From Compostimonas suwonensis (GTDB taxonomy: Bacteria; Actinomycetota; Actinomycetes; Actinomycetales; Microbacteriaceae): a stretch of DNA of 64,000 nt. This document shows, in pieces, positions 1 through 64,000 of the stretch. Location of the stretch: positions 372,001 through 436,000 of the forward strand of contig NZ_PGFB01000005.1 in NCBI RefSeq assembly GCF_002797855.1. Reading direction: 5' to 3'. The notes below the pieces were generated by a model that worked only from the letters and a program-made list of their open reading frames with translations, searched no databases and was not told the origin of the DNA. The stretch's first letter is position 1. Each line of letters opens with the position of its first letter. The translations under genes and the position numbers were made by a program.

Positions 1-1242
1 GTCGACGACGTTGGCCACGAGACGGAACCGGTCGCGCATGTCGCTCAGCGCGACCACGACGGCCGGGCCCGAGTCGGCCGTGAAGACGAGACGCACGGGG
101 TCGTCTTTGCCTCCGATGCCGAGCGGGTGGATCTCGAGCGTGGGGCGCGCGGTCGTGAGCGACGGCGAGACCTCGAGCATGTGCGCGCCGAGGATCTTCT
201 CGTCGCCGGGGACGAGGTCGTAGGTGTAGTCCTCCATGAGCGAGGCGCCGCCGGGCAGGCCCGCGCCCATCACCGAGGCGACGCGCACGAGCACGGCCGT
301 CTTCCAGTCGCCCTCGGCGCCGAAGCCGTAGCCCTCGGCCATCAGACGCTGCACGGCGAGGCCGGGCAGCTGCTTCAGTGCGCCGAGGTCTTCGAAGCTC
401 GTGGTGAAGGCGCCGAAGCCGCCCTCCTCGAGAAAGGAGCGCAGGCCCAGCTCGATGGCCGCGCCGTCGCGCAGAGAGGAGTGGCGCTCTCCCCCGCGCC
501 GCAGCTCGGGGACCACGTCGTACAGCTCTTCGTACTCGGCCACGAGCGAGTCGACATCCGACGAGGATGCCGCGGCCACGGCATCCGCGAGCTCGTTGAC
601 CCCCCAGGTGTTGACCTGCACGCCGAACCGCAGCTCGGCCTCGGTCTTGTCGCCCTCGGTCACGGCGACGTAGCGCATGTTGTCGCCGAAGCGCGCGAGC
701 TTGAGCTCGTGGGAGGCCGCCCAGCCCGCGGCGGCGCGGGTCCAGGTGCCGATCTGCTGCTGCACCACGGGGTTGGTGGCGTGGCCGACGACGGTCTTGC
801 GCGCGACGCCGAGCCGGGTCTGGATGTAGCCGAACTCGCGGTCGCCGTGGGCGGCCTGGTTGAGGTTCATGAAGTCGAAGTCGATCTCGCCCCAGGGCAG
901 CTCGACGTTGGCCTGCGTGTGCAGGTGCAAGAGCGGCTTCTGCAGCGCGTCGAGACCGGCGATCCACATCTTGGCGGGGCTGAAGGTGTGCATCCAGGCG
1001 ACGAGGCCGATCACCGCGTCGTCGGCGTTCGCCTCGAGGGCCGCGCGCCGGATCGACTCCGAGTCGGTGAGCACGGGCTTCCAGACGATGCGAACCGGGA
1101 TGCCGGCCGCGTCGTCGAGCGCGCGCGCGATCTGCTGGGACTGCTCCGCGACCTGCCGGAGGGTCTCCTCGCCGTACAGGTTCTGGCTGCCGGTGAGGAA
1201 CCAGACCTCGTACTGCTCGAGGGAGGTGGTGAGCTGGGGCAT
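1..1242 (-). CDS. araA: L-arabinose isomerase (3' end outside window)
   Basis: Converts L-arabinose to L-ribulose in the cytoplasm, the first step of arabinose use. 414 codons are visible; the family is usually about 500 residues, so the C-terminus lies beyond base 1. Recognisable AraA blocks are [12 protein letters not shown] near the start, [42 protein letters not shown] and [10 protein letters not shown]. The ATG at 1240-1242 lies 5 bp after the araD stop, so it is the third gene of an araB-araD-araA transcript and should share the operator upstream of araB. The match is clear at every family block; only the missing end is uncertain. Confidence 0.97.
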
Positions 1243-1247
1243 GACTT

Positions 1248-1967
1248 CTAGTCCTCCTGGGTGAGTTCGCCCTGCGGGGCTTGGCCGTAGACGTTCTGGT
1301 AGCGGTCGAAGAGGGCGTCGACGGCCTCGGGAGCGATCGGCTTCGGCTCGCCGAGCTGGCGGGCGATGTGCACGGTGCGTGCGACATCCTCGACCATCAC
1401 GGCCGCCTTGACGGCGTCGCGTGCGTCCTTGCCGATCGTGAACGGACCGTGGTTGCGCATGAGCACGGCGCGCGAGCGGTGCCCGGCGAGGGTCTCGACG
1501 ATGCCACGGCCGATCGAGTCGTCGCCGATGATCGCGAAGGGCCCGACCGGGATCTCGCCGCCGAACTCGTCGGCCATCGCCGTGATCACGCACGGGATCG
1601 CCTCGTGGCGCGCGGCCCAGGCGGTCGCATAGGTCGAGTGCGTGTGCACGACCCCGCCGACCTCGGGCATGTTGCGGTAGACGTAGGCGTGGGCGGCCGT
1701 GTCGCTCGACGGGGAGCGGTCGCTTCCGGGGGTGCCCGGGATGACGGCGCCGTCGAGGTCGCACAGGATCATGTTGCCCGGCGCGAGGTCGTCGTAGCTC
1801 ACACCCGAGGGCTTGATGACGAAGAGCTCGGCTCCGGGCACCCGCTGCGAGACGTTGCCGCCCGTCCACACGACGAGGCCGTAGCGAGTGAGCTCGGAGT
1901 GGAGGGCCGCGACATCCTGCCGGGACTTCTCGATGGCGATCTCGATCTGCGGGGCGAAGGTCGTCAT
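1248..1967 (-). CDS. araD: L-ribulose-5-phosphate 4-epimerase
   Basis: Epimerises L-ribulose 5-phosphate to D-xylulose 5-phosphate, feeding arabinose into the pentose phosphate pathway. The 239-residue protein is a class II aldolase-fold enzyme: TGGNVSQR near residue 35, the phosphate-binding SSDT at 87-90, and the metal ligands His108 and His110 in HTHST plus His173 in RNHGPF. The ATG overlaps the araB stop as ATGA (1964-1967), indicating translational coupling. Fuculose-phosphate aldolases share the fold, but the position between araB and araA settles the assignment. Confidence 0.95.
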
Positions 1968-3691
1968 GCGCCCGCCTCCTCTGCTGTTGTGGTCTGAGCT
2001 GTCTCGGCCTGTGCTGTCTCGAGGGCTTCGCGTCGGCGGTCCTTGAGCCGTTTCATCACATCGTTGGCCCCGCGGCCGAAGTAGTCGTGCAGCGTCGCGT
2101 ACTCCGCGTAGAGCGCGTCGTAGGCGTCGGCGCGGGCCTCGTCGGGCTGGTAGGCGTCGGCCTGCAGTCGACCCATGGCGTCGCTGGCCTCGCGGATGTC
2201 GCGGTAGGCGCCCGCGGCGACGGCGGCGTGCATCGCGCTGCCGAGGGCCGGGCCCTGCTCGCTGCCGATGACGGAGATGGGCAGGCGCAGGATGTCGCTG
2301 TAACTCTGCATGAGGAAGGCGTTCTTGATGAGGCCGCCGGCCGCGATGAACTCGGTGACGGGCACCCCGGAGTCGTTGAACGTCTCGACGATCATGCGGG
2401 TGCCGAAGGCCGTGCTCTCGAGGAGTGCACGGTAGATCTCCTCGGGGCGGGTCGCGAGGGTCTGGCCGAGGAGGAGCCCGGAGAGCTCGGTGTCGACGAG
2501 CACGGAGCGGTTGCCGTTGTTCCAGTCGAGCGCGAGCAGCCCGTGGGCGCCGACGGGCTGGTCCTTGACGAGCTCGGTGAGGTGCTGGTGCACGCTGAGG
2601 CCGGCGGCCGCGGCATCCGTGACGTAGCTCGCCGGCACCTGGTTCTTCACGTACCAGGCGAAGATGTCGCCCACGCCCGACTGCCCGGCCTCGTAGCCGT
2701 AGAGTCCCGAGACGATGCCGCCGTCGACGACGCCGCACATGCCCGGAACCTCGACGAGCCGGTCGGAGTTCATCACGTGGCAGGTCGAGGTGCCCATGAT
2801 CGCGACCATCTGGCCGGGATGCACGGCTCGCGCGGCGGGAGCGGTGACGTGCGCGTCGACGTTGCCGACCGCGACCGCGATGCCCTCGCGCAGGCCCGTC
2901 CAGGCGGCGGCCTGCGCGCTCAGTGTGCCCGCGGCATCCCCCAGCTGGCCGATCTCGTGGGCGACCTTGGTCTCGGCGAAGTCGGCGAAGTCGGGGTTGA
3001 GCGCACCGAGGAACTCGCGGCTCGGGTACTCGCCGTCTTGCAGGATGCCCTTGTAGCCGGCCGTGCAGGCGTTGCGCACGTAGTTGCCGGTGAGCTGCCA
3101 GACGATCCAGTCGGCGGCCTCGACCCAGTGCTCCATCCGGTCGTAGATCTCGCGGTCCTCCTCGAGCAGCTGGAGGCCTTTCGCGAACTCCCACTCGCTC
3201 GAGATGAGCCCGCCGTAGCGCGGCAGCCAGCTCTCGTTCCTCGCCGCGGCGAGCTCGTTGATGCGATCGGCGTGCGGCTGCGCGGCGTGGTGCTTCCAGA
3301 GCTTCACGTAGGCGTGCGGCCGGCCGGCGAACTCGGGCAGCTCGTTGAGCGGGGTGCCGTCGGCGAGCGTCGGCACCATCGTGCAGGCCGTGAAGTCGGT
3401 GCCGATGCCGATGACCTGCGCAGGGTCGATGCCTGCCCGGGCGACGGCCTGGGGAACGGCGGTCTTGAGCACGTCGACGTAGTCGGAGGGCACCTGCAGC
3501 GCCCACTCGGGCGGCAGGGTCTCGCCGGTCTCGGCGAGCACGCTGTCCATGACCGCGTGCGGATAGTCGAGCACGGCCTCGGCGAGCTCCTCGCCGTCGG
3601 AGACGCGCACGACCACGGCACGACCGGACAGGGTGCCGTAGTCGATGCCGATGACGTACTGCTCGGGCGTGGTTGACACGGTTTCGCTCAC
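1964..3691 (-). CDS. araB: Ribulokinase (FGGY family)
   Basis: Phosphorylates L-ribulose with ATP to give L-ribulose 5-phosphate. The 575-residue protein begins with the FGGY nucleotide-binding strand [14 protein letters not shown] and carries [14 protein letters not shown], the AraB-type [13 protein letters not shown] block near residue 395 and a C-terminal [13 protein letters not shown] adenosine-site motif. Start is GTG at 3689-3691 with a GAGGGAG ribosome site about 10 nt upstream; an in-frame extension into the promoter is less likely. First gene of the operon, preceded by a promoter and a LacI-type operator (3745-3800). Confidence 0.95.
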
Positions 3692-3744
3692 CGTCGTGGA
3701 CTCCCTCGTCTGTCAGCGCGGTCGTCGCGCTCGGAACCGCCGAA

Positions 3745-3800
3745 TGTGAACGGTCACATCGACGGGACAATGGTAGTCACACCGCGCCCGCCGCTGTCAA
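3745..3800 (-). promoter_or_regulatory. araBDA promoter with LacI-type operator
   Basis: On the minus strand, TTGACA (3795-3800) and TACCAT (3770-3775) form a -35/-10 pair with a long 19-bp spacer. TGTGAACGGTCACA (3745-3758) is an imperfect palindrome with the central CG typical of LacI-family operators. It lies just downstream of the -10, where bound repressor would block transcription. It closely matches the palindrome at the start of the lacI-type gene that ends at 5742 (TGTGCACGTTCACA, 6761-6774). Promoter elements are inferred by eye. Confidence 0.6.
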
Positions 3801-3864
3801 GTTCTCGCGGCTCACAGCACCCTCCCAGCGCGGAACGGGAGCGTAGAGCCGCGGCGTCCGAACC

Positions 3865-3904
3865 GCGTACGTACTGTGCACGAACTGCGTACGAACTGTG
3901 CACG
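3865..3904 (+). promoter_or_regulatory. Two 18-bp direct repeats before the MarP-like gene
   Basis: GCGTACGTACTGTGCACG (3865-3882) recurs with one change at 3887-3904. The 22-bp period is two helical turns, so two proteins could bind on the same face. The first copy contains TACTGT, a possible -10. The pair ends 21 bp before the ATG at 3926. A binding site is inferred; nothing shows which protein would use it. Confidence 0.4.
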
Positions 3905-3925
3905 CGTCACCAGGAGAGGAGCGAT

Positions 3926-5110
3926 ATGCCCGGCTCGCTCATCCTCGACGTGCTGCTCGTGCTCGTGCTGCTCGCCTATCTCGTCTACGGCTTCCGTCTG
4001 GGCTTCATCCGCAGCATCGCCGGCATCGGAGGCCTCGTGGCCGGCGCCGTCGCGGCGATCCTCGCCATCCCGCTCGTCTCGTCGTGGGTGCCGCAGCCGC
4101 AGTGGCGGGTGGCGGCCGTGCTGGCGACCGTGCTCGTGCTCATCGCGGCGGGCAACACCCTGGGCCTGTGGATCGGGCGGCTCATCGGGCGCCCGATCGA
4201 TCGCACCCCCCTGCGGGTCGTCGACCGGATCGTCGGCGCCGTCGCCGCGGTCGTGCTCACCGGCCTGCTGCTCTCGCTCGTCGCGGGCGGCGTGTCATCA
4301 CTCGGCATCCCCGTCGTCACCCAGGCCATCTCCTCCTCCGCCGTCCTGCGCACGATCGACAACCTCACCCCCGACCCGGTCGACTCGCTGCTCGCCCAGA
4401 TCCGTTCCGCGGTCGTCGACGACGGCATCCCGACCATCACGGGGGCGCTCGGCGCGGGGCAGACCCTCGAGATCCCGGATGTCGACACCACGAGCGACGA
4501 GCTGAGCGTCGCCGCCCGCTCGGTCGTGCGGATCACCGGCAACGCCTACGCCTGCGGTCAGGGCCAGGCCGGCAGCGGGGTCGTCATCGCCCCGGAGCGC
4601 GTACTGACGAACGCGCACGTCGTCGCCGGCGTCGACCAGCCGATCGTCGAGACTCCGGGCGACACCGCGCGCCCCGGCGAGATCGTCTACTTCGACCCCG
4701 TCGACGACCTCGCCGTCATCGCCGTGGACGGCCTCGCCGCGAGCCCGCTGCCGTTCACGCCGAACCTCGCCGTCGGTGAGGCGGCCGTCGTCGACGGCTA
4801 CCCCTTCGGCGGGCCGTTCAGCTCGCAGCCGGCCGTCGTCAACGCCGTCGACAGCATCTCGGTGCCCGACATCTACGGCCAGAACCCGTCGCCCCGCCAG
4901 GTCTACGTGCTCTCGGCCGTGGTCGAGCACGGCAACTCGGGCGGGCCCCTGCTCACCGAGGACGGCTCCGTCGTGGGCCTCGTCTTCGCGAAGGACACCG
5001 CTGCGGCGAAGATCGGCTACGCGCTCGCCATGGACGAGCTCACACCCGTCATCGCGCAGGCCCCCGCGCTCAACGCCGCCGTGCCCACGGGCGACTGCAT
5101 CAAGCTCTGA
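3926..5110 (+). CDS. marP: MarP-like membrane-anchored serine protease
   Basis: 394-residue membrane protein with about four N-terminal hydrophobic helices (roughly residues 5-125, CvpA-like) followed by an extracytoplasmic trypsin-like domain. The triad is His231 (TNAHVVAG), Asp260 (FDPVDDLAVI) and Ser338 (GNSGGPL). Cys210 and Cys391 could form a disulfide. Length, triad spacing and the cysteine pair match mycobacterial MarP (about 397 residues), an acid- and oxidant-resistance protease. ATG at 3926 follows AGGAGAG at a proper distance; longer in-frame starts lack this. The function in this organism is inferred from the family. The stop codon lies in the first unit of a tandem repeat. Confidence 0.85.
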   Translation: MPGSLILDVLLVLVLLAYLVYGFRLGFIRSIAGIGGLVAGAVAAILAIPLVSSWVPQPQWRVAAVLATVLVLIAAGNTLGLWIGRLIGRPIDRTPLRVVDRIVGAVAAVVLTGLLLSLVAGGVSSLGIPVVTQAISSSAVLRTIDNLTPDPVDSLLAQIRSAVVDDGIPTITGALGAGQTLEIPDVDTTSDELSVAARSVVRITGNAYACGQGQAGSGVVIAPERVLTNAHVVAGVDQPIVETPGDTARPGEIVYFDPVDDLAVIAVDGLAASPLPFTPNLAVGEAAVVDGYPFGGPFSSQPAVVNAVDSISVPDIYGQNPSPRQVYVLSAVVEHGNSGGPLLTEDGSVVGLVFAKDTAAAKIGYALAMDELTPVIAQAPALNAAVPTGDCIKL

Positions 5111-5204
5111 GCAGGCGGCACGCTCTGAGCAGGCGGCACGCTCTGAGCAGGCGGCACGCTCTGAGCAGGCGGCACGCTCTGAGCAGACGGCACGCTCTGA
5201 GCGG
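5104..5204. repeat. 18-bp minisatellite across the MarP-like stop codon
   Basis: GCTCTGAGCAGGCGGCAC is repeated 5.6 times (starts 5104, 5122, 5140, 5158, 5176 and a partial unit at 5194); the fifth copy has one change. The first unit contains the TGA of the upstream gene and the last ends 6 bp before the stop of the convergent NTF2-like gene. The in-frame stop stays in place whatever the copy number. Confidence 0.9.
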
Positions 5205-5209
5205 AGAGC

Positions 5210-5596
5210 CTACGAGGGCAGAAGACTTGCCGAGGGCACGGACTGGTTCATCCACCACTCGGTGAACTCGCGGGCGCGGCCGTCCTCGGCCAGGCGGATG
5301 ACCCACAGATTGCTGTAGTTCGGGGCGTTCGAGTACACGGTCACCCCCTGCACGACGGCGACGGCGTCCGTCACGGCGAGCGGGGTCCATTCGAAGGTCG
5401 TGGTGCCCGGTTCGTCCCGCCGTTCGAGCCACCCGGAGACGATCTGCGCGTGGCCGTGCCAGGGCTCGACCCAGGGGTCGGTGCGGTAGTCGGCATCCTC
5501 GGTGAAGAGCGCGCGGATGTCGGCCGGATCGTTGCTCTGCCAGGCCCGGCGGTATCCGGCGATCCACTCCGCGACGGGGTCGGCGATCTCACTCAT
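5210..5596 (-). CDS. NTF2/SnoaL-like domain protein
   Basis: 128-residue single-domain protein. The N-terminal helix (VAEWIAGYRRAWQSND), the RALFTEDADYRTDPW stretch, and strands ending in VVQGVTVYSNAPNYSNLWV fit the NTF2-like alpha+beta cone fold used by SnoaL cyclases, ketosteroid isomerases and many small-molecule-binding proteins. The cavity residues do not tell which. The ATG at 5594-5596 is preceded by GGAGG almost directly, so the start is reasonable but not certain. It is convergent with the MarP-like gene and shows no functional link to its neighbours. Confidence 0.8.
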   Translation of the reverse strand: MSEIADPVAEWIAGYRRAWQSNDPADIRALFTEDADYRTDPWVEPWHGHAQIVSGWLERRDEPGTTTFEWTPLAVTDAVAVVQGVTVYSNAPNYSNLWVIRLAEDGRAREFTEWWMNQSVPSASLLPS

Positions 5597-5649
5597 GCCT
5601 CCGTTCTACGCCCCCTCAGCGGCGATCACCACCCGGCGCCATCCGACCA

Positions 5650-5738
5650 CCATCCGATCGCCACACCGCCGCCACCCGGAACGTCACCCCGAGCGCCACC
5701 CCAGGGGCCACCCGGCGCCACCCCGAGCGCCACCCCTC
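5650..5738. repeat. Degenerate GCGCCACCC-rich stretch
   Basis: The gap between the two minus-strand genes is filled with loosely repeated CGCCACCCCGAG / GCCACCCGG words on the plus strand. Spacing and units are irregular, so this is a decayed minisatellite rather than an array. No hairpin with a T-tract is visible here. Confidence 0.5.
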
Positions 5739-5741
5739 CGG

Positions 5742-6773
5742 TCAGAGGCGGGGAGGGGCCGTGGAGGCGCGGACGACGAGCTCGGGCACGACGTCGCCGG
5801 GGTCGTCGGGCGGCGTGCCCTCGATCTCGCCGAGCAGCCGGGCGATGCAGCGGCGGCCGAGCTCGGCGAAGTCCTGGCGCACGGTCGTCAGCGGCGGCCA
5901 GAAGTGGGCCGCCTCGGGGATGTCGTCGAAGCCCACGACGCTCACCTCGCGGGGAACGTCGAGGCCGGCATCCCGCACGGCGTGCAGAACACCGAGCGCC
6001 ATCTGGTCGTTCGACGAGAACACGGCCGTGAAGCCTCCGGCGGCGAGCATCCGGCGACCGGCCTCGTAGCCGGCCGCGGCCGTCCAGTCCCCGACGACGG
6101 GCGCTGCGACCGGCAGACCGCTCGCAGCCAGCTCCTGCTCGAAGCCGAGCACGCGGGCCTGCGCCTCGACCCAGTCGGTGGGCCCGGCGAGGTGCAGGAT
6201 GTCGCGGTGCCCCAGCCCCACGAGGTGCCGCGTCGCCATCCGCGCCCCCGCCACCTGGTCGACCGAGAGCGCATGGCCGGCGCCCGCCGACTGCATCGTG
6301 ACGAAGGGAATGCTGATCGACATCTCGGCGAGGGTCGTCGCGATGCGCACCTGCGGGGCGATGACGACGAGGCCTTCGACCGCCTGCGACATCAGGTGGT
6401 TGAGCGCCGAGCGCATGGACTCCGGGTCGTCGAGGTCGAGGTTCGCCGTGTTGACGAAGTAGCCCGCCTCGCGCGCGGCCTCCTCGATGGCGGCGATGCT
6501 GCTCGCGGGGCCGTACTGCTGACTCGACGCGCGCAGCACCCCGATCGTGCGCGATCGGCTCGTCACGAGCCGGCGGGCGGCGAGATTGGGGCGGTACTGC
6601 AGTTGCTCCATGGCCTCGAGCACCCGCTGCCTGGTCGTGTCGCGGATGCTCGTGTGATCGTTGAGCACCCGCGAGACGGTCTGGTGCGAGACCTCGGCGA
6701 GGCGCGCGACATCCCGGATGCTGGGGGCCCGCCCCTTCGCAGGCTCGGTCGGCTCGTCGGTGTGCACGTTCAC
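5742..6773 (-). CDS. LacI-family regulator, probable repressor of araBDA
   Basis: 343 residues: an N-terminal lacI helix-turn-helix (SIRDVARLAEVSHQTVSRVL, about residues 18-37), the hinge YRPNLAARRLVTSRSRTIGV, then a periplasmic-binding-protein-like sensor domain (SVVGFDDIPEAAHFWPPLTTV near residue 290). It would bind DNA as a dimer and release it on binding a sugar. GTG at 6771-6773 has no ribosome site; CATAAG on the minus strand 8 nt upstream would fit a leaderless transcript. Its own start codon lies inside a palindrome matching the araB operator, implying autorepression. That arabinose or a derivative is the effector is inferred from this match. Confidence 0.88.
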   Translation of the reverse strand: MNVHTDEPTEPAKGRAPSIRDVARLAEVSHQTVSRVLNDHTSIRDTTRQRVLEAMEQLQYRPNLAARRLVTSRSRTIGVLRASSQQYGPASSIAAIEEAAREAGYFVNTANLDLDDPESMRSALNHLMSQAVEGLVVIAPQVRIATTLAEMSISIPFVTMQSAGAGHALSVDQVAGARMATRHLVGLGHRDILHLAGPTDWVEAQARVLGFEQELAASGLPVAAPVVGDWTAAAGYEAGRRMLAAGGFTAVFSSNDQMALGVLHAVRDAGLDVPREVSVVGFDDIPEAAHFWPPLTTVRQDFAELGRRCIARLLGEIEGTPPDDPGDVVPELVVRASTAPPRL

Positions 6774-6774
6774 A
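6761..6774. promoter_or_regulatory. LacI-type autoregulatory operator over the start codon
   Basis: TGTGCACGTTCACA is an imperfect palindrome (TGTGnACGTnCACA) overlapping the GTG start of the adjacent lacI-type gene. It shares TGTG..CG..CACA and overall spacing with 3745-3758 upstream of araB, which ties the two loci to one repressor. Confidence 0.6.
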
Positions 6775-6794
6775 CCGTGAGCTTATGCTGGCCG

Positions 6795-6865
6795 CTGTCG
6801 CGGCGCACGTTCTTCGTCGGGGCGCACCTTCTACGATGCGCCGTGACGAAGAACGTGCGCCGCGA
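6795..6865. repeat. Palindromic repeat family C, copy 1 (71 bp)
   Basis: Perfect 21-bp inverted arms at 6798-6818 and 6845-6865 (core GCGCACGTTCTTCGTC), with an inner 6-bp stem (6821-6826 with 6837-6842). The whole 71 bp is identical, in the same orientation, to 8012-8082. It begins 3 bp beyond the stop codon of the nuclease-like gene and 22 bp from the lacI start. Confidence 0.95.
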
Positions 6866-6868
6866 AGC

Positions 6869-7984
6869 TCAGCGGTGCGCACGAGGGACGCCTCGTTCGG
6901 CCAGAAAGCGGTGGAAGACGGGCGCGGCGAACGCGACGCTCCACGGCCAGCGGGCGAACGAGGCGTGTGCCGTCGCCCGCAGTTCGTCCTCGCGAAGCTT
7001 CTCGTCCCACACGATGTCACCCGGAGCCCGCGCGTCGGGTCCGTTCGGGCGTTCGTACTTTCCGCGCCCGTCGAACTCGCCGATGATCCGCGGCTCCTCC
7101 CACCAGAAGTCCACGTCGAAGTACGTTCCCCGGGCGTTCGGGAACCGCACCTGAAGCTCGGGGATGACGAAACCGAGCTCGTGCATACGTACTCTGCTCA
7201 GCGATTCGCCCGGGCTGCCCGAACGCGGGTCCGCGAACTCGATGGCACGGCGGGCGAGGCGGCCTCCACGACGGGGGTTCACCACGTCGAGCTCCTCCCT
7301 GAGCGACGATTTCGTGAGGCTCCAACGCCAGGGACCCGATCGGGGCGGGCCGCACGATCGGGCCAGCGATTCTCTGAGCGCATGATCGAGCATGACCACG
7401 GAGGTCAGGAAGCTCGACGTCGTCGCCACATCGACGAGGGTGCGAGCGAGGCTCGTCACCCGTGCTCCGTCGATGCTCTCGGTCGCGGCAGCAACCCGCG
7501 ACCGGTGCACCGTGATCCCGGATCGCGCGGTTCCGCCGGTCGCGCCCGGGTCGTGGGTGTGCACCGCATCGAGACGCGCATCGACGAAAGGCAGCCCGAA
7601 CAGCGCAGCCGCGGAGTGATGCGAGAAGGTCAGTCGGCCACGAGCAGCCTCGGATGCCGCGAGCACACGGATTCGATGGCGGGCACCCGCGCGCAGCCCC
7701 TTCCACCGCTCCCGCGGAAGGTAGAGGCCCCGGTGCACCCTCTGGAGCGTTCCCTCGCGAACGAGCCGGGCGAGCTGATCGGCTCCGACGCCGAGCTCGC
7801 GGAACCTCCGGGCACTGATCAGACCCGCGGCATCCGCGACACCGTCAGCACCGCCCGGGCCGCCCGCATCGCCCGCATCGCCCGCATCGCCGAGAATCTC
7901 ACGAATATCCACGCCCCCATGATCGGCGCAGAAGGACGACCCACGCGCCCGCTTCCCCGGCTCCTGTGCACTCACATCCGGCAT
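6869..7984 (-). CDS. AbiEi-like HTH / PD-(D/E)XK (DUF559, Vsr-like) protein between family C palindromes
   Basis: 371 residues in two parts. The N-terminal part has an AbiEi-antitoxin-like winged helix (LISARRFRELGVGADQLARL, then VHRGLYLPRERW). The C-terminal part is a restriction-nuclease-like domain: SPGES on a helix, an Asp in YFDVDFWWEEP, then EFDGRGKYE, which fits the D...ExD/Q...K layout of Vsr/DUF559 nucleases. The cellular role of this abundant actinobacterial family is unknown. ATG at 7982-7984 lies just after an AGGGTGGG stretch; an upstream in-frame start would fall inside the palindrome and is rejected, and a GTG near DIREILGD is possible. Residues 30-50 are a Gly/Ala/Asp low-complexity linker. 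Identical palindromes sit 3 bp beyond the stop and 27 bp upstream of the start. Confidence 0.8.
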   Translation of the reverse strand: MPDVSAQEPGKRARGSSFCADHGGVDIREILGDAGDAGDAGGPGGADGVADAAGLISARRFRELGVGADQLARLVREGTLQRVHRGLYLPRERWKGLRAGARHRIRVLAASEAARGRLTFSHHSAAALFGLPFVDARLDAVHTHDPGATGGTARSGITVHRSRVAAATESIDGARVTSLARTLVDVATTSSFLTSVVMLDHALRESLARSCGPPRSGPWRWSLTKSSLREELDVVNPRRGGRLARRAIEFADPRSGSPGESLSRVRMHELGFVIPELQVRFPNARGTYFDVDFWWEEPRIIGEFDGRGKYERPNGPDARAPGDIVWDEKLREDELRATAHASFARWPWSVAFAAPVFHRFLAERGVPRAHR

Positions 7985-8011
7985 CCCACCCTGTGCAGGG
8001 CGCACGTCATT

Positions 8012-8082
8012 CTGTCGCGGCGCACGTTCTTCGTCGGGGCGCACCTTCTACGATGCGCCGTGACGAAGAACGTGCGCCGCGA
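8012..8082. repeat. Palindromic repeat family C, copy 2 (71 bp)
   Basis: Identical to 6795-6865, including the asymmetric loop, so the two are direct repeats. Arms are at 8015-8035 and 8062-8082. It lies 12 bp beyond the stop codon of the cyclase-family gene and 27 bp upstream of the nuclease-like start. Confidence 0.95.
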
Positions 8083-8094
8083 GGGCGCGGCAAG

Positions 8095-9063
8095 CTACAG
8101 CTCGGCGAAGGCCCGCACGGGGAAGGTGCCGAAGCCCTCCACCTTGGGCGGCACCGCGGTGAAGCGAGCACCGCGGGCGGGCAGCTGCCCGAGGTCGGTC
8201 AGGTGCTCGACCACGTGGATGCCCGCGGCCAGCAGCAGGGAGTGCGCGGGACGCGTGCCACCCGACTCTGTGTCGTCGATGTTGAGCGAGTCGATCCCCA
8301 CGATCGCGGCGCCCTGCTCCACGAGGTACTGCGCGCCCTCCTCGCTCAGGAACGGCGAGCCGGTAGCGTACTCGGGCGTTCCGAAGTGCGCGTCCCAGCC
8401 CGTGTGCAGCAGCACGGCGGCACCGGCGACGTCACGGTCGTAGAACACGCTCGCGGGGATGCCGCGGCTCGCGGCATCCGTCAGATGGAGCACCTCGGCC
8501 CGCACGCCGACGAGCTCGGCGAGCTCGAGCCCGGAGAGGTCGGCGCCGCCCTCGTAGCGGTGGAACGGGCTGTCGAGGTAGGTGCCCGTGTTGCCGATCA
8601 TCGTGAGGACGTCCATCGCGAACTCGGTGCCGGGCGCGTAGTGGGAGCGCGACTCCTCGCGGGTGAGGTGCGGCGTGATCGTCGGCGCCGGCAGCCCGGG
8701 GTAGGTGACGAGCCCCGCGCGGATGGTGTGGCTGAGGTCGACGACACGCCGCGGGGATGCGGCGGCGGCCTCCGGCTGCGTGCTCCCCTCCGTGTCCGAC
8801 TGCGGAACGCCCCTGCTGCCGCGGTGCTGCTCCTCGACGATCCGCAGCTTCGAGAGCTCGACGCTCTGCACGAGCGCGAGCCCCAGGTGGGCGATCAGCA
8901 GCTGCGCGATCCGGTCCTCGGAGAACTGCTCCTCGAGGATCCGCTCCTCCGACGGCGTTCCGGATGCCGCGGCCGGCAGGTCGAGGCGGAAGTCGCGTGC
9001 GCTCAGGCCGCCGCCGTTCACGAAGACGATCTCGGCGTCGAAGTGGGCACGGTGCTCGGTCAC
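8095..9063 (-). CDS. Cyclase-family (KynB-like) metal-dependent hydrolase with N-terminal extension
   Basis: 322 residues. From about residue 105 it is a cyclase/arylformamidase-fold protein (VVDLSHTIRAGLVTYPGLP, then GNTGTYLDSPFHRYEGG). The family metal site is normally HxGTHxDxPxH; here the first two His positions are Asn and Tyr, a variant whose metal binding cannot be assumed. Residues 1-80 (DFRLDLP, then RIAQLLIAHLGLALVQSVEL) form an extra domain I do not recognise, linked by a Ser/Ala-rich stretch. GTG at 9061-9063 follows GAGGAG. Substrate unknown; kynurenine formamidase activity is possible but no kyn genes are nearby. Confidence 0.8.
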   Translation of the reverse strand: MTEHRAHFDAEIVFVNGGGLSARDFRLDLPAAASGTPSEERILEEQFSEDRIAQLLIAHLGLALVQSVELSKLRIVEEQHRGSRGVPQSDTEGSTQPEAAAASPRRVVDLSHTIRAGLVTYPGLPAPTITPHLTREESRSHYAPGTEFAMDVLTMIGNTGTYLDSPFHRYEGGADLSGLELAELVGVRAEVLHLTDAASRGIPASVFYDRDVAGAAVLLHTGWDAHFGTPEYATGSPFLSEEGAQYLVEQGAAIVGIDSLNIDDTESGGTRPAHSLLLAAGIHVVEHLTDLGQLPARGARFTAVPPKVEGFGTFPVRAFAEL

Positions 9064-9112
9064 GGGGTTCTCCTCTTGTCGGTTGTCGCGTAACAGGTAT
9101 TAGCTTGTCGCG

Positions 9113-10495
<1,383 letters not shown>

Positions 10496-10652
10496 TCCCC
10501 TATCGTCGCGGATCCGGGCCGTATTCGAAATGGCAGAGTTGACAGTCTGCGTTGATTATCTGCCAGTGACCCGTCCGCGAACGCAGACGCAGACAACGGC
10601 GGGGCGGAGCGACCGAAGTCGCCCCGCCCCGCCGTTCGGCGACGCTCAGTCC

Positions 10653-13600
10653 CTAGCTGGCGTCATCCTGGGAGACGCGCTTGCGTCGGGCGAAGAACAC
10701 CGTGGCGCCTCCACCGATGAGCAGCAGCGCGAGAAGTGCCCAGCCCGCCCCCTCGAATCCGGTCGAGGCCAGACCGGCCGCGGTGCCCGAGGTGGTCGAG
10801 CCCGGGGTCGTGCCGTCGCTGCCCGGGTCGAGCGGCGCGTCCGTGGGGGTGTCGCTCGGGGTGTCCGTCGGCACATCCGTCGGAGTGTCCGTGGGCACGT
10901 CCGTCGGGGTGTCGGTCGGCTCATCCGTCGGAGCGTTCGGGTCGACGACCTCGAGCGCACCCGTCGCCGTGAACGCGGAACCCGCGCCCAGAGCCTGGAA
11001 CTCGTGGGCGCCGAACTCGGCGTCGTCGGGAACCGTCGTCGTGAGCGAGACGGTGCCGTCGGTGCTCACGAGCGAGCCCAGGTCGACCGGGTCGGAGTGG
11101 AAGGCGAACGAGACCGACTCGCCCGAGCGGAAGCCCGAGCCCGTGATGGTCACGCTGTCGCCGCGCTCGGCCGATGCGGGGCTCACTGTGAGCGTTCCGG
11201 GCTCGGCGGTCGCCTCGGCGCAGGCGTCGCCCTGCACGCCCACGGCCGGAGCCGAGGGCAGCGGGTCGCCACCGGGGATCTCGGGGGTGCCCGGGTTGCC
11301 ACCGCGCGGCGGGACAGAGGGGATGGTGGGCGTCACGACGCCGTCATCCTCGCGCACCGTGAGGTAGCCGAAGGAGTCGCCGATCGTCGAGCCCTCCTGC
11401 GTGTTCGAGACGGTCATCTTGAACTTCGCGGACTGCGTGGTGCCCTGCTCGTTGTCGCCCTTGGTGGGAACCGGGACGGCGATGCAGGTCTGGCCGGGCT
11501 CGAAGGTGAGCTTCTTGAGAGCGAGGTCGACCTTGCCGTTGGCCGTGCCGACCGCGCTGAACCAGGCCGTGGTGGGCACGTCCTGCGAGCGCGAGAGCAG
11601 CACCGGCACGTAGGCCGTCGCGGGACCGTCGCCCTCTTCGATGTTCACGTCGGGGATCGACAGCACCGGGCGGGTCGAGACCTTCGCGTCGCCGACGCTC
11701 GGGGTTGCGAGGAACGCCAGGTCGCCGAGCAGAACGCCGCCGGCGGCACGCGGAGCGGTGAACCGCACCTCGCGGATGTCGGAGAGGTTCACTCCCGCGA
11801 AGTCACCGGTCGGGATGGTCAGCTGCTGCAGGAGCACCTTGCGCAGCGGGCTCACCGTTCCCGGCAGCACCGTGAGGGCGTCGCCGTACTCGGAGGCGTG
11901 CACCGAGGCCGTCGCTCCCGAGCCGTCCGCGAGCGTCACCGTGAGGTCGGTCGTGCCGGTCGCGGTCTCGTCGGGCGAGACGCGGAACGACAGGTCCTCG
12001 TACGAGGTGACGTCGAACTTGCCCGCGTCGAGCGGAACCCGGATCTCGCCGGCGAGCGCGTTGGCGTTCGCCGGGGCGGTGTAGGTGAAGTGCAGCGACG
12101 GGGTCGCGGGAACCGACTGGGCGAAGTTCGCCGGGGTGAAGTCGGGAACCTGCGAGGTCGTGAGCGAGTTCACACAGTAGGGCTGCTCACCGGGAACCGG
12201 GCGGGCCGAGAGGCTCGCGCAGTACTGGTAGGTGCCCGCGCCGAGAACACGCACATCGGTGTCGGGCTTGTCGAAGTTGTTCACGTCGTACCGGGTGGAT
12301 GCCGGCAGCGAGGCGCTCACACGCACGTCGGCGCGTCCGGCCGAGACCGGCTTGGCGTCGGAGCCGTCGAACATCGGCAGGAACTGCTGCTCGTCGCCCA
12401 TGGTCAGACGGAAGAACGCCGTCACGTAGGCGGTTCCGACGTCGTACTGCTCGTCGTCGGTGAGGCGCGTCGGCGAGACGCCGTACTTGCAGTCGGGGTC
12501 GCCGTTGTTGTTGTTCCAGTCGTCCGAGGCGGAGAAGGCGTACTTGCTGGGCGTCCACGAGGTGTTGAAGAAGTTGTGGTTCGCGCCCATCACGAGCACC
12601 GAGGAGCGGAGCACGTTGTCGTCGAAGGCGTGCTGCGAGTCGTCGAAGAAGTGCTGACCCTGCTGGTTGGAGACGTCGCCGTCGCAGTAGGGCAGGATCG
12701 TCGCCGTCGGAACGTCGGGCAGCGTCATCCGGCCGAAGTCGGTCGGGGCGAGCGGCAGCACGGCCTCGATACCGAACGGCTTCTCGAGCTCGGCGTTCAG
12801 CAGCGCGGCGCGAACCGCACCGTCACCACCGCGCGAGTGGCCCATGACACCGACGTGGTCGAGATCGAGGCGGCCCTTGAGGCTCGGGCTCAGGCCGTCG
12901 ACGGGCCCCTCGTTGGCCTCGCGGAGAAGCTCGAGGTGGTCGAGGATGAGCTGCGCACGGGCGACAGCGCCGTTGTCGTCGGAGAGGGTTCCGTCGAGGG
13001 CGTTGATCGCGTTGGCCGAGATCGAGACGACGGCGTAGCCGCGGCTCGCGAGAGCCTCGGCAGCGTCGTTGTAGCCGAGGTAGCTGGCGACGTCGACCTG
13101 GTCGGGGTTGCAGGGCCACGAGTCGGGGTTGCGGGTTCCGCCCGAGCAGGAGGTGTGGCGGCCGTGCAGGAAGAGCACGACGGGCCGCTCGCCGGCCGCG
13201 CCGACGGGCATGAACAGCGCCGCGCGCATCTCGCCCTTGCGCCCGAAGCCGCGGATGTCCTCCGCCTCGTCGCCGAGGTCGTAGTCGTCGCGCTCGACCG
13301 AGTACTGGCCGTGCGTCGCGGGGTCGTCGGCGAGGATCGAGGCGATCGAGGACTCGTCGACGACGAGGGCCTTCGAGAGGCGCTGGGCTCCGAGAGCCCC
13401 GGCTCCGGCATCCGGCACGGGGGTCTCGACCGTCGGGTCGCCTTCGCCTTCCCAGCCGAGCGCGACGTCGCCGGCCGTCAGCACCACGGGGTCGTCGGTC
13501 GTGACGGTGATCGTCAGGCCGTCGAGGGACTGGTTCGCAATGCCGAGGTCGACGCCGTCGGCCCAGAGGGTCGGCGCCGCGTCGCGGAACTCGATCGGCT

Positions 13601-13793
13601 CGGCGAGGGTCTTCGAGACCTGGTATCCGGCCGCTACCCGGCTGACGATCCAGTCGTCGCCCTGGGCGACGGTGGCGCTGTCATCAGACGAGCTCGCGGC
13701 GTAGGCGGGAGCTCCCGCGAGAAAGGGTGTTGCTGCGAAACACAGCGCTGTTGCGAGCGCGATGTGCTTCCAATGGCGCACAGACTTGGGCAC
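10653..13793 (-). CDS. Secreted, wall-anchored alpha/beta-hydrolase with Calx-beta-like region
   Basis: 1046 residues. Signal peptide with a probable cut after AYA (about 32). An alpha/beta-hydrolase domain follows: PVVLFLHGRHT (205-214), nucleophile Ser320 in VMGHSRGG, acid Asp371 or Asp373 (PYCDGDV) and His406 (GANHNFF). Then come beta-rich segments, a Calx-beta-like stretch (VNIEEGDGPATAYVPVLLSR), an IPT/TIG-like domain (VSPASAERGDSVTITGSGF), a Pro-Thr-Asp repeat stalk, LASTG at 1008-1012, a membrane helix and an Arg-rich tail. LAxTG points to class E-type sortase anchoring. GTG at 13791-13793 has a clear GAGGAG. Substrate (ester or polyester) unknown. Monocistronic. Confidence 0.87.
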   Translation of the reverse strand: MPKSVRHWKHIALATALCFAATPFLAGAPAYAASSSDDSATVAQGDDWIVSRVAAGYQVSKTLAEPIEFRDAAPTLWADGVDLGIANQSLDGLTITVTTDDPVVLTAGDVALGWEGEGDPTVETPVPDAGAGALGAQRLSKALVVDESSIASILADDPATHGQYSVERDDYDLGDEAEDIRGFGRKGEMRAALFMPVGAAGERPVVLFLHGRHTSCSGGTRNPDSWPCNPDQVDVASYLGYNDAAEALASRGYAVVSISANAINALDGTLSDDNGAVARAQLILDHLELLREANEGPVDGLSPSLKGRLDLDHVGVMGHSRGGDGAVRAALLNAELEKPFGIEAVLPLAPTDFGRMTLPDVPTATILPYCDGDVSNQQGQHFFDDSQHAFDDNVLRSSVLVMGANHNFFNTSWTPSKYAFSASDDWNNNNGDPDCKYGVSPTRLTDDEQYDVGTAYVTAFFRLTMGDEQQFLPMFDGSDAKPVSAGRADVRVSASLPASTRYDVNNFDKPDTDVRVLGAGTYQYCASLSARPVPGEQPYCVNSLTTSQVPDFTPANFAQSVPATPSLHFTYTAPANANALAGEIRVPLDAGKFDVTSYEDLSFRVSPDETATGTTDLTVTLADGSGATASVHASEYGDALTVLPGTVSPLRKVLLQQLTIPTGDFAGVNLSDIREVRFTAPRAAGGVLLGDLAFLATPSVGDAKVSTRPVLSIPDVNIEEGDGPATAYVPVLLSRSQDVPTTAWFSAVGTANGKVDLALKKLTFEPGQTCIAVPVPTKGDNEQGTTQSAKFKMTVSNTQEGSTIGDSFGYLTVREDDGVVTPTIPSVPPRGGNPGTPEIPGGDPLPSAPAVGVQGDACAEATAEPGTLTVSPASAERGDSVTITGSGFRSGESVSFAFHSDPVDLGSLVSTDGTVSLTTTVPDDAEFGAHEFQALGAGSAFTATGALEVVDPNAPTDEPTDTPTDVPTDTPTDVPTDTPSDTPTDAPLDPGSDGTTPGSTTSGTAAGLASTGFEGAGWALLALLLIGGGATVFFARRKRVSQDDAS

Positions 13794-14058
13794 ATTTCTC
13801 CTCAAGGGAAAGGGATGGGGTCGCCCCGACCGCCGTGCATCCGCCCTCGAGTCCCACCCTCGGCACGCGCCCGCCGGTGGGTTGGGAGAAACGCTACTGG
13901 GGCGGAAATGTGCCACATCACGTTTTCAGCGACACGTAACATTCCGGAAACAGCATATTTACACCGTGCGCAATTTGAGCTCGCCCCGATGTCGCCGATG
14001 TTTACAGACTCGTCACAAACAGTGCATTCCCTATGAGGAACACACAGGAGGAGGCGCC
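13794..14058. other. Intergenic region with AT-rich leader of the wall-anchored hydrolase
   Basis: 265 bp between the metB stop and the hydrolase start, both minus strand. The half nearest metB (about 13910-14035) is much more AT-rich than its surroundings and includes TGTAAACATC and TGTAAATATG words on the minus strand, so it probably holds the hydrolase promoter. No confident -35/-10 pair or terminator with a T-tract was found. Confidence 0.4.
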
Positions 14059-15249
14059 CTACAGCCGCCCGAGCGCCCCGTCGAGGTCGGCGATGAGGTC
14101 GGCGACATCCTCGATGCCCACGGACAGCCGTACGACGTTCTCGGGCACCTCGAGCGCGGTCCCCTTGACCGAGGCGTGGGTCATCTCGGCGGGGAGGCCG
14201 ATGAGCGACTCCACGCCGCCGAGCGACTCCGCGAGCTGGAAGAGCGAGGTCGACTCGACGAGCGTCTTCGCCGCCGCGGGGCCGCCCCTGAGCGCGAGGG
14301 AGAGCATGCCGCCGAAGCCCGACATCTGGCGCGCGGCGAGCTCGTGGCCCGGGTGGCTCTCGAGGCCCGGGTAGTAGACGGCGTCGATGGCGGGATGGCC
14401 GAGGAGATGCTCGGCGATGGCCTGCGCGTTCTCGCTGTGCCGCTGCATCCTCACCGCCAGCGTCTTGATGCCGCGGGTCGTGAGCCACGCGTCGAGCGGA
14501 GCCGAGATGGGGCCCGCCGCGAACTGCAGGAAACGCGCCTTCTGCGCCAGCTCGTCGTCGACGATCGCCAGGGCGCCGCCGATCACGTCGGAGTGACCGC
14601 CCAGGTACTTGGTGGTGGAGTGCACCACGACGTCGGCGCCGAGCGCGATCGGCTGCTGCAGGGCCGGCGAGGCGAAGGTGTTGTCGACGACCACGATGAG
14701 GCCGGTCTCGTGCCCGAGCTCGGCGAGCGCTTCGATGTCGCTGATCTTCATCAGCGGGTTGCTCGGGGTCTCGACCCAGAGGATGCGCGTCTCGCCCGGG
14801 CGGATGGCGGCGCGCACCGCGTCGAGGTCGCCGAGCTCGACGGTCGTGTTGGTGACGCCCCATGCGCCGTGCACCCGGTTGATGAGGCGGTGGGTGCCGC
14901 CGTAGACGTCGTTGCCGAGCACGACGTGCGATCCCGGCTCGAGCACGGCGCGCAGCAGGGTGTCCTCCGCGGCGAGGCCGGAGGCGAAGGAGAGCCCGTG
15001 CGGCGTGCCCTCGAGCGAGGCGATGAGCGTCTCGAGCGAGGTGCGCGTGGGGTTGCCGCTGCGGCCGTACTCGTAGCCGCCGCGCAGGCCGCCGACGCCG
15101 TCTTGCACGAAGGTCGAGGTCTGGTAGATGGGCGGGATGACGGCGCCCGTCGTCGGGTCGAACGCCTGTCCGGCGTGGATCGCCCGGGTGGCGAAGCCCT
15201 CTGCCCCTGAATCCGCTGCCGACGCTGTTGCTGAATCTGCTGTGCTCAT
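14059..15249 (-). CDS. metB: Cystathionine gamma-synthase / gamma-lyase
   Basis: 396-residue Cys/Met-metabolism PLP enzyme. YGRSGNPTRTSLE (about 61-73), LGNDVYGGTHRL and the PLP-binding Lys214 in STTKYLGGHSD are characteristic; EVPENVVRLSVGIED near the end is typical of gamma-synthases and lyases. Synthase joins O-acyl-homoserine and cysteine; lyase cleaves cystathionine to cysteine. With cbs immediately upstream on the same strand, a cystathionine gamma-lyase role in reverse transsulfuration is equally plausible. ATG at 15247-15249 has AAAGG upstream. A family A palindrome lies between it and cbs. Confidence 0.9.
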   Translation of the reverse strand: MSTADSATASAADSGAEGFATRAIHAGQAFDPTTGAVIPPIYQTSTFVQDGVGGLRGGYEYGRSGNPTRTSLETLIASLEGTPHGLSFASGLAAEDTLLRAVLEPGSHVVLGNDVYGGTHRLINRVHGAWGVTNTTVELGDLDAVRAAIRPGETRILWVETPSNPLMKISDIEALAELGHETGLIVVVDNTFASPALQQPIALGADVVVHSTTKYLGGHSDVIGGALAIVDDELAQKARFLQFAAGPISAPLDAWLTTRGIKTLAVRMQRHSENAQAIAEHLLGHPAIDAVYYPGLESHPGHELAARQMSGFGGMLSLALRGGPAAAKTLVESTSLFQLAESLGGVESLIGLPAEMTHASVKGTALEVPENVVRLSVGIEDVADLIADLDGALGRL

Positions 15250-15286
15250 GTCACTGACCTTTGCTTGTTGTACTCACATGGTTGTA

Positions 15287-15369
15287 CTCAAAACGACGGA
15301 CAATTCTTCGAAAAACATGTTTTCCGGCCTGGGAACGGCTGATTCATCCAGAATCTCCGTCGTTTTGAG
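15287..15369. repeat. Palindromic repeat family A, copy 1 (83 bp)
   Basis: CTCAAAACGACGGA at 15287-15300 and its exact reverse complement at 15356-15369 enclose 55 bp of unrelated interior. Total length is 83 bp, as in the other three copies. It starts 23 bp past the cbs stop codon. This copy has the most divergent interior. Confidence 0.95.
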
Positions 15370-15392
15370 AAAAAAGGGGAAAGGGCTGGGGC

Positions 15393-16757
15393 TCAGGCGC
15401 TCAGGAAGGCGAGCAGGTCGTGCCGGGTGAGCACGCCGATCGGCTTGCCCTCGTCGACCACGAGAAGGGCGTCGGATGCCGCGAGCGCCTCCCGCGCGCT
15501 CGACACCGACTCGGTGATGCCCACGAGCCCGAGGGGCGCGCCCACGAAGTCGCTCACCTTCGCGCCCATCTTGGCCGTGCCCGCGAAGACCTGCTCGAGC
15601 AGCACGCGCTCGTCGATCGCGCCGATGACCTCGCCCATCACGACGGGCGGCTCGGCCGTGAGCACGGGAACCTGCGACACCCCGTACTCGGTGAGGATGC
15701 CGATCACATCGTGCACCGTGTCGTGCGGGTGCACGTGCACGAGGTCGGGCAGCTGCCCGGTCTTCTGCCTGAGCACGTCGGCCACGGTGCTCTCGCCGGG
15801 CAGCTCGGCGAAGCCGTAGGACTGCATCCAGCGGTCGTTGAAGATCTTGCCGAGGTATCCGCGCCCGCCGTCGGGCAGCAGCACGACCACGACGTCGTCC
15901 GGGCCGAGGGATGCCGCGGCACGCAGCGCCGCGACGACGGCCATGCCGCTCGAGCCGCCCACGAGGATCCCCTCCTCGCGCGCGAGCCGGCGGGTCATCG
16001 CGAAGGAGTCCGCGTCGGAGACCGCGATGATCTCGTCGGGGATGCTCGGGTCGTAGGCGGTCGGCCAGAAGTCCTCCCCCACGCCTTCGACGAGATAGGG
16101 GCGGCCGGTTCCACCGGAGTAGACCGAGCCCTCGGGGTCCGCTCCGACGATGCGCACACCGCCATCCGAGACCTCTTTGAGGTATCTTCCGGTGCCGCTG
16201 ATGGTCCCGCCCGTGCCCACGCCGGCGACGAAGACCGTCACCCGGCCGTCGGTGTCATCCCAGATCTCGGGGCCGGTGGTCTCGTAGTGGCTGCGCGGGC
16301 CGTTGAGGTTGGAGTACTGGTTGGGCTTGAACGCTCCGGGGATCTCGGCGGCGAGACGGTCGGAGACGTTGTAATACGAGTCGGGGTGCTCCGGGGCGAC
16401 GGATGTCGGGGTCACCACGATCTCGGCCCCGTACGCCGTGAGCACGTTCCGCTTGTCCTCCCCCACCTTGTCGGGCAGCACGAAGACGCAACGGTAGCCG
16501 CGCTGCTGGGCGACGAGCGCGAGCCCGACGCCCGTGTTGCCGGAGGTGGGCTCCACGATCGTGCCGCCCGGCTTGAGCTTGCCCTCGGCCTCCGCCGCAT
16601 CGATGATGCGGGTGGCGATCCTGTCTTTGCTCGAGCCGCCCGGATTGAGGTACTCGAGCTTGACGAGCACCGTCGCCGAGATCCCCTCCGTCACTCGGTT
16701 GAGCTTGACGAGCGGGGTGTTGCCCACCAGGTCGATGATCGTGTTTGCATACTTCAT
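15393..16757 (-). CDS. cbs: Cystathionine beta-synthase
   Basis: Condenses serine (or O-acetylserine) with homocysteine to cystathionine. The 454-residue protein has the PLP-dependent fold-type II core: NTPLVKLNRV, PLP Lys44 in NPGGSSKDR, EPTSGNTGVGLA, and the glycine loop GVGTGGTISGTGRYLK. From about residue 330 it has two CBS regulatory repeats (VHPHDTVHDVIGILTEYGVS and a final ALLVVDEGKPIGVLTRHDLL). The C-terminal CBS pair distinguishes it from cysteine synthase CysK/CysM. ATG at 16755-16757; GAAGG lies about 12 nt upstream. Likely acts with the downstream metB-type gene. Confidence 0.93.
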   Translation of the reverse strand: MKYANTIIDLVGNTPLVKLNRVTEGISATVLVKLEYLNPGGSSKDRIATRIIDAAEAEGKLKPGGTIVEPTSGNTGVGLALVAQQRGYRCVFVLPDKVGEDKRNVLTAYGAEIVVTPTSVAPEHPDSYYNVSDRLAAEIPGAFKPNQYSNLNGPRSHYETTGPEIWDDTDGRVTVFVAGVGTGGTISGTGRYLKEVSDGGVRIVGADPEGSVYSGGTGRPYLVEGVGEDFWPTAYDPSIPDEIIAVSDADSFAMTRRLAREEGILVGGSSGMAVVAALRAAASLGPDDVVVVLLPDGGRGYLGKIFNDRWMQSYGFAELPGESTVADVLRQKTGQLPDLVHVHPHDTVHDVIGILTEYGVSQVPVLTAEPPVVMGEVIGAIDERVLLEQVFAGTAKMGAKVSDFVGAPLGLVGITESVSSAREALAASDALLVVDEGKPIGVLTRHDLLAFLSA

Positions 16758-17264
16758 GACGAGAGAACCTTCGAGGTCATTCCGACGCGCGACGCGTCGA
16801 GGGAGTGGATCCGGGCTGAAGAGTTTTGCGAGCGGGCGCGGACAGACCGAGGTATGCGCCGGGCGACCGAGGGGTCGAAGCTGCTAGCGACAACAACAGA
16901 GATTCAGAGCGAACACGGCTAACACTCTATCCCGGCCCGCTGAACATGTCACTGCGTGTGACGAGGCGGAGCCCACGCGATCGAGCGGCCGAGCCCCCGT
17001 ACGATGCCCGCCGTCGCGAGAGCCTCCCGGGCGCGCTTCTGCTCGTTCTCGAGCGAGCGAAGCCGAAGACGGTCGCGACGACGCGGGTCCAGGTCACAGC
17101 TCGAACTGGGCGCTCGACGCGAACTGCAGCAGCACGAAGAGGGCGCCGACCGGCAGCACGCAGTTGCGCAGCAGCACGGGCTTCGCCGCCCCGTGCGAGC
17201 AGTGCCCGAAGAGCGCCCGAACAGCGCTTGTTCAGCCCGTGACCAGCGCGTGACCAGCCCTCGA
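16758..17264. other. 507-bp gap with gene-like fragments only
   Basis: No complete gene is convincing here. On the minus strand about 17098-17220 reads as a hydrophobic, strongly GC3-biased fragment (NCVLPVGALFVLLQFASSAQ) ending at a TGA. About 16949-17097 reads as a charged helix-rich fragment (RSLENEQKRAREALATAG). Both lack a credible start and may be remnants of small genes or a misread short membrane protein. Confidence 0.4.
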
Positions 17265-19172
17265 TCAGCCCGGCGAGGTGTCGAGCACCTGCTCGGAGTA
17301 GAGCTCGGCGTAGGTGCCGCCGAGGGCGAGCAGCTCGCGATGGGTGCCGCGCTCGACGAGGCGCCCGTGGTCGACGACGTAGATGACGTCGGCGGCGACG
17401 ATCGTCGTGAGCCTGTGCGCGATCGCGATCGTCGTGCGCCCGTGCGACGCCGTGTCGAGGGCGGCCTGCACAACACGCTCCGACACGGTGTCGAGAGCGC
17501 TCGTGGCCTCGTCGAGGATGAGCACGGCCGGGTCTTTGAGCAGCACGCGCGCGATCGCGATGCGCTGCTTCTCGCCGCCCGAGAGCCGGTAGCCGCGTTC
17601 GCCGACGATCGTGTCGAAGCCGTCGGGAAAGCTCATGATCGTCTCGTAGATGTTCGCGCTCTTCGTCGCCGCCTCGAGCTGCTCGAGGCTCGCGTCGGGC
17701 CGTGCGTAGCGCAGGTTGTCGCCGATCGTCGCGTGGAAGAGGTACGTCTCCTGGCTGACGATGCCGATGTTCGCGACGAGGGAGTCCTGCTGCAGCTCGC
17801 GCACGTCTCTGCCGCCGAAGACGACCCGGCCACGGGATGCCTCGTAGAGTCGTGGCACGAGGTACGAGACGGTCGTCTTGCCCGCCCCCGACGGGCCGAC
17901 AAAAGCCGCGAACTGGCCGGGCTCGACGACGAAGGTCACGTCGTCGAGGGTGGGCCGGGCGTCGGACGGCGCGTCGGGGTAGGCGAAGCTCACGTGGTCG
18001 AACTCGATGCGGCCGAGGGTGGCGTCGTCGTCGACCGGCACGGCGTCGTCGCGATCCGCGATCGCCGGATCGAGGTCGAGGTACTCGAAGATCCGCGCGA
18101 AGAGGGCGCTCGAGGTCTGCAGGTCGAGGGCCACGCGCATGAGGCCGAGGAGCGGGAAGAGCAGCCGCGCCTGAACGGTCGTGAAGGCGACGATCGTGCC
18201 GGCCGTGACATCCGCCGATCCTCCCGTGATGAGCCAGCCCGCCACGAGGTACACGATCGCGGGAATGCTCGAGAGGAAGATGCTGACCATCGCGAAGAAC
18301 CACTGGCCGCTCATCTGCTGGCTCACCTGCAGGCGGATCTGGTTCTGGTTCTCGTCGGCGTAGCGTGCGATCTCGGTCTGCTGACGGTTGAAGCTCTTGG
18401 AGAGCAGGATGCCCGAGACGCTCAGGGTCTCCTGCGTGATCGCCGTCATGTCGGAGAGCGACTCCTGCGTCTTGCCCGCGATCCTCGCACGCACCTGGCC
18501 GACCCGGCGCTGCGCGATCACGAGGATCGGCATGAGGATGACGGCGACGATCGTGAGCTGCCAGTTGAGCAGCAGCATGGCGACGAGGGCCGCGATGACG
18601 GTGACCGTGTTGCCGAGGATGCTCGAGATGGTGTTGGTGAGCACGTTGGCCACGCCGCCCACATCGTTCTGCAGGCGGGACTGGATGATGCCGGTCTTGG
18701 TGCGGGTGAAGAAGCTGAGCTCCATCGCCTGCAGATGACTGAAGAGCCGCACCCTCAGCGCGCCCATGACCTTGTTGCCCACCGTGGCCGTGAGGTAGGT
18801 CTGCCACACGCCGAGCAGCGCCGACGCGACCCAGATGACGACCATCAGCACGACGATCTCGGTGAGCACCGCGAGGTTCGGGCCGCCGCTGGGCGGGAAG
18901 AGGCCGACATCGAAGGCCTGGGCGGTCAGTAGCGGCGGGAGCACGCTCAGGCCCGCGCCGACGAGCACGAGCACCATCGTCACGATGAGCGCGGCGCGAT
19001 GCGGGCGGAAGAGGTCGAAGATCCGGCGCAGCAGGTGCGGGATCTTGGGCGCCTCGGCGTTGATCTCGCGCTGCGCGGACTCGTCGCCGGCGCTCACCCG
19101 GGAGCGCCCTCCGCCCACGCCGCCGCCGAGCGCGGCGCGTCTGCCGCCTCCGCCACCACCGCCCATGCTCAC
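17265..19172 (-). CDS. ABC exporter, fused membrane and ATPase domains
   Basis: 635 residues: a Gly/Arg-rich N-terminus, six predicted membrane helices between about 55 and 350 (ABC_membrane type, with FFTRTKTGIIQSRLQNDV), then an ATPase domain: Walker A GPSGAGKTT, signature LSGGEKQR, Walker B VLILDEATSALD, H-loop AHRLTT. Such half-transporters work as dimers, exporting drugs, lipids or peptides; with only one gene present a homodimer is likely. GTG at 19170-19172 follows AAGGTG; an ATG two codons downstream is an alternative. No partner or substrate is evident. Confidence 0.92.
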   Translation of the reverse strand: MSMGGGGGGGRRAALGGGVGGGRSRVSAGDESAQREINAEAPKIPHLLRRIFDLFRPHRAALIVTMVLVLVGAGLSVLPPLLTAQAFDVGLFPPSGGPNLAVLTEIVVLMVVIWVASALLGVWQTYLTATVGNKVMGALRVRLFSHLQAMELSFFTRTKTGIIQSRLQNDVGGVANVLTNTISSILGNTVTVIAALVAMLLLNWQLTIVAVILMPILVIAQRRVGQVRARIAGKTQESLSDMTAITQETLSVSGILLSKSFNRQQTEIARYADENQNQIRLQVSQQMSGQWFFAMVSIFLSSIPAIVYLVAGWLITGGSADVTAGTIVAFTTVQARLLFPLLGLMRVALDLQTSSALFARIFEYLDLDPAIADRDDAVPVDDDATLGRIEFDHVSFAYPDAPSDARPTLDDVTFVVEPGQFAAFVGPSGAGKTTVSYLVPRLYEASRGRVVFGGRDVRELQQDSLVANIGIVSQETYLFHATIGDNLRYARPDASLEQLEAATKSANIYETIMSFPDGFDTIVGERGYRLSGGEKQRIAIARVLLKDPAVLILDEATSALDTVSERVVQAALDTASHGRTTIAIAHRLTTIVAADVIYVVDHGRLVERGTHRELLALGGTYAELYSEQVLDTSPG

Positions 19173-19248
19173 GTGTTCACCTTACGACGCGGCTGCGACA
19201 TCCTGGCCGTGTTCGCTCCTGGCCGGTGTGCGCTCTCGCTCTTCGCAA

Positions 19249-19331
19249 CTCAAAACGACGGAGATACCGCCCGATTTCCTCGCTTTCGGCGTGAAACGGC
19301 ACGTTTTCGCCAGAAGTTCCGTCGTTTTGAG
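19249..19331. repeat. Palindromic repeat family A, copy 2 (83 bp)
   Basis: Arms CTCAAAACGACGGA at 19249-19262 and 19318-19331, extended to 15 bp by one more matching base pair. The interior starts GATACCGC, resembling copies 3 and 4. It lies 77 bp upstream of the ABC exporter start and is the only copy in the window not just after a stop codon. Confidence 0.95.
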
Positions 19332-19397
19332 TCGGGGAGGAGTCGGAAGGAATGGGGTGAGCTCTGGCGGGGAGGTCTGGACACGGGGTCAGCGGCC

Positions 19398-19674
19398 TGT
19401 TATCGTCGTCAGCGCTATGAAGTAGACACCCCCTTCCGTCCCGCGCCCGAGGCGCAGTTGATGAGGGGTGCTCCATAGCCGCAGATCGCACGGCTCTCGA
19501 GGCTTCGAGAAGGTCGAGCGCATCGACGCCGGCGGACCGCGGATGACGCGCTCCCGGAGCCCCCGCGCTCACTCAGCGTTCGCTCACTCAGCGCTCACTC
19601 ACACTGCGAAGCCCGGCGGGAATCCTCGGCTCGTGCCATCCGGCGTCGAGCCCCCGCGAGAAAGGCGGTCGCCC
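19398..19674 (+). promoter_or_regulatory. Long leader of the ABC-F gene with a two-codon ORF
   Basis: The 502-bp gap 19173-19674 holds family A copy 2 and then about 250 nt of untranslated leader. GTTATCGTC at 19399-19407 could be a -10, and ATGAAGTAG (19417-19425) just downstream encodes Met-Lys-stop. Short inverted repeats such as TCTCGAGGCTTCGAGA (19495-19510) follow. Many antibiotic-resistance ABC-F genes are induced by ribosome stalling in such leaders; that this one is so controlled is inference. Confidence 0.4.
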
Positions 19675-21636
<1,962 letters not shown>

Positions 21637-21645
21637 GCCGCCGAT

Positions 21646-21703
21646 CGCGGCTTTGTTCCCGAGCGCTGGCCACCGGGGCTCGTCGCTCGGGAACAAAGCC
21701 GCG
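21646..21703. repeat. Palindromic repeat family D (58 bp, single copy)
   Basis: Perfect 20-bp arms at 21646-21665 and 21684-21703 (core GGCTTTGTTCCCGAGCG) around an 18-bp spacer. Starts 9 bp after the ABC-F stop codon. Total length equals that of family B cores but the sequence is unrelated. There is no T-tract as expected of an intrinsic terminator. Confidence 0.85.
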
Positions 21704-21754
21704 CTCGACAACAGCACGGAGACCGTGACACGGCACCCGGCATAGGCTCGAGGC

Positions 21755-22531
21755 ATGGACTCGATCGTCGCACGCGCACACACCCTCGCCCGCCTGCACA
21801 CCGCTGCCGAGCTGCTCACCGTCGTCAACGTCTGGGATGTCGTCTCGGCACGCGTCGTCGCCGGCACGCCGGGCACCACGGCTCTCGCCACCGCGAGCCA
21901 CTCGATCGCCGCCTCCTACGGCTATGACGACGGCGAGAACATCCCCCGCGACCTCATGATCGAGGCCGTCGGGCGCATCGCCGCCTCGACGGAGCTGCCC
22001 GTGAGCGCCGACCTCGAGGCCGGCTACGGCGACGCCGGCGAGACGATCCGCCGGGCGATCGGCGTCGGGATCGTCGGCGCCAACCTCGAAGACGCCATGA
22101 AACCCCTCGCCGACTCGGTCGCGGCCGTGCGCGCGGCCGTCGCAGCCGGGGAGGCGGAGGGCGTGCCCTTCGTCCTCAACGCACGCACCGACGCCTTCCT
22201 GCGGGCCGGCGATCGCCCGGTAGCAGAAGTCACCGCCGAGGCGATCGAGCGCGGCCGGGCCTTCCTGGATGCCGGTGCCACCTGTGTCTTCGTGCCCGGG
22301 AAGCTCGCGGCATCCACCGTCGCCGAGCTCGTCGCCGGGATCGGCGACCGCCGGGTGAGCCTCATCTCGGTGCCCGGCGCCATCCCGCTGCAGACCATGG
22401 CCGAGCTCGGCGTCGCCCGGGTCTCCTTCGGCCCGTGGAGCCAGCGGGTCGCCCTCACCGCCCTCTCCGAGCTCACGACCGCCGCCCTCGCGGGCGGCGG
22501 TGTTCCCGAGGGCACCCGCGTGCTCAACTGA
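21755..22531 (+). CDS. Isocitrate lyase / PEP mutase family enzyme
   Basis: 258-residue TIM-barrel protein of the ICL/PEPM superfamily: VVNVWDVVSARVV, ATASHSIAASYGYDDGE, the metal-binding SADLEAGYGD near residue 85, NLEDAM, and FVLNARTDAF. Members include 2-methylisocitrate lyase, oxaloacetate decarboxylase and carboxyvinyl-carboxyphosphonate mutase. The catalytic-Cys loop of true lyases (KKCGH-type) is absent, so an isocitrate or methylisocitrate lyase is unlikely and substrate is open. TAGGCT ends 6 nt before the ATG, suggesting a leaderless mRNA. Confidence 0.83.
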   Translation: MDSIVARAHTLARLHTAAELLTVVNVWDVVSARVVAGTPGTTALATASHSIAASYGYDDGENIPRDLMIEAVGRIAASTELPVSADLEAGYGDAGETIRRAIGVGIVGANLEDAMKPLADSVAAVRAAVAAGEAEGVPFVLNARTDAFLRAGDRPVAEVTAEAIERGRAFLDAGATCVFVPGKLAASTVAELVAGIGDRRVSLISVPGAIPLQTMAELGVARVSFGPWSQRVALTALSELTTAALAGGGVPEGTRVLN

Positions 22532-22573
22532 GCCTCACGGCACCCCGTCCGCAGCACATCCTCGCGCAGAGCA

Positions 22574-22656
22574 CTCAAAACGACGGAGATACTGCTTCTC
22601 AGAGGCCTTTTGCGCCCAAACGCCGCCCATTCAGCCCAAAAGTCCGTCGTTTTGAG
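22574..22656. repeat. Palindromic repeat family A, copy 3 (83 bp)
   Basis: Arms CTCAAAACGACGGA at 22574-22587 and 22643-22656 with 55 bp between; interior begins GATACTGC. It lies 42 bp past the upstream stop codon. Its right edge (TTGAG) is the first part of the adjoining minisatellite. Confidence 0.95.
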
Positions 22657-22738
22657 CAGAGGTTGAGCAGAGGTTGAGCAGAGGTTGAGCAGAGGTTGAG
22701 CAGGTTGAGCAGAAGCTGAGCAGAAGCTGAGCAGAAGG
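22652..22738. repeat. Minisatellite growing out of palindrome A3
   Basis: TTGAGCAGAGG (11 bp) is repeated from 22652 about four times, then passes into shorter and variant units (TTGAGCAGG, CTGAGCAGAAG) up to the permease stop region. The first unit starts inside the right arm of the palindrome, so the array probably arose by slippage at its edge. Confidence 0.85.
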
Positions 22739-22762
22739 GGGGCGCCTAGCTCGCCCCCGCGA

Positions 22763-23749
22763 TCACCCCTTGGTCGCTCCTGCGAGCAGCCCGCGCACGA
22801 AGTATCTCTGCAGGCTGAAGAACACGATGAGCGGCACGATGAGCGAGATGAACGCCGCCGCCGTCAATCGTTGCCACTCTTGGCCCCGGTTGCCGGTGAG
22901 CTCCGCCAGCCGCTGGGTCAGCGGCGCGACATCCGGTGTTCCTCCCGAGAAGACGAGAGCCACGAGCAGGTCGTTCCAGACCCAGAGGAACTGGAAGATC
23001 GCGAAGGAGGCGAGGATCGGCACCGAGAGCGGAAGGATGATCCGCAGGAAGATCTGGCCGTGGTTCGCGCCGTCGACCCGCGCCGCCTCGATGAGCTCGC
23101 CCGGGATCTCCGAGATGAAGTTGTGCAGCAGGAAGATCGCGAGCGGCAGGCCGAAGATCGTGTGGGCGATCCACACCTGCACGTAGCTCTGCTCGGGGAT
23201 GATCGGGATGATGTCGTGCACGGCCTGCTGGATGGGCAGCAGGAACGTCGTGAACATCTGCAGCAGCGGGATGAGCGCCATCTGCAGCGGGACGATCTGC
23301 AGCGCGAAGATCACGATGAAGATCCAGCCGGCGCCCTTGAACGGGATCCAGGCGAGCGCGTAGGCGGCCATCGACGCGATCACCGTCGCGAACACCACCA
23401 CCGGGATCGTGATGGCGAGCGAGTTCACGAAGTAGGCGCCCAGTTGCGGTGCGGAGGCGCTCGAGGAGAGCAGCACCTCCGAGTAGTTGTCGAGCGTCCA
23501 GCCCCAGTTCTCGAAGATCGTCCACCAGCCGGTGGTCTTGATCAGCTCCTCGGGGCGGAACGAGGAGATGAAGAGCCCGAAGGTCGGAATCGTCCAGAGG
23601 ATCGCGATGAGGAGCGCGATGACGGTCGCCGTGCGGGAGGTCAGGCGCTTCTTGACGCGCACCGCCTTGGTGCCGTCGCGGTTGTAGCCGCGCTGCAGTT
23701 CGCCTCCGGTCTCGGAGTCGACCGGCAGCTCGATCGGGGTGACGCTCAT
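22763..23749 (-). CDS. Sugar ABC transporter permease (second permease)
   Basis: 328-residue inner-membrane subunit with six hydrophobic segments. The binding-protein-dependent EAA loop is EAARVDGANHGQIFLRIILP near residue 245, which contacts the ATPase. It ends in QRYFVRGLLAGATKG, typical of MalG/AglG-like proteins. AAGGAG lies before the ATG at 23747-23749, which overlaps the stop of the first permease as ATGA. No ATPase gene is in the cluster, so a shared MsiK-like ATPase elsewhere is expected. Resemblance to alpha-glucoside AglG proteins is an impression, not a proof of substrate. Confidence 0.9.
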   Translation of the reverse strand: MSVTPIELPVDSETGGELQRGYNRDGTKAVRVKKRLTSRTATVIALLIAILWTIPTFGLFISSFRPEELIKTTGWWTIFENWGWTLDNYSEVLLSSSASAPQLGAYFVNSLAITIPVVVFATVIASMAAYALAWIPFKGAGWIFIVIFALQIVPLQMALIPLLQMFTTFLLPIQQAVHDIIPIIPEQSYVQVWIAHTIFGLPLAIFLLHNFISEIPGELIEAARVDGANHGQIFLRIILPLSVPILASFAIFQFLWVWNDLLVALVFSGGTPDVAPLTQRLAELTGNRGQEWQRLTAAAFISLIVPLIVFFSLQRYFVRGLLAGATKG

Positions 23750-24717
23750 CGGATCTCCTTCTGCTGGCGGAGCACGCGGATGTTGTAGATGACGATCGGC
23801 AGCACGAGCACGAAGAGGATGAGCGCGAGCGCCGACCCCCTGCCCGGCTCGATCGCGCGGAAGGCCTGGGTGTACATCTCGTTGGCGACGACGCTCGTCT
23901 CGAAGTTGCCGCCCGTCATCGTCCTGACGATGTCGAAGACCTTCAGGGTCGCTATCGAGATCGTCGTGACGACGACCACCAGCCCTCCGCGGATGCCCGG
24001 GAAGGTGACGTTCCAGAACCGCTGCCACCCCGTGGTCCCGTCGATCTCGGCGGCCTCGAGCTGCTCGGTCGGCACGCCCTTGATGGATGCCGAGAGCACG
24101 ACGACCGCGAAACCGGTCTGCACCCAGATCATCACGACGATCAGCAGGAGCGTGTTGACCGGGGCTGTCTGCAGCCATTGCACGGGTTCGAGCCCGAACC
24201 AGACGAGCAGCTGGTTGAGCAGGCCGATCTGGTCGCGCTCGGCCGGGCGGTACTCGTAGACGAACTTCCAGATGATGCCGGCGCCGACGAACGAGATCGC
24301 GACGGGCATGAACACGAGCGACTTGTAGATCTTCTCCCCGCGCGACCGGTCGATGAAGACCGCGTAGGCGAGCCCGACCGCTGTGGAGATCGTGGGGACG
24401 AGGACGACCCAGATGACCGTGTTCCGAAGCGTCAGCAACGCCTCGGGCTGGGTGAACATCCAGACGAAGTTGTCGAAGCCGATGAAGTTGCCGGCCTTGT
24501 CGGCGAAGGCCGCGATACCCGTGCGCACGGCCGGGTAGACCAGGCCGATGCCCAGGAGCACGATCGCCGGGGCGATGAAGAAGAACAGCTGGATGAAGTC
24601 GCGGCCCCGTTTGGGAGCCTTGTCGATGATGAACAGCACGAGGCCGATGACGATCGCGAAGACCGCCAGACCGGCCACGACCTGGACGATCTTGCCGATG
24701 AGGTCAGCAGTGGTCAT
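23746..24717 (-). CDS. Sugar ABC transporter permease (first permease)
   Basis: 323-residue inner-membrane subunit, MalF/AglF-like. Hydrophobic segments start with MTTADLIGKIVQVVAGLAVF; the EAA loop is LEAAEIDGTTGWQRFWNVTF. It pairs with the following permease to form the channel. The ATG at 24715-24717 is preceded by GGAGAGAGAG; the longer frame upstream reads Ser/Pro-rich leader and is not favoured. A stable hairpin separates it from the binding-protein gene upstream. Confidence 0.88.
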   Translation of the reverse strand: MTTADLIGKIVQVVAGLAVFAIVIGLVLFIIDKAPKRGRDFIQLFFFIAPAIVLLGIGLVYPAVRTGIAAFADKAGNFIGFDNFVWMFTQPEALLTLRNTVIWVVLVPTISTAVGLAYAVFIDRSRGEKIYKSLVFMPVAISFVGAGIIWKFVYEYRPAERDQIGLLNQLLVWFGLEPVQWLQTAPVNTLLLIVVMIWVQTGFAVVVLSASIKGVPTEQLEAAEIDGTTGWQRFWNVTFPGIRGGLVVVVTTISIATLKVFDIVRTMTGGNFETSVVANEMYTQAFRAIEPGRGSALALILFVLVLPIVIYNIRVLRQQKEIR

Positions 24718-24820
24718 AGGTGCATCTCTCTCTCCGTTGAGCGAAACGTCGCTGAGTGAAGACTGCGGGTGAAGACTGCGGGTGGAGACTGCGGTGGAAC
24801 CGGCGATGGGGTCATCGCTA

Positions 24821-24878
24821 CCGGTCGGGCCTGCCGGAACCGAGGTTCGGGTCACTCGGTCTCGGCAAGCCCGACCGG
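24821..24878 (-). terminator. Hairpin between binding-protein and permease genes
   Basis: CCGGTCGGGC (24821-24830) pairs with 24869-24878, and inner ACCGAG (24840-24845 region) pairs with CTCGGT, giving a long interrupted stem. No T-tract follows on the minus strand, so it more likely reduces read-through or stabilises the upstream mRNA, keeping the binding protein in excess. GAAGACTGCGGGT direct repeats lie just upstream on the plus strand (24757-24790). Confidence 0.5.
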
Positions 24879-24910
24879 CAGGGCGGAGCTCGAACTGCGG
24901 TCTGGAACCG

Positions 24911-26254
24911 CTACTGCGGCCAGGTCCCCTCGATGAAGTCGAGGGTGTCGGTCGTGCTCTTGCCGCCGATCCAGTCGACCATCCCCTTGAAGAACGAACC
25001 GACTCCGACGGCGCCCGGCATGAGGTCGGAGGCGTCGAAGCGGAAGGTCGTCTCCGGATCCTGCAGGATGCCGATGCTCGTCGAGAGCAGCTCGCTCGAC
25101 GCGTTCGCGGGGTCGAGCCCCGAGTTCGCGCTGATCACGCCGCCGAGGCTGACCCGGTTGTTCGCCCACAGGTCGCTCGAGAGATAGGTCTGCACGGCCG
25201 TGATCTCGTCGGACTCGTTGAACGCGGCGACGATCTCGCCACCACCGGTGACCGCCGCGGCGCCCTCCTCCTCGCCCGGGAGCAGGAAGGCCCAGACGTC
25301 GCCGTCGGGCGCGACCGTCACGCCGTCGCCCCAGAAGCCCTCGTAGAACGAGGCCTGGTGGTGCATGGCGCAGCTGCCGTCGAGCACGGGGAGTCCGGCA
25401 TCCGCGAACTCGGTCGTGGCGATCGAGTTCACGTCGCCGAGGCCGCCGTTGACGTTGTCGGGGTTCTTGATGAACGCGCCGACGGCGTCGAAGGCCTGGG
25501 CGATCGCGGGGTCGTTGAACGGGATCTCGTGCGTGACCCACTGGTCGTAGACATCCGGACCCGACTGGCGCAGCACGAAGTCCTCGACCCAGTCCGTTCC
25601 CGGCCAGCCGGTCGCGTCACCGGAGGCGAAGCCGACGCACCAGGGCTTCGTGCCGCTCTCGGCGATCGAGGAGGTCAGGGTGGTGAGCTCGTCGAGCGTC
25701 GTGGGCACCTCCCAGCCGTTCTCCTCGAAGGTGCTCGGGGAGTACCAGACGTAGCCCTTGATGCTCGCCATGAGGGGCGCGCCGTAGAGGGTGCCGTCGA
25801 CGGTCGCGTAGTTCTGCCAGTCCTCCGACCAGAACTCGGTCACGTTGGCCGCGACCGACTCCGGTGCGGGCTTGAGGTATCCGGCGGTCGCGAGGTCGGC
25901 GAAGAGGCCGGGCTGCGGGAAGATCGCGATGTCGGGCGGGTTGCCGCCCTGCGCGCGCACGTTGATCTGGGTCTCGAACTCCTTGCTGGGCTCGTAGACG
26001 ATGTCGATGCCGGTGCACGACTCGAAGTCGGCCCACGACTCGTTGAGCAGATCGGCCTCGGTGTCGCTGATCGTGCCGTAGATGCTCACCTCGGCGCCCG
26101 ACTCGAATGTTCCGTAGTCCTCGTAGTCGGTGCAGTCCGCATCCGATGATGCCTCGGGCGCCGCGTCACCGGTGCAACCGGTGAGCACGAGCCCGATGGC
26201 GGCCGCGGCGGCCGCCGCGGGAACCAGTAGTCGGCGATGCCGAATCACGCTCAT
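24911..26254 (-). CDS. Sugar-binding lipoprotein of ABC importer
   Basis: 447-residue extracellular solute-binding protein (family 1). Lipobox VLTGCTG places the lipidated Cys near residue 28. Binding-protein features include AEVSIYGTISDTEADLLNES, GGNPPDIAIFPQPGLFADLA and ASIKGYVWYSPSTFEENGW. It captures the sugar and delivers it to the two downstream permeases. ATG at 26252-26254 follows GAGGAG. Transcribed from a promoter containing a LacI operator (26393-26422), divergent from its probable regulator. Several acidic patches and Trp residues fit an oligosaccharide ligand; identity unknown. Confidence 0.92.
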   Translation of the reverse strand: MSVIRHRRLLVPAAAAAAAIGLVLTGCTGDAAPEASSDADCTDYEDYGTFESGAEVSIYGTISDTEADLLNESWADFESCTGIDIVYEPSKEFETQINVRAQGGNPPDIAIFPQPGLFADLATAGYLKPAPESVAANVTEFWSEDWQNYATVDGTLYGAPLMASIKGYVWYSPSTFEENGWEVPTTLDELTTLTSSIAESGTKPWCVGFASGDATGWPGTDWVEDFVLRQSGPDVYDQWVTHEIPFNDPAIAQAFDAVGAFIKNPDNVNGGLGDVNSIATTEFADAGLPVLDGSCAMHHQASFYEGFWGDGVTVAPDGDVWAFLLPGEEEGAAAVTGGGEIVAAFNESDEITAVQTYLSSDLWANNRVSLGGVISANSGLDPANASSELLSTSIGILQDPETTFRFDASDLMPGAVGVGSFFKGMVDWIGGKSTTDTLDFIEGTWPQ

Positions 26255-26333
26255 GTGAATCCTCCTCATTGAGTGATGCCGTGTGGTGGTGCTGTGTCGT
26301 GCCAGGTCGTACTGTCGTGAGCCGCATCTCATG

Positions 26334-26359
26334 CGACCCCCGTTCAGGGGTCGTTTTTT
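26334..26359 (+). terminator. Intrinsic terminator, plus orientation, in the binding-protein leader
   Basis: CGACCCC (26334-26340), loop CGTTCA, GGGGTCG (26347-26353) and six T form a textbook Rho-independent terminator on the plus strand. The mRNA that needs it is not obvious: the binding-protein gene to the left is on the minus strand, and the lacI promoter lies downstream. It may stop antisense transcription leaving the importer operon. On the minus strand it only forms a leader hairpin. Confidence 0.75.
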
Positions 26360-26392
26360 CGTGGAACCACTGTCTGGCACGGGTGGGAAGCG

Positions 26393-26422
26393 ATTACATG
26401 AGGAACCGGTTCCACACGTCAA
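26393..26422 (-). promoter_or_regulatory. Importer operon promoter with LacI operator in the spacer
   Basis: On the minus strand TTGACG (26417-26422) and TGTAAT (26393-26398) are separated by 18 bp. The perfect palindrome GGAACCGGTTCC (26402-26413) sits between them, so a bound LacI-type repressor would exclude RNA polymerase. The 367-bp gap 26255-26621 also contains the terminator at 26334 and the lacI promoter at 26531-26571. Confidence 0.75.
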
Positions 26423-26530
26423 GTTACGGCAGTCCATGGCCGGTGGCAAGCATCGGATGATCACAGAATGGAAAAGATCGCGCTCTCATCGCCTGCGCGA
26501 CGACACACCGCGAACGCCTCGAACGCTCTT

Positions 26531-26571
26531 TGTGTAACCGGTTCCACAATCACGGGCAAACGCGCTACTCT
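26531..26571 (+). promoter_or_regulatory. Promoter and operator of the importer-linked lacI gene
   Basis: GTGTAACCGGTTCCAC is a near-perfect palindrome with the same ACCGGT centre as 26402-26413. TTCCAC (26542-26547) and TACTCT (26566-26571), 18 bp apart, could be -35 and -10, so the operator covers the -35 and implies autorepression. Confidence 0.6.
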
Positions 26572-26621
26572 GAGTTTCCGCAGCGGTTGGCCGCAGTCAC
26601 GAGAGTCGTCGGGAGGGTTCG

Positions 26622-27641
26622 TTGAGCGCCATAGCGGATGTCGCGAAGCTCGCCGGCGTCTCGAAGGCGACCGCCTCGCGCGCGCTGAGCGGCAAGGGCT
26701 ACGTCGCGGAACCGACCCGGCTGCGCGTCACGGAGGCCGCCGCGCAGATCGGCTACGTCGCCTCTCCGAACGCGGCGAGCCTCGTCACGGGCCAGACGAA
26801 GAACGTGGGCGTCGTCATCCCCTTCATCAACCGCTGGTTCTTCGCCGAGGTGCTCGAAGGCATCGAGGAGGCCCTGCTCGATCGCGGTTACGACATGACG
26901 CTCTACAATCTGAGCGCCGACTCCCCCGACCGCGGCCGGATCTTCGAGTTCTTCCTCGCCCGCAAGCGGTTCGACGGGGTCATCGCGGTGGGTGTCGAGA
27001 TGAGCGCCGACGAGACCGCTCGCCTGCACTCGCTCGGAAAACCCGTCGTCGGAGTGGGCGGGCCGCTGCCCGGCATCCACACGATCGGCATCGACGACGT
27101 CGCGACGGCACGTCTGGCGACCGAGCACCTTCTCCGTCTCGGGCACACCGCCATCGTGCACATCGGCGGCAGACAGGCCGAGCAGATGGACTTCGCCGTG
27201 CACGGCAAACGCTTGACCGGATTCCTCGAGGCGATGCATGCGGCAGGACTGCCCGCCGACGGCGTCTTCGAGACCGAGATGAGCCTGCCCGGCGGCTACG
27301 AAGCCGGGCTGCGGGTGCTCGGCGACCCGCGGCGGCCGACCGCCGTCTTCGCCGCGAGCGACGAGGTCGCCATCGGGGCGATCATCGCGGCGCGGCAGCT
27401 CGGCATCCTCGTGCCCGCCGAGCTCTCGGTGATCGGGATCGACGGCCACGAGTACGCCGACATGTTCCGGCTGACGACGCTCGAGCAGCATCCGCGATCG
27501 CAGGGGACGCTCGCGGTCGAGCTGCTCATGGCCGAGGTCGGCGCCTCCGATCAGCTGCCCACCGAGCCGAGCCACACCCTGATCCCCGTCGACCTGGCGA
27601 TGCGCGTCAGCACCCGGGCGCCCGGCACGTCTGCCTCCTGA
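26622..27641 (+). CDS. LacI-family regulator of the sugar importer
   Basis: 339 residues: N-terminal helix-turn-helix SAIADVAKLAGVSKATASRA, hinge IGYVASPNAASLVTGQTKNV, and a sugar-sensing domain ending in VIGIDGHEYADMFRLTTLEQ. TTG start at 26622-26624 with GGGAGGG four bases upstream; the helix-turn-helix begins at once, so no longer start is needed. It is divergent from the importer operon, and both promoters carry ACCGGT-centred palindromes, so it most likely represses both until the transported sugar binds. Confidence 0.9.
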   Translation: MSAIADVAKLAGVSKATASRALSGKGYVAEPTRLRVTEAAAQIGYVASPNAASLVTGQTKNVGVVIPFINRWFFAEVLEGIEEALLDRGYDMTLYNLSADSPDRGRIFEFFLARKRFDGVIAVGVEMSADETARLHSLGKPVVGVGGPLPGIHTIGIDDVATARLATEHLLRLGHTAIVHIGGRQAEQMDFAVHGKRLTGFLEAMHAAGLPADGVFETEMSLPGGYEAGLRVLGDPRRPTAVFAASDEVAIGAIIAARQLGILVPAELSVIGIDGHEYADMFRLTTLEQHPRSQGTLAVELLMAEVGASDQLPTEPSHTLIPVDLAMRVSTRAPGTSAS

Positions 27642-27655
27642 GCGATCGCGGCGGC

Positions 27656-28915
27656 TCAGCTGTCGGCGGCGGTGATCGCCTGCGCCTCCTCGAGCTCCGT
27701 CTCGACGGGCGAGTCCACACGCGAAAGAGCCCGGCGCCCCAGAACGACGATGACGGCGGCGATGAACACGGATGCCGCGGCGAAGTAGTACGGCGCACTG
27801 TCGCTGATCGCGGCCCCCAGCTCGGCGGCCACGGGTGGCGCGACGGCCCCGCCGAGGAACCGCACGGCCGAGTACGAGCTCGACGCGACCGAGCGCGGCA
27901 GATCGGTCGCCTCCATCACACTCTCGGTGAGCACGGTGTTGAGCACGCCCAGCACGAGCCCGCCGACGATCACGCACACGACGAGGGCGGCCGGCGAACT
28001 CACGAGGAGGGCGGCGGCGAGCAGGTCGATGCCGAGCACGGGCAGCGCGATCCACAGAACGCGGGTGCGCGGCATCCGGGCCGTGAGCAGTGGAGCGACG
28101 AAGACGCTCGTGACGGCCAGCCCAACGCCCCAGCCGAAGAAGGTGAGACCCAGTCCGATCGCGTCGAAGCCGAGCGGGAAGGGGGTATAGGCCAGCAGCA
28201 CGAAGAAGCCGATGTTGTAGAAGAGCGCCGCCGCGGCGAGCACAGCGAGAGCGGGCGTGCGAAGGGCGCGGATGGGCGCCGAGAGCTTGGTCGGCGCGGG
28301 TTTCTCGGGTGTGCTCTTGAGGAACACCGTGATCGCGATGAATCCGATCGCCATGAGCACGGCGGTGCCGAAGAACGGCCCGCGCCAGCTGATGCTTCCG
28401 AGCAGTCCGCCGAGCAGCGGCCCGATGGCGATGCCGAGGCCGAGCGCGGCCTCGTAGAGGATGATCGCCGATCCCGTTCCTCCGGCGGCGGCTCCCACGA
28501 TGGTCGCGAGCGCCGTGGAGATGAAGAAGGCGTTGCCGAGACCCCAGCCGGCGCGGAAGCCGATGACCGACTCGACGTTCTGCGAGAGGCCGGCCGCGAG
28601 AGCGAAGATCACGATGAGGGCCAGGCCGAACATCAGGGTGCGCTTGGCGCCGATGCGGCTCGAGACCCAGCTCGTGACCAGCATCGCGAGGCCGGTCACG
28701 AGCAGGTAGCTCGTGAAGAGGAGCTCGGTCTGGGTCGGGGTCGCCTGCAAGCTGTTGGCGATGGCCGGAAGGATGGGGTCGACGAGACCGATCCCCATGA
28801 ACGCGATGACGCACGCGAAGGCGACCGCCCAGACGGCGGGCGGCTGTTTGAGGATCGAGGCGGCGGGCGCGGCGTTGTGCGGGGCGTGCGGCGCGGCCGG
28901 GGTGTTCGCGGTCAC
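27656..28915 (-). CDS. MFS efflux transporter (DHA1 type)
   Basis: 419-residue membrane protein with 12 predicted helices. The N-terminal half has GIGLVDPILPAIANSL and the loop 2-3 motif SSRIGAKRTLMFGL; motif C appears as GLGIAIGPLLGGLLGSISWR, typical of drug/proton antiporters. GTG at 28913-28915 lies 3 bp after the stop of the upstream MarR gene, so the two form a regulator-pump operon. Substrate unknown. Confidence 0.88.
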   Translation of the reverse strand: MTANTPAAPHAPHNAAPAASILKQPPAVWAVAFACVIAFMGIGLVDPILPAIANSLQATPTQTELLFTSYLLVTGLAMLVTSWVSSRIGAKRTLMFGLALIVIFALAAGLSQNVESVIGFRAGWGLGNAFFISTALATIVGAAAGGTGSAIILYEAALGLGIAIGPLLGGLLGSISWRGPFFGTAVLMAIGFIAITVFLKSTPEKPAPTKLSAPIRALRTPALAVLAAAALFYNIGFFVLLAYTPFPLGFDAIGLGLTFFGWGVGLAVTSVFVAPLLTARMPRTRVLWIALPVLGIDLLAAALLVSSPAALVVCVIVGGLVLGVLNTVLTESVMEATDLPRSVASSSYSAVRFLGGAVAPPVAAELGAAISDSAPYYFAAASVFIAAVIVVLGRRALSRVDSPVETELEEAQAITAADS

Positions 28916-28918
28916 CGG

Positions 28919-29524
28919 CTACGCACCGGCCCCGTCATCGGGCACGGACTCGGATGCCGACGCGGACCCAGACCTGGATGCAGACTCGGGCCGCACCGCG
29001 ATGCGCTCCTGGATGATCTGGATGGCCCGCTGCATGCTGTGCAGATCGATCGCATCGAGCCCCTCGAAATAGGGCACGAGCACATCGGCGAGCCGGCTGC
29101 GCCACTCGGTGAGAGCCTGCTCGCCGAGCGGGGCGGCCGCGATCTGCCAGGCACGGGCGTCGTCGGTGTCGGCGACTCTGCGGATCCAGTCGACCGAGTC
29201 GAGATTGCGGACGATCTTGGTCATCGTGGGCTGGGACACCCGGCTGTGCTTGGCGAGCTCGCCGAGCCGCATGGGGCCCATGCTCGTCAACACCGAGAGG
29301 GTGCGCCAGACAGCGGGCGACTCGGAGTTGGGGTACGCCTGGGCCGCGAGCCGCGTCAGCCGATGGGTCGTGCTGATGAGGTCGCCGAGCAGCTCGTGGA
29401 GTTCGGGCACTGTCGCACCCGGATTGGCCGGCACGGTCGATTCGACCCGCTTGCCGGAGGCAGACTGATTTTCTGCGACAGACAGATTTTCTGCGACAGA
29501 CAGTGACACATCGTCGATGAGCAT
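28919..29524 (-). CDS. MarR-family regulator of the adjacent MFS pump
   Basis: 201 residues with a MarR winged helix (MGPMRLGELAKHSRVSQPTM, then the wing IRRVADTDDARAWQI). The first 20 residues contain a duplicated SVAEN unit from an 18-bp DNA repeat (29467-29502). The C-terminus is a low-complexity Ser/Ala tail. TATAAT ends 6 bp before the ATG at 29522-29524, so translation probably starts at the mRNA 5' end. The downstream MFS gene is 3 bp away. An AT-rich palindrome over the promoter suggests autorepression relieved by a small ligand. Confidence 0.88.
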   Translation of the reverse strand: MLIDDVSLSVAENLSVAENQSASGKRVESTVPANPGATVPELHELLGDLISTTHRLTRLAAQAYPNSESPAVWRTLSVLTSMGPMRLGELAKHSRVSQPTMTKIVRNLDSVDWIRRVADTDDARAWQIAAAPLGEQALTEWRSRLADVLVPYFEGLDAIDLHSMQRAIQIIQERIAVRPESASRSGSASASESVPDDGAGA

Positions 29525-29530
29525 GCGTCC

Positions 29531-29562
29531 ATTATATACATAGCTTGTCTATATATTTTCAA
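29531..29562 (-). promoter_or_regulatory. marR-MFS promoter and AT-rich operator
   Basis: On the minus strand TTGAAA (29557-29562) precedes TATATA/TATAAT (29531-29538). Lying over this, ATATACATAGCTTGTCTATAT (29534-29554, written without its flanks) is an imperfect palindrome, the usual form of a MarR operator. AT-rich sequence here stands out in a roughly 70% GC background. Confidence 0.65.
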
Positions 29563-29616
29563 TCGGCTATGTCGCCATATCCGAACGGCATCGGCGTGCG
29601 GGCGGCGTGCAGAACA

Positions 29617-29653
29617 GGGCGGATGCCGCGACCTCGGGTCGCGGCATCCGCCC
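29617..29653 (-). terminator. Hairpin terminator after the small 64-residue gene
   Basis: GGGCGGATGCCGCGAC (29617-29632) and its exact complement (29638-29653) form a 16-bp stem with a 5-nt loop. It lies 7 bp beyond the stop of the small minus-strand gene and ahead of the marR promoter. There is no T-tract, which is common for actinobacterial terminators. Confidence 0.6.
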
Positions 29654-29660
29654 CGTCATC

Positions 29661-29855
29661 TCAGCGGATCCAGTTGGAGCCGCCGTCCGACCAGCTGCCG
29701 CGCGTGGGCGGAGGGTGGTCGGCGCTGTGCACTCGCGATTCGCGCTCTCCGGAACCGTGCCGGAGAGCGGCCAGGAGCACCTGGCCGCAATAGCGCAGGC
29801 TGCGCTGCATGCCGTACTGCATGCCGCGCCCCATGCGGTCGAGGGATTTTTTCAT
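29661..29855 (-). CDS. Hypothetical small protein (64 residues)
   Basis: I do not recognise this protein. It starts MKKSLDRMGRGMQYGMQRSL, has an amphipathic helix to about residue 33 (RYCGQVLLAALRHG), then a polar tail with PPPTRGSWSDGG. Support comes from mostly G/C third positions and a strong hairpin placed directly after its stop. The ATG at 29853-29855 has only a distant GAAGG, so the start is uncertain. Could be a membrane-surface or small regulatory peptide. Confidence 0.45.
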   Translation of the reverse strand: MKKSLDRMGRGMQYGMQRSLRYCGQVLLAALRHGSGERESRVHSADHPPPTRGSWSDGGSNWIR

Positions 29856-29927
29856 CAGGGTGTCTTCGTGCCTTCCGTGTGCGCGTCCGGCGCCCGCCCG
29901 AGGGCAGGCGCAACGGACACTCGTGTG

Positions 29928-29949
29928 CCGTTCGTCGATCGACGAACGG
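29928..29949. repeat. Perfect 22-bp palindrome upstream of the small gene
   Basis: CCGTTCGTCGA followed by its exact reverse complement, with no spacer. It lies 73 bp upstream of the small minus-strand ATG in the 373-bp gap 29856-30228, and could be an operator for a dimeric regulator. The rest of the gap, apart from the rplL terminator, shows nothing recognisable. Confidence 0.55.
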
Positions 29950-30052
29950 TTTCCGAGTGCCATCGCGCGGGAAGTCGACCCTGTGCCGACACACCTCGTG
30001 TGCCGATCCTGTGCTCGGCCGCGGCCGAGAAGACCGCGGCTTAAACAACACA

Positions 30053-30082
30053 GGGCGTCGTCCCCGTCAAGGGACGACGCCC
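30053..30082 (-). terminator. rplJL operon terminator
   Basis: A 12-bp perfect stem (GGGCGTCGTCCC and complement) with a 6-nt loop, followed on the minus strand by TGTGTTGTTTAA. It lies 146 bp beyond the rplL stop and is the evident end of the rplJ-rplL transcript. Confidence 0.8.
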
Positions 30083-30228
30083 TCGATCGCAGATGTACTC
30101 GGTAAGGAGGAATCCGCGATCGCTGCGTCAGACTGCTCTGCGACCGGACCCGTCAGCGCACGCGCTGGGGTGTGTCCGGCCGGCTGCGCCTGTCACACTC
30201 ACGAAGGAAAAGCCCTGACGGGCTTCGA

Positions 30229-30615
30229 CTACTTGAGGGTGACGGTTGCGCCGGCCTCTTCGAGCTGAGCCTTTGCCTTCTCGGCGGCTTCCTTGGTGGC
30301 ACCCTCAAGAACTGCCTTGGGGGCGCCGTCAACGAGTGCCTTCGCCTCACCGAGGCCGAGGCTGGTGATAGCGCGCACCTCCTTGATGACCTGGATCTTC
30401 TTCTCGCCGGCAGCCTCGAGGATGACGTCGAACGCCGTCTGCTCCTCGACCTCTTCGGCGGGAGCGGCAGCTCCACCACCGGCAGCGGCGACCGCGACGG
30501 GTGCAGCAGCGGTGACCTCGAAGACCTCTTCGAACTTCTTCACGAACTCGCTGAGCTCAATGAGCGTGAGCTCCTTGAACGCCTCGATCAGTTCGTCGTT
30601 TGACAGCTTTGCCAT
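30229..30615 (-). CDS. rplL: 50S ribosomal protein L7/L12
   Basis: 128-residue stalk protein that recruits translation GTPases. The N-terminal dimerisation helix ([20 protein letters not shown]), Ala/Gly-rich hinge ([17 protein letters not shown]) and conserved C-terminal domain ([20 protein letters not shown], then [11 protein letters not shown]) are complete. It follows rplJ after 57 bp and is the last gene before a strong terminator. ATG at 30613-30615 has GGAGAGA upstream. Confidence 0.99.
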
Positions 30616-30672
30616 AATCTCTCTCCTTGTATCTCGTGTCTAACCGCGTGGCCGTTCAACCCCTGAGGGTCG

Positions 30673-31188
30673 TCAGCTCGCGGACTCCTGCTTCTCACGC
30701 AGCGCCTCGACCGTGCGAACGGCGTTGGAGAGCGGTGCGTTGAACAGATATGCGGCTCCGAACAGCGAGGCCTTGAAGGCGCCGGCAAGCTTGCCGAGCA
30801 GAACTTCACGGGACTCGAGGTCGGCGAGCTTGCCTACCTCAGCGGCGCTCAGGGGGTTACCGTCGAAGTAACCGCCCTTCACGACCAGAAGAGGGTTTGC
30901 CTTGGTGAATTCACGCAACGACTTGGCAACCGCGACGGGGTCGCCGTGCACGAATGCGATCGCGGACGGACCGACGAGCTCATCGTCGAACGACGAAATG
31001 CCCGCGTTGTTCGCGGCGATCTTGGTCAGCGTGTTCTTCACCACGGCGTAGCTCGCGTGCTCACTGATGCTCGTGCGAAGCTGCTTGAGCTGCGCAACAG
31101 TGAGACCGCGGTACTCGGTCAGCAGAACGGCCGTCGAGTTCTGGAATTGCTCCGTCAGCTCGGCAACCGTGGCTTCCTTGTTCGCCAT
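30673..31188 (-). CDS. rplJ: 50S ribosomal protein L10
   Basis: 171-residue stalk base protein that binds 23S rRNA and L7/L12 dimers. Recognisable by [30 protein letters not shown] and the C-terminal L12-binding helix ([13 protein letters not shown]). I choose the ATG at 31186-31188 because AAGGG stands 6 nt before it; the ATG two codons upstream (31194) would have no spacing. L10 normally represses its own operon by binding the leader, and here the leader also contains an attenuator. Confidence 0.98.
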
Positions 31189-31284
31189 GGCCATCCCTTG
31201 TCTCTCGTCTTGCTGACGCTCCGCAGGGTGCGGGGCGCCGCCAGAGACCGTCGGCGGCTGTCGAAGCGGTGAAGCGGAAGGCAT

Positions 31285-31314
31285 AAAAAAAGCTCCGGGC
31301 ACAGGAGCCGGAGC
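31285..31314 (-). terminator. Attenuator in the rplJL leader
   Basis: On the minus strand GCTCCGG (31308-31314), a 9-nt loop, CCGGAGC (31292-31298) and seven T (31285-31291) form an intrinsic terminator inside the rplJ 5' leader, about 97 bp before the start. L10 leaders are known autoregulatory RNAs; here premature termination is likely the switch. The 517-bp gap 31189-31705 also holds the upstream leader hairpins, the rplJ promoter (TACTGT on the minus strand at 31433-31438 is a candidate -10) and the divergent MFS promoter. Confidence 0.75.
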
Positions 31315-31605
31315 GCACACGACACGAGGTCGTGTTCTGAACTTCGTCACCTGCGTGGGCCTTCGTTTTCACGAACTTCGGTGGCGCGCCCTCGCGGGCA
31401 CGCCAACGACCAACGGTCTTTGGCTTTCCACAACAGTAACACACCCGCCCGCGCCCGCGAATCCGTGCTCCCGAGACGTGCGCACCTGAGCCCTCGTTCC
31501 TCGATCCCCTTCGACACGCTCACGGGTCCGGAAACGAAGAGGAGCTCGGCGCCGGAGTGCGGACAGACCCTCCCGTGCAGGACAAGTCAGGAGGCTCGGG
31601 AATAG

Positions 31606-31647
31606 TTGACACAAGTCAATCAGTTACATATAGTTGACATAAATCAA
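31606..31647 (+). promoter_or_regulatory. MFS promoter with two MarR-type operators
   Basis: TTGACA (31606-31611), 17-bp spacer and TATAGT (31629-31634) make a near-consensus promoter. Two related palindromes overlap it: TTGACACAAGTCAA (31606-31619) at the -35 and TTGACATAAATCAA (31634-31647) at the expected start of transcription. Their placement would let the MarR protein encoded downstream shut the promoter. Confidence 0.8.
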
Positions 31648-31705
31648 TTACATGAGTGGCGCACCGTCGAGCCATGAAATCCATCCTGAGAAATCGGAGA
31701 ATCCC

Positions 31706-33421
31706 ATGGCACGCACTGCCGCTGCGGATGTCGCAGCACCCCCCATCCCGATCGACGCCGATTCGTCGCCGGCGCCGATGAGCCACCGCCAGGTGCTCCA
31801 GGCCCTCTCCGGCCTGCTGCTCGGCATGTTCGTCGCGATCCTCGCCGGAACCGTCGTCTCCTCGTCGCTTCCCCGCATCATCTCCGACCTGGGCGGCGAT
31901 CAGGGCGCCTTCACCTGGGTCGTCACGAGCACGCTGCTCGCGACCACGGTCAGCACGCCCATCTGGGGCAAGTTCGCCGACCTCTTCAACCGCAAGCTGC
32001 TCATCCAGCTCTCGCTCGTGATCTTCGTGCTGGGTTCGGCACTCGCCGGCTTCTCGCAGGACACCGGGACGCTCATCGTCTTCCGCGTCCTCCAAGGCCT
32101 CGGCGCGGGCGGCCTGACGGCTCTCAGCCAGATCCTCCTCGCCGACATCATCAGCCCCCGTGAGCGCGGCCGGTACATGGGCCTCTTCGGAGCGGTCATG
32201 GCGGTCGGCACGATCGGCGGCCCGCTCATCGGCGGTGTCCTGACCGACTCCATCGGATGGCGCACCAACTTCTTCGTCGGAGTGCCCTTCGCGATCGCGG
32301 CCATCCTGCTGCTGCAGTTCACGCTCAAGCTGCCGAAGCGCTCCTCGAAGGGCGTCAAGGTCGACTACCTGGGCGCCGCGCTCATCGCCGGCGGCGTCTC
32401 GCTGCTGCTCATCTGGGTGACCCTCGCGGGCAACCAGTTCGAGTGGGCGTCCGTGCCGTCGTTCCTGATGCTCGCCGGATCCGTCGTGCTCATCGGGCTC
32501 GCGGTGCTGACCGAGTTCAAGGTCAAGGAACCGATCATCCCGCTGAGCCTGTTCCGCAACCGCACCTTCACCCTCGCGGTCGTCGCGAGCATGGCGGTCG
32601 GCGTCGCGATGTTCGGCACCTCGGTCTTCCTGAGCCAGTACATGCAGCTCGCCCGGGGCGCGACCCCCACCCAGTCGGGACTGCTCACGCTCCCGATGAT
32701 CGTGGGCCTGCTGCTCGCCTCGACCGTCGTCGGCAACCTCATCAGCCGCTTCGGCAAATGGAAGGCCTTTATGGTCACGGGCGGCGTGCTGCTGACGGTG
32801 GGCACAGCGCTCATGGGAACCATCCGCTACGACACGAACTATGTGCTCGTCTCGGTGTTCATGTTCATCCTGGGCGCCGGCGTCGGCATGGTCATGCAGA
32901 ACCTCGTGCTCATCGTGCAGAACTCGGTCGAGCCGAGCCGCCTGGGCACGGCGAGCGCCTCGGTCGCGTTCTTCCGCAGCCTGGGTGGCGCGGCCGGCGT
33001 CTCGGTGATGGGCTCCATCCTCGCGACACGGGTCATGACGCTCATCACGGAGGGGCTCACGAGCCTGGGCGGACCCGCCGCAGGCGCGGCCGGCTCCCTC
33101 GAGGGCGGCACCATCCCGAACGTCGCGGATCTGCCCGGCCCGATCCGCACGGTCGTCGAGGCCGCCTACGGCGAGGCCGTCGGAGACGTGTTCCTCGTCG
33201 CCGTCCCGATCGCCCTCGTCGCCCTCATCGCGATCATCTTCCTGCCGAACGCGCTGCTCGGCACCAAGACGGCCGTCGAGCGCCTCAACGAGACGAAGGC
33301 CCAGAAGGAGGCCGAAGAGGTCGAGGATGTCGAGGAGACCCTCGTCGAGGTGACGGCCGGCATGATCGGCGCGACGCCGCAGACGGGCGCGATCGAGATC
33401 CAGCCTCCCGCACGTCCCTGA
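31706..33421 (+). CDS. MFS drug efflux transporter (DHA2, 14 helices)
   Basis: 571-residue EmrB/QacA-type antiporter. Helix 1 carries GMFVAILAGTVVSSSLPRII; the loop motif is GKFADLFNRKLLIQL; motif C is VGTIGGPLIGGVLTDSIGWR. About 14 hydrophobic segments, and an acidic cytoplasmic tail (EEVEDVEETLVEV). ATG at 31706 has CGGAG 8 nt upstream; the ATG at 31652 has no ribosome site and is only 11 nt from the predicted transcript start. Followed after 26 bp by a MarR gene. Confidence 0.92.
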   Translation: MARTAAADVAAPPIPIDADSSPAPMSHRQVLQALSGLLLGMFVAILAGTVVSSSLPRIISDLGGDQGAFTWVVTSTLLATTVSTPIWGKFADLFNRKLLIQLSLVIFVLGSALAGFSQDTGTLIVFRVLQGLGAGGLTALSQILLADIISPRERGRYMGLFGAVMAVGTIGGPLIGGVLTDSIGWRTNFFVGVPFAIAAILLLQFTLKLPKRSSKGVKVDYLGAALIAGGVSLLLIWVTLAGNQFEWASVPSFLMLAGSVVLIGLAVLTEFKVKEPIIPLSLFRNRTFTLAVVASMAVGVAMFGTSVFLSQYMQLARGATPTQSGLLTLPMIVGLLLASTVVGNLISRFGKWKAFMVTGGVLLTVGTALMGTIRYDTNYVLVSVFMFILGAGVGMVMQNLVLIVQNSVEPSRLGTASASVAFFRSLGGAAGVSVMGSILATRVMTLITEGLTSLGGPAAGAAGSLEGGTIPNVADLPGPIRTVVEAAYGEAVGDVFLVAVPIALVALIAIIFLPNALLGTKTAVERLNETKAQKEAEEVEDVEETLVEVTAGMIGATPQTGAIEIQPPARP

Positions 33422-33447
33422 CCATGGACACGGCTATGCTCCAAACG

Positions 33448-33888
33448 ATGAGCGAGAGCGATCACAAGAGGATCGACGCGGCGATAGCCACCGTCGAGGA
33501 TCAGTTCGGCGTGCTCGCCAACCGGGTGCGGGAGAACCTCCAGAACCAGGCGACGAAGGTGCATCCCGAGCTGCAGGCGGGAAGCTACAAGCTGCTCATG
33601 ACGATCGCACGCGGCGGCCGCACGAGCGCCGGCTCCCTCGCCGAGACGCTGCACTCCGACAAGAGCGTCATCAGCCGCCAGGCGAAGGTGCTCGAAGAGC
33701 TCGGCCTCATCAGCCGCCACGCCGACCCCCGCGACGGCCGCTCGACCCTCTTCGAGGCCACACCCCAGGCGGTCGAACGGATCACGCAGATCCAGGCGAC
33801 CAGGCGCGCGGAGCTGTACGAACGGCTCCGCACCTGGACGACCGACGAGGTGGAGACGCTCGCCGAGCTGCTCAAGCGGCTCGTCTGA
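33448..33888 (+). CDS. MarR-family regulator
   Basis: 146 residues with a MarR winged helix: AGSYKLLMTIARGGRTSAGS, recognition helix SDKSVISRQAKVLEELGL, and wing RHADPRDGRSTLFEATP. TATGCT ends 7 nt before the ATG at 33448, suggesting an additional leaderless transcript; the ATG at 33424 is in frame but has no ribosome site. Likely represses the MFS promoter at 31606 and is co-transcribed by read-through. Confidence 0.87.
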   Translation: MSESDHKRIDAAIATVEDQFGVLANRVRENLQNQATKVHPELQAGSYKLLMTIARGGRTSAGSLAETLHSDKSVISRQAKVLEELGLISRHADPRDGRSTLFEATPQAVERITQIQATRRAELYERLRTWTTDEVETLAELLKRLV

Positions 33889-33926
33889 ACTGCACCCCGG
33901 CGCATGATCGTCTGACGGCACGTCAC

Positions 33927-33966
33927 AGTCCCGCGGGCACGTGGAAAACCAGGTGCCCGCGGGACT
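33927..33966. terminator. Bidirectional terminator between marR and epimerase genes
   Basis: AGTCCCGCGGGCAC (33927-33940) and its complement (33953-33966) form a 14-bp perfect stem with a 12-nt loop. On the plus strand TTT follows. It serves two convergent genes. Confidence 0.8.
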
Positions 33967-33990
33967 TTCGCGTGCAGGGAGGCCGCGGGA

Positions 33991-34830
33991 CTAGTCGCGC
34001 CAGGAGTGCTGCGGGTCGTAGCCCAGCACCCGGCGGGCCTTGTCGATCGACAGCAGGGTGTCGTGAACGCCCAGCTCGCGTGTGAGCGGGACGCCGGGGA
34101 ACACCTCGGCGACGAGCTCGGCGTTCGGCCGGGTCATGACGGTGTCGGCGGCGGCGATGATGAACCGGTCGAAGCCCGTCACGTCGAGCTCGAGGGCCTT
34201 GAGCACGGCCTGGGCGCCGTCGCGGCCGTCGATGTAGCCCCAGAGGTTCCACTTGCGCCGCGCGGCGTCCGCGTCGAAGGAGGGGAAGGCCGCGTAGTCC
34301 TCCGGGTTCATGACGTTGGAGAAACGCAGGGCGATGATCTTGAGCTGCGGGTTCCAGCGCACGAGCTCGATCGCGAGCTGCTCCTCGAGGTGCTTGGTGA
34401 GCGAGTAGACGCTCTCCGGACGCGCCGGGTACTCCTCGTCGACGGGGATGTAGGGCGGCGGCACGTCGAACGGAAGACCGAGCACGGTCTCGCTCGAGGC
34501 GTAGACGATGTTCATGATCCCGGCGCGCTGGGCGGCCTGGAAGACGTTGAAGGTCACGATCATGTTGTTGTGGAAGGTCTGGATGTCGGAGACGATCCCG
34601 GGCGCGGGGATGGCGGCCAGGTGCACGATCGCGTCGAAGCCCGTGTGCCGGTCGTCGACCCCGAGGATCGCGTCGACCGTCTGGCCGTAGTCGCGCAGAT
34701 CGACCTGCACGAAGCCGGCGCCGCGCTCCCCTGTCGCATCGAGGCTCGTGACCTCGTAGCCCTGCGCACGCAACTCGCGCACGACGGTGCGCCCCAACTT
34801 TCCCGACCCACCGGTGACTGCGATTCTCAT
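33991..34830 (-). CDS. NAD(P)-dependent epimerase/dehydratase family protein
   Basis: 279-residue extended short-chain dehydrogenase. The Rossmann motif VTGGSGKLGRTVV is at residue 5, VHLAAIPAPG follows, and the catalytic Tyr-x3-Lys is in VYSLTKHLEE with a Ser in YASSETVLG. The enzyme acts on a sugar nucleotide or related substrate, unknown here. Its ATG overlaps the histidine kinase stop as ATGA (34827-34830), so it is translationally coupled to a two-component system, an unusual partner for such an enzyme. Confidence 0.88.
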   Translation of the reverse strand: MRIAVTGGSGKLGRTVVRELRAQGYEVTSLDATGERGAGFVQVDLRDYGQTVDAILGVDDRHTGFDAIVHLAAIPAPGIVSDIQTFHNNMIVTFNVFQAAQRAGIMNIVYASSETVLGLPFDVPPPYIPVDEEYPARPESVYSLTKHLEEQLAIELVRWNPQLKIIALRFSNVMNPEDYAAFPSFDADAARRKWNLWGYIDGRDGAQAVLKALELDVTGFDRFIIAAADTVMTRPNAELVAEVFPGVPLTRELGVHDTLLSIDKARRVLGYDPQHSWRD

Positions 34831-36503
34831 GGTTCCATCATCTCGGATCGCGGGCGCTGCCGTCCGCCATCACCGGGCTCGTCCTCGACAGCGAGGCCCG
34901 GCCCGTCCGCCTCGACCGCCGACGCCTCGACGGCCGCGACCGCCCGGCCTTCCGCAACGAGCTCGCCCTCGTCGTCCTCGGCATCCATCATGGGCTCGTC
35001 CGACCGCGCGCGGGCGCCCTCTGCGGGCTCCACGAACGGCAGGTGCACCTCGAAGCGGGTGCGCCCCGGCCTGCTCTCCAGCGTGACGGTGCCGTTCTGG
35101 GCGGCGACGACGGCGTGCACGATCGAGAGGCCGAGGCCCGTGCTGCCGGTGGCGCGTGACCGCGAGTTGTCGCCGCGTGCGAAACGCTCGAAGATGACGT
35201 CCCGCACTCCGGCGTCGATGCCGGGGCCGTCGTCGGTGACCGAGAGCACCGCCTCGCCGTCGTGGGTCTCGAGGGCGAGCACGACGGTGGTGCCCGGGGG
35301 CGTGTGCACCCGCGCGTTCGTGAGGAGGTTCGCCACCACCTGGTGCAGCCTCGGGGCGTCGCCGAGGGTCTCGACGGGCTCGTCGGGCAGCTCCATCTCC
35401 CACTCGTGGTCGGGCCCGGCGACGTGCGCGTCGCTCAGCGCGTCGACGGCGAGCCTGCTGAGGTCGACGGGCCGGCGTTCGAGCTCGCGCCCCTCGTCGA
35501 GCCGCGCGAGCAGCAGCAGGTCTTCCACGAGGGTCGTCATCCGCAGCGACTCGGCCTCGATGCGCCCGAGGGAGTGCGTGACGTCGATGGGAAGATCGTG
35601 CTGCACACGGCGGGTCAGCTCGGAGTAGCCGCGGATGGAGGCGAGAGGCGTGCGCAGCTCGTGACTGGCATCCGCGACGAACTGACGCACCTTCGCCTCG
35701 CTCGTCGCCCGCGCGCGCAGGGCGGCGCCGACGTGGTCGAGCATCCGGTTGAAGGCGACGCCCACCCGGCCGACCTCTGTTCCGGGATCGGTGTCGCCCT
35801 CGGGAACGCGCGGCGCGAGCGAGACGTCACCGCGGTCGAGGGGCAGCTCCGACACCCGGGTCGCCGTCGTCACGACACGTTCGAGGGGGCGCAGGGCCAG
35901 GCGCACGAGACCGGCGGCGAGCAGCGCGACGAGCGCCATGCCCACGACCGTGACCACGGCGATGATGGCGATGAGCTTCGCGACCGTGTCTTGCAGGGGG
36001 CCGAGCGACAGTCCGATGACGAGCGCCTCGCCGCCCGGGCCGTCGAGGGTGAAGACCCGGTACGATCCCAGGTCGCCGCCGAGTTCGACCGTGTGCGGGC
36101 GATTGTCGTGCGGCATCCCCGCGATCTGCGCCTGCTGATCGCTCCCGAGCGACTGGATCTCACCGGCCCGGTCGAGGTAGCCGGCCGACAGTATCTCGCC
36201 CCGGGCCTCGACGACGGCCAAGCTGCCCTCCGGCTGCGCGGGGGCGTTGAGGATGAGCTCTGCCCAGGGCGGGCTCTCTCCGCGAGGAGACGGCGCGAGC
36301 ACCGGGCTGCCGGGCTGGATGATGGCGCGCCCCGCTCGGTCGACGGTGTTCGTGAGCTGCTCGTCGAGCTCCGTCGTCAGATAGTTCTCGATGTACACAA
36401 CACTCACCACGCCGATGACAGCGCTCACCACCGCGAGCAGTGTCACGACACTCACCACGAGCCGACGCCGAAGCGTCCACGAACGACGTCGGCGTGGGGT
36501 CAA
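34827..36503 (-). CDS. Sensor histidine kinase (OmpR-system type)
   Basis: 558 residues: membrane helix at about 15-38, an extracytoplasmic loop to about 175, second helix (VAKLIAIIAVVTVVGMALVA), HAMP, then the phospho-acceptor His in VADASHELRTPLASIRG and ATPase boxes NLLTNARVHT, DDGPGID and GSTGLGLSIV. A roughly 65-residue acidic tail follows the ATPase domain. TTG at 36501-36503 overlaps the response regulator stop as TTGA. Phosphorylates the regulator encoded just upstream. The signal is unknown. Confidence 0.93.
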   Translation of the reverse strand: MTPRRRRSWTLRRRLVVSVVTLLAVVSAVIGVVSVVYIENYLTTELDEQLTNTVDRAGRAIIQPGSPVLAPSPRGESPPWAELILNAPAQPEGSLAVVEARGEILSAGYLDRAGEIQSLGSDQQAQIAGMPHDNRPHTVELGGDLGSYRVFTLDGPGGEALVIGLSLGPLQDTVAKLIAIIAVVTVVGMALVALLAAGLVRLALRPLERVVTTATRVSELPLDRGDVSLAPRVPEGDTDPGTEVGRVGVAFNRMLDHVGAALRARATSEAKVRQFVADASHELRTPLASIRGYSELTRRVQHDLPIDVTHSLGRIEAESLRMTTLVEDLLLLARLDEGRELERRPVDLSRLAVDALSDAHVAGPDHEWEMELPDEPVETLGDAPRLHQVVANLLTNARVHTPPGTTVVLALETHDGEAVLSVTDDGPGIDAGVRDVIFERFARGDNSRSRATGSTGLGLSIVHAVVAAQNGTVTLESRPGRTRFEVHLPFVEPAEGARARSDEPMMDAEDDEGELVAEGRAVAAVEASAVEADGPGLAVEDEPGDGGRQRPRSEMMEP

Positions 36504-37261
36504 CCGGCGGCCTTGAGCATGTACCCGGCGCCGCGCACCGTGTGGATCATCGGCGTGCGGCCCTGGTCGACCTTCTTGCGCAGATAGGAGATATAGAGTT
36601 CGACGACGCTCGACTTGCCCCCGAAGTCGTAGCTCCAGACGCGGTCGAGGATCTGCGCCTTGCTCAGCACGCGCCGCGGGTTGCGCATGAGGAAGCGCAG
36701 CAGCTCGAACTCGGTGGCCGTGAGGTCGATGGGCTGGTTGTCGCGCGTCACCTCGTGGCTGTCCTCGTCGAGCACGAGATCGCCGATGACGATCCGCGGA
36801 TCGACGGAGTCGGCGACCACGGCTGTCGAGCGGCGGATGAGGCCGCGCAGCCGCGCGACGAGCTCTTCGAGGCTGAACGGCTTGGTGACGTAGTCGTCTC
36901 CCCCCGCCGTCAGCCCGGCGATGCGGTCGTCGAGCGAGTCCTTCGCGGTCAGGAAGAGCACCGGGGTGTCCTGCCCGTCGGCGCGCAGGCGCGAGAGCAC
37001 CTTCATGCCGTCGAGGTCGGGCATCATGATGTCGAGCACGAGGGCGTCGGGGCGGAACTCGCGCACGAGGCTCATCGCTTGGCGGCCGCCCGAGGCGGTC
37101 TTGATCTCCCAGCCCTCATAGCGCAAGGCCATGGCCACGAGGTCGGTGAGAGCGGCCTCGTCGTCGACGACGAGCACCCGGATGGCGCTACCGTCGCCTC
37201 GGCGTAGACGAGGGGCCGTCGCGCTCGCCGATGCGGGCGCGAAAACTGTTGCTTGTGTCAT
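36500..37261 (-). CDS. OmpR/PhoB-family response regulator
   Basis: 253 residues: receiver domain from about residue 27 (VLVVDDEAALTDLVAMAL), phospho-Asp in LVLDIMMPDLDGM, Lys in VTKPFSLEEL; C-terminal winged helix ending YISYLRKKVDQGRTPMIHTV. ATG at 37259-37261. First gene of a regulator-kinase-epimerase operon, divergent from a MacB-like exporter that it probably controls through the shared 229-bp gap. Confidence 0.95.
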   Translation of the reverse strand: MTQATVFAPASASATAPRLRRGDGSAIRVLVVDDEAALTDLVAMALRYEGWEIKTASGGRQAMSLVREFRPDALVLDIMMPDLDGMKVLSRLRADGQDTPVLFLTAKDSLDDRIAGLTAGGDDYVTKPFSLEELVARLRGLIRRSTAVVADSVDPRIVIGDLVLDEDSHEVTRDNQPIDLTATEFELLRFLMRNPRRVLSKAQILDRVWSYDFGGKSSVVELYISYLRKKVDQGRTPMIHTVRGAGYMLKAAG

Positions 37262-37490
37262 GTCTTCTAAGTATCTCCTGCTTCCTATGAACAGGCTGTG
37301 TGACCATAATGGCCGGTCAGGGCGATTTCATGATATTGGCAACTCGCATTGCCCGCTCATCTGCGCATCATGAGCGCGGCCCAGTGTTTTCATGGATCAC
37401 ACATAGTCCCGACATAGCCGCGCTCCCTAGCTTCGGAACCGGCCGACCCAGCACCCGTCCTGACGGTGCCGGCCCGACTCGAGGAGGACC
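37262..37490. promoter_or_regulatory. Divergent control region, two-component system / exporter
   Basis: This gap is richer in A and T than the flanking genes. TTTCATGATA (37328-37337), a TCATGAGC word (37369-37376) and TTTTCATGGATC (37387-37398) recur across it and could be response-regulator half sites. GAGGAGGA before 37491 is the ribosome site of the exporter permease. Binding is inferred only from repetition and position. Confidence 0.4.
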
Positions 37491-38990
37491 ATGTTCGCCA
37501 GTTATCTGCGCCGCGAGCTGCTCGGCAGACGCAAGCAGACGATCATCATCGCCATCGGGATGGCGCTCGCCATCGCGCTCGTCATCATCGTCACCGCGGT
37601 CGCGGCGGGGGTGAAGGATGCCCAGGCGACCGTGTTGCAGTCGGTATACGGCATCGGCACTGACCTCACCGTCACCAAGCCGGCCGAGACACCGACTCCG
37701 GGCGAGGGCGGCCCTCGCTTCCAGTTCGGCTCCGGCGAGGGGCAGACGGCGGACGGCAGCACGAACCTGAGCCGGTCCCTCCTGACTGCCGCTCGAGGAA
37801 CCCAGACCTTCGACGCGGACGAGCTCGACACGATCACCGGCATCGCCCACGTCGCGGCTGCGGCCGGCACGCTCGCACTCACCAGTACGACATTCAACGG
37901 CGAGCTCCCCGACTTCTCCCAGCGGCAGCAGGGAGAGGCGCCCGGAAGCGGGCCTCCCGCGGGTGGCGCCGACGGCGGCGGCGGCAGCGCCTTCGACATC
38001 GACTCGTTCACGGTGCTCGGACTCGACCCCGACGGATCCGCGATCGGGCCACTCTCTGCCGCAACGCTCACCGACGGCCGTGCCTTCACAACAGATGACG
38101 CGAGCAGCGATGTCGTCGTGCTCGACGAGAGCTATGCGACATCCGCGGATCTCGCAGTCGGCGACACTCTCGCCATCGGGGGCTCCGACTTCGAAGTCAT
38201 CGGGATGGTGGCGTCGAACGGGTCGGATGCCTCGACCGCGAGCAACGCATACATCCCGCTCGCTGTGGCGCAGAGCCTCGCCGAACTCGACGGGCAGCTC
38301 TCCACCGTCTACGTGCAGGCGACCTCCTCGACGGACATCGCCCAAGTGCAGGCCGACCTCGAAGCGGCTCTTCCCGAGGTGGCCGTCAATACCCAGGCGG
38401 ATCTGGCCGAATCGGTCTCCGGATCGCTCAGCACGGCCTCCGATCTGATCTCGAGCCTCGGAACCTGGCTGTCGGTCATCGTGCTCGCTGCTGCGTTTCT
38501 TCTGGCGATCCTGTTCACGATCTCTGGGGTTGCACGGCGCACCCGTGAGTTCGGAACGCTCAAGGCGATCGGCTGGAGCAACCGCAGGATCGTGGGTCAG
38601 GTGGCCGGGGAATCCGTTGTGCAGGGCCTCCTCGGCGGCGTGCTCGGCATCGTCGTGGGCGTCGTCGGGATCGTCGTGGTCAACGTCATCTCACCCACTC
38701 TCACGGCCGCGGCTTCGGCGACGGCCTTCGCCCCACCCGGCGGCGGAGGGCGAGGGGGCGAGAGCGGATTTGGCGGCGAAAGCGGATTCGGCAGCGGCGG
38801 ATTCGGCGGCGGCGGATTCGGAGGGGCGGCAGCGACCGCGAGCGATGTGACCCTCACGGCGCCGATCACGCCGAGTGTGATCCTCGTCGCTGTTGGCCTC
38901 GCTGTTGTGGGCGGCCTGCTCGCGGGCGCTTTCGGCGGCTGGCGCGCCTCCCGTCTGCGACCCGCGGAAGCGCTCCGGAGCGTCGCATGA
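37491..38990 (+). CDS. FtsX/MacB-type ABC exporter permease
   Basis: 499 residues. N-terminal helix (TIIIAIGMALAIALVIIVTA), an extracytoplasmic domain of about 280 residues with Gly/Pro-rich insert, then three helices typical of FtsX-like permeases (LSVIVLAAAFLLAILFTISG; EFGTLKAIGWSNRRIVGQVA). A glycine-rich stretch of GGFGG units (about 415-450) lies in the last extracytoplasmic loop, which is unusual. It pairs with the ATPase 70 bp downstream. Likely exports or mechanically senses an envelope-active compound under control of the divergent two-component system. Confidence 0.9.
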   Translation: MFASYLRRELLGRRKQTIIIAIGMALAIALVIIVTAVAAGVKDAQATVLQSVYGIGTDLTVTKPAETPTPGEGGPRFQFGSGEGQTADGSTNLSRSLLTAARGTQTFDADELDTITGIAHVAAAAGTLALTSTTFNGELPDFSQRQQGEAPGSGPPAGGADGGGGSAFDIDSFTVLGLDPDGSAIGPLSAATLTDGRAFTTDDASSDVVVLDESYATSADLAVGDTLAIGGSDFEVIGMVASNGSDASTASNAYIPLAVAQSLAELDGQLSTVYVQATSSTDIAQVQADLEAALPEVAVNTQADLAESVSGSLSTASDLISSLGTWLSVIVLAAAFLLAILFTISGVARRTREFGTLKAIGWSNRRIVGQVAGESVVQGLLGGVLGIVVGVVGIVVVNVISPTLTAAASATAFAPPGGGGRGGESGFGGESGFGSGGFGGGGFGGAAATASDVTLTAPITPSVILVAVGLAVVGGLLAGAFGGWRASRLRPAEALRSVA

Positions 38991-39060
38991 CCACGCTCAC
39001 CACTCCCACAGAACCGAACAACCGTCTCATCGCAGCACCGAACCACGAAGAGAGCTCACC

Positions 39061-39732
39061 ATGTATGAACTGACGACCGTCTCCAAGGACTACCCGCAGT
39101 CGCGCCGCACAGTCACGGCGCTCAGCAAGGTCACCCTGTCCATCCCCGACGGCCAGTTCGTCGCCATCCAAGGGCCGACGGGCGGCGGAAAGTCGACGCT
39201 GCTGCAGATGCTCGGCGCTCTCGACCGGCCGACGAAGGGCACAATCGCCCTGGGCGGCTCCGAGCTCTCGACGCTTCCGGATCGGGCACTCACCCGCATC
39301 CGGGCCCGCGAGATCGGCTTCGTCTTTCAGGGGTTCAACCTCATCCCCACCCTCACCGCCCAGGAGAACGTCGAGGCGGCCCTCGTTCCGTCACGGATAA
39401 GCGCCAGCGAACGCTCCCGGCGCGCGACCGAAGCTTTGGAATCCGTTGGCCTGGCCGAGCGCGGCACGCATCTGCCCGCCGAGCTCTCGGGCGGCCAGCA
39501 GCAGCGGGTGGCGATCGCGCGAGCTCTTGTGAAAGAGCCCGAGGTCCTGCTCGCCGACGAGCCGACGGGCAACCTCGACGAGCAGACCCGTGACGAGATC
39601 ATGGACCTGCTCGAGGGGGTGCGCCGCGATCGCGGGCTCACTCTGATCATCGTGACGCACGACTCGGCCGTCGCCCGCCGAGCCGAACGGAGACTGCACA
39701 TCAAACAGGGAAAGGTCACCGAGATGAGCTGA
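39061..39732 (+). CDS. ABC exporter ATPase (MacB/LolD type)
   Basis: 223 residues: YELTTVSKDYPQSRRTVTAL at the start, Walker A GPTGGGKSTL, signature LSGGQQQR, Walker B VLLADEPTGNLDE, H-loop VTHDSAV. The Ala-to-Thr change (PTGGGKS rather than PSGSGKS) is mild. ATG at 39061 is preceded by GAAGAGAG. Works with the FtsX-like permease upstream. Confidence 0.95.
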   Translation: MYELTTVSKDYPQSRRTVTALSKVTLSIPDGQFVAIQGPTGGGKSTLLQMLGALDRPTKGTIALGGSELSTLPDRALTRIRAREIGFVFQGFNLIPTLTAQENVEAALVPSRISASERSRRATEALESVGLAERGTHLPAELSGGQQQRVAIARALVKEPEVLLADEPTGNLDEQTRDEIMDLLEGVRRDRGLTLIIVTHDSAVARRAERRLHIKQGKVTEMS

Positions 39733-39780
39733 CCCGGGTGTCCGCCCCGGGGACGGAGCAGCGGGAGGTACCGTGGACAC

Positions 39781-40491
39781 GTGGCCGACCTTGTACTCTC
39801 GCTCCCCGGGATGGAGCCGGAGCCCCCGATCATCCCTCCCCACCTCTCCCGCGTCGTCGCCGACTCCACCGATCGAGTCGCCTGGCTCCGCGCACGCAGC
39901 CGGGGGATCACGGCCACGGATGTCGCGAAGCTGTCGACCCCGGCATCCATCGAGAAGGCCGCCCTCGACAAGCTCAACGGCACCGGCTTCTCGGGCAACG
40001 CCTACACCGACCACGGGCGCGCCCGGGAGCCCGAGATCGCCGCGTGGGTGCGCGAGCGGTACGGCATCGAGCCCAGCACGACTCTCTTCCACGCGGCGCA
40101 CGAGCGTCGGCACCTCGCGACACCCGACGGCCTCGCTGTGACGGCGGCCGGCGCACTCGAGCTCGCCGAGATCAAGACGACGACGAAGCCGTGGCGGAGC
40201 GTTCCGCGCTCCTACCTGCGCCAGGTCTGGTGGCAGCAGTACGTGCTCGGCGCCGAGCGCACGCTCATCGTGTGGGAGGAGCACCGCGACTTCGTGCCCG
40301 TCGGCGAGGAGCCGGAGTGCCGCTGGATCGACCGCGACGAGCGCGAGATCGGCGAGCTCGTCGCGAAGGCGAACCAGCTCATCTCGCTCCTCGGACGTCT
40401 GACCGCCGCGGGCCTCGCGGCCGCGCCCGAGCCGCGCGACGATCCCGGCCGCTACTCCGACTACGTGCCCTCCTACCGAGCGCTGGGCTGA
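39781..40491 (+). CDS. YqaJ-family (lambda exonuclease-like) nuclease
   Basis: 236 residues. Blocks of the YqaJ PD-(D/E)XK fold are in order: SRGITATDVAKLST, HGRAREPEIAAWVRERYGIE, the acidic residue in LATPDGLAV, LAEIKTTTKPW with the E-x-K pair, and VWWQQYVLGAERTLIVWEEH. Phage relatives digest DNA 5' to 3' with a single-strand annealing partner; none is present, and no phage genes surround it, so this is a resident nuclease of unknown purpose. GTG at 39781; TACCGT stands 6 nt upstream, fitting a leaderless mRNA. The following hydrolase begins 2 bp after the stop. Confidence 0.85.
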   Translation: MADLVLSLPGMEPEPPIIPPHLSRVVADSTDRVAWLRARSRGITATDVAKLSTPASIEKAALDKLNGTGFSGNAYTDHGRAREPEIAAWVRERYGIEPSTTLFHAAHERRHLATPDGLAVTAAGALELAEIKTTTKPWRSVPRSYLRQVWWQQYVLGAERTLIVWEEHRDFVPVGEEPECRWIDRDEREIGELVAKANQLISLLGRLTAAGLAAAPEPRDDPGRYSDYVPSYRALG

Positions 40492-40493
40492 TC

Positions 40494-41258
40494 GTGGCGG
40501 TCGCCTTGCTCCACGGCCTGGGCAACGACCGCTCACAGCTGCCCGCGCTGCTCGGCAGCACGATCCCCGCGTCGCAGACGGTCGTCGCGCCGGATGTGCG
40601 CGCCCACGGCGCCTCCCCGCTTCTGGGCGAGCCGCGGGACTTCCGCCTCGACGCCCTCGCCGCAGAGCTCGCCGAGCAGATCCGCGAGGGTCTCGCCGGC
40701 GACACCTCGCCGATCATCCTGATCGGCGTGTCGATGGGCGCGGCGCTGGCCCTGCGCATCGTGCTCGACGCGACGCTGCCCGTCGAGCGGGCCGTGTTCA
40801 TCCGCCCGGCCTTCACGAGCGAGTCGCTGCCGCGCAATCTGCGGGCCTTCCCGGTGATCGGCGAGCTGCTCGCCGAGCTCGGGCCGGCGCGGGGCGAGGA
40901 GGTGTTCCGTTCGAGCGAGCTCTTCCGCGGCATCCGCGAGCAGTCGCCGGCGGGGGCTGCCGCCGTGCTCGCACAGTTCCGAACCCCGGATGCCGCGGCT
41001 CGCGCCATCCGCCTCGTCGAGGTTCCGCGCAACGTCGCCTACCGCGACCCCTCCGAGCTCGCCGCGGTGACCGTTCCCGCAGCCGTCGTCTCGGCGCAGC
41101 GCGACCCCGTGCACCCGGAGGCGATCGCCCACGAGTGGCACGGCGCTCTGCCCGAGGCGCGGCTGTTCACGATCCCCCCGCGCGACGACGGGGCGCGGGC
41201 GCAGGCCGCGGAGTGCCGCAGGGCCGTCGCCTCATGGTTGGGCTGGGCCCGTGGATGA
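40494..41258 (+). CDS. Alpha/beta-hydrolase family protein
   Basis: 254 residues: VALLHGLGNDRSQLPALLG gives the oxyanion-hole HG pair, the nucleophile elbow is LIGVSMGAALALR, an acid in SAQRDPVHPEAI; the usual catalytic His after it is not obvious (TIPPRDDGARAQ), so activity is uncertain. GTG at 40494 is 2 bp after the YqaJ stop with no ribosome site, implying coupling. Substrate unknown. Confidence 0.82.
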   Translation: MAVALLHGLGNDRSQLPALLGSTIPASQTVVAPDVRAHGASPLLGEPRDFRLDALAAELAEQIREGLAGDTSPIILIGVSMGAALALRIVLDATLPVERAVFIRPAFTSESLPRNLRAFPVIGELLAELGPARGEEVFRSSELFRGIREQSPAGAAAVLAQFRTPDAAARAIRLVEVPRNVAYRDPSELAAVTVPAAVVSAQRDPVHPEAIAHEWHGALPEARLFTIPPRDDGARAQAAECRRAVASWLGWARG

Positions 41259-41476
41259 AGCAGACCTGTGGATGAAGCAGACCTGTGGATGAAGCCGAAC
41301 CTGTGGATGAAACTGTGGAGAATTGGGGAGAAACTCGGCGAATCGGTGGATAAGCGAGCCCTGCCTGTGCGAATCAGGGCATCTTGAGTTGAGATAAATC
41401 GTCTTCGATCAGGTATTTGACCTGAAAGCCCTCTCGATGGCCAGGACGCTCCCCGTCGCGACGACCGTTATCCACC
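41250..41476. repeat. DnaA-box-like repeats and minisatellite
   Basis: An approximately 17-bp unit (CCTGTGGATGAAGCAGA) repeats from 41250. TGTGGATGA occurs at 41268, 41284 and 41302, CGTGGATGA at 41250, GGTGGATAA at 41345 and TTATCCACC (opposite strand) at 41468. Each is one or two bases from the DnaA box TGTGGATAA. An AT-rich stretch (about 41385-41420) lies between. The gap 41259-41676 otherwise holds only the upstream region of the oxidoreductase (TTGACG at about 41563). No dnaA or dnaN is near, so this is not the usual origin. Confidence 0.6.
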
Positions 41477-41676
41477 GTCGAACGGCATGTGTATAGCCGT
41501 GTAGAGAACTCGCCGCGGCCATCCCGATCCGCCGGCCGATGGTCACGAAGAGGTAACTTTTATTGACGCCCCCGTAACACCGGTGACTCATTGACTGGGT
41601 TGACTGATGAGGGAGCACCGGGGGTCGCACGCGCGAAGCCGCAGCGATGCCCGACGAACCAGCGGAAGGCCGAACG

Positions 41677-42690
41677 ATGAAGCAGAGCACCGCAGACTCC
41701 CAGCACAACGCAGTCCCATCGGCCCAACAGCTCCCGTCTCTTATGCGGGCGATGGTCATCGACGCGCCCGGCGGCCCCGACGCCCTGCATCTCGCCGAGG
41801 TGCCGACCCCGCAGCGCGTGAATGCCGAGCTGCTCATCAAGGTCGTCGCCGCCGGCATCAACCCCATCGACGCGAAGACCCGCGCAGGCGCCGGCGTCGC
41901 CTCCGCCCTGCCCTCGTTCCCGGCCGTGCTCGGCAACGACTTCAGCGGCATCGTCGTGCAATCGCCCTACGAGTCGCATCCCCTGCAACCGGGCGACGAG
42001 GTCTACGGCATGGCCATGGTGCCGAGGATCTCGGGCAGCTACGCCGAGTACGTCTCGGTGCCGAGCCTGAGCGTCGCACGCAAGCCCGGCAAGCTCTCGC
42101 ACGTCGAGGCGGCCGGCGTGCCGCTCGCGGCCCTCACCGCCTGGGGCATGGTCGTCGAGGTCGCCCGCGCCCACGAAGGCCAGCGCATCCTCATCCACGC
42201 CGGTGGAGGGGGCGTCGGGCATTTCGCCGTTCAGTTCGCCGCCTACTTCGGCGCCCACGTCATCGCGACCGGCTCGAGCCGCAACGTCGGCTGGCTGCAC
42301 GAGCTCGGGGCCGCGCAGACCGTCGACTACACGACCACGCGGTTCGAGGATGCCGTGAGCGAGGTCGACGTCGTGATCGACCTCATCGGCAACGTGCACG
42401 ACGACACCGGCTCCCGCTCGCTCACCGTGCTGCGGCCGGGCGGGCTCATCATCAACGCGCCCACGGGCAGCTGGCCGGGTTTCGCCGAGGCCGCCGCCGC
42501 CGCCGGGGTCCGCGGCACCGGCTACAAGGTGGCGCCCGACGGCACCACCCTCGCCGTCATCTCCCGCCTGCTCGAGTCGGGCGACGTGCGCGTCTTCGTC
42601 GACCAGGTCTTCGAGCTCACGGATGCCGCGGCCGCCCATCGCGCGCTCGAGGAGGGCCACACCCGCGGCAAGATCGTGCTGACCCTGTGA
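41677..42690 (+). CDS. NADP-dependent quinone-oxidoreductase-like dehydrogenase
   Basis: 337-residue medium-chain dehydrogenase. N-terminal GroES-like domain (NPIDAKTRAGAG, LGNDFSGIVV), then a Rossmann domain with LIHAGGGGVGHFAVQFAAYF. No zinc-ligand Cys cluster is present, so it belongs to the zinc-free quinone/enone reductases rather than alcohol dehydrogenases. ATG at 41677 has GGAAGG at the right distance; the in-frame ATG ten codons upstream has none. Monocistronic. Confidence 0.88.
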   Translation: MKQSTADSQHNAVPSAQQLPSLMRAMVIDAPGGPDALHLAEVPTPQRVNAELLIKVVAAGINPIDAKTRAGAGVASALPSFPAVLGNDFSGIVVQSPYESHPLQPGDEVYGMAMVPRISGSYAEYVSVPSLSVARKPGKLSHVEAAGVPLAALTAWGMVVEVARAHEGQRILIHAGGGGVGHFAVQFAAYFGAHVIATGSSRNVGWLHELGAAQTVDYTTTRFEDAVSEVDVVIDLIGNVHDDTGSRSLTVLRPGGLIINAPTGSWPGFAEAAAAAGVRGTGYKVAPDGTTLAVISRLLESGDVRVFVDQVFELTDAAAAHRALEEGHTRGKIVLTL

Positions 42691-42744
42691 GCGGGCGACG
42701 GGAACCGGGTCACGGCGGCCCGGCCGCGCAAATAGCATGGATGC

Positions 42745-43248
42745 ATGACTGACGCCGTGACATCCGCCGAGACACCGGCCCGCGAGATCCTCGCCTGGGA
42801 CGACTTCGCCACCGCCTCGCGCGACCTCGCCCGCACGGTGCTCGCGAGCGGCTTCGCGCCCGACGTCGTGATCGCCATCGCCCGCGGGGGCCTGCTGCTC
42901 GCGGGGGCGATCTCCTACGCTCTCGGCACGAAGAACTGCGGCAGCATCAACGTCGAGTTCTACACCGGGGTCGACGAACGCCTGCCCGAGCCCGTGCTCT
43001 CGGCGCCGATGCTCGACGCCCCGGCGCTCGCAGGCAAGCGCGTGCTCATCGTCGACGATGTCTCCGATTCCGGCGAGACCCTCGCCCTCGTCGTGCGCCT
43101 GCTGCGCGAGAGCGCCGACGAGGTGCGCACGGCGACGCTGTACACGAAGCCGCGCACGATCCTCGTTCCCGACTTCACCTGGCGCACGACCGACCGCTGG
43201 ATCGTCTTCCCCTGGTCGGCTCAGCCGCCCGTCTCGGCGGGCGGCTGA
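42745..43248 (+). CDS. Phosphoribosyltransferase (purine type I PRT)
   Basis: 167 residues. The PRPP-binding motif is VLIVDDVSDSGETL at about residues 99-112, preceded by ARGGLLLAGAISYALG; a Trp-rich C-terminus (FTWRTTDRWIVFPW) resembles Gpt-like enzymes that transfer phosphoribose to hypoxanthine, guanine or xanthine. TAGCAT ends 6 nt before the ATG, with no ribosome site, so leaderless translation is likely. Base specificity is not readable. Confidence 0.88.
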   Translation: MTDAVTSAETPAREILAWDDFATASRDLARTVLASGFAPDVVIAIARGGLLLAGAISYALGTKNCGSINVEFYTGVDERLPEPVLSAPMLDAPALAGKRVLIVDDVSDSGETLALVVRLLRESADEVRTATLYTKPRTILVPDFTWRTTDRWIVFPWSAQPPVSAGG

Positions 43249-43279
43249 GCGCGGCGCTCACGCCTCCGGCTCAGCCACG

Positions 43280-43339
43280 CCTCCCGTCCAGCGCGCCCCC
43301 CGTCCAGCGCGCCTCCCGTCCAGCGCGCCTCGGCTCAGC
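43280..43339. repeat. 16-bp minisatellite between convergent genes
   Basis: CCTCCCGTCCAGCGCG is repeated at 43280, 43296 (one change), 43312 and partly at 43328. It reaches the stop codon of the minus-strand gene that ends at 43335. Confidence 0.85.
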
Positions 43340-44036
43340 GTTTCGCGGCGACCGGGCGCTTGGGCGTCGGGTGCCCCTTGCCGGCCGGGCGGCCCGCAGC
43401 CGCAGCGCGTTTGGCGCTCCGGGGGTTCGCCGCGACGGCCCGCTCCGCCGCCTCGCGCGCGGCGGTGCGACGGCGTACGACCATCACGACGACGACGCTG
43501 CCCAGCGCGACCACGACGGCGGCGATGCCGATCCACAGCCAGCCCGTGAAGCCGGTGCGACCGGGGGCGGCGGGCGCGGCGGCGTCGACCGGGTCGGCTG
43601 ACCCCGCGGCATCCTCACCGGCTGCAGGAGGCGCCGGCGGAGGGGCGACGTCGATCCCCACGGTGGATGTCGCGGCGACCGGCACGGTCGACGCGACGGT
43701 CACACTCCAGCTGCCCTCGGTGAGGATGGGCTCCTCGGTCGTGTAGAGACCGATGCCCTCGTCGGACAGCACGAGGGGAACGGGGCCCACGGTCGTGCCC
43801 TCCTTCGAGACGGCCGTCGCGATGGGCACGAGCTCGGCGGAGTCGACGGCGTGCCCGTCTTTGATGTACTGCGCGTTCACCACGAGGCCGCCGACGCCGT
43901 CGCCCGCGATGCGGAACTCGATGGGGCCGCTGTGCGCAGCGGCCGGCGAGGCGACGGCCAGGACGGCGCCCAGCGCGAGTCCGATCGTGACCGCGAAGGC
44001 GGCGAAAGCGCGGGCGACCGCGGAACGTGCTGGCAC
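43335..44036 (-). CDS. Secreted membrane-anchored protein, CopC/FixH-like ectodomain
   Basis: 233 residues: signal peptide ending about ASPAAA|HS, a beta-rich ectodomain (HSGPIEFRIAGDGVGGLVVN, EEPILTEGSWSVTVASTVP) of the size and pattern of CopC/FixH-like domains, an Ala/Pro-rich stalk, a membrane helix (WLWIGIAAVVVALGSVVVVM) and a basic Lys/Arg/Ala-rich cytoplasmic tail. The first His after the signal peptide could bind copper as in CopC, but no other metal ligands are clear. GTG at 44034-44036 follows GAGGAGG. No copper genes adjoin. Confidence 0.75.
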   Translation of the reverse strand: MPARSAVARAFAAFAVTIGLALGAVLAVASPAAAHSGPIEFRIAGDGVGGLVVNAQYIKDGHAVDSAELVPIATAVSKEGTTVGPVPLVLSDEGIGLYTTEEPILTEGSWSVTVASTVPVAATSTVGIDVAPPPAPPAAGEDAAGSADPVDAAAPAAPGRTGFTGWLWIGIAAVVVALGSVVVVMVVRRRTAAREAAERAVAANPRSAKRAAAAGRPAGKGHPTPKRPVAAKR

Positions 44037-44167
44037 GTGATCCTCCTCAGGGGCGACCGTCGTTGGTCATCCTCTTGAGCGATACTACGAGGCAGTTTTG
44101 TTGAGAGTCAATTCATATGGATGCACGATGCCGCCGAACTGGCCGAAGCCGTGCATTCCCTGAAGAT

Positions 44168-44704
44168 TCAGTGAACGAGCGCCCGCTCCATCACGTGGTC
44201 GTCGTGCAGTTCGGGCCCGAGTTGGAAGGTTTTGCTGCCCACGACGGCAAATCCGCTCTTCTCGTAGAAACGGATCGCCTTCGCGTTCTGCTTGTTGACA
44301 CCGAGCCACACACCGGCCGCTCCGCGCTCGGTCGCAGCGGCGAGCGTCTCGCTCATGAGCGGTGCCGCGATCCCGGCCCCGTGGTGCCGGGCGTGCACGT
44401 AGACCTTGCTGAGCTCGACGGTGGGCCGCAGGCTCAGCACGCTGTCGATGTCGGCGTGCGGGTCGGCGAAGACGAGCATCGTGTAGCCGCTGGCCTCGCC
44501 GCCGACATCCGCGAGCAGAACGCAGCGGCCCGCGTCGGCCAGGTACTCCTCGAAGCGGGCGGCCGAGAGGTTCTGCGCGATGAACTGCTCGATCGCCTCC
44601 GCAGCTGTTCCGGGCGGGCAGGCGAGGGCGAAGGTCACCGCGGCGAGCGCCGCGACGCGTTCGGCATCCGCGGGGGTCGCGACGGAGATGGTCGGGCTCG
44701 TCAT
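44168..44704 (-). CDS. GNAT-family N-acetyltransferase
   Basis: 178 residues. The acetyl-CoA site is VYVHARHHGAGIAAPLMSE (the usual Q/RxxGxG/A appears as RHHGAG), followed by GVWLGVNKQNAKAIRFYEKSGF, standard for GNAT motif B. Acceptor unknown. ATG at 44702-44704; TATCCT ends 6 nt upstream, so a leaderless mRNA is likely. Confidence 0.9.
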   Translation of the reverse strand: MTSPTISVATPADAERVAALAAVTFALACPPGTAAEAIEQFIAQNLSAARFEEYLADAGRCVLLADVGGEASGYTMLVFADPHADIDSVLSLRPTVELSKVYVHARHHGAGIAAPLMSETLAAATERGAAGVWLGVNKQNAKAIRFYEKSGFAVVGSKTFQLGPELHDDHVMERALVH

Positions 44705-44885
44705 GACTCCAGGATACCGAGAGCGGGGGCCGGATCGAGGCGCCCGACGAGCCGGATGCGCTCCAATCGGCCCGCTGAGCCTCTCAGGGCCGAACACCCC
44801 TCAGCACCGCTCAGGACCGCTCGAAGCCGCTCCTCTAGAGTGGACAGCCGGGGCGGGCACGACCCCGGAAAGGTAGGACGGCCGG

Positions 44886-46307
44886 ATGGCGAGACGGGCA
44901 CGAGCGAAGCCGGAGCGGGTGAGACCGGCGCGCGACGAGCCCCTGCGTGCCGAGAAGCCCGCGCGGACGACCCCGGCACCCACGAAGCCCGCGCGAGCCC
45001 GGAAGCCGCGAGGCCGCCTGCGCCGCTGGTTCCGCACCAACCGCCGGGTGCTGCTCGCGGGCCTCGTGGTGCTCGGCGCGATCGTGCTGCTCACCGTCGA
45101 GGCCCCGCTCGCCACGAGCGTCTACGGCGTTCCCGCCTACGCGGCCATCGCCCTCTCGCTCCTGCACACCGGCGCCCTGCCCCTCGCGCTCTGGCGTCCG
45201 AGGCTCGCCGCGGCCGTCGGCACCCTCGCCGCCCTCGCCCTGATCCTCCTCGGCACGGGCGCTGCGAGCGCCCCCTGGCCCTGGCCGGTCGCATCGATGA
45301 TCGTGCAGACCGCGCTCATCGTGATCCTCGGCCTGCGCGCGCCCTGGCTCGCCGCCGTCGTCACCTGGCTCGCGGGCGTCGCCGTCGCGGGCGTCATCGC
45401 GAACCTGCTGCCCGGGGGCGCCGACCCGGGCGCCGTCCTCGCCGACGTCGTCGTCTTCACCGCCGTCACGGGCGCTGCGCTCGGTGTCGGAATCACCTTG
45501 CGTCTGCGGCAGAACATCCGCGCCCAACTCGTGCAGGAGCAGGAGCTCACCGCCGAGGAGCACGCCAAACGCCTCCTCGCCGAGGAGAAGACCCGCATCG
45601 CCCGCGAGCTCCACGACGTCATCGCCCACAGCATGTCGATGATCAACGTGCAGGCCTCGACGGCGGTGTACCGGCATCCCTCGGTCGATCCCGTGCTCGC
45701 CGCCGAATTCGACGACATCGCCGCGTCGTCGCGGCAGGCCCTGGCCGAGATGCGCGGGCTGCTGAACGTGCTGCGCGACGCCGAGTCGGCCGCGGAGCTC
45801 GCCCCGCAGCCCCGGCTCTCCGACATCCCGGGTCTCGTCGAGCGGGCCGAGCGCGCGGGAGTCACAGCGACCCTCGACTGGTCGGGCGAGCGAGACGACG
45901 AGGGGGTGAGCGAGGTCTCGGCCCTCACCGCCTACCGCATCGTGCAGGAGGCGCTCAGCAACGTCATCCGTCACGCTCCGGGGGCGGATGTCGCGATCCG
46001 CTGCGTTCGCGACGCGCACGACCTCAGCGTCTCGGTCTCGAACTCCGCACCGCCGCGGGGCGTCGGAACCGGCGCCGGGGCAGGGCCGATCGCGCCCGCG
46101 CCGGCCCGCACCGGCCACGGCCTGCGCGGCATGCGCGAACGCGCCGCAAGCGTGGGAGGCACCGTGAGCTACGGGCCCGCACCCGACGGAGGGTTCGAGG
46201 TGCACGCCGTCGTGCCGCTCCGGCCCGCGTCCGGCACCGCCGAGCAGCTCGGCGAGGCCGAGCAGATCCCACCACAGGAACCGACCGAGCAAGGAGCCCA
46301 GCCATGA
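44886..46307 (+). CDS. NarL-type sensor histidine kinase
   Basis: 473 residues: a basic Arg/Pro/Ala-rich cytoplasmic N-terminus, five or six membrane helices between about 55 and 205, a short coiled coil (LRQNIRAQLVQEQELTAEEH), the HisKA_3 site ARELHDVIAHSMSMINVQA and ATPase motifs ALSNVIRHA and GHGLRGMRERA. It phosphorylates the regulator encoded next, with which it overlaps by ATGA. Without an extracytoplasmic domain it probably senses the membrane itself. Confidence 0.93.
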   Translation: MARRARAKPERVRPARDEPLRAEKPARTTPAPTKPARARKPRGRLRRWFRTNRRVLLAGLVVLGAIVLLTVEAPLATSVYGVPAYAAIALSLLHTGALPLALWRPRLAAAVGTLAALALILLGTGAASAPWPWPVASMIVQTALIVILGLRAPWLAAVVTWLAGVAVAGVIANLLPGGADPGAVLADVVVFTAVTGAALGVGITLRLRQNIRAQLVQEQELTAEEHAKRLLAEEKTRIARELHDVIAHSMSMINVQASTAVYRHPSVDPVLAAEFDDIAASSRQALAEMRGLLNVLRDAESAAELAPQPRLSDIPGLVERAERAGVTATLDWSGERDDEGVSEVSALTAYRIVQEALSNVIRHAPGADVAIRCVRDAHDLSVSVSNSAPPRGVGTGAGAGPIAPAPARTGHGLRGMRERAASVGGTVSYGPAPDGGFEVHAVVPLRPASGTAEQLGEAEQIPPQEPTEQGAQP

Positions 46308-46987
46308 CGATCCGCATCGTGATCGCCGACGACCAGGCCATGGTGCGAGCGGGGTTCGCCGCCCTCCTCGACGCGCAACCCGACATGGAGGTCGTCGGCC
46401 AGGCGGCCGACGGGGCGCAGGGTGTCGAGCTCGCGCGGCGCACCTCACCCGACGTCGTGCTCATGGACGTGCGGATGCCGGTGCTCAACGGCATCGAGGC
46501 GACCCGCGAGCTGCTCGCCGCCCCCGCCGACCCGCCGCCCCGGGTGCTCATGCTCACGACCTTCGACATCGACGAGTACGTCTACGACGCGATCCGCGCC
46601 GGTGCGAGCGGCTTCCTGCTCAAAGACGCGCTGCCCGGCGACCTCATCGCCGCCGTGCGGGTGATCGCGCAGGGCGACGCCCTGCTCGCCCCGAGCGTCA
46701 CGCGCAGGCTCATCGAGCAGTTCGCCCACAGCGGCGCGCCCCGCCAGACCTCCTCCGCCGCGCTCGAGCGCCTCACCGAGCGGGAGCGCGACGTGCTGCT
46801 GCTCGTCGCCCGCGGCCGGCCGAACCACGAGATCGCCACCGAGCTGTTCATCGCGGAGCAGACAGTGAAGACCCACGTGAGCCGCATCCTGGCCAAGCTC
46901 GAGATCAGCAACCGCGCCCAGGCGGTCGTCGCGGCCTACGAGTCGGGGCTCGTCACCCCCGGGGGCTCCGCGGACCAGCCGCGCTGA
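46304..46987 (+). CDS. NarL/LuxR-family response regulator
   Basis: 227 residues: receiver IRIVIADDQAMVRAGFAALL, phospho-Asp in VVLMDVRMPVLNG, Lys in FLLKDALPGD, and a C-terminal LuxR helix-turn-helix (LTERERDVLLLVARGRPNHE, then EQTVKTHVSRILAKL). Starts within the kinase stop (ATGA at 46304). Its last 35 bp overlap the 3' end of the convergent acyltransferase gene. Target not evident nearby. Confidence 0.95.
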   Translation: MTIRIVIADDQAMVRAGFAALLDAQPDMEVVGQAADGAQGVELARRTSPDVVLMDVRMPVLNGIEATRELLAAPADPPPRVLMLTTFDIDEYVYDAIRAGASGFLLKDALPGDLIAAVRVIAQGDALLAPSVTRRLIEQFAHSGAPRQTSSAALERLTERERDVLLLVARGRPNHEIATELFIAEQTVKTHVSRILAKLEISNRAQAVVAAYESGLVTPGGSADQPR

Positions 46988-48377
46988 GGCGGCGCGAGCG
47001 CGCACCCGCCGACAGCCACAGGGCCACCGCGAAGGCGGTGGTCGCGACGGCGGCGGAGACCACGGTGAAGCCGCCGACGAGCACGGTCACGACCCCGGCC
47101 GTCGCGCAGACGACGCTCAACGCGGCGCGCGGTGCGGAGATCGGGCCCGCCGTGCGGCCCGTGAACGAAGCGGGGCCCCGCTCGAGACGCCCGAGCCATG
47201 CGGCGACCGGCACGAGGGCGACGAGGATCGCGCCCAGCCACAGCCTCCGCGACATCCACCAGCCGGCGCTCGTGGGCTCCGGCCACGGCGCGCCCGTCAC
47301 GAGCAGCGCGGCCGCGACGAGCACGAGAACGGGCATGTGCCACAGGTACACGGTCATCGAGCGGGCGCCGATCGCATCGACCGTGCGACGCAGGATGCCG
47401 TTGCCGTCGTCGCGCATCCAGCGCTCGAGGCGCGGGGCGAGGAGGGCGAGGAGGCACAGCTGCGCGCCGCCGAGCAGCAGCAGTGCGGCGGTCGGCGGGT
47501 TCAGGTTCACGAGCATGTCGGCGGAGTAGATCCGGCTCGCCGTCAGGAAGAGCAGCACGCCGAGGCAGGCGGCCACGCCGAACCGCAGCTCACCGCGACT
47601 GCGGTTCGCGAACCAGCCGTCGGCGTACCAGAAGCCCGCCTGCTGGATCGCGAGCCACACGAAGGCGAGGTTGAGGAACCCCAGGCCGTCGACGCCCGTG
47701 CGATCGCGCAGGATGTCGACGGCGACCACGGCGACCACGAGCAGCAGCAGGGTGCGCACCGGCATCCGCTCGTGCGCGCGGGCGAGGAGGGGCACCAGTG
47801 CTGCGGCGCCCAGGTAGACGCCGAGGAACCACATCGGCTGCGCCATCCGGAAGCCCAGCTCGCCGAGCAGCTCGGACGGCACACCGGCGATCGCGGCGAT
47901 CGACAGGCCCAGGCCGATCGTGCCGAAGGCGAGAAGGGCCGGGAAGACGAGACGGTCGACGCGTCCGCGCACGAACTCCGCCGCGCTCGCGCCCCGCTCT
48001 CGCATCCGGCGCCACTGGGTGAGGCCGCTGAAACCGCCGACCACGAAGAAGAGCGGCATGATCTGCACGAGCCAGGAGACGGGCGCGAACCAGGCCCGGC
48101 CCTCGAAGGCGTTCACGATGCGCACCTCGCCCGTCTCGACCCCGATGCCGGCCATGAGGCCGTGCAGCAGCACGACGACCACGAGGCAGAAGGCCCGCAC
48201 GAGGTCGATGACGCGGTCACGTTCCGCCGGGCGCGGGGCGGGGCCGCCGCGGGCTTCTGCGCCCTCCCCCGGAACGGCGCGTGCTGCCGGGACGGTGGGG
48301 TCGACCGCACGGGGGGCGGTGCGGGCATCCGGAATCGCGGGCGGAGCCGAGGGGAACGGCGGGGCGGAGAGGGTCAT
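46953..48377 (-). CDS. Membrane acyltransferase (acyltransferase_3 family)
   Basis: 474 residues with 10-12 hydrophobic segments. RDRVIDLVRAFCLVVVVLLH (about 54-73) holds the R...H pair of the family, followed by MPLFFVVGGFSG; SMTVYLWHMPVLVL lies near residue 330. Members move acyl groups onto envelope sugars or lipids. The first 50 residues are Pro/Ala-rich and cytoplasmic. It overlaps the response regulator by 35 bp at its 3' end. Confidence 0.88.
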   Translation of the reverse strand: MTLSAPPFPSAPPAIPDARTAPRAVDPTVPAARAVPGEGAEARGGPAPRPAERDRVIDLVRAFCLVVVVLLHGLMAGIGVETGEVRIVNAFEGRAWFAPVSWLVQIMPLFFVVGGFSGLTQWRRMRERGASAAEFVRGRVDRLVFPALLAFGTIGLGLSIAAIAGVPSELLGELGFRMAQPMWFLGVYLGAAALVPLLARAHERMPVRTLLLLVVAVVAVDILRDRTGVDGLGFLNLAFVWLAIQQAGFWYADGWFANRSRGELRFGVAACLGVLLFLTASRIYSADMLVNLNPPTAALLLLGGAQLCLLALLAPRLERWMRDDGNGILRRTVDAIGARSMTVYLWHMPVLVLVAAALLVTGAPWPEPTSAGWWMSRRLWLGAILVALVPVAAWLGRLERGPASFTGRTAGPISAPRAALSVVCATAGVVTVLVGGFTVVSAAVATTAFAVALWLSAGARSRRLSAAGPRSPRG

Positions 48378-48676
48378 GCGGATGCTCCAGGGTCGAGGGG
48401 CGACGAGTCCTTCCGAGCGTAGAAAAACGGCCCCCGCTCCCGCGTCCCTCTGCGGAGCGCTCTCTCACCCCTACCCCGGTATCACCCCACCCAAATGCAG
48501 GGCCCTCTCCGGTCGGAGGGCACATCGAGGGGCTGTCCGAAGGGATGCCGGAAGATCTCCTGCATTCGGGTCATGCCGACACCTGCTCACACCGGCCCAC
48601 ACCGCCCCGCACGCAAAAGGGCCCGCCGAAGCGGGCCCTTTCACACACTCCAGCAGAGCCGGAGATCCAGCCGAGG
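48378..48676. other. Intergenic region, acyltransferase upstream and rplKA end
   Basis: 299 bp between divergently placed gene ends: upstream sequence of the acyltransferase and downstream sequence of rplA. Apart from the terminator at 48619-48638, it has a GATACCGGGGTA word on the minus strand (48473-48484 region), similar to words before other envelope-stress genes (see findings). No gene is seen. Confidence 0.4.
48619..48638 (-). terminator. rplKA intrinsic terminator
   Basis: GGGCCCGC and its exact complement around a TTCG tetraloop, followed on the minus strand by TTTTGCG. It lies 39 bp past the rplA stop. Confidence 0.85.
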
Positions 48677-49363
48677 CTAGATGGAGTTGACGTCGAGCGG
48701 GATGCCCGGGCCGAAGGTCGTCGAGACGGCGCCCTTCGTGATGTAGCGGCCCTTCGATGACGACGGCTTGAGACGCACGACCTCGTCGAGGGCGGCCTTG
48801 ATGTTCTCGTCGAGCTGCTCGGCGGTGAAGCCCGCCTTGCCGACGACGAAGTGCACGTTGGAGTGCTTGTCGACGCGGAACTCGATCTTTCCGCCCTTGA
48901 TGTCGGAGACGGCCTTCGCCACATCGGGCGTCACCGTTCCGGTCTTGGGGTTCGGCATGAGGCCACGCGGGCCGAGGACCTTACCGAGACGACCGACCTT
49001 GCCCATGAGCTCGGGGGTCGAGACAGCCGAGTCGAAGGAGGTGTAGCCGCCGGCGACCTTCTCGATGAGCTCGTCGCCACCGACCTCGTCGGCGCCGGCT
49101 GCGATGGCGGCCTCGGCCGCGGGGCCCGTCGCGAACACGATGACGCGGGCGGTCTTGCCCGTGCCGTGCGGAAGGATGACGGTTCCACGAACCATCTGGT
49201 CGGCCTTGCGGGGGTCGACGCCGAGCTTGAGCGCGACCTCGACGGTCGAATCGAACTTCTTCGACCCGGTCTCCCTGGCGAGGGCGACGGCCTCGCTCGG
49301 AGTGTAGTAACGGTCGGCCTCGATCTTCTCGGCCGCTGCCAAGTATGCCTTGGACTTTGCCAT
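48677..49363 (-). CDS. rplA: 50S ribosomal protein L1
   Basis: 228 residues, complete: [40 protein letters not shown], and the family signature [20 protein letters not shown]. It binds 23S rRNA at the L1 stalk and in many bacteria represses its own operon. ATG at 49361-49363 is 102 bp downstream of rplK, followed by a strong terminator. Confidence 0.99.
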
Positions 49364-49465
49364 GGTGTTTCTCCTAAGTCTTACGCGGCGGATGCCGCGA
49401 CTCTAAGTTGTGGTGTGTGCTGAGCCTGGCCGGCTCTCCCACAGTGGTGCCCGTCGGGGCAGGTG

Positions 49466-49897
49466 TTACGCCTCGACCGTGATTCCCATGGAGCGGGCGG
49501 TGCCGGCGATGATCTTGCTCGCAGCGTCGATGTCGTTCGCGTTGAGGTCGGACATCTTCTGCTCGGCGATCGCGCGGACCTGCTCCTGCGTGAGCTTCGC
49601 AACCTTGACGGTGTGCGGGGTTCCCGAGCCCTTGGCGACGCCGGCAGCCTTCTTGATGAGCTCCGCCGCGGGCGGGGTCTTCAGGATGAAGGTGAACGAG
49701 CGGTCCTCGTACACGGTGATCTCGACGGGGATGACGTTTCCGCGCTGGGACTCCGTCGCCGCGTTGTAGGCCTTGCAGAACTCCATGATGTTCACGCCGT
49801 GCTGACCGAGCGCCGGGCCGATGGGCGGGGCGGGGTTGGCGGCGCCGGCGTTGATCTGAAGCTTGATCAGACCAGTTACCTTCTTCTTCGGTGCCAT
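49466..49897 (-). CDS. rplK: 50S ribosomal protein L11
   Basis: 143 residues, complete: [20 protein letters not shown] (with the Pro-rich GTPase-centre loop [20 protein letters not shown]) and C-terminal RNA-binding domain to [11 protein letters not shown]. Located between nusG and rplA in the conserved order. Confidence 0.99.
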
Positions 49898-49987
49898 TCT
49901 TCTTTTCCTTTTCGGTGATCGAGCCTGCCGGGATTCCCGGCGAGGTTCTCCCGCGTCCCCGGCCGTTCCGAGGTGCGGTGGTGTGTG

Positions 49988-51070
49988 TTAGAGCTTGGTG
50001 ACCTGGTCGAAGCTGAGCTCGACCGGGGTCTCGCGCTCGAAGAGGGAGACGAGCACCGTGAGCTTGCCGCTCTCGGGCTTGATCTCGCTGATCGAGCCGG
50101 GCAGGCCCGCGAACGAGCCTTCCTTGATCGTGATGGTCTCGCCGACCTCGAAGTCGATCTCGGCCGGGATGACGCGGGCCGCAGCCTTCGCGCCCTTGCC
50201 GCCGGGAGCCTTCGACGCCGGGACGTCCTTGATCTCGACGAGGCTCTTGAGCATCGAGAACGCCTCTTCGAAACGCAGGGGCGTCGGGTTGTGCGAGTTG
50301 CCGACGAAGCCGGTCACACCGGGGGTGTGGCGCACGACCGACCAGCTGTCCTCGTTGAGATCCATGCGCACGAGCACGTAGCCGGGGATGCGCACGCGGT
50401 TGACCATCTTGCGCTGGCCGTTCTTGATCTCGACGACGTCCTCCATCGGGACCTCGACCTGGAAGATGTAGTCCTCGGCCTCGAGCGACTGCTTGCGGTT
50501 CTCGATGTTCTGCTTCACCCGACGCTCGAAACCGGCGTAGGAGTGGATGACGTACCACTTGCCCGGCAGGGAGCGCAGCTCGGTGCGGAACTCGTCGTAG
50601 GGGTCTGCCTCGGTGTCGGCATCCGCGTCGTCGGAGTCGCCCGCGTCGCCCGACGAGCCGGAACCCTCGGAGATCTCGGCCTCGAACTCGCGCTCGAACG
50701 CGTCGGCGTAGGGCTCGACCTCGGGCTCCTCGCCCGCCTCGATGGCCTCGTCGACCTCCTCCTCGTCTTCGACGGCCTCGAACGCGGCCTCGGCCTCGTC
50801 GGCGGAGTCGATGTCGAGTGCGTCGTCGATGATGGCGTCGGCCTCGGGATCCGCGGAGTTCTCGATCGCGTCGAGCGCCGCCTCCAGGCTCGCCTCGATG
50901 CCGCCGTCGTCGGTGTCCTCACCGTCGACCACGTGCACCGCCCTCACCTCGGCAGCCTCGCTCGCCTCCTCGTCGGATTCGAGCACGTTGCCGGTCTGTG
51001 CCTCGTCGTCTTCCGACGACTGCTCGGCAGCAGTCGACCAGTCGACGTCACCGCGCTTTCTCTCAGCCAC
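49988..51070 (-). CDS. nusG: Transcription termination/antitermination factor NusG
   Basis: 360 residues. Residues 1-165 are a very acidic, Glu/Asp/Ala-rich extension seen in Microbacteriaceae and relatives. The NGN domain follows ([45 protein letters not shown]) and a C-terminal KOW domain ([20 protein letters not shown]). It binds RNA polymerase and links it to Rho or ribosomes. GTG at 51068-51070. It follows secE after 81 bp. Confidence 0.97.
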
Positions 51071-51151
51071 AAAAACTCATTTCATTTCGTTGTCGTGCAA
51101 GCCATCTCATGTGGCCACTTCTCTTCGCGGCCCGCGTCGCGGGCGCACGGG

Positions 51152-51433
51152 TCAACCCGCGGGGGTGCCGTTTCCGAAGACATATGTCACGACGAGCGCG
51201 AACACCCAGTCGAGCCCGGAGACCAGGGCCATCATGATGACGACGAAGATCAGCACGACGCCCGTGTAGCTCAGCAGCTCCTTGCGGGTCGGTGTGACGA
51301 CCTTCTTGAGCTCACCGATGACCTGCCTGATGAACAGGGCAATTCGCGCGAAGGGTGAGCGCCTTGCCTCGCGCTCCCTCTTTGCGCTCGCGACGATTTC
51401 CTCACTCGGCTCGTCGATGATTTTCCTGGCCAC
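51152..51433 (-). CDS. secE: Preprotein translocase subunit SecE
   Basis: 93 residues: a charged N-terminus, amphipathic helix IALFIRQVIGELKKVVTPTR and one membrane helix (GVVLIFVVIMMALVSGLDWV). Third core subunit of SecYEG. GTG at 51431-51433 follows GAAAGG; a longer frame would run into the tRNA. Confidence 0.96.
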   Translation of the reverse strand: MARKIIDEPSEEIVASAKREREARRSPFARIALFIRQVIGELKKVVTPTRKELLSYTGVVLIFVVIMMALVSGLDWVFALVVTYVFGNGTPAG

Positions 51434-51475
51434 CTCGTTACACCTTTCATAGGCCGACACTTCGATGCCGACTTG

Positions 51476-51548
51476 CAGGGCGGACAGGACTCGAACCTGC
51501 AACCTGCGGTTTTGGAGACCGCTGCTCTACCAATTGAGCCACCGCCCT
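51476..51548 (-). tRNA. tRNA-Trp (anticodon CCA)
   Basis: 73 nt. The acceptor arm AGGGCGG (5') pairs with CCGCCCT, discriminator G; D-arm GGCTCAATTGGTAGAGC; anticodon loop CTCCAAA with CCA; T-arm with GGTTCGAGTCC. CCA is not encoded. Its position immediately before secE is conserved in actinobacteria. The upstream gap 51552-51818 has no gene; TTGAAA and TATTTT words on the minus strand may be its promoter. Confidence 0.97.
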
Positions 51549-51818
51549 AGGGGCTGAAACCACACGGCTTCGCTGCGCACAATCTCTACGGTCTACCGTG
51601 ATGGCTTGCCTGAAAATAGGCGCAAAAAAGCATGGCAGATTTCAACTACCTCGACCAAGTGTAGGTCACCGGCTCCGAGCTGTAAAGCCGGGCCGTGCCG
51701 CCCCCTTGTCGAGGATCGTGCTGTCTAGCCGATGTGGATTTCACATGCCGACGACTGGATGCCGCGCGCACGGGTAACAGTCTACGGGGGTCGCGCGCCC
51801 TGGCCTATGCTCGTACTC

Positions 51819-53024
51819 GTGGCAGACGAACTCCCTCGCATCTCCGCGCGCGTAGGCGCGATCGCAGAGTCGGCGACCCTCAAGGTCGACGCGAAGGCCA
51901 AAGCGCTCAAGGCGCAGGGCAAGCAGATCATCTCGTATGCGGCCGGCGAGCCCGACTTCCCCACCCCCGAGCACATCCTGGATGCCGCGGCAGAAGCCGT
52001 GCGCGACCCGAGGAACCACCGCTACACCCCCGCCGCCGGGCTGCCCGAGCTGCGGGAGGCGATCGCCGCCAAGACGCTGCGCGACAGCGGACTCGAGGTA
52101 GCGGCATCCCGGGTCATCGTCACCAACGGCGGCAAGCAGGCCGTCTACCAGGCCTTCCAGACGCTGCTCGACGACGGCGACGAGGTTCTCGTTCCCACGC
52201 CGTACTGGACCACCTACCCCGAGGCGATCAAGCTCGCCGGCGGGGTGCAGGTCGATGTCTTCGCGGGCGCCGACCAGGACTACCTCGTGACGATCGAGCA
52301 GCTCGAGGCCGCGCTCACCCCGCGCAGCAAGGTGCTGCTGTTCGTCTCGCCCTCCAACCCGACCGGCGCCGTCTACTCCCCCGAGCAGACCCGCGCCATC
52401 GGCGAGTGGGCGCTCGAGCGCGGCCTGTGGGTCGTGACCGACGAGATCTACCAGAACCTCACCTACGACGGCGTGCGCGCCCTGTCGATCGTCGAGGCCG
52501 TTCCCGAGCTCGCCGACCGCAGCATCCTGGTCAACGGGGTCGCGAAGACCTACGCGATGACCGGATGGCGCGTGGGATGGATGGTCGGGCCGAGCGACGT
52601 CATCGCCGCCGCCGCCAACCTGCAGTCGCACCTCAGCTCGAACGTCTCGAACGTCTCGCAGCGGGCCGCGATCGCGGCGCTGACGGGCCCGCAGGAGTCG
52701 GCCGAGATCATGCGCGAGGCCTTCGACCGGCGCCGCAAGACGATCGTCGCCGAGCTCAACACGATCCCCGGCGTCGTGACGCCCACCCCGAAGGGCGCGT
52801 TCTACGTGTACCCCGACGTGCGCGGGCTGCTCGGGCGCACCTGGGGCGGCGTGACGCCGACGACCTCGCTCGAGCTCGCCGACCTCATCCTCGACCAGGC
52901 CGAGGTCGCGACCGTGCCCGGAGAGGCCTTCGGCCCCTCCGGCTACCTGCGCCTCTCCTACGCCCTCGGCGACGCCGACCTCCTCGAGGGCGTGCACCGT
53001 CTCCAGCGTCTCTTCCGCGAGTAG
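51819..53024 (+). CDS. Class I/II PLP aminotransferase (aspartate type)
   Basis: 401 residues of fold-type [36 protein letters not shown] Lys in [14 protein letters not shown], and a final Arg in LRLSYAL that binds the substrate carboxylate. Aspartate transaminase (AspC/AspB-like) is most likely. GTG at 51819 is preceded by TATGCT with 7 nt between, favouring a leaderless mRNA; upstream in-frame starts are not needed. The TAG stop lies inside the left arm of a family B palindrome. Confidence 0.92.
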
Positions 53025-53075
53025 ACGCGAATCGGGGGTATTTACGCCGAAACACCCCCGACTCGCGTCCACTCG
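53018..53075. repeat. Palindromic repeat family B, copy 1 (58 bp)
   Basis: 22-bp arms (53018-53039; 53054-53075), consensus GTGGACGCGAATCGGGGG, around a 14-bp spacer; 2 mismatches between arms. One mismatch (A at 53023) makes the TAG stop of the aminotransferase. Confidence 0.93.
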
Positions 53076-53133
53076 ACTCGGTGGGGTGGGGATAAGTTGA
53101 GGGAGGGGGTGCGGGTGGGGGCATGCTCGGTGC

Positions 53134-54069
53134 GTGAACTCACGACAACCACTGCCTCCGCAGCTCCAGGGACGCGCTTTCTCGGTCGGTGAGGCTCTGT
53201 CGCTCGGCGTGCACCCCGACCGGCTGCGAGCAAGCGACCTGGCGAAACCCTTCCACGGCGCACGTCTGCCTGCCGGCGTCGACGGCGGGACCGGGCATCT
53301 CTCCCTCTGTCGCGCCTACCTGCCGGCGCTTCCCCCGAACGGATACTTCAGTCATGCCTCGGCCGCCGCGATCATGGGCATACCTCTTCCTGCGCGAGTG
53401 GCTCGGAGCACCGTCATCCATGTCTCACTTCCGCCTGGTTCACGAGGTGTGCGAACTCGCGATGTGGCCGGCCATGTGCTCGACGCGGGCCCGCACGATC
53501 TGCGGATGTGGGGAGATCTGCCGCTCACCGGACCCGAACGGACCTGGTGCGACCTCGCGGGTGCGCTCTCCCTCCGACAGCTCGTCGCTGCGGGCGACCA
53601 CCTCATCCACCACCGGCAGCCGCTCACGACGCCGCACGAACTGCGTGCCGCCGTCGATCGTTTCGCCGGGCACCGGGGCGTCCGCGCCCTGCGGGCCGCG
53701 CTGCCGCTGCTCAGCGACAGGGCTGAGTCGCCCGCGGAGTCGGAGCTGCGCGTCGTGCTCGCCCTCGCCGGCTTGCCGACGCCGCTGGTCAACCACGAGA
53801 TCCGCACGAGGACGGGTCGGTTCATCGCGCGGGTCGACCTGCTCTTCCCCGAGAACCGCCTCGTGGTCGAGTACCAGGGCGATCATCACCGCACCGATCA
53901 GAAGCAATGGCGGCGTGACCTCGCCCGCGCAGCCGAGCTGGAGTCGGAACGGTACCGCGTGACCGAGGTCACGGCCGACGACCTCCGCTCCGAGCCGGCC
54001 CTGATCGCCCGCATCCGCCGCCTCCTCTCTTTCCCCGTCCCCCTGAGTCGACACGAATCGGGGGTGTAG
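53134..54069 (+). CDS. AbiEi-like HTH / PD-(D/E)XK (DUF559, Vsr-like) protein between family B palindromes
   Basis: 311 residues. N-terminal AbiEi-antitoxin-like helix-turn-helix (FSVGEALSLGVHPDRLRASD, then FHGARLPAG); C-terminal nuclease-like domain with SPAESE (199-204), Asp235 in ARVDLLFPE, and Glu246, Gln248 and His251 in VVEYQGDHHRTDQKQWRRDL, as in DUF559/Vsr-like nucleases. Its biological role is unknown. GTG at 53134, preceded by CATGCT at 6 nt (leaderless-like). The last seven residues, SRHESGV, and the stop are encoded by palindrome B2. Shares its domain layout with the gene at 6869-7984 but not the ExDGxxK detail. Confidence 0.83.
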   Translation: MNSRQPLPPQLQGRAFSVGEALSLGVHPDRLRASDLAKPFHGARLPAGVDGGTGHLSLCRAYLPALPPNGYFSHASAAAIMGIPLPARVARSTVIHVSLPPGSRGVRTRDVAGHVLDAGPHDLRMWGDLPLTGPERTWCDLAGALSLRQLVAAGDHLIHHRQPLTTPHELRAAVDRFAGHRGVRALRAALPLLSDRAESPAESELRVVLALAGLPTPLVNHEIRTRTGRFIARVDLLFPENRLVVEYQGDHHRTDQKQWRRDLARAAELESERYRVTEVTADDLRSEPALIARIRRLLSFPVPLSRHESGV

Positions 54070-54105
54070 AGGCTCCGGAACCCCCGATTCGCGTCCACTC
54101 AGGGG
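54040..54105. repeat. Palindromic repeat family B, copy 2
   Basis: 26-bp arms (54040-54065; 54080-54105) with 2 mismatches and a 14-bp spacer; the 58-bp core is 54044-54101. It contains the 3' end of the upstream nuclease-like gene and lies 84 bp before the ABC gene. Confidence 0.93.
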
Positions 54106-54189
54106 AAGGTTGGCATCCATCGAGTGGGGGATACGGGGGTCCGGCGGGAGAGGGTGGCCGGAGGACGGGACGGGTGGGAGGGTGGACGC

Positions 54190-55185
54190 ATGACGACAGC
54201 AGAGACAGCATCGGAGACGGCAGCACCAGCGGCCGGCACGGCAGTGAGCGTGCGCGGACTGCAGAAGGCATACGGGCACGTCGAGGCGCTGAGGGGCGTG
54301 AGCTTCGACATCCGTCGCGGCGAGACCTTCGCACTGCTCGGCCCGAACGGCGCGGGCAAGAGCACCACGATCGAGATCCTCGAGGGCTATCGCGACCGCA
54401 CGGGCGGCACCGCGAGCGTGCTCGGCGTCGACCCCCAGCACGGCGGCCTGCCCTGGAAGGCCCGGCTCGGCATCGTGCTGCAGAGCTCCGGCGAGTCGGG
54501 CCAGGTGACGGTGCGCGAACAGCTCAGCCACTTCGCGGCCATGTATCCGAACCCGCGCCCCGTCGACGAGGTGATCGACGCGGTCGGCCTCGGCGGCAAG
54601 GCGAAGGCCCGCATCAAGTCGCTCTCCGGGGGGCAGAGACGGCGAGTGGATGTCGCGCTCGGCGTCATCGGGCGCCCCGAGCTGCTCTTCCTCGACGAGC
54701 CCACCACGGGTTTCGACCCGGAGGCGCGGCACCAGTTCTGGGATCTCATCCGCTCGCTCAAAGCCGAGGGCACGACCATCCTGCTCACGACGCACTACCT
54801 CGACGAGGCCGCTCAGCTCGCCGACCGGGTCGCGGCCATCGCCGGCGGACGCCTCGTCGACATCGGCGGGGTCGACGAGATCGGCGGCGAGGAGGCGCGG
54901 GTTCCGCTCGTGCGCTGGCGCGACGGGCGCGGCCCCCACGAGGTGCGCACGACCGAGCCCGGCACGCTCGTCGCCTCGCTCACGCGCGACGGGGAGCCCC
55001 GTGAGCTCGAGGTCATCCGGCCGAGCCTCGAAGACATCTATCTCGAGCTCGTGCGCTCGGAGGAGCGGGCGGGCGCGGAGGCGGGCGGAGGCCCCGGCGC
55101 GCCAGGAGGCCCCGGCGCGCCAGCTCCCACGAGCCCGGCGCTCACAACCACGACGACCACGACCGACTCGGAGGCCCGCTCATGA
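54190..55185 (+). CDS. ABC-2 exporter ATPase (DrrA type)
   Basis: 331 residues: Walker A GPNGAGKSTT, signature LSGGQRRR, Walker B LLFLDEPTTGFDP, H-loop TTHYLDEA, then a DrrA-type C-terminal domain (PSLEDIYLELVRSEER). The final 50 residues are a Gly/Pro/Ala/Thr low-complexity tail. ATG at 54190; ribosome site GGGAGGG. Overlaps the permease by ATGA (55182-55185). Upstream GGATACGGGGGTC may be a regulator site. Confidence 0.93.
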   Translation: MTTAETASETAAPAAGTAVSVRGLQKAYGHVEALRGVSFDIRRGETFALLGPNGAGKSTTIEILEGYRDRTGGTASVLGVDPQHGGLPWKARLGIVLQSSGESGQVTVREQLSHFAAMYPNPRPVDEVIDAVGLGGKAKARIKSLSGGQRRRVDVALGVIGRPELLFLDEPTTGFDPEARHQFWDLIRSLKAEGTTILLTTHYLDEAAQLADRVAAIAGGRLVDIGGVDEIGGEEARVPLVRWRDGRGPHEVRTTEPGTLVASLTRDGEPRELEVIRPSLEDIYLELVRSEERAGAEAGGGPGAPGGPGAPAPTSPALTTTTTTTDSEARS

Positions 55186-56045
55186 GCACCACGACGACGA
55201 CATCGGCACCCGCCGCCGCGCGGTTCTCCCCCGCGCGCACCCTCCGGCTCGGGCTCGCCCGCGTCGACTACGAGACACGTGTCTACTTCCGCCAGGGCGA
55301 CCAGGTCTTCTTCACCTTCCTGTTCCCGGTCGTGATGCTCACGATCTTCTCGGTCGCCTTCAGCGGCATGGGCGATGTGGGAACGAACCCGGACGGCTCG
55401 GGCGGCGTGAGCCAGGCGGCGTACTACCTTCCCGGAATGGTCGCGGCCGGCATCCTGCTGAGCGGGGTGCAGAACCTCGCCGTCGACATCGCGACGGAGA
55501 AGGGCGACGGCACCCTCAAACGGCTCGGCGGCTCGCCCCTGCCGGTCATGAGCTATTTCATCGGCAAGATGGGGCAGGTGCTCGTCACGAGCATCCTGCA
55601 GATCGCGCTGCTGCTCGCCGTGGCGGGCCTCGCCTTCGGGGTCGCGCTGCCCACAGACCCGGGCGCCTGGGCGACCTTCGTCTGGGTCTACCTGCTGGGC
55701 ATCGTCACCTCGGCCGTGCTCGGCATCGCGCTGAGCGCCCTGCCCCGCAGCGGCAAGAGCGCGACGGCCGTGATCATCCCGATCGTGCTCGTGCTGCAGT
55801 TCATCTCGGGCGTCTACATCAGCTTCACGACCCTGCCGGAGTGGCTGCAGAACGTCGCGAGCGTCTTCCCGCTCAAATGGCTCGCGCAGGGGATGCGCTC
55901 GGTCTTCCTGCCCGAGAGCTTCGCGGCCGTCGAGCCGGGCGGATCGTGGGATCTCGGCTGGGTCGCGATCATGCTCGCTATCTGGTGCGTGGCGGGGCTC
56001 GTCGTCTGCCGGGCGACCTTCCGCTGGATCCGCAAGGACTCGTGA
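55182..56045 (+). CDS. ABC-2 exporter permease (DrrB type)
   Basis: 287 residues with six membrane helices; ABC-2 features include RQGDQVFFTFLFPVVMLTIF, EKGDGTLKRLGGSPLP and QFISGVYISFTTLPEWLQNV. Works with the upstream ATPase to export a lipophilic compound. It is followed after 96 bp by the kinase/regulator pair that probably controls it. Confidence 0.93.
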   Translation: MSTTTTTSAPAAARFSPARTLRLGLARVDYETRVYFRQGDQVFFTFLFPVVMLTIFSVAFSGMGDVGTNPDGSGGVSQAAYYLPGMVAAGILLSGVQNLAVDIATEKGDGTLKRLGGSPLPVMSYFIGKMGQVLVTSILQIALLLAVAGLAFGVALPTDPGAWATFVWVYLLGIVTSAVLGIALSALPRSGKSATAVIIPIVLVLQFISGVYISFTTLPEWLQNVASVFPLKWLAQGMRSVFLPESFAAVEPGGSWDLGWVAIMLAIWCVAGLVVCRATFRWIRKDS

Positions 56046-56141
56046 GCGGATGCCGCGCGCCCTCGTCTCGGCTGACGCGGGCGCCGCGCGGGGCGGGAGC
56101 GACAGGGCGCAGAGGCGGGAGAGGGGTGGGAGAGTAAGACG

Positions 56142-57509
56142 ATGAAGAGCCGCAGCTGGTGGGATCTCGCCGTCGGGGCGAGCACGCTCGTGCTCGCCGT
56201 CATCGTCGGGGTCGGCTACACGAACACTCCCGACGGCCGCTGGGGCGCGTGGGCCGTGCTCGCGGTCGTGGCCGTCTGCTATGCGAGCTTCGGACGCCGC
56301 GGCATCCCGGACGGCGACAGCCCCACGAACATCCCCTTCACGATCGTGCTCATCGCGGGCACGGCCCTCGGCGTCTACTTCACGCCCAACATGCTCACCT
56401 ATCAGGTCATCGTGCTGCCCCTGCTCTGGTGCCTCGCGGGCAGCACGCGCAACGCGATCGTGCTCAACGCGATCGCGACGGCGCTCTTCGCCGTGGCCTT
56501 CGTGGCCGGGCAGGGCGGCGGCTGGGATCTCGTCGGCCAGGCCGTGTTCATCCAGGGCCTCTCCTTCGCCTTCAGCGCCGTGTTCGGCCTGTGGATCTCG
56601 AACGTCTACGACTACGGCGAGGAACGCGCCCGGCTGCTCGAGGAGCTGACCGCGGCGCAGGACGAGCTCGCCGCGCTGCACCGCGAGGCCGGGGCGGTCG
56701 GCGAGCGCGAGCGGCTCGCACGCGAGATCCACGACACGATCGCGCAGAGCCTCACGAGCATCGTTATGCTCGCGCAGCGCATGCGGGCATCGGCGGGCAC
56801 TGGCACAGGCACGGACACGGACACAGGCGGACGCTCGATCGCAGACCCGGCGAACGCGGCGCCCACCGGCCGCGCGGCGCCGCTCGACACGAACCTCGAG
56901 CTCATCGAGTCGACGGCCCGCGACGCCCTCGCCGATGCGCGCGCCCTGGTCTCGACCCTCGCGCCCGTCGGATCGGGCGGGCTCGAGGCATCCCTCACCC
57001 GTCTCGCCCGCCGTTTCGAGCGCGAGACGGGCATCCGCGTCGCGAGCGCCGTCGAGGCGAACGGGCTGTCGCGCGAGCTCGAGGTCGTGCTGCTGCGCTG
57101 TGCCCAGGAGGGGCTCGCGAACATCCGCAAGCATTCGGGGGCGGATGCCGCATGGCTCACGGTCGAGCGCCGCGACGACGTCGTGCGCCTCACACTGCGC
57201 GACGACGGGGTGGGCATCGCCGAGGACGCGCTCGACGCCGACCGCGGCTTCGGGCTCGCCGGGATGCGCGAACGCCTCGCCCTCGTGGGCGGGGAGCTCG
57301 AGGTCGGGCCGGGGGCCGCCGCGCCCAGACCGGATGCCGCGAGCGCCGACCACGCGGCGGGCACAACGGGCATCGCGGGCACCGGCAGCACCGCCACCGA
57401 TTCGCCCGCCTCCCCGCCGCGACCCGGGACAACCCTCGCCGTCACGATCCCCGCGACGCCCGCACGCACCACGACGCCCGTCAACACACCCGGGAAGGCA
57501 TCCGCATGA
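56142..57509 (+). CDS. NarL-type sensor histidine kinase
   Basis: 455 residues: five or six membrane helices in the first 155 residues, coiled coil (ARLLEELTAAQDELAALHRE), phospho-His in LAREIHDTIAQSLTSIVML, and ATPase motifs GLANIRKHSGA and GFGLAGMRERL. An insert of Thr/Gly repeats (TGTGTDTDTGG) lies after the His box, and the C-terminus has a long Thr/Pro/Ala tail; both are low complexity. Overlaps the response regulator by ATGA. Exporter-linked (BceS/DesK-like) sensor with no ectodomain. Confidence 0.93.
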   Translation: MKSRSWWDLAVGASTLVLAVIVGVGYTNTPDGRWGAWAVLAVVAVCYASFGRRGIPDGDSPTNIPFTIVLIAGTALGVYFTPNMLTYQVIVLPLLWCLAGSTRNAIVLNAIATALFAVAFVAGQGGGWDLVGQAVFIQGLSFAFSAVFGLWISNVYDYGEERARLLEELTAAQDELAALHREAGAVGERERLAREIHDTIAQSLTSIVMLAQRMRASAGTGTGTDTDTGGRSIADPANAAPTGRAAPLDTNLELIESTARDALADARALVSTLAPVGSGGLEASLTRLARRFERETGIRVASAVEANGLSRELEVVLLRCAQEGLANIRKHSGADAAWLTVERRDDVVRLTLRDDGVGIAEDALDADRGFGLAGMRERLALVGGELEVGPGAAAPRPDAASADHAAGTTGIAGTGSTATDSPASPPRPGTTLAVTIPATPARTTTPVNTPGKASA

Positions 57510-58138
57510 CCCCGATCCGCGTGATCGTCGCCGACGACCACCCCATCGTGCGCAGCGGCATCGTCGGCCTGCTCGCCTCCGCGAGCGACATCGAGGTCGT
57601 GGGCGAGGCCGCCGACGGGCTCGAGGCCGCCGAGCTCGCCGAGGCGCTGCGCCCCGACCTGGTGCTCATGGATCTCAGGATGCCGCGGCTCGACGGCGTG
57701 GCCGCGACCGCACGGCTCGCCCAGACCGCCCCGGCCACCCGGGTGCTGATCCTCACCACGTACGAGAGCGACGAGCACATCCTCGGCGCGATCGAGGCGG
57801 GCGCCAGCGGCTACCTGCTCAAGGCCGCTCCGGAGGACGAGATCCTCGCCGGCGTCCGCTCCGTCGCGGACGGGCAGACGGTGCTCGCCCCCGCGATCGC
57901 GGCGACCCTCGTGAACCGGATGCGGGCACCCGCCGCCGCGGAGCGCCCGGCGCTCAGCGCCCGGGAGCTCGACGTGCTGCGGCTCGTCGCGGAGGGCCTC
58001 AGCAACCCGCAGATCGGACGACGGCTGTTCATCGGCGAGGCGACCGTCAAGACGCACCTCATCCACGTCTTCGAGAAGCTCGGCGTGAGCGATCGCACCC
58101 GCGCCGTCACGCTCGCCCTCGAGCTCGGCATCCTCTAG
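57506..58138 (+). CDS. NarL/LuxR-family response regulator
   Basis: 210 residues: receiver IRVIVADDHPIVRSGIVGLL with phospho-Asp in LVLMDLRMPRLDG, Lys in YLLKAAPEDE; LuxR domain LSARELDVLRLVAEGLSNPQ with recognition helix ATVKTHLIHVFEKLG. Starts in the kinase stop (ATGA at 57506). Last gene of the exporter-kinase-regulator transcript. Confidence 0.95.
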   Translation: MTPIRVIVADDHPIVRSGIVGLLASASDIEVVGEAADGLEAAELAEALRPDLVLMDLRMPRLDGVAATARLAQTAPATRVLILTTYESDEHILGAIEAGASGYLLKAAPEDEILAGVRSVADGQTVLAPAIAATLVNRMRAPAAAERPALSARELDVLRLVAEGLSNPQIGRRLFIGEATVKTHLIHVFEKLGVSDRTRAVTLALELGIL

Positions 58139-58190
58139 CCGGCCCGCCAGGCCCGTCTCGCACTCACCCTCCGCTCCCTCTCCTTCCCCA

Positions 58191-58273
58191 CTCAAAACGA
58201 CGGAGATAACGCTCGGAATGCGGCATCCAGGCCCAGAAATGCCCGTTTTGGTCAAAAACTCCGTCGTTTTGAG
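58191..58273. repeat. Palindromic repeat family A, copy 4 (83 bp)
   Basis: Arms CTCAAAACGACGGA at 58191-58204 and 58260-58273, extended outward (CCCCA / TGGGG) to 19 bp. Interior begins GATAACGC. It lies between two convergent regulators, 52 bp and 38 bp from their stops, and could terminate both. Confidence 0.95.
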
Positions 58274-58311
58274 TGGGGAAGCGGAGAGGGGCAGGGGCAG
58301 GGAGGCCGGGA

Positions 58312-59046
58312 TCAGAGCAGCTTGCGCTCGAGCGCCCAGGCGGTGAGCTCGTGGCGCGACGAGAGCTGCAGCTTGCGCAGCACCGCCGAGACGTGGGTCT
58401 CCACGGTCTTGACGGAGATGAACAGCTCGCCGGCGACCTCCCGGTAGCTGTAGCCGCGGGCGATGAGGCGCATGACCTCCTGCTCGCGCGCGCTCAGGCG
58501 GTCGAGCTCCTCGGTCGTCTCGGCGGTCTCGCCGGCGACCGCGCCGAAGGCGTCGAGCACGAAGCCGGCGAGGCGGGGCGAGAAGACCGCGTCGCCGTCG
58601 GAGACACGCCGCGCGGCGTCCGAGACCTCGCGCCCCGAAGCGCTCTTGGTGATGTAGCCGCGGGCCCCGGCACGGATGACGCGCACGACGTCGTCGGCCG
58701 CATCGGACACGCTCAGGGCGAGGAACAGCGTCTGCGGGGCCTGAGCCGCGGCCCGGCGGATGACCTCGGCTCCCCCGCCCCCGGCGCCGCCCGGAAGGTG
58801 CACGTCGAGCAGCACGACGCGCGGCTGCTCGCGCACGACGATCGCCACGGCCTCGTCGACCGTCGCCGCCTCGCCCAGCACGCGCACGCTCTCGTCGAGA
58901 TCGGCCCGCAGCCCCGAGCGGAAGATCGAGTGGTCGTCGACGATCACGACCGTGAGCCCGTCGGCCAGCGAATCCTCGGCCGGCGATTCCCCCGCCACCG
59001 GCTTCTCAGCCATCGGCTCCCCTGCCATCGACTCCTCAGCCGGCAT
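58312..59046 (-). CDS. NarL/LuxR-family response regulator of the PspC-type kinase
   Basis: 244 residues: an N-terminal Ala/Glu/Ser-rich repeat (MAGEPMAEKPVAGESPAEDS), receiver LTVVIVDDHSIFRSGLRADL with Asp in VVLLDVHLPGGAG, and LuxR domain LSAREQEVMRLIARGYSYRE, SVKTVETHVSAVLRKLQL. ATG at 59044-59046 overlaps the kinase stop by 11 bp and has GAGGAGG upstream. Likely binds the repeated sites at 60417-60456. Confidence 0.93.
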   Translation of the reverse strand: MPAEESMAGEPMAEKPVAGESPAEDSLADGLTVVIVDDHSIFRSGLRADLDESVRVLGEAATVDEAVAIVVREQPRVVLLDVHLPGGAGGGGAEVIRRAAAQAPQTLFLALSVSDAADDVVRVIRAGARGYITKSASGREVSDAARRVSDGDAVFSPRLAGFVLDAFGAVAGETAETTEELDRLSAREQEVMRLIARGYSYREVAGELFISVKTVETHVSAVLRKLQLSSRHELTAWALERKLL

Positions 59047-60352
59047 GCCCGTTCGCCTCCTCGTTCGGCAGACGCAGGATGACGCGGGTGCCCGTTCCCC
59101 CCGGGCCCGGGCCGAGCGATGCCTCACCGCCGGCTCGCGACATCCTGCCGATGATCGACTCTCTCACGCCGAGCCGCCGCTCGGGGATCGCGTCGAGCTC
59201 GAAGCCTGGGCCGCGGTCGGTCACGATGAGCTCGGTCTGGGTGCTCGACCTCTCCAGGTAGACCGAGACGTCGCCCCCGGCGTGCCGGGCGGCGTTGAGC
59301 ATGGCCTCACGGGCGGCCGCGACGAACGGCTCGGGCGCCGGTGCGTCGACCCCGGTCGTCACGACCTCGAAGCGCACGGCGTGGTCGTGCTCGATCTCCA
59401 CGGCGATGCGGCGCAGCTCGGCGCCGAGATCGCCGCCTTCGCGCGCCTCCCCGGTGAAGAGCCAGTCGCGCAGCTCGCGCTCCTGCGCGCGGGCGAGGCG
59501 GGCGGCATCCGAGCCGGGCCCCGCCTTCTGCTGGATGAGGGCGAGCGTCTGCAGCACCGAGTCGTGCAGGTGCGCGGCGATGTCGGCTCGCTCGGACTCA
59601 CGGGCGCGCGCGGCGCGCTCCTCGCCGAGGTCGCGCACGAGCCGCACGATCCACGGGGCGACGACGATGCCCACCCCGATCAGCACGGCGACGGCCGCGA
59701 CGACGACCGTCCACGCGTTGGGCTCATCGCCCATGACGAAGAAGAGCAGGATGCCGAGCGCCACGAGGACGAGCGCCCCGAGAGTGCGCACGAGGAGGGT
59801 GCGCGAGACCGCGAGCCCCGATCCCCCGGGGAAACGCGCGCTGTCACCGCTCGGTGCGCCGCGCAGCGCAGCGAGCTGGCTCCAGGCGAGACCGGCGCCG
59901 GCGATCACGACGATCGCGGGGATCACCGACTCGAGGGGCAGCTGCGCACCCAGCTGGTTGGCGACGAGCGCGACCCCGGCGGCGAGGAGGGCGAGGCCGA
60001 GCAGGATCTCGGTGATCGGCAGGCGGGAGGCGGCGCGCGCGGAGGCCTCCGGGTCGTCCGCGGCGTGCGGCTCGGGGGCGGCAGGGCCCGGCTCGGTCGC
60101 AGACCCGGTCGATCGGGGGGCGCCGGCCGCGGCATCCTGCGCAGGCGCCGTCAGAACCGCGGCGGGCACCCGCTCACGCACCCCCGACGCACTGGGCGTC
60201 GCTGCCCACAGCCAGGCGTACAGCAGGATGCCGGCACCGCCGCACACCGCGAGCAGGAGCGCGCTCGTGCGCACGAGGGTGACGGGCAGCCCCGTGTGCT
60301 CGGCGAAGCCCGCGCAGACGCCACCGAGGATCCTGAACCTCGGCCTGGTCAT
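59036..60352 (-). CDS. PspC-domain sensor histidine kinase (LiaS-like)
   Basis: 438 residues. Residues 1-50 form a PspC domain (RPRFRILGGVCAGFAEHTGL), then four membrane helices (to about 250), a His box ADIAAHLHDSVLQTLALIQQ and an ATPase domain (AAREAMLNAARHAGG, DRGPGFEL, GVRESIIGRMSRAGG). Pairing with the LuxR regulator and the divergent PspC protein fits actinobacterial envelope-stress systems. I chose ATG 60352; an in-frame ATG at 60376 is as likely since neither has a clear ribosome site. Confidence 0.9.
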   Translation of the reverse strand: MTRPRFRILGGVCAGFAEHTGLPVTLVRTSALLLAVCGGAGILLYAWLWAATPSASGVRERVPAAVLTAPAQDAAAGAPRSTGSATEPGPAAPEPHAADDPEASARAASRLPITEILLGLALLAAGVALVANQLGAQLPLESVIPAIVVIAGAGLAWSQLAALRGAPSGDSARFPGGSGLAVSRTLLVRTLGALVLVALGILLFFVMGDEPNAWTVVVAAVAVLIGVGIVVAPWIVRLVRDLGEERAARARESERADIAAHLHDSVLQTLALIQQKAGPGSDAARLARAQERELRDWLFTGEAREGGDLGAELRRIAVEIEHDHAVRFEVVTTGVDAPAPEPFVAAAREAMLNAARHAGGDVSVYLERSSTQTELIVTDRGPGFELDAIPERRLGVRESIIGRMSRAGGEASLGPGPGGTGTRVILRLPNEEANGHAG

Positions 60353-60416
60353 GATTGCGGTCTTCACACTGAGCATCCAAGCACGCACCGAGCGCGACGG
60401 CACGCACCCGAGGGGC

Positions 60417-60456
60417 GAATCAGGGTACCCCCGGGCCGGAATCAGGGCGATACCCC
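60417..60456. promoter_or_regulatory. Tandem operator between divergent PspC genes
   Basis: GAATCAGGGTACCCC (60417-60431) and GAATCAGGGCGATACCCC (60439-60456) are close direct repeats, each with an internal GGG...CCC symmetry, 22 bp apart by start. They lie in the 140-bp gap between the kinase and PspC starts and are good candidates for the cognate LuxR regulator. Confidence 0.6.
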
Positions 60457-60492
60457 ATGGTCGAGCGCCGCCCGCGGCGGAAGACTCGAGAC

Positions 60493-62094
60493 ATGACAAA
60501 CGCGAACGGCCCCACGGCGCCGACCGACGACAGCACCGGGGCGAACGGCGCCCCGGCCGGCGCGCCCCGGCAGGGCGACTTCTTCGACTGGGTGCGCGAC
60601 CTCGGCTTCGTGCGCGGCGACGACGCCTGGCTCGGCGGGGTCTGCGCGGCGATCGGTCGTCGCACGGGCCTCGACCCGATCATCGTGCGCGGCATCGCGC
60701 TCGTCATCGCCGTGCTCGGCGGCCCGGTCTTCCTCTTCTACGGCGCCGCCTGGGCCCTGCTGCCCGACGCGACCGGCCGCATCCACCTGCAGGAGGCGAT
60801 CCGGGGCCGCTTCGACCCGGCCATGATCGCGATCGGCGTCTTCGTGCTCCTGACGTTCATGCCCTTCACCCACGGTCTCTGGTGGGTGGGCCCGCCCGAC
60901 GTCTGGGGGATGCCCGACTGGCTCGAGGTGACCTTCCGCGCCGGCTGGATCATCGCCCTCGTCGCCGGGATCATCTGGCTCTCCGTCACCGTCGCCCGTC
61001 GCACGCCCCGCCCCCCGCAGCCCGGCACGAACCCCGGCAGCGGCCACCACGGGAGCACGAACCCCGGCAGCGGCCATCACGGGAGCCCGGCGAGCGCAGC
61101 TGCCGCCGCGGGTGCCGTGAGCACCCCGGATGCCGCGACCGCGGGCGGCCCGACCGCGGCCTTCGCCGCCGACGCCACTGGAACCGCGACGGCCCCGCCC
61201 GCCTTCGGCCCGGCGACGGATGCCACCGGCACCCCCGCCGCCGACACGGCCGGCACGGGCACGGGCACGGGCACGGGCACGGGCACGGGCACGGGCAGCA
61301 CCGATACAACCAGCACCGGCGCGACCGCCACCCCGCCCCCGGCCGACCCCACCCCCACGCGGGACTACGCCGACTACTGGGGCAAGCGGCTCGGCGAGAG
61401 CGCATCGGCCCGCGCCGAGCAGTTCAGCCATGACATCAACCGCCACGTCGACGACTGGCGCGGCCGCCAGGCCGGAGCGGGCTTCACCGCGATCGTGCTC
61501 GGCCTCGCCCTCGTCGCCGGCGCGGCCACGGCCGGGATCGCCGCCCAGAGCCCGTGGAGCGACTCGGCCCTGGTGGCCGGGCTCGCCGCCGCGACCGCCG
61601 CGCTCGCGATCGGCATCGTGATCGCCGGCATCCGCGGCCGTACGAGCGGATGGATGAGCCCCTTCGCGATCGTGCTCGTGGCCGTGCTCGTGGTCACCGG
61701 CATCCTGCCCAGGGACACTCAGATCAGCGCCTTCGGAGCGCCGGACTGGACCGTGCGCTCGGTGTCGCAGACCGGTCCGGAGGCGTTCGCGATGATCGCG
61801 GGCGCACCGACGCTCGACCTGAGCGAGCTCACGGCGAGCTCGGACGGCGACATCGACGTCTACCTGCTGGCAGGCACGATCACCGTCGAGGTTCCCGACG
61901 ACCGCAACGTCGTCGTCGAGTCGCACGCGCTCGTCGGCTCGGTGACCGCCGACGGCGACGAACGGGACGGCGCGCTCTTCCTCAGCAACGAGCGCCACGA
62001 CTTCGACGGCGGCACCGGCAGCCGCACGACGACCGTGCGCCTGTGGAACCTGGTGGGCGCCGCCGACATCCAGCTCGACCGGACCAACGGCTAG
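60493..62094 (+). CDS. PspC-domain membrane protein with repeat linker
   Basis: 533 residues. PspC domain at about 40-90 (RGDDAWLGGVCAAIGRRTGL), two to three membrane helices to 170, an 80-100 residue Gly/Thr/Ala/His linker including a GT repeat, then four more membrane helices (380-440), and a C-terminal beta-rich LiaF/YvqF-like domain (SELTASSDGDIDVYLLAGTI). LiaF-type proteins restrain the linked kinase, which would make this the inhibitor of the LiaS-like kinase next door. ATG at 60493. Confidence 0.87.
   Translation: MTNANGPTAPTDDSTGANGAPAGAPRQGDFFDWVRDLGFVRGDDAWLGGVCAAIGRRTGLDPIIVRGIALVIAVLGGPVFLFYGAAWALLPDATGRIHLQEAIRGRFDPAMIAIGVFVLLTFMPFTHGLWWVGPPDVWGMPDWLEVTFRAGWIIALVAGIIWLSVTVARRTPRPPQPGTNPGSGHHGSTNPGSGHHGSPASAAAAAGAVSTPDAATAGGPTAAFAADATGTATAPPAFGPATDATGTPAADTAGTGTGTGTGTGTGTGSTDTTSTGATATPPPADPTPTRDYADYWGKRLGESASARAEQFSHDINRHVDDWRGRQAGAGFTAIVLGLALVAGAATAGIAAQSPWSDSALVAGLAAATAALAIGIVIAGIRGRTSGWMSPFAIVLVAVLVVTGILPRDTQISAFGAPDWTVRSVSQTGPEAFAMIAGAPTLDLSELTASSDGDIDVYLLAGTITVEVPDDRNVVVESHALVGSVTADGDERDGALFLSNERHDFDGGTGSRTTTVRLWNLVGAADIQLDRTNG
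61252..61293. repeat. GGCACG hexamer repeat in the PspC-protein linker
   Basis: Seven exact GGCACG units encoding Gly-Thr repeats; changes in unit number keep the frame. Similar in kind to the CACGAG repeat at 9157. Confidence 0.9.
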
Positions 62095-62120
62095 ACCGCC
62101 GACGACACGAGGAGACGCAC

Positions 62121-62495
62121 ATGACAGACAACACGCCCGACCCGTTCACCGCGGCATCCGCTGCCCCGGCCGGCGGCACCCCGGCATCCGCCGCCTCGAC
62201 CGGCCACGCTCCGACCGGCCAGACTCCGACCGGCCGCATCCCGACCGGCCGCATCCCGACCGGCACCGCCCCAACCGGCACGGCCTCGGTCACCGCCCCG
62301 CAACCCCGCCGCTACCCGGCGCGCATCGGCACGATCATCTGGGGCATGCTGCTGCTCGCCTTCGCCGCCTACATGATCATCACGACGGTCGTGCCGCCCG
62401 TCGCCGACCCCGTCACCCTCATCACGGGCGCCCTCATCGCCGGCGGCCTCGCCCTCGTCATCGTAGGCATCGCCGCCGCCTCCCGCCGCCCCTGA
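62121..62495 (+). CDS. Small membrane protein with PTG-repeat N-terminus
   Basis: 124 residues. A cytoplasmic half of PTGRI/PTGTA repeats encoded by 15-bp units (about 62205-62290), then two membrane helices (IGTIIWGMLLLAFAAYMIIT and ITGALIAGGLALVIVGIAAA). ATG at 62121, ribosome site GAGGAGA, 26 bp after the PspC gene, so they form an operon. I do not recognise the family. The TGA touches palindrome B3. Confidence 0.8.
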   Translation: MTDNTPDPFTAASAAPAGGTPASAASTGHAPTGQTPTGRIPTGRIPTGTAPTGTASVTAPQPRRYPARIGTIIWGMLLLAFAAYMIITTVVPPVADPVTLITGALIAGGLALVIVGIAAASRRP

Positions 62496-62564
62496 TCCCG
62501 CGAGTGGACGCAAATCGGGGGTGTTTCGGTCGAAACACCCCCGATTTGCGTCCACTCGCGGGAT
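62495..62564. repeat. Palindromic repeat family B, copy 3 (perfect 34-bp arms)
   Basis: Arms 62495-62528 and 62531-62564 are exact reverse complements with a 2-bp centre. The 58-bp family core is 62501-62558 (core word GTGGACGCAAATCGGGGG). It is the longest perfect palindrome in the window. It begins at the last base of the upstream TGA and ends 7 bp before the stop of the convergent ABC permease. Confidence 0.95.
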
Positions 62565-62570
62565 GGGCGG

Positions 62571-63335
62571 CTAGGCGTTTTCTTTGCGGAAGGTGCGGGT
62601 GCCGACCCAGAGGCCGACGACGAAGAGCACGAGCGTCCAGAGCACACCCCAGAGCACCGTGACCGTGCCGAAGTCGCCCGCGAAGAAGTCGCGCACGGCG
62701 TTGACGACGTACTTCGTGGGCATGAAGTCGCTCACGACCGCGAGCCACTCGGGAGCACCCGTCGCCGTGCTGATCGGCAGCAGGATGCCCGAGAGCAGCA
62801 GCACGGGCAGCGCGATGCTGTTGAGGATCGGCGCCATCACGTCTTCGCTCTTCGTCGTGAGGGCGAGGGCGTTGGATGCCGCGGCACACGCCGCGCCCAC
62901 GAGCAGCACGAGCACCAGGCCGAAGAGCATGCCGGCGATCGAGCCGCGCAGGCCGAAGGCGAAGCCGAGCGCGATGAGCACGACGCCCTGCACGAAGAGC
63001 AGCACGACATCGCGCAGGATGCGGCCGAACAGCAGGGCGGTGCGGCTCGCGGGGGTCACCCGCTCCGCCTCGATGACGCCCTCGCGCCACTCGGAGACGA
63101 GCCCGAAGCCCGCGAAGAGCGCCCCGAAGAGGCCGAGCTGCACGAGCAGCCCGGGCACGAAGAAGGTGTAGGCGTTGTCGGTGCCGATCTGGGCCGCGAG
63201 CGGTTCGAGCAGCGGGCCGAAGAGCACGAGGTAGAGGATCGGCTGGGCGAGCCCGATGATCACCCAGGCGGGGTTGCGCAGGTTCATCCGCATCTGCCTG
63301 CGGAAGACGATGCCGGTGTCGTGGAAGAAGGTCAT
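62571..63335 (-). CDS. ABC-2 exporter permease (DrrB type)
   Basis: 254 residues, six membrane helices: RNPAWVIIGLAQPILYLVLF, EWREGVIEAERVTPASRTAL, LSGILLPISTATGAPEWLAV. It follows its ATPase gene after 28 bp. Exports an unknown lipophilic substrate; DrrAB-type pumps often carry drugs or natural products. ATG at 63333-63335. Confidence 0.92.
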   Translation of the reverse strand: MTFFHDTGIVFRRQMRMNLRNPAWVIIGLAQPILYLVLFGPLLEPLAAQIGTDNAYTFFVPGLLVQLGLFGALFAGFGLVSEWREGVIEAERVTPASRTALLFGRILRDVVLLFVQGVVLIALGFAFGLRGSIAGMLFGLVLVLLVGAACAAASNALALTTKSEDVMAPILNSIALPVLLLSGILLPISTATGAPEWLAVVSDFMPTKYVVNAVRDFFAGDFGTVTVLWGVLWTLVLFVVGLWVGTRTFRKENA

Positions 63336-63363
63336 GAAGGTCTCCTGTCGCTGTCGTCGGATC

Positions 63364-64000
63364 TCAGGCTGCGGCTTCGTCGCGCAGCGAACGGCCGGTC
63401 ATGGTGAGGAACACGTCGTCGAGCGTGGGGCGGCGCACCTCGATCTGCTCGAGGGCCACCCCCGCCGAGTCGAGCGAGCGCAGGAGCCCGGGCAGCACCG
63501 TGCCCGCGCGGGGCACGCGCACGCTCACGGTGAGCTCGGCGACATCCGCCGCCGTGCCTCCGGCGAGGGCTGTGAGCTGCGCCGCAGCCGTGGTGACGTG
63601 GGCGGCGTCGGTGAGCACGAGCTCGATGAGGTCGCCCGCCACCTGGCTCTTGAGCGCCTCGGGCGTGTCGCTCGCGACGATCGAGCCGTGGTCGATCACG
63701 AGGATGCGGTCGCACAGCGCGTCGGCCTCGTCGAGGTAGTGCGTCGTGAGGAAGACGGTCGCACCGCGCTGGGTGCGCAGATCGGAGATGTGCGTCCAGA
63801 GGTTGGCGCGCGCCTGCGGGTCGAGGCCCGTGGTCGGCTCGTCGAGGAAGACGAGCTTCGGGTCGTGCACGAGACCCATGGCGATGTCGAGGCGGCGGCG
63901 CTGGCCGCCCGAGAGGGTGCGCGGAGCCCGCGTCCACATGCCGTCGAGGTCGAGCTGCTCGAAGAGCTCCCTGCCCCGCCGCTCGGCCTGCTGCCGGCTG
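63364..64000 (-). CDS. ABC-2 exporter ATPase (DrrA type), N-terminus outside window
   Basis: The last 212 residues are present. Signature TLSGGQRRRLDIAMGL, Walker B LVFLDEPTTGLDPQ, H-loop LTTHYLDEADALCD, then the DrrA-type C-terminal domain (RPTLDDVFLTMTGRSL). Walker A and the start codon lie beyond base 64000. Shares an operon with the permease that follows. Confidence 0.95.
   Translation of the reverse strand, partial: SRQQAERRGRELFEQLDLDGMWTRAPRTLSGGQRRRLDIAMGLVHDPKLVFLDEPTTGLDPQARANLWTHISDLRTQRGATVFLTTHYLDEADALCDRILVIDHGSIVASDTPEALKSQVAGDLIELVLTDAAHVTTAAAQLTALAGGTAADVAELTVSVRVPRAGTVLPGLLRSLDSAGVALEQIEVRRPTLDDVFLTMTGRSLRDEAAA

Follow-up and report, generated by a model that had tools for sequence, protein, structure and literature searches.

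Actinobacterial nuclease genes paired with their own families of dispersed palindromes

The described system closest in layout to the locus analysed here is REP/RAYT, in which a dispersed palindromic repeat flanks an enzyme gene on both sides, each enzyme has a repeat family with which it co-diverges, and the copies are mostly intergenic (PMC2817692). RAYTs (TnpA-REP) belong to the HUH/Y1 enzymes, and their substrates are single-stranded REP hairpins that carry a GTAG-type head (PMC2817692, PMC8266576). AbiEi proteins, by comparison, bind inverted repeats as duplex DNA (PMC7319586).

The genes described here share the REP/RAYT layout, with an enzyme gene between two copies of a dispersed palindrome, but differ in enzyme and in repeat. 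In place of an HUH motif and catalytic tyrosine they encode AbiEi_4 and DUF559 domains and a PD-(D/E)XK fold, and in place of a constant GTAG/GGAG-type head the repeats are ~68-bp palindromes with four half-sites at 19 bp, present in 5-40+ copies. We set these nuclease-palindrome pairs apart as a new kind because REP/RAYT, the nearest by layout, fails on two tested defining features. The C-terminal domain resembles those of Vsr/DUF559/MTES_1575 endonucleases; Vsr itself repairs T:G mismatches and its gene lies beside a methylase gene, whereas the genes here are solitary and tied to palindromes. With the AbiEi antitoxins (S. agalactiae AbiEi and M. tuberculosis Rv2827c) the protein shares an N-terminal winged-helix fold by Foldseek, but it continues into a nuclease domain, its repeats are scattered through the genome, and no DUF1814 (AbiEii) toxin gene adjoins nuclease C when the translations of its neighbours are read by eye. 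Like free-standing homing endonucleases, we find a compact nuclease gene with a likely recognition sequence of its own and with empty orthologous sites; here, however, that sequence recurs in many dispersed intergenic copies and is doubled at the ends of the gene. We found no description of such pairs in the open-licence papers searched, and we regard their novelty as provisional.

The family C cassette and its protein

The window, the whole 64-kb stretch of DNA analysed, corresponds to C5:372001-436000 of its own genome (G000; an assembly of 3.88 Mb in 10 contigs). A sequence-only reading of it had proposed that a nuclease-like gene is framed by two 71-bp palindromes of the same sequence in direct orientation, 3 bp past its stop and 27 bp before its start. 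Sequence, orientation and spacing are all borne out: the two copies (Table 1) are direct repeats with 100% identity, and gaps of 3 bp and 27 bp separate them from the gene. Each copy is a 68-bp palindrome with 29-bp arms, 2 mismatches and a 10-bp loop. The neighbouring genes, read from their translations, encode a LacI-type regulator and a cyclase-like protein, with the palindromes between. An 18-bp tandem repeat, GCACGCTCTGAGCAGGCG, lies between two genes at window positions 5101-5202.

Table 1. Nuclease genes and palindromes located in the window.
Feature	Position	Strand	Remarks
Nuclease gene C	6869..7984	-	AbiEi-type winged HTH N-terminus, PD-(D/E)XK (Vsr/DUF559-like) C-terminus; 371 aa, start uncertain
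Family C palindrome, past stop codon	6795..6865	.	11-bp half-sites at 6798, 6817 (direct) and 6836, 6855 (inverted); 19-bp period
Family C palindrome, upstream of nuclease C	8012..8082	.	half-sites at 8015, 8034, 8053, 8072
Nuclease gene E	53134..54069	+	311 aa; predicted from paired family E palindromes, then found
Family E palindrome, left of nuclease E	53018..53075	.	
Family E palindrome, right of nuclease E	54040..54105	.	overlaps ORF end
Solo family E palindrome	62495..62564	.	34-bp perfect arms
Solo family B palindrome	21642..21707	.	its nuclease gene at G000 C3:51295-52152
Solo family A palindrome	33913..33980	.	its nuclease gene at G000 C5:370611-371537

In its own genome the 71-mer matches ~25 places at E < 1e-3, with 100% identity only for the two window copies and 73-91% identity for the remaining 23. 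The palindrome pair is not a chance arrangement, because the 71-mer recurs at so many places, two of them at 100%; an absence of further genomic copies, which the sequence-only reading had named as part of an outcome that would refute it, did not occur. The two copies at the gene have 19/19 spacer bases in common, compared with a mean of 0.52 for copies otherwise, and one of them therefore recently arose from the other, or conversion has made them alike. A pair of solo copies from family C, with 9 kb between them (G000 C2:735058 and C2:744264), shares 95% of its spacer bases, as other copies do not, and is a candidate for a recent copying event.

The gene is annotated with 371 codons, but the alignment of homologues begins only at ~residue 54, which makes the start uncertain; the true one may lie further in, near a GTG at ~7912. 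The N-terminus matches Pfam AbiEi_4 (2.7e-7), and PADLOC AbiEi models match as well. An AlphaFold model built from an alignment of 18 sequences (pLDDT 83) retrieved S. agalactiae AbiEi (6y8q, E 4e-4) and M. tuberculosis Rv2827c (1zel) in Foldseek, and more weakly the R2-retrotransposon endonuclease and Vsr (1vsr). The match table is without residue ranges; from the known folds, we take the AbiEi and Rv2827c matches to belong to the N-terminal part and the R2 and Vsr matches to the C-terminal part. All 18 aligned homologues have the same residues at D292, E303, D305, K309, E328 and K329, as expected for a PD-(D/E)XK active site and a putative nuclease activity, and the active-site residues are kept in all subfamilies. 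The protein is a predicted nuclease by its restriction-endonuclease-like fold and conserved acidic active site.

Nuclease-specific repeat families in this genome and its relatives

The genome contains seven detected HTH + PD-(D/E)XK nuclease genes in two subfamilies, and 7/7 are enclosed by matching repeats, each gene by a family of its own. Nuclease C has three paralogues, A (just outside the window), B and D (C4:375744-376616), each with a different repeat family; in family D, one of the two flanking copies has decayed. The second subfamily was reached blind: a palindrome family without a known gene, E, has one pair spaced ~1 kb apart in this genome, and between them lies nuclease E, with a DUF559/MTES_1575-like domain. 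Its paralogues at C1:535633-536556 (family F) and C1:594139-595020 (family G, repeats read by eye from flank sequence) also sit between matching repeats. The C-terminal Vsr/DUF559-like domain is recognised by sequence in the E/F/G subfamily and by a weak fold match in the C subfamily.

Dispersed sites in this genome number 25 for family C, 13 for A, 17 for E and at least 40 for B, the last being a lower bound from 40 scored of 112 candidates. One family B pair with near-identical inner sequence (L271:436-507 and 1503-1574; G000 C1:222935-224073) flanks an NmrA-like NAD(P)-binding gene and no nuclease; it may be a passenger cassette or have arisen by chance. A separate TCCGTCGTTTTGAG-type dispersed repeat, not palindromic by the tests used, has four copies in the window (15326, 19288, 22613 and 58230), and the copy at 22613 merges into a tandem array of 11-bp units.

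In 40 regions, we compared the 350-bp stretches on the two sides of every nuclease gene with each other, did likewise for control ORFs of the same regions, and counted scores > 40 as matches. Matching flanks were found at 34/43 nuclease genes and at 3/213 control ORFs (Fisher p ~1e-30), and with the own genome left out at 30/39 homologues and 3/177 control genes; the repeats at the three positive controls are coding and not palindromic. A named set exceeds the same score at 46 of 52 loci, among them loci from Rhodococcoides, Knoellia and Klenkia; these loci are mostly from Cryobacterium and partly at the same places as in the 40-region set. Cognate palindromes are also dispersed in relatives, with 13 sites in one genome (G111) and 5 in Rhodococcoides kyotonense. 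A gene always present with unrelated flanks, the other outcome named as refuting, was not what we saw, since the flanks are specific to each nuclease. Overall, there is strong support for a nuclease gene that is flanked by a private repeat family and has no transposase inside the ends, and this arrangement is general; at the level of sequence the pairing of each nuclease gene with its own dispersed repeat family is established.

Homologues occur patchily, in 179 of 300 family-level genomes, and the nuclease repertoire changes from genome to genome. At two loci (L171 and L173) the lengths of the nuclease matches are not multiples of three, although the matches still lie between palindromes; these apparent frameshifts suggest old cassettes decaying, or sequencing error.

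Palindrome architecture and a proposed mechanism

The family C unit comprises four 11-bp half-sites, TCGCGGCGCAC, at positions 1, 20, 39 and 58. These half-sites are ~91% alike and the spacers are near random, a pattern equally compatible with long-term selection of binding sites and with recent spread. Pairing within the family C spacers equals the shuffled expectation, with no covariation of pairs. Hairpin recognition as a general rule gains no support in family C and is partly suggested in families A, B and E, where parts of the palindromes carry compensatory changes and hairpins are possible. Comparison of the palindromes with RNA families gave sub-threshold chance matches only.

Across nucleases, the palindromes have a common layout without a common sequence: each arm carries a pair of half-sites in direct orientation at a spacing of exactly 19 bp. 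Among 33 mutually dissimilar palindromes, 15 contain a direct repeat of at least 8/9 bases at an offset of 19, compared with ~1% of shuffled sequences and at most 6% at other offsets. This fixed pitch with changing sequence points to one protein geometry, for which protomers arrayed on duplex DNA would be the simplest account. Rv2827c, which binds four inverted repeats at once, provides a precedent for four half-sites (PMC7319586).

Our preferred reading, to which we assign a probability of roughly 0.5, is that these loci form a large family of nuclease-palindrome pairs in which nuclease-driven copying spreads the palindromes, and sometimes the gene, and keeps the copies alike. We favour such spread or maintenance because of the analogy with REP/RAYT (PMC2817692) and the conserved active site. 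The AbiEi-type winged-helix domain would bind short half-sites, normally four per palindrome, two of them direct at 19 bp and two inverted, and the PD-(D/E)XK domain would nick or cut the DNA at or beside the palindrome. Repair of the cut would then bring a copy of the palindrome to new sites, at times along with a gene enclosed by two of them, and would keep copies alike. Solo palindromes would be non-autonomous repeats, and a gene with two palindromes an autonomous source. That the nuclease spreads or maintains its palindromes is plausible, and we infer that this protein binds the half-sites and cuts, and that repair brings about the spread. Against this reading, a cutter with 25 sites in its own chromosome would have to be tightly restrained; the mostly in-place inheritance of Cryobacterium cassettes and the family B pair around an NmrA-like gene also count against it.

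More tentatively, and with rather less confidence, the pairs could constitute a third bacterial repeat-spreading machinery, in addition to the transposases and the RAYTs. In it, a PD-(D/E)XK nuclease with a winged helix would recognise four half-sites on duplex DNA at a fixed 19-bp pitch, would mobilise its palindromes or make them uniform, and would quickly evolve new specificity, with several private pairs per actinobacterial genome. Our preferred reading offers an origin for the abundant unexplained palindromes of actinobacterial genomes, and gives the large uncharacterised family of AbiEi/DUF559-type nucleases a likely DNA target. Targets can be read from the flanks, giving many protein-site pairs of diverging specificity on one geometry. 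Moreover, as an apparent convergent counterpart of REP/RAYT, the pairs would make models of repeat persistence testable on an unrelated enzyme.

The alternative that survives best, though we consider it unlikely, is that the protein is an AbiEi-like repressor whose upstream palindrome is its operator, with the dispersed copies as selected regulatory or terminator sites and the nuclease domain in a separate role. AbiEi proteins do autoregulate via inverted repeats (PMC7319586), and the half-sites of family C are kept while its spacers drift. Repeats lie on both sides of the gene, however, and equally at the 3' side; the solo copies, mainly intergenic, are mostly near stop codons, and by crude gene calls divergent gaps, the expected place for operators, make up only ~6 of the 60 placed. 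Retention of the active site in every subfamily also argues against this alternative.

Inheritance, empty sites and movement

Palindromes are alike only where their nucleases are more than ~70% identical, and within one locus the left copy resembles the right as closely as copies of close orthologues resemble one another. Nucleases and palindromes co-diverge (Mantel p 0.001, partly through common descent) in a set that took in only loci with matching flanks and left out L236. Within Cryobacterium, cassettes are mostly inherited in place, and three cassette positions are vertically inherited. At one of these, two subtypes of inner sequence occur, each on both flanks together, which is consistent with homogenisation of the flanks. 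The gene is absent from that position in many species, and the junction then contains decayed half-sites, palindromes belonging to other families, or neither; the empty sites L217, L225 and L226 carry no palindrome. An empty counterpart of the lacI/cyclase junction, which the sequence-only reading had proposed looking for, exists in Cryobacterium sp. HLT2-28, where both the gene and the family C palindrome are missing. That junction (L281 ~2040-2140) has an array of TGTCACA-type half-sites, possibly of another family.

The idea of a mobile or homing cassette with its own ends stands in part: the ends do carry the gene's own repeat family, but mobility fares less well, as many Cryobacterium cassettes are inherited in place and the relative orientation of the two ends varies, some loci having direct and others inverted ends. 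This mixture led us to reject simple target-site duplication and, together with the lack of a transposase between the ends, a DNA transposon or IS. Phage or plasmid cargo was likewise rejected, with no phage homologue and four plasmid matches in the homologue search. Spacers shared between flanks hold as a mark of recent insertion for family C and several relatives but not for A, B and E, and are rejected as a general mark. No cassette shows a fresh target-site signature, and palindrome-sized insertions between close Cryobacterium loci are few, mainly extra copies beside existing ones (L151, L149).

Slightly less probable than the repressor is a homing cassette in the strict sense, with a mobile gene whose nuclease cuts a solo palindrome and whose insertion by repair leaves a palindrome on each side, so that solo copies are targets and not products. 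The identical spacers of the two window copies, unlike those of any other pair, and the existence of empty orthologous sites are what this account would predict. It sits poorly with ends that are mutually inverted in many loci, with dispersed copies that outnumber the family's gene 5-40 to 1 and are unfilled, and with empty sites that have no palindrome.

We consider it improbable that the pairs serve the host in genome marking, DNA repair or defence, with palindromes that protect self DNA or position the nuclease. Vertical retention in Cryobacterium, maintained half-sites and the PADLOC AbiEi matches would suit such a role, but the patchy distribution, the genome-to-genome variation in repertoire, the apparent frameshifts, the scarcity of plasmid and phage homologues and the fact that no partner genes were seen for the nuclease genes speak against it. 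Coincidental flanking by ordinary bidirectional terminators, suggested by solo copies that often lie behind stop codons, is refuted as a full account by the control genes of the same regions, by the private repeat family of each nuclease and by the successful blind prediction of nuclease E.

At the orthologous c3 junction of two Cryobacterium loci (L231 and L232; G341/G333), a different gene, DUF368-like by eye, is inserted, and is followed by an array of ACGAGTGCCGCGA half-sites ~31 bp apart.

Follow-up and report, generated by a model that had tools for sequence, protein, structure and literature searches.

A perfect palindrome between convergent genes of Compostimonas suwonensis belongs to an interspersed family of fixed-length, dyad-symmetric elements that are possible DNA-wrapping sites

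Within the window, the whole 64,000-nucleotide stretch of the C. suwonensis genome analysed here, a gene for an ABC-2 type transporter permease and a 124-amino-acid ORF without a Pfam match converge on a gap that consists almost entirely of a palindrome. The first base of the palindrome is the last stop-codon base of the forward ORF. ORFs and genes were called with a codon-bias script and not with an annotation pipeline. The two arms (62495–62528 and 62531–62564) are full reverse complements around a GT centre; the initial annotation had described a perfect palindrome of this 34-2-34 form, and it was confirmed base by base. Pairing ends at 62494/62565, the first failing base pair, and relaxed matching stretches the inverted repeat to 62488–62571. 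At this composition (GC 0.698), about 3e-14 inverted repeats with perfect 34-bp arms and a given spacing would be expected by chance in 64 kb. An Rfam search of the window returned just one tRNA above the gathering score and no match for the palindrome. The features are collected in Table 1.

Table 1. Positions of the palindrome, its neighbouring genes and the family A and B elements in the window.
Feature	Position	Strand	Remark
Perfect palindrome, 34-bp arms, 2-bp centre	62495..62564		
Left conserved family B arm, 21 bp	62502..62522	+	
Variable centre of this copy, 14 bp	62523..62536		self-complementary except for 2 bp
Right conserved family B arm, 21 bp	62537..62557	-	
Convergent neighbour, 124-aa ORF	62121..62495	+	no Pfam match
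Convergent neighbour, ABC-2 type transporter permease	62571..63335	-	
Family B copy 1	53019..53074		overlaps end of aminotransferase ORF 51807-53024
Family B copy 2	54045..54100		overlaps 3' end of DUF559-like ORF 53464-54069
Family A element	15287..15369		
Family A element	19249..19331		
Family A element	22574..22656		
Family A element	58191..58273		

The inner part of the palindrome (62502–62557) is a 56-bp element, so that the family B core formerly claimed for it is indeed present. The element is common to copies 1 and 2 in the window and to 15 further loci of the genome. A search of the 3.88-Mb genome with the half-site GAGTGGACGCRAATCGGGGG (up to 3 mismatches) imposed no pairing condition and gave 36 matches, all of which belonged to 18 inverted pairs with a spacing of 36 bp from start to start (18/18). 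With a covariance model, 20 elements were found, namely the 18 pairs, C3:665007 and C1:852, the last with differing arms. The 21-bp arms are near-invariant, and where they vary (columns 5, 11, 14, 15 and 19) the variation is coupled on both sides: 43 cells were changed on both sides compared to 20 in shuffles, none of 500 shuffles reaching the observed value. The arm pairing itself was high as well (385/399 against 355.8 expected). Most copies have a 14-bp centre of their own, and yet the centres pair above chance, with 67/133 against 47.5 expected (P=0.0006) and, when the window copy is left out, 61/126 against 45.7 (P=0.005).

The copy at 62495–62564 is the longest-paired one of the family. 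Its 34-bp arm is made up of the 21-bp family arm, six centre pairs and seven flank pairs, the latter partly identical to a common flank CCGC/GCGG. It had been proposed that this copy represents the ancestral form, from which copies 1 and 2 arose by decay of their centres. The proposal is at best weakly supported, given this composition and the differing centres of the other copies, which themselves pair above chance. The centre of copy 1 does resemble the one at 62495–62564 (10/14 positions), as does that of L015 (9/14), but the centre of copy 2 does not (4/14). Among the centres of the genome, 12 pairs have an identity of at least 10/14 compared to 2.4 expected, and therefore some family B copies share ancestry. 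Judged from their sequences, however, the copies are not one palindrome plus its decayed derivatives.

Family B is not enriched in convergent gaps of its genome (5/19 copies against 37/182 gaps, P=0.56), and 3/19 copies lie in divergent gaps; L009 is not among these 19 contexts, as its element falls within the terminal part of a predicted ORF. The two copies between 53019 and 54100 bracket the DUF559-like ORF. A link of family B to DUF559 was considered and dropped, since the other two DUF559 genes of the genome do not adjoin B copies.

The exact family B pattern was absent from 198 other genomes of the bacterial family, and for this reason the covariance model was needed. It gave a match at E<=0.01 in 21 of 100 genomes, own genome included. 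A weak match that stands alone could come from any hairpin of this length, and so weight was given only where a genome has several copies with like arms. Similar multi-copy palindromes of 52–56 bp are present in further genera of the bacterial family, with like-armed sets of 54–56 bp in G008, G006, G033, G078, G045, G092 and G021. A model-free hairpin search of G078 and G033, covering 400 kb per genome, recovered the same sets as well as further palindrome families. The contexts of 29 elements, 27 of them from other genera, were convergent in 18 cases, codirectional in nine (six ++, three --), divergent in one and inside an ORF in one. Loose-core matches in Agromyces lapidis, Rikenella microfusus, Leucobacter zeae and an Oscillochloris MAG were single hairpins and were not counted, and the loose core had no match in the viral contigs searched. 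One element centre, TGTTTC-NNNN-GAAACA, is parS-like; among 199 genomes this centre recurs only in the sister genus g52, and the resemblance was taken as chance or shared ancestry.

In this sister genus, two genomes (G051 and G120) allowed orthologous elements to be compared. With up to 3 mismatches allowed, the g52 half-site ACTTGACGCAAAGCAGGGTG was found 67+68 times in G051 and 57+57 times in G120. Within 400 kb per genome, 70 pairs were formed, 68 at a spacing of 32 bp and two at 33 bp, and five half-sites were unpaired; the 52-bp profiles omit the two 53-bp pairs and the five lone half-sites. Convergent gaps hold more of the g52 elements than expected (30/68 against 58/351 gaps, P=2e-6), and divergent ones hold fewer (5/68 against 90/351, P=5e-4).

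The comparison covered about a sixth of each genome. Of 61 G051 elements, 40 were without an element-bearing orthologous gap in the G120 loci compared and two more lay at an edge; 21 had an orthologous element. In these 21 pairs, the centre was the same in 14, inverted in five and diverged in two. The copies of g52 therefore persist, and their centres flip. Four of the inversions are exact and one has a single mismatch. In alignments of three of the five, 6–8 central bases are swapped for their reverse complement between colinear flanks; a further flip of this kind (L220:6361/L239:6892) lies outside the 21 pairs. Thus, centres between inverted arms occur in both orientations at orthologous sites, as expected of a flip-flop. 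Arms and centres are otherwise near-unchanged, and nearby intergenic DNA carries substitutions and indels. The initial annotation had reasoned that a long perfect palindrome must be young, useful or protected; usefulness, rather than mere youth, fits these g52 data with their kept centres, few arm changes and more divergent adjacent DNA. An element was present in both g52 species in 24 of 28 rows. In all four absences the gap contains another copy, and when three such gaps were aligned, two resembled the outcome of a deletion between adjacent copies. Arms of g52 show no covariation above that predicted by composition (G051, 702 against 697.8, P=0.11; G120, 592 against 591.5) and the centres pair below expectation (101 against 111.6 and 91 against 99.2, respectively), so that hairpin arm editing is seen in the own genome only.

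A second type of element, family A, is unrelated to family B. Its 83-bp elements, of which the C. suwonensis genome holds more than 59, have conserved 14-bp ends and a fixed spacing; the half-site CTCAAAACGACGGA gave 59 perfect pairs, nearly all at 69 bp and a few at 70 bp. The 55-bp interior is unique per copy but shows A/T peaks every 10 bp, with an A/T fraction of about 1 at the peaks and 0.1 between them (61 elements). Pairing was rejected as a rule for family A, since pairing of the interior equals the expectation from column composition, and palindromic flanks beyond the element were not above the null except in 2/61. In L057 and L075 the interior is shared and the flanks are not (49/55 interior against 20/60 flank positions). 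At C1:516890–517008 (L049, L082), three family A half-sites follow each other in tandem 18-bp steps, then one inverted partner. The 10-bp phasing recurs in a second genus, g52, where L096 and L097 carry an element that is A-like but has clearly distinct ends (ATTGCCTGATTTT). An 11-bp tandem repeat, AGGTTGAGCAG, lies at 22649–22746 directly beyond a family A element.

The phasing is common to seven families from six genera, family A included: the strongest A/T period is 9.6–10.3 bp, the first peak lies 4.9–5.7 bp from the dyad, and in all of them A/T content is high about 5, 15 and 25 bp away from it. The seven are not independent because the B-type arms share a core, and four have just 3–5 copies. 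Phasing outside the element was measured after removal of near-duplicate flanks and of g52 elements with a close neighbour. In g52, peaks were found near 46, 56 and 66 bp in each of the two genomes, with 0/2000 phase-shifted nulls reaching the signal in either (40–70 bp). The flanks of family B in the own genome showed a weaker signal, which is shifted by about 3 bp relative to that of g52 (P=0.016 at 40–70 bp and 0.001 at 55–95 bp). Family A had no phasing beyond its own ends (44–74 bp, P=0.17); an apparent signal at 42–84 bp includes the element edge.

What has to be explained is a multi-copy element with fixed spacing, arms that are conserved and in the own genome coupled, a variable centre and A/T peaks, which persists in g52 with 5/21 centres inverted. 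Our preferred, still tentative reading is that the palindrome is a copy of an interspersed, fixed-length, dyad-symmetric gene-end element that is kept by binding of a DNA-wrapping, gyrase-like protein and edited by hairpin template switching. During replication, switching within a hairpin or cruciform would copy one arm onto the other and flip the centre, which would explain the coupled arm changes, the flipping and the perfect 70-bp palindrome without any special protection. Such a rigid geometry points to a protein that wraps DNA: a dyad-symmetric complex would recognise the arms by sequence, with A/T-rich minor grooves facing the protein at each turn, and the element would be retained because it is bound.

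DNA gyrase would be the best candidate for this binder and the element a putative strong gyrase site, which might absorb positive supercoils ahead of transcription, functionally like BIME-2 of E. coli. Dyad symmetry and a GC/AT periodicity of about 10 bp, the marks of a strong gyrase site, were found in all seven families; periodicity to about 65 bp from the dyad is present in g52, whereas the own family B shows it weakly and out of register and family A not at all. Gyrase is not known to need a 21-bp sequence-specific arm, and this counts against gyrase as the binder. The E. coli gyrase motif is described as symmetric, about 130 bp long and with a 10.75-bp GC periodicity, and cleavage sites are reported to be enriched in BIME-2 and downstream of highly transcribed operons (PMC6379681); a periodic GC preference is described for M. 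tuberculosis gyrase in a preprint (PMC12324340). The elements resemble the E. coli motif in their dyad symmetry and in a periodicity of about 10 bp that in g52 extends past 60 bp from the dyad. However, that motif is degenerate, whereas the elements have sequence-specific arms and the phasing of family A stops at the element ends.

A wider form of the preferred reading is more speculative and rather doubtful: the elements might be a gene-end class of sequence-specific, dyad-symmetric wrapping sites that runs through this actinobacterial family, with unrelated arms, one geometry and centres flipped by hairpin template switching, being either equivalents of strong gyrase sites or places occupied by a new wrapping protein. 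By analogy, their geometry may be nucleosome-like, in that minor grooves rich in A/T would lie about 5, 15, 25 and 35 bp away from the dyad.

The element could instead act on RNA by ending, processing or stabilising transcripts from one neighbouring gene or from both, selection then keeping the pairing. This is a serious possibility, though it, too, falls short of being probable. The window contains 16 long hairpins compared to 1–2 in Markov shuffles; 14 of the 16 are intergenic, none lies in its eight divergent gaps, and many begin 3–35 nt past a stop codon. In the own genome, hairpins outside family B (a class that includes two or three B elements) are rare in divergent gaps (1/28 against 39/182). 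The 62495–62564 copy has a predicted RNA fold of -87.4 kcal/mol (z -13.1), and the coupled arm changes of family B are also in line with selected pairing. In Laureae chloroplasts, 6/11 flipping hairpins are reported to lie at tail-to-tail gene junctions (PMC6824564). Intrinsic terminators share the position of the hairpin soon past a stop codon but have a U-tract and a much shorter stem; no U-tract terminator was found in 61800–63400. On the transcribed strand of codirectional family B copies, mismatches among 222 were A-C in 7 cases, G-U in 4 and other in 1, so that there is no wobble signature; likewise, the g52 mismatches of both genomes were 13 GU, 10 AC and 10 other. The low pairing of g52 centres and the copies in divergent gaps speak against a role in RNA, for which the exact arm spacing and the W/S phasing would be unnecessary. 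Taken on these sequence features, a DNA-level site is favoured over an RNA-level one, although not strongly, by the missing U-tract, the lack of a G-U excess, the g52 centres, the rigid spacing and the phased but non-pairing family A.

A REP- or MITE-like selfish element, copied by some enzyme, would account for the many copies with genus-specific arms and for a similarity that is confined to the element between unrelated flanks (L057/L075). Family B centres L012 and L018 are identical in 13/14 positions, and the two window copies of a further palindrome family, C, are identical over 71 bp. Nevertheless, this origin is unlikely: RAYT (PF01797) had no match in the own genome, with 5/14 control genomes positive; no precise empty site was seen among the 28 g52 rows, the four absent ones being gaps with a second copy; and most rows had the element in both species. 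With many intergenic palindromic copies near gene ends (18 pairs, or 20 by the model), the elements are comparable to REP/BIME-2 of E. coli, but they differ from it by the lack of RAYT in the own genome, arms of 20–21 bp, exact spacing, a flipping centre and dyad-locked phasing. BIME-2 binds gyrase (PMC6379681). The elements are a variant of interspersed intergenic palindromes, in which flipping centres and dyad-locked phasing are unusual. Six arm sequences had no match in the literature text searched, which is no proof of novelty, and a literature word search on the family combined with phased tracts found no description of these repeats.

A site-specific invertible element, whose centre would be turned round, possibly as a switch, by a recombinase working on the two arms, would produce the inverted centres between intact arms in 5/21 g52 orthologues. 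It is very improbable, as the 12–14 bp between 20-bp arms are very short for two recombination sites and the flipped piece of a few bases is too short for a promoter or a reading frame.

Template switching can create or keep perfect stems and invert loops, and loop inversions with compensatory changes are documented (Monttinen and Loytynoja 2022, PMC8794818). The view that it merely perfects and flips any chance inverted repeat, without function, is hardly credible since it leaves about 20–70 same-armed copies, their fixed spacing, the phased A/T and the enrichment in convergent gaps of g52 unexplained. The coupled stem changes and inverted loops are like those in that study (PMC8794818); there, however, single rRNA and miRNA stems are concerned and here interspersed DNA repeats. 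Likewise, small inversions of chloroplasts flip their loops between relatives, many at tail-to-tail gene ends (PMC6824564), but the bacterial elements are multi-copy families with shared arms and phased composition.

If the DNA-wrapping reading is true, the elements would be sequence-predictable addresses of chromosome topology in high-GC actinobacteria. Whatever their function, the two g52 genomes, with several dozen hairpins that are almost identical, are a natural assay of the frequency of loop flipping in bacteria and of the persistence of perfect palindromes.

Two other kinds of repeat were observed in the window. Family C comprises like-armed palindromes of 68–76 bp at 6798–6865 and 8015–8082 and, outside it, at L065 831–898 and L068 482–557. 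At 5083–5220, past an ORF ending at 5110, there is an 18-bp tandem repeat around 5101–5200.
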